In this document: positions 1 through 32,028 of the stretch, in pieces
How positions within the stretch are numbered: position 1 is the stretch's first letter
Layout: every line of letters starts with the position of its first letter
Origin: Akkermansiaceae bacterium
GTDB lineage: Bacteria > Verrucomicrobiota > Verrucomicrobiia > Verrucomicrobiales > Akkermansiaceae
DNA length: 32,028 bases
Reading direction: 5' to 3'
Assembly (NCBI GenBank): GCA_903827375.1
Contig: CAIKHZ010000164.1
Location: 1 to 32,028 of the forward strand
Notes under the pieces: model-generated
Database searches by the model: none
The model's input: only the letters and a program-made list of their open reading frames with translations
What the model was told of the DNA's origin: nothing
Program-made: the position numbers and the translations under genes

Positions 1-676
1 GCGAATGAAGGGTGCCAAGTTTGTTGCATGCGGCGATGCGTTGTGCGGTGTCTGGGGACGTGAGCTGAATAATTGCCATGCTTTCGTCAAGTGCGCGCTG
101 CACCTTGGGATTTTTTTCCAAGCGTTTTAGAGTTTCCAGCGCCGGCAATTTGTCGGGGTTCTGACCGATCGCCGAATCTTGGATTGCGCGGATCCGCTTC
201 TCCGGATCCGGGTCGGCCAGCGCCGCCAGATCCGCCACTTCCTTCATTGCCCGCCGCAATCCCGAGTCGGTATCCGCAAAATCCACGGTCTTCGGGTTGA
301 TCCGCACCGGGCTGCCATCTGCCGCGAGCATCGGTTTGCCGTCACTCAGCTTGACCGTGGCATAGCTATCGTCGGCATCCGGCGCGCCGGTCAATAGCAG
401 TGCGGTGGCCGTACCCGCGTCGTCCTGATTGAGGAAAATCCCCCCTTCCTTCCACTTGTTCAACCATGAGATGGCTTCCGGTGTTGGGTTTGATTTGAGC
501 GTAAGGATGATCTCGCGCTGCTCGTCCGGGGTGGCGGCAGTGACCGCCGCAGCAATCGTCTCACGCACCGGCGGACTGGCCCCGGCGGCCACTGTCCCAC
601 AAGTCACCACCGCTGGGGCGAACCGGAGCATCAGGCTGGCGCACAAAGCGACGCGGTGGGCGAAGGAGGGAAACAT
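1..676 (-). CDS. urtB: Urea ABC transporter permease UrtB, N-terminal part (runs off the window's left edge)
   Basis: The minus-strand frame is open from an ATG at 676 to the window edge, 225 codons without a stop. Residues 1-32 form a signal peptide (basic start, hydrophobic core, then GTVAAGA). The rest is an Ala/Leu-rich helical region with two segments resembling the extracytoplasmic domain that precedes the membrane part of UrtB: one with SGLRRAMKEV and one with KVQRALDESMAIIQLTSPD. In known urt systems UrtB is one of two permeases importing urea with UrtA, UrtC, UrtD and UrtE. The branched-chain permease membrane domain would lie outside the window, so the assignment rests only on this N-terminal region. 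No clear ribosome binding site precedes the ATG. Another helical-repeat exported protein is possible. Confidence 0.68.
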   Translation of the reverse strand, partial: MFPSFAHRVALCASLMLRFAPAVVTCGTVAAGASPPVRETIAAAVTAATPDEQREIILTLKSNPTPEAISWLNKWKEGGIFLNQDDAGTATALLLTGAPDADDSYATVKLSDGKPMLAADGSPVRINPKTVDFADTDSGLRRAMKEVADLAALADPDPEKRIRAIQDSAIGQNPDKLPALETLKRLEKNPKVQRALDESMAIIQLTSPDTAQRIAACNKLGTLHS

Positions 677-967
677 GATCGACGGAGAGGGCAAGCAATC
701 ACCGTGCCATGTTGTAGAAAATCGCCGTGGATCGGTATCAAACGACCTGAAGGGCGCGGGAGTCCGCAGTGCGGACCTCAGAACTCAGGGTTCAACTTCA
801 CGACGGTCTCTGGGTCCAGCCAGACAACCAAGGTCCCCCCCCCGGAAACGAATGCTCAACAACCCACCTCGATCTGCCAGCCACCCTTTTCAACGCCGCG
901 TAGCTGAGCCCTAGCCACACCAGCTCGCGCCAACCAATCCATGCGCCCGAAAAAACGGGCCAAACTC

Positions 968-989
968 CAGAGCGGCGCTACATGCATCT
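968..989 (-). repeat. Dispersed intergenic repeat, short copy
   Basis: Read on the minus strand this segment has AGATG, then a TGTAGCG core, then CGCTCTG. It matches the first half of the longer copy at 1019-1060, with a one-base length difference and two or three mismatches. It lies downstream of the GTPase gene. Confidence 0.5.
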
Positions 990-1018
990 GCCGCCCATGA
1001 AGAAGCCCTCCGGCTTGC

Positions 1019-1060
1019 TCATTGGCATCGGCGCACACAGAGCGCCGCTACAATTCATCT
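1019..1060 (-). repeat. Dispersed ~42-nt intergenic repeat, full copy
   Basis: On the minus strand it begins AGATGAATTGTAG and ends TGCCAATGA. Its middle forms a hairpin, GGCGC-tctgtgt-GCGCC (1030-1046). The copy at 12011-12053 shares both ends and most of the middle. The nature of the element is unknown; the pattern fits a short palindromic interspersed repeat. Confidence 0.6.
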
Positions 1061-1095
1061 CGATCGCCGGGCGCGAGTTGGTATGGCGCTCGGTA

Positions 1096-3918
1096 TCAGG
1101 CGATGCTGGCGGGTTTTGGCTCTTCTTTGAGCTCGTCTTTGGGCTCGCATCCACCAATGTCTTTTGAATTGGCGTGGCTGCCGACAGCCGCCGTTTCCCC
1201 AATCGCGACGGTCCCCTCAGCGACGACGGTCCCTTCAGCGACCACGGTCCCTTTATCGACGATCACCTCCTCAGCGACGACGGCCTCCTCATCGACGATC
1301 GCCTCCTCAGCGACGACGGCCTCCTCAGCGACGACGGCCTCCTCAGCGACGATCACCTCCTCAGGGACGACGGCCTCCTCATCGGTGGAGTCCTCCTCGT
1401 CGATAAAGGAATCCTCATCGGTGGAGTCCTCCTCGTCGATAAAGGAATCCTCATCCGCGAGTTCCATGGTGTTGGCCTCTTCAGTGATTGGGGGTTCCTC
1501 ACCGGCGACGATCTCAGCGGCATCTGCGGCATCTGCGGCATCGGCGGCATCTGCGGCATCGGCGGCATCGGCGGCATCGGCGGCATCGGCGGCATCAGCG
1601 GCATCAGCGGCATCGGCGGCATCTGCGGCATCTGCGGCATCTGCGGCATCAGCGGCATCGGCGGCATCAGCGGCATCAGCGGCATCAGCGGCATCGGCGG
1701 CATCGGCGGCATCGGCGGCAGCACTCTGAGCAGCGGCGAGTTGGGCGGCGGCGGATGTCACACGGCTATAGCTGCGGTATTTGCGGCCGAGAGCAATGAT
1801 TTGAGCCAGCACGTCGGCGGTTTGGCGGGTCATACCGGCCAATGTCTGGAGGATCGTGACGTTATCCTCGAGGCGTTGCTGCAAAGCCTTCAAGTGCCCG
1901 GCATCTTTGTCCTTGGCGGCCTGCAGGTTAGCCTGCAATTGTTTTCCATACATCTCGATATAATGGGTCATCCGCGACTCGGAAACGCGCAGCGCTTCAC
2001 TCGGAAAACGCCGCGCCAGCTCGCTGAGGACTCGCTCCTCGAGTGCCTGCCGACCTTCCTCACCAAGGCGTTTTTCCTTCGTGAGCACGGGCACCTCGCG
2101 GTCCAATGCATCGGGCGCACCAAAAAGTTTGCGGCGCACAGCTGCCAAACTGCGGATAGCCAGCCAGTCCCACACTGACTTGCGCACCTTCAATTGTTCC
2201 GGCTCAATCTGAAACAGGCCACCAGGCTGCGTTGGTGCCGCGTCGCCCAAGGTCGCCCGGGCCGAAGTCACCACAGGCTCCAGCAACTCGATGAGACCCA
2301 GCGCCGGCGAGCGCAGGTGGTCGTCAATTCGGATTCCGCCAAGCGAGTTGGCGACCAGCGCACGCTCCTTAAGGTGGCTTTCGCTGCTCACCCGTTTGCC
2401 GCAGGCATCGAGCAAATCCGCCCAGTCGCGTTGCAATGCAGCCACACTTTGGTCGGAAGCAAACCAGTTTCCGAGCCGTCTGAGCGCCCTCTGCCTCGCC
2501 TCTGCAGCCGCAGCAGCAGCCACCTCCGCGACGTGCTTCTGCAACTCCCCGCGTATGTGGCTGAAGGCCGCCTTGACATCAAGCGCGGCGAGTTTTTCGA
2601 TAGCTGCGAGCCGTGCTTGGGTATCACTGAGCTCACTGGCGAGCATCTGTTGGCGGATCTCAAGGGCTGCGGTGGACTCTGGCGAACAATATTCACGGAT
2701 CTCGCTACCAAGATTGGTGCCCATCAGCAAGGCGTCCCCCATGAACTCCTGCAGGTAGTCACTGCTGTTGAGGTAATCCGTCAAATCCTTTAAAAACAAG
2801 CTAAACGAGGCCTCAGGGTGTTCCGCCCAACCCGTTGGCATCACGCTCGTCTTCCCTTCGAGCCCGCCACCACTCGCTGCCGTATCATTCGCCTCCGTCG
2901 CCACTGCCTCCGTCGCCTGGCCTGCTGCAAGCGGTTCAATAACCGACTGTGGCTCAGTCGTCCGGCGCATCGCTGCCGAAGCCGAGTTGAGCAGATCGAT
3001 CGGATAGATCTTGAGCCGACCCGCCTCCTGGGCGCGGCGCAGCGGCGCGCTCATCACCAGCGATTCAAACGCACGAATCACTTTGCCGGGCGACTCGCTC
3101 TCCAAGCTCGGCCGCAACGAGCCGTCCGGATCTAGGTCGCGCTTGTTGCTATCAATGTTGACCACGATGAAAATCCGGCTGAACAGATCCAACAAATCGT
3201 TAAATTCCTCGAACACCTGCTCCAAGAACAGATTGTCGGTTTTGACGACAAACACGGCGCAAGCCGCGCTGTTGCGGAACTCGCGGGTCATGAGATCGTA
3301 GCCGAACTTCATCCGTGTGTAGAGGCCCGGGGTGTCCACCAGCACCGTGAGGGAGTCTTTCAAATTGCGGGCAGGCATTGCCACATCCACGCGGCGGATC
3401 GCCTCGGGATAGTGCACGCCGGGGTCGAAGGTATCGCCTTGGTCCTCGACTTCGCGCAAGCGCCCAGCCAATGTTTGGTGGCTTTCCTGGATCAGGGCCT
3501 GCAGGGCGGTATTGTCAGCGAGGTGGACTTTTTCACCGTCATAGCGGGATGCCACATAACTGCACTCGTCACCATGTTTCACGTGCACCAGGCACGGATA
3601 AGCGGGCAGCGACGTCACCTCGCTGACGTAGGCTGCGCTGATGGCGTTCATGAGGGTGGACTTGCCGCTTTTAAGAGGGCCAAAGATAATAAGATAGGCC
3701 TGCTGCTCCTCCACCTTGTTGAGCAAACTCTCCAAACGATGGTGCACGTCAGAAAACCCCGCAATCGGCCGCTGTAACACGTCGGCGTCACCCTTGCCTT
3801 GGCAGGTCGCTCGGGCTCCTTGCAGGGCCGCAGCAAACGGCTTGATGATGCTGGCATAGGCCTGGCAGAATTCAAAAATATCGGTTTTGATAGATGTGAT
3901 TGGAGCTGGGGTGTTCAT
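1096..3918 (-). CDS. Dynamin-family GTPase with Ala-Asp-Ala and acidic repeat tail
   Basis: A 940-residue protein with a dynamin-like GTPase domain in its first ~330 residues. The P-loop is GPLKSGKST (about 80-88), G3 is DTPGL (195-199), and a G4-like NIDSNKRD lies at 254-261 after a hydrophobic strand. A long helical, coiled-coil-like middle follows (about 390-720), as in bacterial dynamins that act on membranes. The C-terminus is unusual: residues about 734-800 are 22 uninterrupted Ala-Asp-Ala units, followed to about 925 by a Glu/Asp/Val-rich region with repeats of the EEAVVA type and a duplicated DSFIDEEDSTDE. No membrane helix is obvious. It is divergent from pgsA, so both are probably driven from the 207-bp gap. 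The start ATG at 3918 lacks a Shine-Dalgarno sequence. Its biological role cannot be told from sequence. Confidence 0.85.
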   Translation of the reverse strand: MNTPAPITSIKTDIFEFCQAYASIIKPFAAALQGARATCQGKGDADVLQRPIAGFSDVHHRLESLLNKVEEQQAYLIIFGPLKSGKSTLMNAISAAYVSEVTSLPAYPCLVHVKHGDECSYVASRYDGEKVHLADNTALQALIQESHQTLAGRLREVEDQGDTFDPGVHYPEAIRRVDVAMPARNLKDSLTVLVDTPGLYTRMKFGYDLMTREFRNSAACAVFVVKTDNLFLEQVFEEFNDLLDLFSRIFIVVNIDSNKRDLDPDGSLRPSLESESPGKVIRAFESLVMSAPLRRAQEAGRLKIYPIDLLNSASAAMRRTTEPQSVIEPLAAGQATEAVATEANDTAASGGGLEGKTSVMPTGWAEHPEASFSLFLKDLTDYLNSSDYLQEFMGDALLMGTNLGSEIREYCSPESTAALEIRQQMLASELSDTQARLAAIEKLAALDVKAAFSHIRGELQKHVAEVAAAAAAEARQRALRRLGNWFASDQSVAALQRDWADLLDACGKRVSSESHLKERALVANSLGGIRIDDHLRSPALGLIELLEPVVTSARATLGDAAPTQPGGLFQIEPEQLKVRKSVWDWLAIRSLAAVRRKLFGAPDALDREVPVLTKEKRLGEEGRQALEERVLSELARRFPSEALRVSESRMTHYIEMYGKQLQANLQAAKDKDAGHLKALQQRLEDNVTILQTLAGMTRQTADVLAQIIALGRKYRSYSRVTSAAAQLAAAQSAAADAADAADAADAADAADAADAADAADAADAADAADAADAADAADAADAADAADAADAADAADAADAAEIVAGEEPPITEEANTMELADEDSFIDEEDSTDEDSFIDEEDSTDEEAVVPEEVIVAEEAVVAEEAVVAEEAIVDEEAVVAEEVIVDKGTVVAEGTVVAEGTVAIGETAAVGSHANSKDIGGCEPKDELKEEPKPASIA
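1381..1452. repeat. Perfect 36-bp tandem duplication inside the GTPase gene
   Basis: The 36-bp block at 1381-1416 is repeated exactly at 1417-1452. It encodes the acidic 12-mer DSFIDEEDSTDE twice. Perfect identity, including third codon positions, points to a recent duplication. Confidence 0.9.
1519..1716. repeat. Tandem array of 22 nine-base units in the GTPase gene
   Basis: Twenty-two contiguous copies of GGCATCNGC (plus strand) encode Ala-Asp-Ala on the minus strand. The only variable base is N (T, G or A, never C), a synonymous third position of one Ala codon. All other positions, including the Asp wobble base, are invariant. Confidence 0.95.
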
Positions 3919-3968
3919 GATGGTGGGCTGGGTATGAGCGGCGCGGTAGCCTAGCGGCAGGGTGACTT

Positions 3969-4002
3969 CACACGCTTCGCCGCAAGCAGCGTGTGGTATA
4001 AT
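3969..4002 (+). promoter_or_regulatory. Candidate promoter -10 box with an abutting inverted repeat, upstream of pgsA
   Basis: An exact TATAAT lies at 3997-4002 in the gap between the divergent GTPase and pgsA-like genes. One base before it ends an inverted repeat, CACACGCT (3969-3976) and AGCGTGTG (3988-3995), with an 11-base spacer. No good -35 hexamer is seen, so the repeat covers the -35 region and could be an operator. A second A/T hairpin, AAAAATT-tcc-AATTTTT, lies at 4085-4101 in the would-be leader. No experimental support is available from sequence alone. Confidence 0.4.
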
Positions 4003-4125
4003 TGAAGAACGGCAGCTGTCAATCTTTGACTGTTAAGAATCTTCGAGAGCCGGAGATATTCGACACTCGAAATAGGCCAAAATTAAAAATTTCCAATTTT
4101 TGGGGTGTTGCGTTAGCATGTCGCT

Positions 4126-4713
4126 ATGACCTTTGCAAGCAAGATCACCTTGTCGCGGCTGTTGCTGGTGCCGGTGTTTGCCGTGCTGGCTATATATTAC
4201 GGACACAGCGTGGCGGACAAAGTCCCGATTGAGTGGCTGCGTTGGTGCGCACTGGTGGTCTTTGTAACGGCTGCGGCCAGTGACGGGCTGGACGGCTGGA
4301 TCGCGCGCCGCTTCAACCAGCGCTCGAGATTTGGTGCTATCATCGACCCCATTGCCGACAAAACACTGCTGCTCACCGCCATCATCACCCTCACACTCGT
4401 GAATTGGGGGCCGGACCATTGGCATCTGCCTCTGTGGTTCACCGCACTGGTGATCGTGCGAGATTGCATCATTTTGGGCGGCATCAACGTGCTCCATTTC
4501 ACCGGCCACCAAGTCCATATCGCCCCACAATGGAGCGGCAAGGTGTGCACCGTCACACAAATGGTGGCCATCGGCTGGATCATGCTCAAGGTGGTGCCGT
4601 TCTCCCCATTTTATCCTTGTATCATCGCCGCCGCCTGCACCGTATGGTCCGGCGTGGATTATATCCGCGATGGGCTGCGCATCCTCCATGAAAGTGGCAA
4701 GGCTAATGTCTAA
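4126..4713 (+). CDS. pgsA: CDP-alcohol phosphatidyltransferase, PgsA-like (phosphatidylglycerophosphate synthase)
   Basis: A 195-residue membrane protein with the complete CDP-alcohol phosphotransferase signature: D53, D56-G57, A60-R61, G70, D74 and D78 with the canonical spacing. Several hydrophobic segments flank it (about 8-27, 38-52, 79-95, 100-120 and 140-175). Enzymes of this family displace CMP from CDP-diacylglycerol with an alcohol in the cytoplasmic membrane. Length and the KITLSRLLLVPVF start resemble PgsA, which makes phosphatidylglycerol phosphate from glycerol-3-phosphate, but the exact acceptor cannot be read from sequence. The ATG at 4126 is the first in frame that gives the normal family N-terminus. 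The next gene starts 26 bases after its stop on the same strand, so co-transcription is likely. Confidence 0.85.
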   Translation: MTFASKITLSRLLLVPVFAVLAIYYGHSVADKVPIEWLRWCALVVFVTAAASDGLDGWIARRFNQRSRFGAIIDPIADKTLLLTAIITLTLVNWGPDHWHLPLWFTALVIVRDCIILGGINVLHFTGHQVHIAPQWSGKVCTVTQMVAIGWIMLKVVPFSPFYPCIIAAACTVWSGVDYIRDGLRILHESGKANV

Positions 4714-4739
4714 CGATAAAAATCTCTACCCAACACCCA

Positions 4740-6278
4740 ATGAGTGGTATCTCTCACCGCACTATCAGGCAAATCGCCCAAGTGACAACGCTGGCAAACG
4801 CCTTGCTTGCTGGGCTGGCTCAAGCCGCCGACTGGCCCCAATGGTGTGGCAATGATGCGCGCAACGCCGTGTCCGAAGAAACCCAACTGCCCGCTTCTTT
4901 CCTCCCCGATCCAGCGCCAGCCGATGCTCCCTCCACCGGTCCAACCCACTTGAAATGGAAACTTCGCCTCAACACCCATGCCTATGGAGGCCCGGTCGTG
5001 GCTAACGGGAAAATTTTCATCGGCACCAATGATCGGGAGGCGGGTGGATCGATCGTTGCCTTGGATGAGCCCACCGGACGACCGCTGTGGCACCTCAACA
5101 TTCCACGCATGCTTACCGAGTGGAAGGATTTCAATTATGACGACTTGAGTCTGGGCGTGTGTTCGACGCCGACGCTCAACGATCACCGCTTGTACGTGGT
5201 GACCAATCGCGATGAAATGCTCTGCTTGGATCCAGACGGCCACACACACACCGCCGAACCTGATGTCGCCCGCCTCATCGCCGGCTCCCAACAACCGCCG
5301 ATGACCACCGACTCGTCCGCCGTGGGCATCGTCTGGCGATTCGATATGATCATGGAAAAAGACGTCGCTGCCTGGCCCCAGGACGCCGCCGACTGCTCGG
5401 TGCTCGTCCACGGCGATCACGTGTTTGTCAGCCCATCCAATGGCGTCAATCGCGGCCACGTCGTCGTGCCTCATCCCGATGCGCCGAGCCTGATTGTGTT
5501 AGACAAGCGAACCGGCCGGCTCATTGCCCGCGATTTCGAGCAAGTTGGCCACCGCCTGTTTCACGGCGAGTGGTCATCGCCTGCGCTAGGCGAGGTCAAC
5601 GGCAAATCCCTGGTCTTCTACGGCGCAGGCGACGGCGTCTGCTACGCATTCGACCCCGTCCCGGCAGCACCGGCCATCGAGGGTGGACCCGGAGTCTTGA
5701 AATGCGTTTGGCACTTCGACGTGAATGCCGCCGCCAAACGCAGTGGTGGCTACAAGAACAATCCCACCGGCCCCAGCGAAGCCATTGCCACCCCCGTGTT
5801 CTATCACAACCGCGTCTATCTCGGCGTCGGCCAGGATCCGCGCCACGGCCAAGGCCGCGGCGCGCTCGCTTGCATCGACGCCACTGGTTGCGGCGATCTA
5901 ACAACCAAAGGTTTGGTGTGGATCAACACCGATATCGACCGCAGCCTGACCACTGTGGCGATTCATGACGGCGTATTGTACACGGCCGACTTCAGTGGGC
6001 GCATCTTTGCTCTGGACGCCGACACCGGCCGGGAACTGTGGCGGCACACCACTGACGGACCGATTTGGAGTTCGCCGCTGGTGGCTGACGGCAAGGTCTA
6101 TGTCGGCACCGATACCGGCGTGTTGTGGACCTTCGCCGCCTCGCGCGAACTAAAAATCCTCGGCGAAACCCATCTCGATTCCCCCATTTCCACCTCCCCC
6201 ATCATCGCCAATGGTGTGCTCTATGTCATGACCCAGCGCTGGCTATATGCCGCCGTCGCTGCCCCTAACCCTCCGTAG
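4740..6278 (+). CDS. Exported PQQ-like beta-propeller repeat protein
   Basis: A 512-residue protein with a signal peptide (about 1-30, ending LLAGLAQAA) followed by DWPQW, the usual start of mature PQQ-binding-like propeller proteins in planctomycetes and verrucomicrobia. Blade motifs recur, for example GGPVVANGKIFIGTN, SSPALGEVNGKSLVFYG, FALDADTGRELW and SSPLVADGKVYVGTDTGVLW, each with the Ala/Gly-Asp-Thr-Gly turn and Trp of this fold. The fold is shared by quinoprotein dehydrogenases and BamB. No cytochrome c motif (CxxCH) is seen and quinone-ligand residues cannot be confirmed, so it may be a scaffold rather than an enzyme. It ends three bases from the convergent gcvP stop. Confidence 0.85.
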   Translation: MSGISHRTIRQIAQVTTLANALLAGLAQAADWPQWCGNDARNAVSEETQLPASFLPDPAPADAPSTGPTHLKWKLRLNTHAYGGPVVANGKIFIGTNDREAGGSIVALDEPTGRPLWHLNIPRMLTEWKDFNYDDLSLGVCSTPTLNDHRLYVVTNRDEMLCLDPDGHTHTAEPDVARLIAGSQQPPMTTDSSAVGIVWRFDMIMEKDVAAWPQDAADCSVLVHGDHVFVSPSNGVNRGHVVVPHPDAPSLIVLDKRTGRLIARDFEQVGHRLFHGEWSSPALGEVNGKSLVFYGAGDGVCYAFDPVPAAPAIEGGPGVLKCVWHFDVNAAAKRSGGYKNNPTGPSEAIATPVFYHNRVYLGVGQDPRHGQGRGALACIDATGCGDLTTKGLVWINTDIDRSLTTVAIHDGVLYTADFSGRIFALDADTGRELWRHTTDGPIWSSPLVADGKVYVGTDTGVLWTFAASRELKILGETHLDSPISTSPIIANGVLYVMTQRWLYAAVAAPNPP

Positions 6279-6281
6279 CGC

Positions 6282-9125
<2,844 letters not shown>

Positions 9126-9291
9126 GGCAGTGATTGGGGGTGATTGGTTGAAAGCGAATGCGCCTCCCCCCGGTAATGGCTGCAAATGCCCGCCCGCGCA
9201 ACCCTTGTGAGACGCCTAAATGAAAATTTCCGCTTGGGTCATGCGGTTCTTTCAGCTTGGCATTGGTGGCGGGCTGCGGCAAGCTGCGGCC

Positions 9292-10419
9292 ATGCCTGCT
9301 GATGTCATATCGCTGCTGCAACACTTGGTCAGAATTCCTTCGGTCAACCCAGACAACACGCCGGGGACCGGGCACTCCGGCGAAGAGGAGGTGGCCCATT
9401 TCCTCGGCGGCTGGCTCGAGGCGCTGGGTGCCGAGGTGCTGCTCGAAGAAGTGCTGCCAAACCGCCCAAACCTGCTCGCCAGATTTGCGCCGCTGGACGG
9501 GCGGCCGCGAATCTTGCTGGGCCCGCATCTCGATACCGTCGGCGTCGGCGGCATGACCATCGACCCATTCAGCGGTGAGCTCCGCGACGGCCGGGTCTGG
9601 GGCCGAGGGGCCTCCGATACCAAAGGCCCAATGGCAGCGATGCTTTGGGCGTTGCGACAATGCCGCGGCGAGCTGGCCAAGCTGCCGGTGGCAGTGGATT
9701 TTGTGGCCTTCATGGGCGAGGAGTCGGGCCAGTGGGGTTCCAAGGATTTTGCCAGACGCCACGCAGCCGAGTACACGTTCGCAGTGGTGGGGGAACCGAC
9801 GTCCATGCAAGTGGTCCACGTCACCAAAGGCTCGTTGTGGGCCACCCTTCAGGCCACAGGCAAGGCCGCGCACAGCTCGCAACCCGAGCGCGGCGAGAAT
9901 GCCATCCTCAAACTCACCCGGGCGCTGGATTCCTTGGACCACCATCTGGGCCACGCACTGGCAGCCTTCACCCATCCGGTGCTCGGCGGTTCCACCCTCA
10001 ACGTCGGGGTGATCCGCGGCGGATCGCGACCCAACATCGTTCCCGATTTCGCGCAGGCCGAGCTCGACATGCGCATCACCCCGGCACTGGCCGAGGCCGG
10101 CGGCGGTCTGCGCCTGCTGCGGGAAATGCTCGAGGATCACGCGCTGCCCGTTGAAATCGTCAACGCACACGAAAATCCGCCCATGGACACCCCCGCCAAT
10201 CATCCGCTGGTGCAGGCGCTGTTGGCCGTGGATCCGGCCACCCAACTGGCCGGGGCTCCCTGGTTCTCGGACGCCGCACACCTATCGGATGGCGGAGTGC
10301 CAAGCATTTGCCTCGGGCCGGGTTCCATCGACCAAGCCCACACGGTGGACGAATTCATCGACGTCTCAGCCGTCCATCACGGCGCAGCGTTTTTCGAGGC
10401 GTTCATCCGCCGCCTCTAA
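9292..10419 (+). CDS. M20 family metallopeptidase / deacylase (ArgE-DapE-CPG2 type)
   Basis: A 375-residue zinc-dependent hydrolase of the M20 family. Expected metal and catalytic residues are visible: H79 and D81 in GPHLDTV, D109 in ASDTKGP, the general-base pair E143-E144 in MGEESG, E168 in VVGEPT, and the late His in SDAAHLSDGG. A lid domain lies between about 180 and 290 (GKAAHSSQPERGENAI). The family includes acetylornithine deacetylase, succinyl-diaminopimelate desuccinylase and carboxypeptidases; the substrate cannot be chosen from sequence. The ATG at 9292 (MPADVISLLQHLVRIPSVNP) gives the usual N-terminus, while the frame extends to 9220 with 24 extra residues. It is divergent from gcvP. 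Location so close to asd is suggestive of lysine or arginine metabolism but proves nothing. Confidence 0.88.
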   Translation: MPADVISLLQHLVRIPSVNPDNTPGTGHSGEEEVAHFLGGWLEALGAEVLLEEVLPNRPNLLARFAPLDGRPRILLGPHLDTVGVGGMTIDPFSGELRDGRVWGRGASDTKGPMAAMLWALRQCRGELAKLPVAVDFVAFMGEESGQWGSKDFARRHAAEYTFAVVGEPTSMQVVHVTKGSLWATLQATGKAAHSSQPERGENAILKLTRALDSLDHHLGHALAAFTHPVLGGSTLNVGVIRGGSRPNIVPDFAQAELDMRITPALAEAGGGLRLLREMLEDHALPVEIVNAHENPPMDTPANHPLVQALLAVDPATQLAGAPWFSDAAHLSDGGVPSICLGPGSIDQAHTVDEFIDVSAVHHGAAFFEAFIRRL

Positions 10420-10957
10420 CGGCATCAAACTCAAAATCGCCACGGGGTCGAGCAAGTTCAATTCACTTTCCGAGGTACCTCCATGCTCGCGGGTTTCCAA
10501 GGCCAGGTTCGAGAAGATGATTCTCGGACCGCTCAAGGCGAAGCAAGAGGGTACGGAGTCCAAGTGATTTAGCGGTTTCTGGGTGGTGATGGGTTAAGAC
10601 CCCTCAGTGGAAGAGGGGGAGATTTCCGATTGATGATTGTTGAACTCTGCTTTCTGATTGGAAGAGGAAGAAATCGCCGTTACGTCAGTTCAAAAATCAA
10701 CCATCGCAATTTGTCTGTCACCATGCACAATAAATGGATCGGGAAACCCGGCGAATTTCCCACCAGTGGGGGATTTCCGTCGGAAAGCGCTGAACTGACC
10801 GCATCACCAGAGCCGACGGCATTCCTGACGGCCCGTCGCCAACGCAACCGCTGCGGCCTCAGCGACGGTCGCTTGGGCAATTCCAACGATTCGGTTGCCA
10901 GCGCGCGGAAAACGGCTACAGTGCCCGCCCCGGCCGCGAATTGGCTGGCCTTCCAAT
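10420..10957. other. Gene-free stretch of 538 bp between the M20 peptidase and asd
   Basis: No open frame here has a recognisable product. Visible elements are a hairpin CCCCTC-agtggaa-GAGGGG (10600-10618) without a following T tract, a 27-nt sequence found again inverted at the window end (10702-10728), and a small palindrome TTTCCG-t-CGGAAA (10774-10786). The promoter for asd should lie here, but no convincing -35/-10 pair was picked out. Confidence 0.5.
10702..10728 (-). repeat. 27-nt dispersed repeat, copy 1
   Basis: On the minus strand this reads GTGCATGGTGACAGACAAAT and then TGCGATG. The copy at 32001-32027 has the same sequence on the plus strand with one difference (C to T at the sixteenth base). 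Both copies could be read as MVTDKLR, and the single difference is synonymous in that frame. Confidence 0.7.
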
Positions 10958-11956
10958 ATGAATCCTCCCCATGTGGCAATTGTAGGTGCGACGGGTGCCG
11001 TCGGCGAAGAAATGCGGCTATGTCTCGAACAGCGGAATTTTCCGGTGGGCAAACTCACGTTGCTTGCCTCCGCCCGTTCGGTGGGCAAGCGCTTTCCGTT
11101 TCGAGGTGAAGAGATTGCCGTGCAGGAGCTAACCCACGGTTCGTTTGTGGGTGTGGACATCGCCTTGTTCAGCGCCGGTGGCTCGATTTCATTGGAATTC
11201 GGCCCGTCCGCCGCAGCTGCTGGCGCGGTGGTCATCGATAACTCATCTGCCTTCCGGATGGACCCGGACGTGCCCCTGGTGGTTCCAGAAATCAATCCGC
11301 TTGCCGCCAAAAATCCACCTCGCGGCATCATCGCCAACCCGAATTGTACCACCATCATCTCGCTCATGGCACTGGCCCCGCTGCACGATGCCTTCGGTCT
11401 AGCTGCAGTCATTGCCTCGAGCTACCAGGCGGTTTCCGGTTCGGGTGCCCAGGGGATTCGCGAGCTGGAAGAGCAGGTCAAAGCCATCACAGCCGGGCTG
11501 CCTTTCACGCCCAAAGTCTATCCGCGCCAAATCGCCTTCAATGTGATCCCACAAGTGGACGTCTTCACCGACAACGGATACACCAAGGAGGAAATGAAAA
11601 TGCTCCACGAAGGCCGCAAGATCCTCAGCCTGCCAACTCTCAAGGTTTCCTGCACCTGCGTCCGGGTCCCGGTCTATCGCTCTCACTCCGTCGCAATCAC
11701 CGCCCAATTCTCCCGCCCAGTCGAGGTGGCGGCTGCCCGCGCCGCCTACGCCGGCAAGCCCGGCATCCAGGTCGTCGATGATCCGGCAACCCGCTTGTTC
11801 CCAGTGCCGTTGGATACCACCGGCAAGGACGACTGCCTCGTCGGACGGATTCGCCGCAACCTCGTGCTGGACAATGCGCTGGACCTGTGGGTCGTCGGCG
11901 ATCAAGTCCGCAAGGGCGCGGCCCTCAACGCCGTGCAAATCGCCGAACTCCTGTGA
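10958..11956 (+). CDS. asd: Aspartate-semialdehyde dehydrogenase
   Basis: A 332-residue NADP-dependent enzyme that reduces aspartyl-4-phosphate to aspartate semialdehyde, the branch point to lysine/diaminopimelate, threonine and methionine. The nucleotide-binding motif GATGAVG is at residues 10-16, the catalytic cysteine is C130 in NPNCTT, and the catalytic histidine is probably H243 in VYRSHSVAI. SSYQAVSGSGAQG (about 154-166) is also typical. Length is normal for the bacterial group. The start ATG at 10958 (MNPPHVAIVGATG) is the one that puts the Rossmann motif at the N-terminus; an in-frame upstream extension to 10895 adds 21 residues with no family similarity. It stands alone, convergent with the MscS-type gene. 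Confidence 0.96.
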   Translation: MNPPHVAIVGATGAVGEEMRLCLEQRNFPVGKLTLLASARSVGKRFPFRGEEIAVQELTHGSFVGVDIALFSAGGSISLEFGPSAAAAGAVVIDNSSAFRMDPDVPLVVPEINPLAAKNPPRGIIANPNCTTIISLMALAPLHDAFGLAAVIASSYQAVSGSGAQGIRELEEQVKAITAGLPFTPKVYPRQIAFNVIPQVDVFTDNGYTKEEMKMLHEGRKILSLPTLKVSCTCVRVPVYRSHSVAITAQFSRPVEVAAARAAYAGKPGIQVVDDPATRLFPVPLDTTGKDDCLVGRIRRNLVLDNALDLWVVGDQVRKGAALNAVQIAELL

Positions 11957-12010
11957 CGAGGTTTGGCGCTACTAAGGGTCTGGGAAATAGCGACTGTGGC
12001 AAAGCATCTG

Positions 12011-12053
12011 AGATGGCTTGTAGAGGCGTGTCTATGACCGCCGCTGCCAATGA
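12011..12053 (+). repeat. Dispersed ~42-nt intergenic repeat, second full copy
   Basis: It begins AGATGGCTTGTAG and ends CGCTGCCAATGA. It aligns end to end with the minus-strand copy at 1019-1060, with differences concentrated in the hairpin middle. It lies between two convergent genes. About 50 bases on, GATTC-gtc-GAATC followed by TGCCGCTAC (12106-12126) may be part of a related element. Confidence 0.6.
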
Positions 12054-12123
12054 AATGACGATTGCCGGATTAGCGCTCCGTTGGACGTGCAGAGGTCGAG
12101 TCTGTGATTCGTCGAATCTGCCG

Positions 12124-14394
12124 CTACGATGTGGGCATGCCAATGCCGGCATCCGCAAGGGGTTTCTCGATCATCAGCCGCAGGTCGCTGGCGACAACCG
12201 CGGCGTTGACCGGTCCACTCAAATCGAGCCAAAAATAAAGACCAAAGAGCATGGCACTCTCGCCGAAGTCCTCAAACACAGCAAAGGGTGCAGGATCTTT
12301 GCAAACCAAGCCATGGCGGCGAGCGGCTTCGGTTAGTATGGCCATCACCTGGGCCGCCGGGCTGCCGTAGGGCACGCCCAAGCGCAGTGAGCGGCGCATT
12401 CGGGTGTTAGAAAGGGTTCGGTTGCTCACCCGGCTGTCGAGGAACACCGAGTTGGGAACCATCGTTTCCACGTCATCAGGCCCCCGCAGCACCGAGGAGC
12501 GCGTGTTGATCTCGATGATCGTGCCGATGATACCATCAACTTCAACAATGTCTCCTACGCGCACTTTCCGCTCAACCAGCACAATGATGCCACTGATGAA
12601 ATTTTTAATCAGAGTTTGGGTGCCGAAACCCAGACCGATGGCCAGGGCCCCACCGAAAAATGCAAATACAGTCAGCGGGATGCGCAAAAAACCAAGGGTG
12701 GCAATGACCAGACACGCGCCGACGACGATCATGCCCCAATTGCGCAAAGTGCGGGCCTGGGCATCCGCCAGATGGCCGCGAGTGACCAAGCCACGATGCA
12801 GCCGCCTCGCAATGAATGAAGCCATCCCGTAGGCGATTAGGAAGAACAACGCGGCACGCAGCAGCATGCCAAGGGTGACGGAAATCTTGCCGGTGATCGT
12901 CTGGCCATCCACCTCCACCTTGTCGTCAAAGCTCATCACCTTGAAGGACCAGATTTTTTTTGCAGTGCTCCAAGCGCTGCTGCCAAGAGTGGCAAGGCGG
13001 GCCGAAAACCCTTGTTTGTCCGGTTCCGGCGTGTATTCGAGAATCCAGCGTTTGACCAATTTGCGCTGGGTTTCAACCGCCTGCGAGAGCCGTTGGAACA
13101 GAGCGAGTTTATCGCTGGTGTATGCCCGCTGCTCGTTGAGCAAGCCGTAGAGCGCGTCCTCAGAACTCAATGCGGCAGCCCGTGCTTCAAGCTTGCTGAA
13201 ATCTGCTGCTGTCCTGGCGAGTTCATCATCAACCACGTTGACCCAAGCCCACAGGTTCTCGCGCGGCACGCCGAGCGCGTCAAGGGCCTGCGTCCGCTGG
13301 CGGGGGGTCTTTGCATCAACAAGGGAGCGCCTGTCCTGATAGGCCTTGAGGGTGATATTTTCCAGCTGCTGCAGGCTTTCCAGCCCCTCGCTGAGCGCCT
13401 GCATCGTTTCCACCCGGCCCTCAGCGACCTCCAAGCGATACTTGGCGAGTTCCACTCCAGGCGCATCGGCGGTGGTGGTGGCGGCGGTACCAGTCAACGC
13501 GGAGAGAGCCGCCTGAGCCTGATTGCGGGCGCTGAGGGCCGCTTTGAGCTTTTTGGAAACTGAGTCGATTTCCTTGCGGATCGCTTGTTTGCGTTCCTCT
13601 GAGATTTTGGTGAGCTTTACAAAATCCTCGTCGTTGAATCGGGCATCCGCTTTGGCGATCTTCACCTGTCGCTCAAGCAGCCCAAGATCGATTTTCGCAG
13701 TTGCAATGCGGTCCTGGTGGCTGTCGATCAAGCTCTGGATCAAGCCGGCACGCAGCGCCATCACCCGGGAATGCTCGCGGGCAGCGTCCAATCGCCACTT
13801 GGCTGTGGCCACCGAGTCGCCGCCAGCCTTTTTAACCTCGCCAAGGGCATTGCTGACAGTATCCTCGGCGGCTTTGGTTTCTGCCACGATGCTGGCGAGA
13901 AGGCGCTGGTAATTCGATAACGTGGAGTCGAACGAGCCAAGCGTGGCGTTAAGTGCATCGCGCTCATTGAGCAGATCGTCAATGAGCAGCAGTGAATACG
14001 GCGGCTTTTGCTTGAATCCCGTCCAAGCGGCTTCATTGGCTCGTGCTGCATCAAGCGCCTTGCGGGCATCCTCGACGACGGAGAAATTCTTGAGTGTGCG
14101 GGTGGTGGCCAGCACCATTTGCTCGAGATCGCGGCGGCGATTGTCGAATTCCTCGGTGCTGATGCCTTCGGGCAGAGCGGCGGCCGCGCCGGGCGCATCC
14201 AAGCGTGCCAGTGTCTCGCGGGCTTCCTGGTCCCATTGCACCGTTCGGGTGCGGGCGTCCTCCGCCTTCTCCGGGGCCTTGGGCTTTGTGCCCTCGACAG
14301 TTGCCGCCGCCTGATTCAGGATCGCATTCTGGCTTGGCGCGGAATGCGCCAACGCAATCAGAACCAAGCAGCACCCAACAATGCACCGACGCAT
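12124..14394 (-). CDS. Large mechanosensitive channel of the MscS family with a periplasmic coiled-coil domain
   Basis: A 756-residue protein. The signal peptide is at about 1-23 (MRRCIVGCCLVLIALAHSAPS). Residues about 30-480 are long charged, Ala/Leu-rich helices predicted to be coiled coil. Then come three hydrophobic segments (about 500-525, 540-560 and 565-590). The third, with FFGGALAIGLGFGTQTLIKNF, is the MscS pore helix, and a beta domain with VERKVRVGDIVEVDGIIG follows. The layout resembles MscK/MscM-type channels that release solutes on hypo-osmotic shock. The start was set at 14394 because a signal peptide follows directly; a longer frame would run back through ssb. It starts 46 bases after the ssb stop and may be co-transcribed with it. 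The C-terminus ends early, right after GIGMPTS. Confidence 0.88.
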   Translation of the reverse strand: MRRCIVGCCLVLIALAHSAPSQNAILNQAAATVEGTKPKAPEKAEDARTRTVQWDQEARETLARLDAPGAAAALPEGISTEEFDNRRRDLEQMVLATTRTLKNFSVVEDARKALDAARANEAAWTGFKQKPPYSLLLIDDLLNERDALNATLGSFDSTLSNYQRLLASIVAETKAAEDTVSNALGEVKKAGGDSVATAKWRLDAAREHSRVMALRAGLIQSLIDSHQDRIATAKIDLGLLERQVKIAKADARFNDEDFVKLTKISEERKQAIRKEIDSVSKKLKAALSARNQAQAALSALTGTAATTTADAPGVELAKYRLEVAEGRVETMQALSEGLESLQQLENITLKAYQDRRSLVDAKTPRQRTQALDALGVPRENLWAWVNVVDDELARTAADFSKLEARAAALSSEDALYGLLNEQRAYTSDKLALFQRLSQAVETQRKLVKRWILEYTPEPDKQGFSARLATLGSSAWSTAKKIWSFKVMSFDDKVEVDGQTITGKISVTLGMLLRAALFFLIAYGMASFIARRLHRGLVTRGHLADAQARTLRNWGMIVVGACLVIATLGFLRIPLTVFAFFGGALAIGLGFGTQTLIKNFISGIIVLVERKVRVGDIVEVDGIIGTIIEINTRSSVLRGPDDVETMVPNSVFLDSRVSNRTLSNTRMRRSLRLGVPYGSPAAQVMAILTEAARRHGLVCKDPAPFAVFEDFGESAMLFGLYFWLDLSGPVNAAVVASDLRLMIEKPLADAGIGMPTS

Positions 14395-14440
14395 TAAGGC
14401 TCTCAATAGCGGCGAGGTTGCTGAATCCACAGATTCAATC

Positions 14441-14980
14441 TCAGAACGGAATGTCGTCCTCTTCGGCAAAATCATCGGCAGGCGCCGCTGATGCACCTTG
14501 CTGCTGGGGCGGCCCGCTGCGCTGGGGTGGTCCGCTGCGCTGCTGTTGGGGGGCTTGGTGCTGTCCACCCTGATAGGATCCGCCACCCGAACCGCCTTGA
14601 TATGAGCCACCCGTGCTGTTGCCCGCGCCTCCACCATTGCCACCCTTGCCGTCTGGCAGAAATTGCAGTGTTTCACCTATGACCTTCAGCTTGCTCCGCT
14701 TCTTGCCGGTCTCCTTGTCATCCCAAGTATCCATTTGGAGGCGGCCTTCAATGTAGGCCAGGCGGCCCTTGCTAAGGTATTGCTGCGCCAACTCGGCATG
14801 GCGGCCCCATAGCGTCACCTCGACGAAGATGGTTTCTTCTTGGCGAACGTTTTGCTCGTTGTTCCAGATGCGATTGATCGCCAGTGTGATATCGGCCACT
14901 GCTGTGCCCTTGGGGGTGTAGCGCAATTCGGGGTCCCGGGTGAGGTTGCCGATGAGCATGACTTTGTTTAAATTGGCCAT
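14441..14980 (-). CDS. ssb: Single-stranded DNA-binding protein
   Basis: A 179-residue SSB. The OB-fold covers about 1-110 (MANLNKVMLIGNLTRDPELR, then IFVEVTLWGRHAELAQQYL and GRLQMDTW). A flexible Gly/Gln/Pro-rich linker follows (about 115-165), and the acidic tip ends DDIPF, the motif that recruits partner proteins. It binds single-stranded DNA as a tetramer during replication, repair and recombination. It follows rpsF on the same strand with a 72-base gap, the common bacterial rpsF-ssb arrangement. The leader just before the ATG is pyrimidine-rich with no Shine-Dalgarno. Confidence 0.97.
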   Translation of the reverse strand: MANLNKVMLIGNLTRDPELRYTPKGTAVADITLAINRIWNNEQNVRQEETIFVEVTLWGRHAELAQQYLSKGRLAYIEGRLQMDTWDDKETGKKRSKLKVIGETLQFLPDGKGGNGGGAGNSTGGSYQGGSGGGSYQGGQHQAPQQQRSGPPQRSGPPQQQGASAAPADDFAEEDDIPF

Positions 14981-15052
14981 AACTGGGAGGAACTGGAGGT
15001 TTCAAGGGATCGTAACGCCGACGCACGCCGCTGGTCAGCGCGACCGCCGGGT

Positions 15053-15340
15053 TCAGGCGACGCGTTGGAAATGCTGCAAGTGAACTTTTCCGTTGAGGCG
15101 CAGCCGGGCCTGAAGCTTGGACACGATCTCGGGGCTGCCGGTGAAGATGTAGTTGACGTAGTGGCCGGCTTCAAGGTGGCGGGCGTTGTAGGCGAATTGA
15201 CGGCGGCCGAGTTGGGCAACCTTGTCGATTGCGCCGCCTTCGGCTTCGATTTCACGGGCGATGGAACTGACGAGTTCATCGAGAGTTCCGTCCAGGGACT
15301 TGGTGTTAAGGACGATCAGACCTTGGTATTTGCGACTCAT
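15053..15340 (-). CDS. rpsF: Small ribosomal subunit protein bS6
   Basis: A 95-residue protein matching bS6 in length and layout. It starts MSRKYQGLIVLNTKSLDGTLDEL, continues with GGAIDKVAQLGRRQFAYNARHLEAGHYVNYIFTG-type residues, and has the single alpha/beta ferredoxin-like domain. bS6 sits in the 30S platform beside bS18. The start was placed at the ATG at 15340, where similarity begins; its first 35 bases lie inside the 3' end of pth, suggesting translational coupling. The usual followers rpsR and rplI are not found after ssb. Confidence 0.95.
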   Translation of the reverse strand: MSRKYQGLIVLNTKSLDGTLDELVSSIAREIEAEGGAIDKVAQLGRRQFAYNARHLEAGHYVNYIFTGSPEIVSKLQARLRLNGKVHLQHFQRVA

Positions 15341-15926
15341 CGGTGGGTGGATTGGGTGGATTGCTGCGGGGGTGATAGAGGTTCGCCGCGGCGGCGATAC
15401 CTTGTGAACGCGCAACCTGCACCGCTTCCAGCCCCATGGCAAGCATGTTTTCACACATCGGCTGTTCTGCTGCTGTGAACGTACCCAGCACATGGCCTAC
15501 CATGTCGGCTGGCTCGCTGGCACCGATGCCAAGTTTGAGGCGGGGAAAATCGTCGCGGCCAAGGTGTTGGAGAATGGAATTGATGCCGTTGTGGCCTCCA
15601 GCCGAGCCTTTTTCGCGAAAACGCAGAGCCCCCAGCGGCAGGGAAGCATCGTCATAGACAACGAGCATCTGTTCCGGAGCCCATTTATAATAAGAGAGGA
15701 TTTGCTGCACGGCCCGCCCGCTGAGGTTCATGAATGTCTGAGGCTTCAGCAATAACGTGCCGCTTCCGGCCAGTTTCGCTAGATGGCTCTGCCATCGCGG
15801 CATCGTCTGAAATACCGCCCCTTCGGCCGCTGCCAAACGCTCCACCAACATGAAGCCGACGTTGTGGCGGGTTGACGCGTATTGCCGCCCAGGGTTGCCG
15901 AGGCCGACGATGAGGGAAAAGGACAT
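15306..15926 (-). CDS. pth: Peptidyl-tRNA hydrolase
   Basis: A 206-residue enzyme that frees tRNA from peptidyl-tRNAs dropped by ribosomes. Family residues are in place: N11 in VGLGNPG, catalytic H21 in STRHNVGF, the Asp in VVYDDASLPLG (about 94-95), FMNLSG, and GSAGGHNGINSI. The start at 15926 (MSFSLIVGLGNPG) is the family start; the open frame continues upstream but without similarity. The last part overlaps rpsF by 35 bases. The tail after about residue 175 (AANLYHPRSNPPNPP) is not conserved in the family. Its start codon lies in the CATG at 15924-15927, which on the other strand is the likely start of the HTH gene. Confidence 0.96.
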   Translation of the reverse strand: MSFSLIVGLGNPGRQYASTRHNVGFMLVERLAAAEGAVFQTMPRWQSHLAKLAGSGTLLLKPQTFMNLSGRAVQQILSYYKWAPEQMLVVYDDASLPLGALRFREKGSAGGHNGINSILQHLGRDDFPRLKLGIGASEPADMVGHVLGTFTAAEQPMCENMLAMGLEAVQVARSQGIAAAANLYHPRSNPPNPPTDESQIPRSDRP

Positions 15927-16269
15927 GCCCGAAAAGATAGCCAGCTCATCCCTTCTGCAAAGCAGGGTTTTGGTCAAACCGGCGATTTTGTCATTCGGCT
16001 GGCTGAAGAGGGGAAGACTGGAGACAGCCGCCTTGACCCCGCCCGAGTCTTCCACCTGCGGAGAATTCCAAGCGGACCCCGCCGTCATCCGCAAAGCCAT
16101 GGGGTTGTCCCAAACGGAATTTGCCCGTCTGCTTGCCGTGAGTGTCCGCACCCTTCACAAATGGGAACAACACGCCAGTCGTCCAAGCGGTGCCGCCGAA
16201 TCCCTGCTTAAAGTCGCTGCCGCCAATCCTCATGCAGTCCGTCATGCTCTCTGCTCCCGAGTCACTTGA
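15925..16269 (+). CDS. HTH (XRE-like) protein resembling NadS/HigA antitoxins, orphan and possibly decayed
   Basis: A 114-residue frame if read from the ATG at 15925. Residues about 49-108 form a helix-turn-helix domain typical of NadS/HigA-type antitoxins: VIRKAMGLSQTEFARLLAVS, then VRTLHKWEQ, a basic turn, and GAAESLLKVAAANPHAVRHAL. The first ~48 residues do not look like the usual short N-terminus of this family, so an upstream frameshift or a different start is possible. No toxin gene is beside it: pth lies divergently on one side, rlmN convergently on the other. A stable orphan regulator or the remnant of a toxin-antitoxin pair both fit. No ribosome binding site is visible. Confidence 0.5.
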   Translation: MPEKIASSSLLQSRVLVKPAILSFGWLKRGRLETAALTPPESSTCGEFQADPAVIRKAMGLSQTEFARLLAVSVRTLHKWEQHASRPSGAAESLLKVAAANPHAVRHALCSRVT

Positions 16270-16284
16270 ATGAACACGTTCATT
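16269..16284. repeat. Palindrome AATGAAC-ac-GTTCATT just after the HTH gene stop
   Basis: Seven-base arms with a two-base centre. The first base overlaps the last base of the HTH stop codon. HTH proteins of this size often bind such operators, but here the site is downstream of the gene, so autoregulation is not the obvious reading. Confidence 0.5.
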
Positions 16285-16294
16285 TTCAAAGAGT

Positions 16295-16314
16295 TGAAAA
16301 ACAGCTGTTTTTCA
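16295..16314. terminator. Perfect 20-bp palindrome at the end of rlmN, candidate bidirectional terminator
   Basis: TGAAAAACAGCTGTTTTTCA is self-complementary over 20 bases and covers the rlmN stop codon (16312-16314). On either strand an A-run pairs with a T-run around CAGCTG, as in short bidirectional terminators between convergent genes. The stem is weak because it is mostly A/T, and a hairpin would need to sacrifice the central bases as loop. A protein-binding site is an alternative. Confidence 0.45.
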
Positions 16315-17388
16315 TTCCACTGCGGCCAGGCGCTTGGCGGCCTGCAATTGCCCGCAGCCGGCAGTCACGTCGATGCCGCGACGCTGCCGAAATGTGCAAG
16401 GAAAACCGGCGGCCCGCAAGACACGCTGAAAGGCGTGGCCGGCCGTGCTGGGCACTCCGCCAAAGCCACTCGTCGGGTTGAGTGGGATGAGGTTGATGTG
16501 GACGTCCATGCCGCTGAGCAAGTCAGCCAGCCGGGCAGCTGTTTCCAATGAATCGTTGCAACCTGCCACCAAGGTCCATTCGATGAAAATGCGCCTGCCA
16601 GTGAGCATGCCGTAGGTCCGGCAAGCCGCGATCAATTCACCTAATCCCCATTGCTTGCTTGCAGGCACTAATGCCGCCCGTTCAGCCTCCGTAGAGCCAT
16701 GCAAACTCACCGCGAGGCGGTAAGGACTGCCTTCAGAGGCCATGCGTAAGATCCCGGGCACCACTCCCACGGTACTGATGGAAATTTTGGATGGCCCAAT
16801 GTTGATGCCGCGGACGTTGGCAATCGCATCAAGCGCTTGCATCACTGCCGCGTAGTTATGCAGCGGTTCGCCCATGCCCATCAGCACGAGGTTGCGTAGG
16901 CGCCGCTGTGGCTGGCTGTTCCGCAGCACACGACGCACATGCTGAACCTGGGCAATGATCTCTCCTGCCCTAAGGTGGCGAACAAATCCCATCTGGCCGG
17001 TCGCGCAAAATACACAGCCCATCGCGCAGCCCACCTGGCTGCTTACACAAGCGGTGTAGCGACCATCGTAACCCATCAACACCGTCTCCACGCAATGGCC
17101 GTCGCCTAGCCGTAGCAGGTACTTGCGGGTCAGCAAATCACTGCTGTGGGATTCCGTCACTACTTCCGGCACATCGAGGAAAAACCTTTTGCCTTCACCC
17201 ACTGCGCTTTCCAGCCAGCGCTGCAACGGTGGCGAAAATTGGCTCGTCGGTTCCAGTTCGCCATGATAGTGCAAGGCTCGCCACAGCGCTTTTGCATGAT
17301 GCGTGGAGACCTCAGCCGCCCGCAACTCACTCTCAATCGCGGCAAAGCCAAGGTCGTACAGGGAGATGCGGGGTAAACTCTCAATCAT
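16312..17388 (-). CDS. rlmN: Dual-specificity RNA methyltransferase RlmN (23S rRNA A2503 / tRNA A37)
   Basis: A 358-residue radical SAM enzyme. The 4Fe-4S cysteines are C121, C125 and C128 (CAMGCVFC), LVLMGMGEPLHNY is the SAM-contact region, and the C-terminal methyl-relay cysteine is C345 in DVTAGCGQL, paired in the family with the cysteine near SQVGC or the N-terminal region. It adds a C2 methyl group to adenosine in 23S rRNA and some tRNAs. The start was placed at 17388 because AGGA lies at proper spacing (five bases between it and the ATG); the ATG at 17394 would put the AGG directly against the start. This is one of very few genes here with a recognisable Shine-Dalgarno. Confidence 0.95.
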   Translation of the reverse strand: MIESLPRISLYDLGFAAIESELRAAEVSTHHAKALWRALHYHGELEPTSQFSPPLQRWLESAVGEGKRFFLDVPEVVTESHSSDLLTRKYLLRLGDGHCVETVLMGYDGRYTACVSSQVGCAMGCVFCATGQMGFVRHLRAGEIIAQVQHVRRVLRNSQPQRRLRNLVLMGMGEPLHNYAAVMQALDAIANVRGINIGPSKISISTVGVVPGILRMASEGSPYRLAVSLHGSTEAERAALVPASKQWGLGELIAACRTYGMLTGRRIFIEWTLVAGCNDSLETAARLADLLSGMDVHINLIPLNPTSGFGGVPSTAGHAFQRVLRAAGFPCTFRQRRGIDVTAGCGQLQAAKRLAAVE

Positions 17389-17598
17389 GCTCATCCTAAT
17401 AATCCAGCTCACCCGCCGACAAAGCAAAAAAATCCATTATTTCAATTGCACGATCATCGAACTTCCGACGCCAAACTGAAGAGAATTAGGAGAGAACGAT
17501 GAGCCATTCAGGCGGCCATGGAGAGGCGCTTGGCATGGAAGCTCGGAAGCTGAGGGGAATTTGCAGGAGAGGAAGGACGAAATGGGCAGGGAACCGGC

Positions 17599-18876
17599 TC
17601 AGTGCAGGGCGGAGATGGTCTGGAAGATGGCGGTAATCATCAGATAGGCCATCGTGCCGATCAGACAGGCCATGATGATGAGCACGGTGGGCATGATCAG
17701 CGCCATGATGCGCTGCAGATCCTTGTCGAGCTCCTTGTCATAGCGCTCTGCGGCGCGGCGCAGTGAAATATCGATTTTACCGGTTTGCTCCCCCACTGAG
17801 ACCATGTCGATAAGCAAGGGCGGGAATGCGCCGCTACGGATCAGGGCCTTGGAAAACGAGCGACCATCGCCAACTTGTTCGATGACACGATCGAGCTCGA
17901 CACGCAGCGAGCGATTGTAGGTGGCATCACGCGACAACTCGAGCGCCCGTAGCAAGGGCAGGCCGTTACCCACGAGATTCGCCATAGTTTCCAAGAACTG
18001 GACGTAGAAACGGCTGGTGATGACCGGACCGACCAACGGCAGCTTGAGCTTGATGCGGTCCCACTTGGGCTTGTTGGCGTCATTGTCTTTCCACGCCTTA
18101 AAGAAGATGGCGGAGCCAATGAGTGTGACGAGCATCACGATCCACCACTTTTTGAGGAAGACGGATATGGCGATGAGGATGGCGGCACCGAGGGGCACTT
18201 TGCCGCCCGGGGTGCTCGCAATCAGGGCGGTGAGCTGCGGAATAAGAGTGGTGACAAACACAATCGAAACCGCGATGCCCGCCACAATCAGGAATATCGG
18301 ATAGATCATCGCCAGAATCAGGCGGCTCTGCAATTCAGCGAGCGTCTTGAGGTAGTGCGCCTGGCGTTTGAGAATGGTATCCAGCGCGCCGGATGCCTCG
18401 CCAGCCGCAGCCAGCGAGCAGTAGAGAGGCCCGAAACTCGGGCTGGCTTTTTTCAAAGCCACCGAGAAATTCACGCCATCGCGCACCACTTGGCGGATCT
18501 TGAAGGACACGGCTTTGAGGTTGCCGAGTTCCTGGCGGTTTTCCATGGACTTGAGGGCAGGCTCGAGTTGCAGCCCTGCGGCGAGCATGTCGGAGAGCTC
18601 TTCGGTGAAGAGCACCACTTCCTGGCGCTTGAGTTTGATCGGACCTTCCGGGATCTTGTCCTCCTTGGCGGAAGCCTGGGCTTGCTCAGGGGTCTTACCC
18701 TTCCCGTTGGGTTTTCTAACTGAGGCGGCGGCGGCAGTTGCGCTCTCGCGCAGGCTCACCGGTTGGAGGCCGCGCCGATCCAGCAGGCGCAGGGCCTCGT
18801 TGCGATCGGCGGCGTCGAACTCCCCGGAAGTGATGGATCCTTGGGCATTGAGGGCTTTGTAGGCGAACAGCGGCAT
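17599..18876 (-). CDS. Type II secretion / type IV pilus inner-membrane platform protein (GspF/PilC family)
   Basis: A 425-residue protein with two GspF domains: about 85-210 (VVLFTEELSDMLAAGLQLEPAL) and about 285-410 (FLETMANLVGNGLPLLRAL). Each is followed by membrane segments: about 210-235 (LILAMIYPIFLIVAGIAVSI), about 245-275, and a C-terminal one with VLIIMACLIGTMAYLMI. The N-terminus MPLFAYKALNAQGSITSGEFDA is the usual start of the family, followed by a low-complexity Ala/Lys linker. Platform proteins couple the cytoplasmic ATPase to pseudopilin assembly in the inner membrane. It starts 38 bases after the stop of the ATPase gene and is surely co-transcribed. Sequence does not separate secretion from pilus use. 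Confidence 0.93.
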   Translation of the reverse strand: MPLFAYKALNAQGSITSGEFDAADRNEALRLLDRRGLQPVSLRESATAAAASVRKPNGKGKTPEQAQASAKEDKIPEGPIKLKRQEVVLFTEELSDMLAAGLQLEPALKSMENRQELGNLKAVSFKIRQVVRDGVNFSVALKKASPSFGPLYCSLAAAGEASGALDTILKRQAHYLKTLAELQSRLILAMIYPIFLIVAGIAVSIVFVTTLIPQLTALIASTPGGKVPLGAAILIAISVFLKKWWIVMLVTLIGSAIFFKAWKDNDANKPKWDRIKLKLPLVGPVITSRFYVQFLETMANLVGNGLPLLRALELSRDATYNRSLRVELDRVIEQVGDGRSFSKALIRSGAFPPLLIDMVSVGEQTGKIDISLRRAAERYDKELDKDLQRIMALIMPTVLIIMACLIGTMAYLMITAIFQTISALH

Positions 18877-18914
18877 GGCGGGAAATCGGAAAGGGGCAAA
18901 AGCAGCCTGCTCAA

Positions 18915-20630
18915 TCAATCGGCACCGCCGATATCCGACGAGGTGACTGATACCACCTCCTCGATGGTAGTCTCACCCTGCATCACCTTGTGCCAGCCGT
19001 AGCCGCGCATCGGGATGTAGCCATCACGCACGGATTGGGCCCGGACGTCGGTTGCTTGCGCGCTGTGAGCGATGAGGTCTTGCATCGGCGGGGTGAGCAA
19101 GACCATTTCGTAAATGGCGAGCCGCCCCGCGAAGCCGGTGCCGCGGCATTGGTCGCAGCCGCAGGGCGAGTAGGCTTGGCCGGTGATCTCCATTGGCATG
19201 CCCAGTTCGCGGCGGTCCTCATCGGACACCGCACGGGGAACCTTGCAGGCCGGGCACAAGCGGCGCACCAAACGCTGGGCAAGGAAGGCCCGCACGGCCG
19301 CAGATACCAAGAACGGCTCGACGCCCATATCAATCAAACGGCTGATGCCGCCGAGGGCGTCATTGGTATGGAGGGTAGAAAAAACGAGGTGACCCGTGAG
19401 TGAGGCGCGAATGGCAATTTCGGCGGTTTCCAAGTCGCGAATTTCCCCGATCATCACGATATTCGGGTCGGCGCGAAGGATGGAACGCAAGGCCGTGGCA
19501 AAAGTAAGCCCGATCTCACTTTTCACCGCAATCTGCATCACACCAGTAAGCTTGTTTTCCACCGGATCCTCAACAGTGACGATGCGCTGCTCCGGGTGGT
19601 TCACCTCGCTAAGAAAGGAATAGAGGCTGGTGCTCTTGCCCGAACCGGTGGGGCCGGTGATCAGAATGATGCCGTTGGGCAAGTGCAACAAGGCCTCGAT
19701 CTTGCGCCGGATGTACGGCTCCATCCGCAGCTTGTCGAGGTTGAAGCGCTCCTGGTTGAGGAGTCGCAGCGACACACTCTCGCCCTCAACCGTTGGGACG
19801 GTGGCGACACGAACGTCGATGGTTTGGCCTTCAAACTGGAGGTTAATGCGGCCGTCCTGAGGCACGCGGCGCTCGGCGATGTCAAGGTGGGCCATGATTT
19901 TAAGGCGGGCAATGACCGAACTTTGCAGGGCCTTGATATTTTCCGGAACGGCAATCTCCAGCAGGCGACCGTCGATCCGGTAGCGGATGCGCAGGTTCGT
20001 ACTCAGTGGCTCAACGTGAATGTCAGTGGCCCGCTGATCGAGCGCCTCGCGGATAATCTGGTTAACGAACTTGACCACGCTGGCCTCTTCGTCGTCGTCT
20101 TGGTCGATGATATTGGCTTGGTCTTCGCCGCCTTCGATGTGGTCGTAGTCAAAGTCCCGGCCCTCAAGGATTTGCTCGAACGTATCGGCCCCCACCCCGT
20201 AGAGACGGCGTAGCGCCTCGTGCAGACGCTTCCGCGAGGCCATGCACCAGTCAATGGGCAAAGCGAGTTCCTGCGCGGCGGCTTGGCGGGCAATCAGATT
20301 GAAGGGGTCAAAGGTGGCCAGCTTCAGGCGGCGTTGGTCGCCCTCGCCCTCGATGGCCACCGGCAGCAAGCGGTGGCGCAGGGCGATGCGCGGCCCGCAG
20401 GCCTCGCGCAAGGGCAGTGGCACCTCGGCAATCGGAATACTCGCCAGCCACTCCAAATGAAGCGCCCCGGCCAATTCCCGCAGGTAATTCTCCTCGTTGA
20501 CCAAGCCGGAGTCGAGCACGTCATCGATGGGAGAACGTTGGCGTTGGGCCGCGCCCCGCAGAACTTCGGCGAGTGCGGGCAAATCCTCGCAACCAGTGCG
20601 ACGGGCGGGTTCAATCAAAAGCTGGCTCAT
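18915..20630 (-). CDS. Assembly ATPase of type II secretion / type IV pili (GspE/PilB family)
   Basis: A 571-residue hexameric ATPase. An N-terminal MshE-like domain occupies about 1-150. The catalytic core has Walker A GPTGSGKST (about 326-334, K332), an Asp box near EQRIVTVEDPVE, Walker B with IVMIGEIRD (about 390-398) and a His box with GHLVFSTLHTND. A zinc-binding four-cysteine module follows: CPAC, then CGCDQC. It powers pseudopilin polymerisation at the inner membrane and works with the adjacent platform protein. An acidic stretch with IIDQDDDEEASVVKFVNQII links the two halves. Pilins and secretin are not in the window. The ATG at 20630 gives a family-typical N-terminus. Confidence 0.95.
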   Translation of the reverse strand: MSQLLIEPARRTGCEDLPALAEVLRGAAQRQRSPIDDVLDSGLVNEENYLRELAGALHLEWLASIPIAEVPLPLREACGPRIALRHRLLPVAIEGEGDQRRLKLATFDPFNLIARQAAAQELALPIDWCMASRKRLHEALRRLYGVGADTFEQILEGRDFDYDHIEGGEDQANIIDQDDDEEASVVKFVNQIIREALDQRATDIHVEPLSTNLRIRYRIDGRLLEIAVPENIKALQSSVIARLKIMAHLDIAERRVPQDGRINLQFEGQTIDVRVATVPTVEGESVSLRLLNQERFNLDKLRMEPYIRRKIEALLHLPNGIILITGPTGSGKSTSLYSFLSEVNHPEQRIVTVEDPVENKLTGVMQIAVKSEIGLTFATALRSILRADPNIVMIGEIRDLETAEIAIRASLTGHLVFSTLHTNDALGGISRLIDMGVEPFLVSAAVRAFLAQRLVRRLCPACKVPRAVSDEDRRELGMPMEITGQAYSPCGCDQCRGTGFAGRLAIYEMVLLTPPMQDLIAHSAQATDVRAQSVRDGYIPMRGYGWHKVMQGETTIEEVVSVTSSDIGGAD

Positions 20631-21190
20631 GCGGGGACGTCTTGTGGCCTAAAAACCCGCCGGACGCAATCTTGTCTCTTCAAAATCCGAATTTCTCATG
20701 TCACCGGGCATCTGCCGCCCCCGTGGAGGCCGGAATTCAGGACTCCTTGGCTGTGGAGTCGGGAGCGAGGTGGCCCCTGATTCATCGAGCAGCTTAGACA
20801 AAAATGATTATACATTCGCGGGTCACGGCTCGCTTGGCTATCAGTTCGCTGCCGGGCATTTCGTTATAGCAACCTACGAACATCGGCCTGGTCGGCTTCG
20901 TGATGGATGCCAACTTCAGGTTCTAGTATCTAACAGCATGCCAAACTATTCGCGTCTATGCCTCCCCGGTCATTCAGGGGAGGCGTTTTTTGCACAAGAT
21001 TTCCGCCGTGCGAGGGGTGCTGCGGGGGGGGATGCGAAATTTCAAAAAATATCTTGCTATTGGTCAAGCAAGCGCCACCCTGCGGGTCGATTGGACGCCG
21101 TTTGGCTGTGCATTCGCGCTTTATTTAATCTGTGACGCTGCGGTCAAAGGAAGTGTGGACAAGAAATAGCGTTATTTAGAACTGAAAACA
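20631..21190. other. Gene-free divergent region of 560 bp, possible small-RNA locus or long leader
   Basis: It separates gspE/pilB (minus) from the RRM gene (plus). No frame has a recognisable product. A strong plus-strand terminator (20960-20991) stands in the middle, with no gene before it on that strand. Bases upstream of the terminator could be a small RNA or an attenuated leader of the RRM gene. TTATAC/TATACA around 20808-20815 could be a -10 box, without a good -35. No known RNA family was recognised. Confidence 0.4.
20960..20991 (+). terminator. Intrinsic terminator without an upstream gene
   Basis: GCCTCCCC (20960-20967) pairs perfectly with GGGGAGGC (20977-20984) around a nine-base loop, followed by GTTTTTT. 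This is a textbook Rho-independent terminator for plus-strand transcription. No plus-strand gene ends before it. Confidence 0.85.
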
Positions 21191-21637
21191 ATGGACATCT
21201 ACGTGGGCAATCTGCCCTACACTGCTACTGAAGGGGACGTGACAGGTCTCTTTGCCGCTTTTGGACCGGTCGAACGGGTCAAAATCATCACCGACCGTGA
21301 AACCGGGCAATCCAAGGGATTTGCTTTTGTGACTCTCGGCGACCAAACCCAGTTGAATGCGGCCATCGAAGCCCTCAACGATTACGATTACAATGGACGT
21401 CCACTCCGCGTGAACGCCTCCGAACCTAAGGAAGCCCGGCCCGGTGGCGGTGGCGGCTACGGCGGCGGCGGCGGTGGCGGCGGCGGCGGCTACAGAGGTG
21501 GCAGTGGCGGCGGTGGTGGCGGCGGCGGCTACAAAGGTGGCGGCGGCGGCGGCGGCTACAAAGGTGGCGGCGGTGGCGGCGGCGGCGGCTATAAAGGCGG
21601 CGGCGGCGGTGGCCACAAAGGTGGCGGCGGCTGGTAA
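21191..21637 (+). CDS. Glycine-rich RNA-binding protein with one RRM domain
   Basis: A 148-residue protein. The RRM domain covers residues 1-78, with RNP2 IYVGNLPY (3-10) and RNP1 KGFAFVTL (42-49). Residues about 85-148 are almost entirely Gly with Tyr and Lys in GGGGYKGG-type repeats. Bacterial proteins of this build (well known in cyanobacteria) bind RNA and are often cold-induced. The Gly repeats are encoded by a GGC/GGT-rich tract that can slip during replication. A strong terminator follows 32 bases after the stop. The long upstream region with an orphan terminator may be regulatory, which would suit a cold-responsive gene; this is inference. Confidence 0.93.
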   Translation: MDIYVGNLPYTATEGDVTGLFAAFGPVERVKIITDRETGQSKGFAFVTLGDQTQLNAAIEALNDYDYNGRPLRVNASEPKEARPGGGGGYGGGGGGGGGGYRGGSGGGGGGGGYKGGGGGGGYKGGGGGGGGGYKGGGGGGHKGGGGW

Positions 21638-21668
21638 GCTCAAGTCATCCGAATCGATTTAACTGAAC

Positions 21669-21703
21669 GCCCGGTTTGCTTCACAAAGCAGCCGGGTGTT
21701 TTT
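21669..21703 (+). terminator. Intrinsic terminator of the RRM gene
   Basis: CCCGG (21670-21674) pairs with CCGGG (21692-21696), and TGCTT with AAGCA inside. A TGTTTTT tract follows (21697-21703). It lies between the RRM gene and metY, so metY probably has its own promoter. Confidence 0.8.
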
Positions 21704-21816
21704 GTGTCAAGAATTCACGCTTGTGCTGGTCTCGGGATGAGTTTATGTCCTGTGCGGAACGCGTCATTTGTCCAGCAGCAGCAGCCCCTTCATCCTACCC
21801 CCCCCCAGCCAGCCCC

Positions 21817-23100
21817 ATGTCCCACAGACTCGAAACCATAGCACTGCACGGCGGATACCCGGGCGATCCGAGTTCCCGCGCCGCAGCAGTGCCGTTGTAT
21901 CGGACCAGCTCGTTCGTCTTTGATAGCACCGAGCAGGCCGCCAACCTCTTCGCACTGCGCGAGCTCGGCAACATCTACACCCGCATCACCAATCCCACCA
22001 CCGAGGTGCTCGAGAAACGTGTCGCCCTACTCGAAGGGGCTCCCGAACTCGGCGGACTCGGCGTGGCCTCAGGCACCAGCGCGGTTTTTTATGCGATCAT
22101 CAATCTGGCCAAGGTCGGCGACAACATCGTCTCCGCGCGCAACCTCTACGGTGGCACCTACACCCAGTTTAAAGATATTCTGCCGGACCTTGGTATCGAG
22201 GTGCGCTTCGTCGATTCTAACAATCCCGAAAATTTTGCCAATGCCATCGACTCAAACACCCGTGCCCTGTTCACAGAAACGGTGTCCAATCCCGCCCTCG
22301 AAGTGGCCGATTTGGAAAAAATCGCAGCCATCGCTCATGCCCACGGCCTGCCGCTGGTGGTGGATGCCACCTTTTCGACCCCTTATCTGACGCGCCCGAT
22401 CGCCTTCGGAGCCGACATTGTCGTGCATTCGCTCACCAAATGGTTCGGGGGCCACGGGGCAGGCATCGGCGGCATCATCGTTGATAGCGGCAAGTTCAAC
22501 TGGGCGGCCGGCAAGCATCCGCTCTACGACCAACCGGACAACGGTTACCACGGCATGCGCTGGGGGCACGATCTGCCTGCGGCACTGGCCCCGTTGGCCT
22601 TCATTTTACGAGCTCGCACCGTGCCCCTCCGCAACCTTGGTGCGGCGATCTCACCGGACAATTCGTGGTTCCTGCTGCAAGGCATTGAGACGCTTGGGCT
22701 GCGCATGGAGCGGCACACTCAGAACTCCCTTGCTGTCGCCAAGCACCTCAAGAATCACCCGAAGGTTTCCTGGGTGCGCTACCCAGGTCTGCCCGACGAT
22801 TCCCAGTTCGCCCTCAACCAAAAATACCTCAACGGCAAAGGGGGCGGCATGGTCGTCTTCGGAATTCAAGGCGGCATGGAGGCCGGTAAAAAATTCATCG
22901 AAAGCCTGCGCATCTTCAAGCACCTCGCCAACGTCGGCGACGCCAAGAGCTTGGCCATTCATAGTGCATCCACGACCCATTCCCAGCTCAATGAAGCCCA
23001 GCAACACGCCGCTGGCATCACCCCCGATCTTATCCGGCTCTCCGTTGGCATTGAACACGTCGACGACATCCTCGAAGATATCGACCAGGCCCTAGGATAA
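21817..23100 (+). CDS. metY: O-acetylhomocysteine sulfhydrylase / Cys-Met metabolism PLP enzyme
   Basis: A 427-residue PLP enzyme of the Cys/Met metabolism family. The cofactor lysine is about K208 in VHSLTKWFGGHG. Other family signs are YTRITNPTTEVLEKRVALLEG, VASGTSAVFYAI, ARNLYGGTYTQF and VDATFSTPYL. Length and the C-terminal HSASTTHSQL fit O-acetylhomocysteine aminocarboxypropyltransferase, which makes homocysteine from sulfide for methionine synthesis. The ATG at 21817 (MSHRLETIALHGGYPGDP) begins the family similarity; the frame runs upstream to 21676 without similarity. No SAM riboswitch was recognised in the 110 bases before the start. It ends convergently with the DeoR gene. Confidence 0.94.
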   Translation: MSHRLETIALHGGYPGDPSSRAAAVPLYRTSSFVFDSTEQAANLFALRELGNIYTRITNPTTEVLEKRVALLEGAPELGGLGVASGTSAVFYAIINLAKVGDNIVSARNLYGGTYTQFKDILPDLGIEVRFVDSNNPENFANAIDSNTRALFTETVSNPALEVADLEKIAAIAHAHGLPLVVDATFSTPYLTRPIAFGADIVVHSLTKWFGGHGAGIGGIIVDSGKFNWAAGKHPLYDQPDNGYHGMRWGHDLPAALAPLAFILRARTVPLRNLGAAISPDNSWFLLQGIETLGLRMERHTQNSLAVAKHLKNHPKVSWVRYPGLPDDSQFALNQKYLNGKGGGMVVFGIQGGMEAGKKFIESLRIFKHLANVGDAKSLAIHSASTTHSQLNEAQQHAAGITPDLIRLSVGIEHVDDILEDIDQALG

Positions 23101-23256
23101 TCCATGCAGCGCTGAGCATGCCGCGTGAGCATTGTTGCTCCCAATGCATCCCGGGCCTGATTCGCAACCCCGAGGCCCTCAGACCGTCCTGCTCAAGTCC
23201 AAAATTCCAATAGTTGACCTCGCTTTTGACAAATGAGCGAGCAAGTAGTGGCAAAG

Positions 23257-24018
23257 TCAGTCCCCGATCCGCACTTCCACGCCTTTGGCTTCAAGCGCCT
23301 CGGTGAACCCGGGATCCGCTGCTGCATCGGTGATCAAACAACTTAAGTCACTCACTTCGCCGAAGAAAAACGCCGACTTCTGGCCGAGCTTGGAGGCGTC
23401 GGCGAGCATCACTACGTCTTCGGCACTGGCAATAACGCGTTCCTTGAAGGCCGCCTGTAGAGAGTTGCGCTCGCTCACCCCGCGGTCGAGATGCAGACCG
23501 TTGCCAGAAAAAAACATCCGGTGAATGTTGTAGCGCTTCAGCGAGTTCTCTGCAATCAGGCCGATGAATGATCGCGAGCGGGTGTCAAATACCCCGCCGG
23601 TACAGATGAGGTCCAAATTCGGCCGATCCGCCAAGGCCGTGACCACATTCAGCGCGTTGGTTAGAACCGTCAGCGGCACCTCCGGTAAAAACTCGGTGAG
23701 AGTGAGCACCGTAGAGCTGGCATCTAGGAAAATCGTCTCGTTGGCTTGAATGCGGCTCGCCGCCAGCCGCGCGATCGCGAGTTTCTCGTCGCGCCGGATG
23801 GCTTGCCGCTCCGTGAACGGTTGCTCTTCCCTGATCCGCTCGGGACGGCTTGCCCCACCGTGAATTCGTATGAGCTCTCCACGCTTCTCTAACACCTCAA
23901 AATCCTTGCGCACCGTCTCGTCCGTCACCCCAAGCAGCCCCGCTATGTCTGTGGTACGCAGCGAACCCGCCCCGCTGAGTCGGTCCAAAATCCGCCGTTG
24001 TCGATCAATCGCTAGCAT
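23257..24018 (-). CDS. DeoR/GlpR-family transcriptional regulator of the microcompartment operon
   Basis: A 253-residue regulator. The N-terminal winged HTH covers about 1-57 (RQRRILDRLSGAGSLRTTDIAGLLGVTDETVRKDFEVLEKRG-type residues, wing RIHGGAS). The C-terminal sugar-phosphate-sensing domain has DASSTVLTL and KSAFFFGEVSDL. Family members usually repress sugar catabolic operons and are released by phosphorylated sugar intermediates. It is transcribed away from pduL across an 85-bp gap, which strongly suggests it controls the microcompartment genes and itself. A DeoR-family gene beside this kind of locus is usual in planctomycetes and verrucomicrobia. The inducer, possibly fuculose- or rhamnulose-1-phosphate, is inferred. 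Confidence 0.93.
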   Translation of the reverse strand: MLAIDRQRRILDRLSGAGSLRTTDIAGLLGVTDETVRKDFEVLEKRGELIRIHGGASRPERIREEQPFTERQAIRRDEKLAIARLAASRIQANETIFLDASSTVLTLTEFLPEVPLTVLTNALNVVTALADRPNLDLICTGGVFDTRSRSFIGLIAENSLKRYNIHRMFFSGNGLHLDRGVSERNSLQAAFKERVIASAEDVVMLADASKLGQKSAFFFGEVSDLSCLITDAAADPGFTEALEAKGVEVRIGD

Positions 24019-24042
24019 AAATTACGGTTTTTTCTGTGTTTT

Positions 24043-24093
24043 TTTGGGATTCTTTGGGTTTTCGCTTGACGGGTCAAGAAAATACCGTACAAA
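24043..24093. promoter_or_regulatory. Divergent deoR / pduL promoters with overlapping -35 boxes in a palindrome
   Basis: CTTGACGGGTCAAG (24065-24078) is a palindrome with a two-base centre. Rightward, TTGACG (24066-24071) is followed after 16 bases by TACAAA (24088-24093). Leftward, TTGACC (24077-24072) is followed after 17 bases by AAGAAT (24054-24049). Both -35 boxes therefore lie inside the palindrome. Two direct repeats, TTTGGGATT (24043-24051) and TTTGGGTTT (24053-24061), lie one helical turn apart and are another candidate DeoR operator. Confidence 0.55.
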
Positions 24094-24103
24094 TCCAACC
24101 CCG

Positions 24104-24778
24104 ATGGCTCCACCAACCCACCCGACCCCGCCCAGAGGGCTTGTCGAACGCCTTGTTCGCGAGCAGGTCTATGCCCGCCTTGGACTGCCGCTGCCTGCGG
24201 CGGCACCCAACGCGCTGCTGGTGAATATTTCCGCCCGTCATTGCCACCTCACCCAGGCGGCAGTGGAAGCGTTGTTCGGCCCCGGCCACCAACTCACTCC
24301 GATGAAAGGGCTCTATCAGGAAGGCCAGTACGCCGCCAAGGAAGCCGTCACCCTGATCGGCCCGCGCAGCCGGGTCATATCCAACCTGCGCATTCTCGGC
24401 CCCTGCCGGACTCTCAACCAAGTTGAACTCGCCTACACGGATGCGATTGCGCTGGGCTTCGACATTCCGGTGCGCATGTCCGGCGACATCCCCGGCACGC
24501 CGGGCTGCATGCTAATGGGGCCTCACGGCTACTTCCAGCTTGACGAGGGAGTGATCCGCGCCCAACCGCACGTCCACATGTGCCCGGCGGATGCCGCCCA
24601 CTACCAGGTGAAGCACCTTGATGTGATGAAACTCAAGATCCACGGCCCGCTAGGAATGACCTTTGACAAGCTCGTTGTGCGCGTCGATCCATCATTCAAA
24701 CTCGAAGTCCACATCGATACCGACGAAGGCAACGCCTGCGGCCTTAAGCCGGACACCTTCTGTGAACTGCTCCGCTAA
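24104..24778 (+). CDS. pduL: Phosphate acyltransferase PduL (microcompartment phosphotransacylase)
   Basis: A 224-residue PduL, which converts acyl-CoA and phosphate to acyl-phosphate and recycles CoA inside the shell. Metal-site residues known for the family are in place: H46 and H48 in SARHCHL, E80 in GQYAAKEAVTLIGP, H156 and H158 in QPHVHM, H203 in LEVHIDTDE; the active-site Arg is probably R102 in LGPCR. The usual RHIHM is PHVHM here. Residues about 11-27 (GLVERLVREQVYARL) could be an amphipathic encapsulation helix. It opens the operon; the predicted transcript starts only about 3-6 bases before the ATG, so the mRNA may be nearly leaderless, which fits the lack of a Shine-Dalgarno. Confidence 0.95.
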   Translation: MAPPTHPTPPRGLVERLVREQVYARLGLPLPAAAPNALLVNISARHCHLTQAAVEALFGPGHQLTPMKGLYQEGQYAAKEAVTLIGPRSRVISNLRILGPCRTLNQVELAYTDAIALGFDIPVRMSGDIPGTPGCMLMGPHGYFQLDEGVIRAQPHVHMCPADAAHYQVKHLDVMKLKIHGPLGMTFDKLVVRVDPSFKLEVHIDTDEGNACGLKPDTFCELLR

Positions 24779-24932
24779 GGACCAAGTTTACCACAAGCAA
24801 AGCCCTAAATCCTCAACCAAGAACTAGCATCCAGTCCCTCATACTCTTGGCTTAGAATATCATCCTTAAGATGGATGGCTTTCCCTTCCTCCCCTCTCCA
24901 ACTCCATTCCAACCATTACAACCACCACCACC

Positions 24933-25205
24933 ATGAGCACTGCACTCGGCATGATCGAAACCAAAGGCTACGTCGGTAGCGTCGAAGCCACCGACGCGAT
25001 GGCCAAAGCCGCCAACGTCCAACTCGTCAGTCAAATCCAAATCGGCGGCGGCTTCATCACCGTCATCGTCAAAGGCGACGTCGGCAGCGTCAAAGCCGCT
25101 GTGGACGCCGGCGCGGACGCCGCCGGCCGGGTCGGCGAGCTCGTCGCATCTCACGTCATTGCCCGCCCACATGCGGAACTCCTCAGTCAGTTCGGCCTTG
25201 CCTGA
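24933..25205 (+). CDS. BMC-H microcompartment shell protein 1
   Basis: A 90-residue single-domain (BMC-H) protein that forms hexameric tiles of the shell. It begins [20 protein letters not shown] and has the [18 protein letters not shown] helix and HVIARPH edge motif. The pore loop is QIGGGFIT, while the two paralogues have GSG, so its pore may differ. The leader before the ATG is A/C-rich (CCACCACCACC) without a Shine-Dalgarno. It starts 154 bases after pduL, and a TAGAAT at 24853-24858 is a weak internal -10 candidate. Confidence 0.97.
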
Positions 25206-25246
25206 GCCGGGCGCCACCCCAATCTAACATACAACAGCATACCATC

Positions 25247-25525
25247 ATGGCCAAACAAGCAATCGGCATTATCGAAACCAAAGGTTTCATCGCCCTCATC
25301 GAAGCCTCCGACGCTGCTCTCAAGGCGGCCGACATCAAAATGAGCGGCTGGGACAAGATCGGCTCGGGTCTGGTCACCGGCTTTTTCACTGGCGACGTCG
25401 CCGCAGTCAAGGCTGGCCTCGATGCCGCCGCCGCCGCCGCCTCCAAACTCGGCACCGTCACTTCGGTGCAAGTCATTCCGCGCCCCCACGACGATCTATC
25501 GAAACTCGGGCCCTGGATCGGCTGA
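25247..25525 (+). CDS. BMC-H microcompartment shell protein 2
   Basis: A 92-residue BMC-H protein, starting AKQAIGIIETKGFIALIEAS. The pore loop is KIGSGLVT, followed by GDVAAVKAGLDAAAAAASKLG and VIPRPHDDL. It forms hexamers of the shell facets. It is 41 bases after shell protein 1 and clearly a paralogue of it. The short C-terminus ends KLGPWIG. Confidence 0.97.
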   Translation: MAKQAIGIIETKGFIALIEASDAALKAADIKMSGWDKIGSGLVTGFFTGDVAAVKAGLDAAAAAASKLGTVTSVQVIPRPHDDLSKLGPWIG

Positions 25526-25528
25526 TCC

Positions 25529-25622
25529 AAGTTATTGGTTATTTTGTTCTTAGGAAAGAAGCTCCGCCCGATACCCGCTCCTTCCTAACAATCCTCAACC
25601 AATAGCCTATAACCCACAACTG
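25529..25622. repeat. Inverted repeat with heptamer repeats between BMC-H 2 and the kinase gene
   Basis: Arms at about 25533-25557 and 25581-25606 are imperfectly complementary (shared core TATTGGTT and TTAGGAA). The left end is a minus-strand copy of two ATAACYN-type heptamers (25529-25542). The right end has three plus-strand heptamers (25602-25622) that stop three bases before the ATG of the kinase. In RNA this would be a long hairpin ahead of the kinase gene. Confidence 0.55.
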
Positions 25623-25625
25623 GCC

Positions 25626-26801
25626 ATGCTCATTCTCGTCGCCAACCTTGGCTCTACCTCTTTCAAGTACCGGCTCTTCCGCATGGATGCGTCCGGGGGC
25701 GAGGTTATAGCCAAAGGAGGCTACGAGCGCGTCACGGATTATGCCGAAGTGATTGATGAGACACTGGCCAGTTTGCAGCGGGACGGAATCATTGCCAGCG
25801 CCGAGGCGATCGATGCGGTGGGTTTCAAAACCGTGTTAGGAAAGAATTTGAGCGGGTGTGTGATGGCCGACCAAGCGGTCATCGATGCCCTCGACGGCTT
25901 CACTGCTGTGGCACCTGCGCACAATCCGCCGTACGCTGCAGGCATCCGCCAGTTTGCCAAATCCCTGCCAAAAGCCCGGCTTGTGGCCCTGTTCGAAACT
26001 GCGTTCTATCAATGGGCGACGGACGCTTCTGCTACCTACGCGGTACCGGCGAGTTGGCGCGACATTGGCATCCGGCGATATGGCTTCCATGGAGCCAGCC
26101 ACAAATTCATTGCTGAGCGCTCGGCGGAGTTATGTGGTCGGGAAGACGTTGCAGAAATCGCGCGCCGCCTCTATCTGGATGGACCACAATCCGTCACGGG
26201 CACTCCTCTGCGTGTGGTGTCCTGCCATCTCGGTGGTTCCAGCTCCGTCACCGGTATTCGCAATGGGGTGGCCATCGGCTCCAGCATGGGCTTTTCCCCC
26301 CAAAGCGGGTTGCCACAGAACAACCGCGTCGGTGAGCTGGATTCCGGAGCCATCCCCTATGCCATGCGCACCCTTGGCATCAGCTTGGACGAAGCCGAAC
26401 GCCAACTTACCAAGGAGTCCGGGTTGTTAGGATTGTCCGGGGTTTCCAACGATATGCGGGATCTCTATGTGGCTGCCGCTGCCGGCAACCCCGCCGCCCA
26501 ACTTGCGCTCGACACCTTGGTCCATTCGATCCGCCATTGGACTGGTGCCTTTCATTTTGAACTCGGAGGCCTCGACGCCCTCGTGTTCACCGCCGGCATT
26601 GGCGAAAACGGTGTAGCCATCCGAGCTGCCGTGTGTCGCGGCCTAGAACCCTTCGGCATCCATCTCGATGCGGCGAAAAACGCCGCCTGCGCTGCCACCG
26701 AGGCGCTCATCAGCACAGACACTTCCGCAGTGAAAATTCTGGTGATACCCGCCAACGAGGAACTTGTTCTCGCCCGCGAGGTGTTCCGCAAACTCTCCTG
26801 A
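25626..26801 (+). CDS. Acetate-kinase-family acyl kinase of the microcompartment operon
   Basis: A 391-residue ASKHA-fold kinase aligned over its full length with acetate kinase. It would turn acyl-phosphate and ADP into acid and ATP; after PduL the likely substrate is lactyl-phosphate. Conserved residues include N7 (VANLGSTSFK), H99 in APAHNPP, H155 in GFHGASHK, H201 in CHLGG, R234 in NNRVGELD and the NEEL near 378-381. Unlike typical acetate kinases, the HRVVHGG segment is FKTVLGK (R91 of the Methanosarcina enzyme becomes K68), FDTAFH is FETAFY (D148 becomes E124), and HLGNG is HLGGS. These changes suggest altered substrate use or reduced activity. It has no obvious encapsulation helix. The start is the first ATG, three bases after a heptamer repeat. 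Confidence 0.9.
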   Translation: MLILVANLGSTSFKYRLFRMDASGGEVIAKGGYERVTDYAEVIDETLASLQRDGIIASAEAIDAVGFKTVLGKNLSGCVMADQAVIDALDGFTAVAPAHNPPYAAGIRQFAKSLPKARLVALFETAFYQWATDASATYAVPASWRDIGIRRYGFHGASHKFIAERSAELCGREDVAEIARRLYLDGPQSVTGTPLRVVSCHLGGSSSVTGIRNGVAIGSSMGFSPQSGLPQNNRVGELDSGAIPYAMRTLGISLDEAERQLTKESGLLGLSGVSNDMRDLYVAAAAGNPAAQLALDTLVHSIRHWTGAFHFELGGLDALVFTAGIGENGVAIRAAVCRGLEPFGIHLDAAKNAACAATEALISTDTSAVKILVIPANEELVLAREVFRKLS

Positions 26802-26849
26802 ATCACTCGATCCCATCTCTAACCTAACCTCATCCAACCAAATACCACC

Positions 26850-27149
26850 ATGGCCAAACAAGCAGTAGGACTTCTGGAAACCCGCGGCCTCGCCTGCCTC
26901 GTCGTCGGCGTTGACGCAATGCTCAAATCAGCAAACGTCGAACTCCTCGGACCAATGAAACAAGTCGGCAGCGGTCTTTGCAATGCCGTCGTCTCCGGCG
27001 ACGTCGCCGCCGTCAAGGCCGCCATCGATGCTGGCGCTGCCATCGCAGCGAGCATTGGTGAAGTCGTCAGCGCCCACGTTATCGCCCGCCCAGACGATGC
27101 CATCGAAGGGGTTCTGCCCAAGGAAGTAGCCCGCACGCCTCGCAAGTAG
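26850..27149 (+). CDS. BMC-H microcompartment shell protein 3
   Basis: A 99-residue BMC-H protein, starting AKQAVGLLETRGLACLVVGVDAM. The pore loop is QVGSGLCN, followed by GDVAAVKAAIDAGAAIAASIG. The usual RPH near the end is RPD (VIARPDDAI), and a basic tail, PKEVARTPRK, follows. This C-terminus could change contacts at the hexamer edge or bind cargo. It is 48 bases after the kinase gene with an A/C-rich leader. Confidence 0.96.
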   Translation: MAKQAVGLLETRGLACLVVGVDAMLKSANVELLGPMKQVGSGLCNAVVSGDVAAVKAAIDAGAAIAASIGEVVSAHVIARPDDAIEGVLPKEVARTPRK

Positions 27150-27206
27150 GCCCGCAGGAGGTTGTCAGGGAAGCCGCAGGTGTTGCCCCCACCGCGGTTT
27201 CCCCAC

Positions 27207-27220
27207 ATAACCCATAACCG
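27207..27220 (+). repeat. Two ATAACYN heptamers before BMC-P 1
   Basis: ATAACCC followed directly by ATAACCG, 16 bases before the ATG of the first pentamer gene. Same heptamer family as at 25602, 29163 and 29577. Confidence 0.6.
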
Positions 27221-27236
27221 TTCACACAAACGCCCC

Positions 27237-27545
27237 ATGTTCCTCGCGGAAGTCATCGGTCAGATCGTTGCCACCAAGAAAGACGAGTTGATGGTCGGCA
27301 GGAAACTTCTCCTGTTGCGACCCAAACTGGTTGACGACAAGAACCCGTCGCAATTCAAGGATGGCCAAAACACAATTGTCGCCATTGATACGGTTGGGGC
27401 CGGGGAAGGCGAGTTGGTGTTGTTCTGCCAGGGCAGTTCGGCCCGCAATGCACAGGGCCTGAAAGGCATCCCGGTGGATGCCGCCATTGTGGCCATCATC
27501 GATCGCGTCGAAGTTCAGGGCAAAACCCTCTACAAGGGTGGCTGA
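27237..27545 (+). CDS. BMC-P (EutN/CcmL-type) shell vertex protein 1
   Basis: A 102-residue protein of the EutN/CcmL family that forms pentamers capping shell vertices. It starts MFLAEVIGQIVATKKDELMVGRKLL and has AIDTVGAGEGELVLFCQGSSAR and the C-terminal PVDAAIVAIID strand. The start is the ATG at 27237; the frame reaches back to 27162 but without similarity. It follows BMC-H 3 after 87 bases. It is one of three pentamer genes here, as expected for microcompartments of the PVM type. Confidence 0.95.
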   Translation: MFLAEVIGQIVATKKDELMVGRKLLLLRPKLVDDKNPSQFKDGQNTIVAIDTVGAGEGELVLFCQGSSARNAQGLKGIPVDAAIVAIIDRVEVQGKTLYKGG

Positions 27546-27690
27546 GCCGGAAGCCGCGATATTGAGATGAAGTTTGGGGGAATTGAACCACTGAAAGAAT
27601 CACAGCATCACCCCAATCCTCTCGCACCACTCAACTTTAAATTAACTTCGTTTCATCCCCTCCAAGCCAGCCCAATCCTCCCTTTTTCCC

Positions 27691-29163
27691 ATGAGTCTCG
27701 ATCAAGATCAAATTAAAGTCATCGTTGAAGCCGTCGTCTCCCGCTTGGTTAACGCCAACGGATTGGTGGCAGCCGCAACGCCCAAGCCGGATTGCGGTTG
27801 CACCAAGACCGCCTCGAAGGCGCCAGTTAGCGGCAAGTTTGGCGTGTTCAGTTGTGCCAACCAAGCTGCGGAAGCCGCCAACGACGCCCATCTGCAATTG
27901 CGAAAACTCGGCGTCGCAGGCCGCGCCAAGGTCATCGCGATCGTGAAAGGCATGGCGGTTGCCAACGCGGAGGCGTGGGGCCGCTTTGAGATGGAGGAAA
28001 CCAAGATTGGCCGGGTCGATCACAAAATTGCCAAGCTGCTCATCACCAAGGATGTGCCCGGCACCGAGTGGTTGCACCCGGATGCCATGAGCGGCGATGG
28101 CGGCATCACCTTGGAGGAATACGCGCCCTTCGGCGTGATCGGCGCGATCCTACCCGTCACTCACTCGGTGCCTACCTTGACTGGCAACGTCATCAGCATG
28201 GTGGCCGCAGGCAACTCGATTGTCTTCAACCCCCATCCCGGCGGTGCACGCAGCGCGGCGATGGCCGTGCGCGCCTACAACGAGGCGATCTATCGGGCCA
28301 TCGGCATCGACAACATCATCACCACCGTTGAGCAACCCTCATTGGAATCGTTCGACCTGCTGTGCAAAAACCCCCACATCGCCTTGCTGGCCATCACCGG
28401 TGGCCCCGCCGTGGTCAACGCTGCCATGAAATCCGGCAAGCGTGCCATCTGCGCCGGCCCTGGCAATCCCACTGTTGTGGTGGATGAAACCGCCGATCTG
28501 GCCAAGGCTGCACGCCAAATCATCGAAGGTGCGGCGTTTGACAACAACCTGTTATGCATCGGCGAGAAAGCCGTGTTTGTGCTCGGCTCCGTGTTCAAAC
28601 GCTTTTGCGCGGAGCTCGAGCAAGCCGGTGCCGCACGCCTCAATGCCCAGCAACTCGAAACCCTCAGCGCCGCGGCCTTCACCCACAAGCCCACAGATGG
28701 CGGTTGCTCGCATCCCGTGCTCAACCGCGCACTGGTTGGAGCCGACCCCGGCAAACTCGCTGCGCAAGCCGGGCTTGCGGTGCCCTCCGGCACTCAGCTG
28801 TTGTTTGCCGAGACGGATGCGGACCACGCCTTCGTGCAGGAAGAGCAGATGATGCCGATGTTGCCCATTGTTGCAGTCCCCGATTTTGTTACGGCAGTGC
28901 GCGAGGCCAAACGGGCCGAACACAACTACCGTCACTCCGCCATCATTCACACCAAAGACGTCGATCACATGACCTACATGGCCAAGGAGATGGATACCAC
29001 CTTGTTTGTGAAAAACGGTCCGTCAGTGGCCGGCCTCGGTTTGGGTGGGGAAGGATATCTATCGTATTCAATCGCCACCACCACCGGTGAGGGTATTACT
29101 ACTCCCAAAACCTTCACTCGCGTCCGCCGTTGCGTACTCGTCGAAAACCTGCGGATTATATGA
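27691..29163 (+). CDS. CoA-acylating aldehyde dehydrogenase of the microcompartment (PduP-like)
   Basis: A 490-residue aldehyde dehydrogenase of the PduP/EutE type. It oxidises an aldehyde to acyl-CoA with NAD+; here lactaldehyde to lactyl-CoA is the likely reaction. The catalytic cysteine is C289 in FDNNLLCIGEK. APFGVIGAILPVTHSVPTL-type residues and FNPHPGG lie in the cofactor region, and AICAGPGNPTVVVDE is also typical. Residues about 5-22 (QDQIKVIVEAVVSRLVNA) form an amphipathic helix joined by an Ala/Pro/Lys linker to the enzyme, the classic form of an N-terminal encapsulation peptide. A CGCTK motif lies in the linker (about 35-39). The 145 bases before it hold no gene. Confidence 0.95.
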   Translation: MSLDQDQIKVIVEAVVSRLVNANGLVAAATPKPDCGCTKTASKAPVSGKFGVFSCANQAAEAANDAHLQLRKLGVAGRAKVIAIVKGMAVANAEAWGRFEMEETKIGRVDHKIAKLLITKDVPGTEWLHPDAMSGDGGITLEEYAPFGVIGAILPVTHSVPTLTGNVISMVAAGNSIVFNPHPGGARSAAMAVRAYNEAIYRAIGIDNIITTVEQPSLESFDLLCKNPHIALLAITGGPAVVNAAMKSGKRAICAGPGNPTVVVDETADLAKAARQIIEGAAFDNNLLCIGEKAVFVLGSVFKRFCAELEQAGAARLNAQQLETLSAAAFTHKPTDGGCSHPVLNRALVGADPGKLAAQAGLAVPSGTQLLFAETDADHAFVQEEQMMPMLPIVAVPDFVTAVREAKRAEHNYRHSAIIHTKDVDHMTYMAKEMDTTLFVKNGPSVAGLGLGGEGYLSYSIATTTGEGITTPKTFTRVRRCVLVENLRII

Positions 29164-29183
29164 TAACCCATAACTCATAACTC
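29163..29183 (+). repeat. Three ATAACYN heptamers before BMC-P 2
   Basis: ATAACCC, ATAACTC and ATAACTC in tandem, starting within the stop codon of the aldehyde dehydrogenase and ending eight bases before the BMC-P 2 ATG, where a Shine-Dalgarno would be expected. Confidence 0.7.
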
Positions 29184-29191
29184 GTCCCCCC

Positions 29192-29446
29192 ATGATCCTC
29201 GCTCAAGTCGTTGGCCACGCAGTCACCAGCCATGCGCATCCCTCACTGAAGGGCTGCAAGCTGTTGCTGTGCCAGCCACTGGATGCCGACCGGCGCTTGA
29301 GCGGCGCACCAATGGTGGCCATCGACCTGTTTGGTGCCGGCCTCCACTCGAACGTCTTTGTTTCCACAGACGGCTTGGGGGCCCGCCACATCGTCCACGA
29401 TGACTTCTCGCCCATTCGCAATTTCATCCAAGGGGTGGTGGATTAA
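29192..29446 (+). CDS. BMC-P (EutN/CcmL-type) shell vertex protein 2
   Basis: An 84-residue EutN/CcmL pentamer protein, starting MILAQVVGHAVTSHAHPSLKGCKLLL with MVAIDLFGAGLHSNVFVSTDG. It is shorter than the other two pentamer proteins and lacks the usual central insertion. The C-terminal segment (DDFSPIRNFIQGVVD) fits the conserved strand seen in this family. It begins 28 bases after the dehydrogenase stop. Confidence 0.93.
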   Translation: MILAQVVGHAVTSHAHPSLKGCKLLLCQPLDADRRLSGAPMVAIDLFGAGLHSNVFVSTDGLGARHIVHDDFSPIRNFIQGVVD

Positions 29447-29457
29447 ACAAAACATCC

Positions 29458-29572
29458 AAAAGACACAAGACTTGAAGACGCAAGACACAAGACCAGAAGT
29501 TTCAATAGAAGAGATGCTACGGCATCACTCATTCTCTGTTCTTGCGTCTTGCAGTCTTGCGTCTTGCGTCTT
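29458..29572. repeat. Long imperfect inverted repeat built of CAAGAC units, between BMC-P 2 and BMC-P 3
   Basis: The left arm (29458-29499) repeats AAGACNCAAG-type units. The right arm (29534-29572) repeats CTTGCGTCTTG. The arms are complementary over about 39 bases with few mismatches. The loop contains a small perfect hairpin, GATGC-TACG-GCATC (29513-29526). A transcript would fold into a very long stem. It could be an intergenic mobile repeat, an RNA-processing site or an attenuator. Confidence 0.8.
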
Positions 29573-29576
29573 CCCG

Positions 29577-29598
29577 ATAACCTATAACTCATAACTGG
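29577..29598 (+). repeat. Three ATAACYN heptamers before BMC-P 3
   Basis: ATAACCT, ATAACTC and ATAACTG in tandem right after the long inverted repeat and 16 bases before the BMC-P 3 ATG. Confidence 0.7.
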
Positions 29599-29614
29599 CA
29601 CCTCTGTCTCTCCA

Positions 29615-29920
29615 ATGCGCGTCGCCCAAGTCATCGGTCGAGTGACCCTCAACCTCCAAGATCCTTCCTTCAAAGGCGGGCGCTGGTTGATGGTCAATCC
29701 CTTGGACGCGGGCCAGTTCAACGGAGCGTGCCAGCAAGCACCCGGACTTTCCGCACAAAACAGCCTCATCGCATACGATAACATCGGGGCGGGCGACGGC
29801 GATATTGTCGGTATCGTCGAAGGCGCGGAAGCCACCGCCCCGTTTGATTTTCCCATCCCAATTGACGCCATAACCGTCGCCATTTTTGATTCTCTCTCTT
29901 ATCAACCACCCGCCGTCTAA
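29615..29920 (+). CDS. BMC-P (EutN/CcmL-type) shell vertex protein 3
   Basis: A 101-residue EutN/CcmL pentamer protein, starting MRVAQVIGRVTLNLQDPSFKGGRWLMV. It has AYDNIGAGDGDIVGIVEGAEA and the C-terminal PIDAITVAIFD strand. Separated from BMC-P 2 by 168 bases of repeats, and only 25 bases before the aldolase. The three pentamer proteins differ enough that they may cap distinct vertices or mix in heteropentamers. Confidence 0.95.
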   Translation: MRVAQVIGRVTLNLQDPSFKGGRWLMVNPLDAGQFNGACQQAPGLSAQNSLIAYDNIGAGDGDIVGIVEGAEATAPFDFPIPIDAITVAIFDSLSYQPPAV

Positions 29921-29945
29921 CTCACCAACCTAACATTATCATCCC

Positions 29946-31037
29946 ATGACCAAGACAGTCTTCACCGCCGCCGACATGGAAGCCTTCCTCAGATCCGGCA
30001 AGTCTGCCGCCGATCTGCCGAAGAACGTTCTGCTCACGCCCTCTGCCAAAGATGTGCTGCGGGATGGCCTCGGCCCAGTGCGTGCCGGGGGTGCCAGTGC
30101 CGCTTCCTCCACGGCTGTCCCGGGAGTGCCGATCCTCCCCGATTACGAGTACCACTGGACGCCCGGCAACGATCCCAAGACTCCTGCCGAAATTCAGGCC
30201 TTCTTCGACTCCCCGCCCATCGTCGCCATCAAGCACCGCATGGTGGACATCGGCAAGAGAATGTGGGCTCGCGAATACACCGACGGCAACGGCGGGAATC
30301 TAACCATCCGAGTTGGTGATAACTTGGTGCTATGCACGCCCACCTTGGTTTCCAAGGGATTTATGACGATGGAGCAAATGTGCCTGGTGGATATGGAAGG
30401 CAAGCAAGTGGCCGGCAGATTCAAACGCACCTCTGAGTGCCTGACCCATCTGGCCATCATGAAGCGCCAGCCAAAGTGCAAGGCCTGCTGCCACGCCCAT
30501 CCGCCACATGGCACCGCCTTTGCAGTGGCCGGGGTACGCCCACCCACATGCATGGTTCCCGAAGCGGATGTGTTCCTTGGGGAAATCGGTCTGGCAGAAT
30601 ACGGGACCCCCGGCACCATGGAAGTCGCCGATTCGGTGGGCAAGGCCGGTGTTGACCACATGGCTGTGCTGATGATCAACCATGGTGTCATTACCTGGGG
30701 CAAGGACGTCGAGGATGCATTTTGGAAGATGGAAAACCTCGAGGCCTTGTGCAAAGTCGTGTGGGTGGCATCCCAGCTGAACCGCGGCAAGTTAATGAGC
30801 ATGACGACCGGTCAGGCCAAGGAGCTTATCGCAGTGCGCAAGTCTCTAGGCATGGATGACAAACGAGCCTCCTGGAAAGAATGCGAACTATGTGATAACT
30901 CCGAGTTTCAACCCGGCACCGTCTGCCAGATTCCCGCCGCCAGCGGCCCTTCTGGCAGCAGCAGTTCGACGCTCAATCCCGAGGCGGAAAAACTCGTCAA
31001 GGCCCTCACCGAGCAAATCCTCGCCTCGCTAAAATAG
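29946..31037 (+). CDS. Class II aldolase (fuculose/rhamnulose-1-phosphate aldolase type), microcompartment cargo
   Basis: A 363-residue protein with a class II aldolase/adducin domain at about 92-300. Residues matching the FucA zinc site are E164 (TSECLTH), H183 and H185 (CCHAHPPHGTA) and H246 (MINHGVITWG). FucA-type enzymes split L-fuculose- or L-rhamnulose-1-phosphate into DHAP and lactaldehyde. It is much longer than the ~215-residue Escherichia coli FucA: an N-terminal extension (1-90) has no recognised domain, and the C-terminus is a Ser/Gly linker plus amphipathic helix (about 344-363, AEKLVKALTEQILASLK), as expected for a C-terminal encapsulation peptide. It ends the operon. An aldolase in this position is characteristic of the PVM-type microcompartment. 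Confidence 0.92.
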   Translation: MTKTVFTAADMEAFLRSGKSAADLPKNVLLTPSAKDVLRDGLGPVRAGGASAASSTAVPGVPILPDYEYHWTPGNDPKTPAEIQAFFDSPPIVAIKHRMVDIGKRMWAREYTDGNGGNLTIRVGDNLVLCTPTLVSKGFMTMEQMCLVDMEGKQVAGRFKRTSECLTHLAIMKRQPKCKACCHAHPPHGTAFAVAGVRPPTCMVPEADVFLGEIGLAEYGTPGTMEVADSVGKAGVDHMAVLMINHGVITWGKDVEDAFWKMENLEALCKVVWVASQLNRGKLMSMTTGQAKELIAVRKSLGMDDKRASWKECELCDNSEFQPGTVCQIPAASGPSGSSSSTLNPEAEKLVKALTEQILASLK

Positions 31038-31099
31038 GCCTGACAGCCGCGGTTTTGGTCCAATGCTTGCTCGGAAATTTTCACCACACGCCTTGCACC

Positions 31100-31981
31100 A
31101 TGCCTCTCAAAAGTTATCTCGCCGGCCGCGTCCTAGAAGTGGATGCGGCCTTGAATGCCTGCTTGCCGCCGGCCAAGCAGCGCCCCGCGACGCTGCACGC
31201 GGCGATGCGCTATGCCGTGTTCTCCGGCGGCAAACGCCTGCGACCCGTGCTGTGCTTGACTGCAGCTGAGGCTTGCGGCGGCAGCTCCACTAACGCGTTG
31301 GCTGCCGCTTGTGCGGTCGAGTTGCTGCACACGTATTCATTGGTTCACGATGACCTGCCGTGCATGGATGATGACGACTTGCGCCGCGGTCGGCCGACCT
31401 GTCACAAAGTGTACGGCGAAGGCATGGCGGTGTTGTGCGGGGACGCCTTGCTCACCCATGCGTTCGCTGCGTTAGTCCAAACCCCGATCACCCGGCGCTA
31501 CACCACCCGTCATTTTGTTGCCGCACTGGCCCAGGCCGGCGACAGCACGCACCTGATCGGCGGCCAAGTGATGGACCTCGAAGGCGAGGGGCAACTCCTC
31601 AAGCGCAGCCAGCTTGTGCGCATCCACGAGGCCAAGACCGCCGCCTTGCTTACTGCCGCCCTGCGCCTCGGAGCGATGAGCGCCAACGCCACCCCTGCCA
31701 AGCTCGCCGCCCTGACCACTTTTGGCCACGCTCTGGGCCTCGCCTTCCAAGTCATCGACGATATCCTCGATGTCACCCAAAGCACTGAGGTCTTGGGCAA
31801 AACCGCCGGCAAAGACCAAGCCGTACAAAAGGCCACCTATCCATCTATTCTCGGCCTCGATGCGTCCCGTCGCGAAGCCGCCCGCCTGACCCGCAGTGCC
31901 ATGACCGCCCTCGCGCCCCTCGGCAGCAAAGCCGCCCGCCTCCGTGAAATCGCCGGGCACCTGCTCATGCGGGAATACTGA
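31100..31981 (+). CDS. ispA: Polyprenyl (farnesyl/geranylgeranyl) diphosphate synthase
   Basis: A 293-residue trans-prenyltransferase that condenses isopentenyl diphosphate with allylic diphosphates. The first Asp-rich motif is DDLPCMD (84-90, with three more Asp) and the second is DDILD (220-224). GGKRLRP (43-49) binds isopentenyl diphosphate. The DDLPCMD form with two extra residues is typical of bacterial FPP/GGPP synthases; chain length is not certain. The ATG at 31100 (MPLKSYLAGRV) begins the family similarity; the frame opens at 31055. It follows the aldolase by 62 bases on the same strand but is unrelated to the microcompartment, so any co-transcription would be incidental. Confidence 0.93.
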   Translation: MPLKSYLAGRVLEVDAALNACLPPAKQRPATLHAAMRYAVFSGGKRLRPVLCLTAAEACGGSSTNALAAACAVELLHTYSLVHDDLPCMDDDDLRRGRPTCHKVYGEGMAVLCGDALLTHAFAALVQTPITRRYTTRHFVAALAQAGDSTHLIGGQVMDLEGEGQLLKRSQLVRIHEAKTAALLTAALRLGAMSANATPAKLAALTTFGHALGLAFQVIDDILDVTQSTEVLGKTAGKDQAVQKATYPSILGLDASRREAARLTRSAMTALAPLGSKAARLREIAGHLLMREY

Positions 31982-32000
31982 GCCGCTGCCTGCAAACCCC

Positions 32001-32027
32001 GTGCATGGTGACAGATAAATTGCGATG
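32001..32027 (+). repeat. 27-nt dispersed repeat, copy 2 (inverted relative to copy 1)
   Basis: GTGCATGGTGACAGATAAAT followed by TGCGATG. It matches the minus strand of 10702-10728 at 26 of 27 positions. It lies right at the window edge, so what follows is not visible. Confidence 0.7.
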
Positions 32028-32028
32028 A

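Follow-up and report, generated by a model that had tools for sequence, protein, structure and literature searches.

An exact Ala-Asp-Ala array in the acidic tail of a BDLP/mitofusin-like dynamin from an Akkermansiaceae bacterium, with signs of recent tandem duplication

The dynamin gene and its fold

The window, the whole 32,028 bp stretch of Akkermansiaceae DNA that we analysed, carries a gene for a dynamin-like GTPase whose C-terminal tail contains tandem repeats (Table 1). An earlier note on this DNA had given the interval 1096-2150, which is confined to the C-terminal portion of the protein; the gene is 1096-3918.

Table 1. Features of the dynamin gene and its surroundings, with further dynamin genes in relatives and elsewhere in the window genome. 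Positions refer to the window unless another locus is named.
Feature	Position	Strand	Basis or context
Dynamin-like GTPase gene	1096..3918	minus	ORF, 940 aa, ATG start, TGA stop; Pfam Dynamin_N
GTPase (Dynamin_N) domain, residues 77-254, with GPLKSGKST and DTPG	3157..3690	minus	Pfam match; 27-row alignment
Hypervariable acidic linker after the GTPase domain, residues 323-366	2821..2952	minus	pLDDT <50; dN/dS; length and charge across A1
Conserved basic/aromatic block KVRKSVWDWLAIRSLAAVRRKLFG, residues 577-600	2119..2190	minus	Conservation; helix positions in model
22 x (Ala-Asp-Ala), units GCNGATGCC, residues 735-800	1519..1716	minus	TRF and codon analysis
Perfect 36-bp tandem repeat, 2.2 copies (DEDSFIDEEDST)	1376..1455	minus	TRF
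Imperfect 18-bp tandem repeat, 9.8 copies, EEAVVA-like	1206..1381	minus	TRF
Extreme C-terminus, residues 890-940, alignable with L007	1099..1251	minus	dN/dS 0.26 over 46 codons
CDP-diacylglycerol--glycerol-3-phosphate 3-phosphatidyltransferase (pgsA)	4126..4713	plus	TIGR00560, 116.4 bits (cut-off 109.1); divergent, upstream of dynamin gene
Second dynamin beside relative	L010 4506-5939	plus	Downstream, same strand as relative
Second dynamin beside relative	L011 7235-8632	plus	Downstream, same strand as relative
Second dynamin beside relative	L024 7175-8143	plus	Downstream, same strand as relative
Second dynamin beside relative	L019 813-2525	minus	Upstream, divergent
Other dynamin-like protein, 571 aa, long hydrophobic stretch near C-terminus	L037 (contig C187) 1351-3066		Dynamin_N search

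Pfam PF00350 (Dynamin_N) matches the protein at 41.1 bits against a cut-off of 27. In a family alignment of 27 rows (A1) the residues of GPLKSGKST (G1) and DTPG (G3) are invariant (27/27). The canonical dynamin G4 motif is (T/N)KxD; at this position the window protein reads VNID (253-256), with the Lys replaced, and V253, N254 and D256 are likewise invariant in 27/27 rows. A1 includes L007, a close relative; the entries not put in it were L031 (a 280-residue fragment), L001 (the window), L002 (the same record as L007) and L005/L006 (a split match). NCBIfam gave only sub-threshold Era matches to the dynamin, and a search of the PDB by sequence found no match at E <= 0.1.

The AlphaFold2 model made with the family alignment is mostly confident over the body, with helices at 10-70 and 368-717, and has pLDDT <50 for residues 323-366 and nearly all of 721-940. 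Foldseek matched BDLP best (2j69, E 2.2e-14, and 2j68), followed by IniA, SynDLP and mitofusins. VIA-align placed mitofusins and Fzo1 first (mitofusin-1: Z 20.6, 364 aligned, rmsd 9.1), with BDLP at rank 15 (Z 17.1, 463 aligned, rmsd 26.7). Its alignments with mitofusins and BDLP span residues 9-717, a helical neck/trunk around the GTPase domain, and because the whole-chain rmsd is large, the domain angles differ from theirs. The Pfam match, the model and both structure searches agree with the original assignment as a dynamin-like GTPase, and the protein is a BDLP/mitofusin-like dynamin.

The GTPase domain with helical neck/trunk is common to the window protein, BDLP1 of Nostoc punctiforme (2j68/2j69) and the mitofusins. 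Unlike them, the window protein has an acidic linker, a 220-aa tail and no strongly hydrophobic segment; no transmembrane-like segment was found in it, the best 19-residue Kyte-Doolittle mean being 1.19. SynDLP of Synechocystis (7zw6) is likewise a bacterial DLP (VIA-align Z 14.7, 568 aligned, rmsd 15.6), and Campylobacter Cj-DLP1/2 and other paired bacterial dynamins also have the bacterial DLP fold of the window protein.

Within the basic/aromatic block 577-600, D584, R595 and G600 are invariant in 27/27 rows of A1, and the model gives it short helices (582-586 and 591-599) flanked by longer ones. The block sits between helices in the C-terminal half, about where we take the BDLP paddle to lie, and from its conservation and position it is a candidate membrane tip equivalent to that paddle. 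The BDLP paddle contacts lipid, and binding is abolished in paddle mutants (PMC2862293, in extract). Electrostatics contribute strongly to the binding of SynDLP to PG and other anionic lipids, and the extract of the same report mentions no acidic repeat tail (PMC10104851), whereas the window protein has a repeat tail.

The PADLOC model of LeoA matched only partially (19.4 bits, model positions 106-171 of 559), and the LeoA structure 4aur was listed by Foldseek and absent among the 50 VIA-align matches listed. A match to Plasmodium HRP (Pfam PF05403) was rejected at 19.1 bits against a gathering score of 45.8; its best stretch, 728-801, is the Ala-Asp-Ala stretch, and since Ala/Asp composition is common to both, the sub-threshold match is compositional. 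Bacterial dynamin-like GTPases and repeat growth in low-complexity tails are both kinds already known. Among the matches listed by a literature search of titles and abstract openings, there was no paper on the family of the window dynamin, nor any bacterial dynamin with Ala-Asp-Ala repeats.

Duplication history of the array

The earlier note had described 22 exact Ala-Asp-Ala units with one variable synonymous base, and this holds in full: every unit (22/22) reads GCN-GAT-GCC, with variation confined to the wobble position of the first Ala codon. This base is C in 10 units, T in 6 and A in 6 (G, A and T on the plus strand), in the order CCCTTTCTAAACTTCCCCACAA along the coding strand. TRF calls the array with period 9, 22.7 copies and 94% matches. 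Under independent codon choice, computed from the codon usage of the window gene outside the array, 22 GAT codons and 22 second-Ala GCC codons have a probability of 2.6e-18, and the units are therefore copies of one another. Moreover, neighbouring units carry the same variant at 11 of 21 junctions, where 6.8 would be expected (P 0.042), which hints weakly at local duplication. Two mutations of the first Ala codon, one from C to T and one from C to A, together with copying, suffice to explain the single variable silent site, and thus the exactness of the peptide need not mean selection. With seven possible silent changes per unit, we estimate that two such changes would fall at one shared position in about 2 of 5 cases. 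This part of the earlier reading is therefore weaker; in addition, L007, with a core 95% identical, interrupts the run with Glu units.

L007 is Akkermansiaceae bacterium Ki1-2-2m_bin-203, and the 95% refers to the body of its protein. Between the same flanks as in the window, its tail holds ADAADAEAADADAADAADAADAADAADAEAAE, a tract that is shorter and interrupted, followed by another acidic repeat, DEEDTS. In the next relatives, L012 (85% identical) and L025 (81%), the tail is acidic but lacks the array. A tree of the 27 body sequences resolves these as (((window, L007), L012), L025), with support of 100/100, 100/98 and 100/100, so that the array passes along it from 22 units in the window, through short and interrupted in L007, to absent in L012 and L025. 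On the simplest reading of these sequences, the array would have arisen after the split from L012 and then grown in the window lineage. The recent spread of a few unit variants that had been proposed is thereby borne out as tandem duplication. In L012 and L025 it is the post-GTPase linker that is expanded instead (126 aa against 44 in the window), with a composition rich in Ala, Glu, Asp, Val and Pro.

We also considered whether the unit number, or the tail itself, is wrong through faulty assembly or binning. The window genome is fragmented (370 contigs, 96% complete), and the 198-bp array exceeds common short reads. However, the longest exact repeat within the array and its 60-bp flanks is 35 bp, from which reads of at least 100 bases should order the units uniquely; the unit number could be wrong if longer perfect duplications collapsed in assembly. 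The frame is open and the C-terminus homologous with that of L007. Moreover, the independent contig of L007 has a shorter array at the same place, which argues against an artefact, and we regard such an error as very unlikely.

The second, acidic repeat zone noted after the array is confirmed in the 36-bp and 18-bp repeats (Table 1), and the repeat units of the tail (9, 18 and 36 bp) are all multiples of three and in frame. Judged from these comparisons, the array is real and its origin well explained by recent tandem duplication within an acidic, fast-evolving tail.

When the window's genome was searched for a second array, two weak matches, 37 and 46 bp long, were all that appeared besides the array itself. 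Across the genus, array DNA has matches at E <= 0.001 in 41 of 73 genomes (own included), mostly short. One genus relative carries several long stretches resembling Ala-Asp repeat DNA on a single contig (G035:C263:23057-25371), probably a large repetitive gene. Hairpin-driven expansion was rejected, both array strands folding less well than their dinucleotide-shuffled versions (z +6.0 and +2.2).

Constraint, charge and shape of the tail

Outside two inserts the body measures 663-669 aa in all 27 rows of A1, while the linker ranges from 4 to 126 aa and the C-terminal tail from 11 to 220 aa. The window tail (721-940) is 220 aa long with a net charge of about -63. For the comparison of charge we used 26 rows, omitting L007 as a near-copy. 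In 26/26 rows the tail has a more negative net charge per residue than the body, although the rows share descent and are not 26 independent tests; for the linker this holds in 25/26, the exception being L003. The description of the tail as acidic in the earlier note is supported by this measure. In L017 the tail exceeds the body in acidity by very little (-0.03 against -0.02 per residue). Three entries were found after A1, namely L051, L052 (the same record as L031) and L054; L051 was inspected separately with L005, and these two, from one genus, are exceptions whose short tails are not plainly acidic. Tail acidity is thus usual in the family, not universal.

Two other observations concern the tails of relatives. 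The tails of L015, L016, L017 and L018 share a short conserved aromatic motif, AFSLW..PY.G, within otherwise free acidic sequence, and those of L015, L016 and L018 have a second copy (GAFTVWTAE or GAFTIWTAE); from sequence this is a candidate short binding motif. The linker of L003 contains GTIW stretches similar to it. Moreover, L054 3-545, a weakly related gene fragment (28% identity), seems to offer a parallel, its tail carrying a 9-bp repeat of Ile-Glu-Glu type.

In the comparison of the window protein with L007, the GTPase region (1-320) has a dN/dS of 0.05 and the helical region (366-720) one of 0.13. The ratio is 0.74 in the linker (321-365; Fisher P 0.56) and 0.63 in tail residues 801-830 (P 0.50), so that linker and upper tail are indistinguishable from 1 by the Fisher test. 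For residues 890-940 it is 0.26 (P 0.023), which together with the ending PKPASIA common to both proteins implies that translation runs through the array. These data weakly indicate some constraint on the extreme C-terminus.

A tail lying beyond the folded body might simply tolerate the products of slippage, in which case the array would have no role. The ratios in the linker and upper tail fit such an account, as do the expansion of another unit, DEEDTS, in the sister L007 and the commonness of Ala/Asp-coding stretches in the genus (41/73 genomes). However, acidic tails and linkers recur in distant relatives, and the ratio at the C-terminus past the repeats speaks, if weakly, for constraint. 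We consider this account possible, though on balance unlikely.

We think it probable that the acidic tail of this BDLP/mitofusin-fold dynamin, grown by recent in-frame duplication, acts through its charge and length. The family keeps a body of about 667 residues, and two inserts, the linker and the tail, are free in sequence and length and nearly always acidic. In the window lineage, recent in-frame tandem duplication of 9, 18 and 36 bp units lengthened a tail that was already acidic, and comparison shows the (ADA)22 array to be its cleanest product. The body would do the membrane work, with block 577-600 presumably touching lipid. The tail may space molecules or compete with anionic lipid for basic surfaces, and may thereby tune assembly or membrane binding, the Ala-Asp-Ala units contributing charge and length and not a specific binding code. 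The C-terminal tail of FtsZ is a comparison of working only, being a disordered tail on a polymerising GTPase with a fold unrelated to that of dynamin. According to extracts of the respective reports, the disordered tail of FtsZ is autoinhibitory in B. subtilis (PMC12747378), and disordered domains can favour convex membranes by entropy (PMC6175956).

The earlier note had suggested that the tail could be a flexible acidic spacer or a brush that binds membrane or a partner, the brush being a conjectural role, and had proposed a prediction of disorder. The prediction divides: with the family alignment, block-mean pLDDT over the array is 35-42, which fits flexibility, but when residues 640-940 are folded alone without an alignment, 718-805 form one helix with array block means of 83-96. 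The array might accordingly continue the stalk's final helix as a charged alpha-helix about 10 nm long that sets a distance or acts as a lever, perhaps only when the pH is low or when cations or a basic partner are present. On the Pace-Scholtz scale its mean helix cost is 0.23, whereas no 66-residue segment of the body falls below 0.27. However, a model of an Ala-rich repeat made from one sequence carries little weight, the run with the alignment gives no such confidence, and with Asp only and no Lys or Arg there can be no i,i+4 salt bridges. Moreover, proline occurs within the first 30 tail residues in 22 of the 27 rows, and a helix or rod is therefore no family trait. A rod of this kind seems improbable to us.

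As an example of growth by tandem duplication in a bacterial protein tail, the locus is clean and polarised by a tree, beside a strongly conserved folded body. It also draws attention to a branch of dynamins in which two hypervariable inserts are mostly acidic, with members in Verrucomicrobiota and some further phyla. Should the tail tune membrane binding, evolution would have a simple means of adjusting a membrane-remodelling GTPase through the number of repeats; if it has no such role, this would be a tidy case of near-neutral tail growth.

Distribution and neighbouring genes

Genes of the window type are sparse, occurring in 4 of 73 genus genomes, namely the window genome and those of L007 (G028), L012 (G087) and L025 (G075), and in 9 of 386 order genomes including its own, with a weak match in G142 and a match in fragments in G273. 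The family is found here mostly in Verrucomicrobiota, with some members in other phyla. The tree places the four genus carriers with rows of Opitutales/Opitutia (L008, L029 and L009), apart from L003 and L004 of the same order, L004 being a long branch, and from L023, which is named Verrucomicrobiales. This placement may reflect transfer.

The divergent neighbour pgsA (phosphatidylglycerophosphate synthase) adjoins the dynamin gene in 4/4 genus carriers. In 8 genus genomes that lack the dynamin gene, the pgsA locus showed neither a DLP nor a BamB-like gene within about 1.5 kb on each side, and the loci of other relatives gave no pgsA match at E <= 1e-8. The adjacency is weak evidence of function. 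It does enter a more specific version of a role for the tail, in which duplication would set the reach and charge of a length-tunable regulator that competes with anionic membrane for the basic block, array length setting the threshold of membrane binding, possibly with a pH-switched Ala-Asp helix. The anionic membrane is tied here to pgsA, which makes the phosphatidylglycerol precursor. We hold this version to be quite unlikely, and keep to the general reading of a tail acting through charge and length.

Clustering of flanking frames at 28 loci led us to reject a family-wide conserved operon: neighbours are common only within close groups, with one more widely shared. This is a second dynamin gene, present at 4 of the 28 relative loci (L010, L011, L019 and L024); it was tested with Pfam in L010, L011 and L019, and that of L024 was identified by 93% identity to that of L011. 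Bacterial DLPs usually occur as side-by-side pairs, according to an extract of PMC6104087, and the family of the window gene can occur in such pairs like other bacterial dynamins. The partner-type dynamin had no match in the window genome or the three other genus carriers and therefore does not explain the window gene; across the genus it gave weak matches only, in 7 of 73 genomes. No DLP partner lies next door to the window gene, and a genome-wide Dynamin_N search gave one other gene, on contig C187. This gene is matched in 67 of the 73 genus genomes and, being genus-wide, is no special companion of the window gene.

Lastly, the window holds another repeat-grown tail: an RRM RNA-binding protein at 21191-21637 (plus strand) has a C-terminal Gly-rich tandem repeat at 21446-21613.
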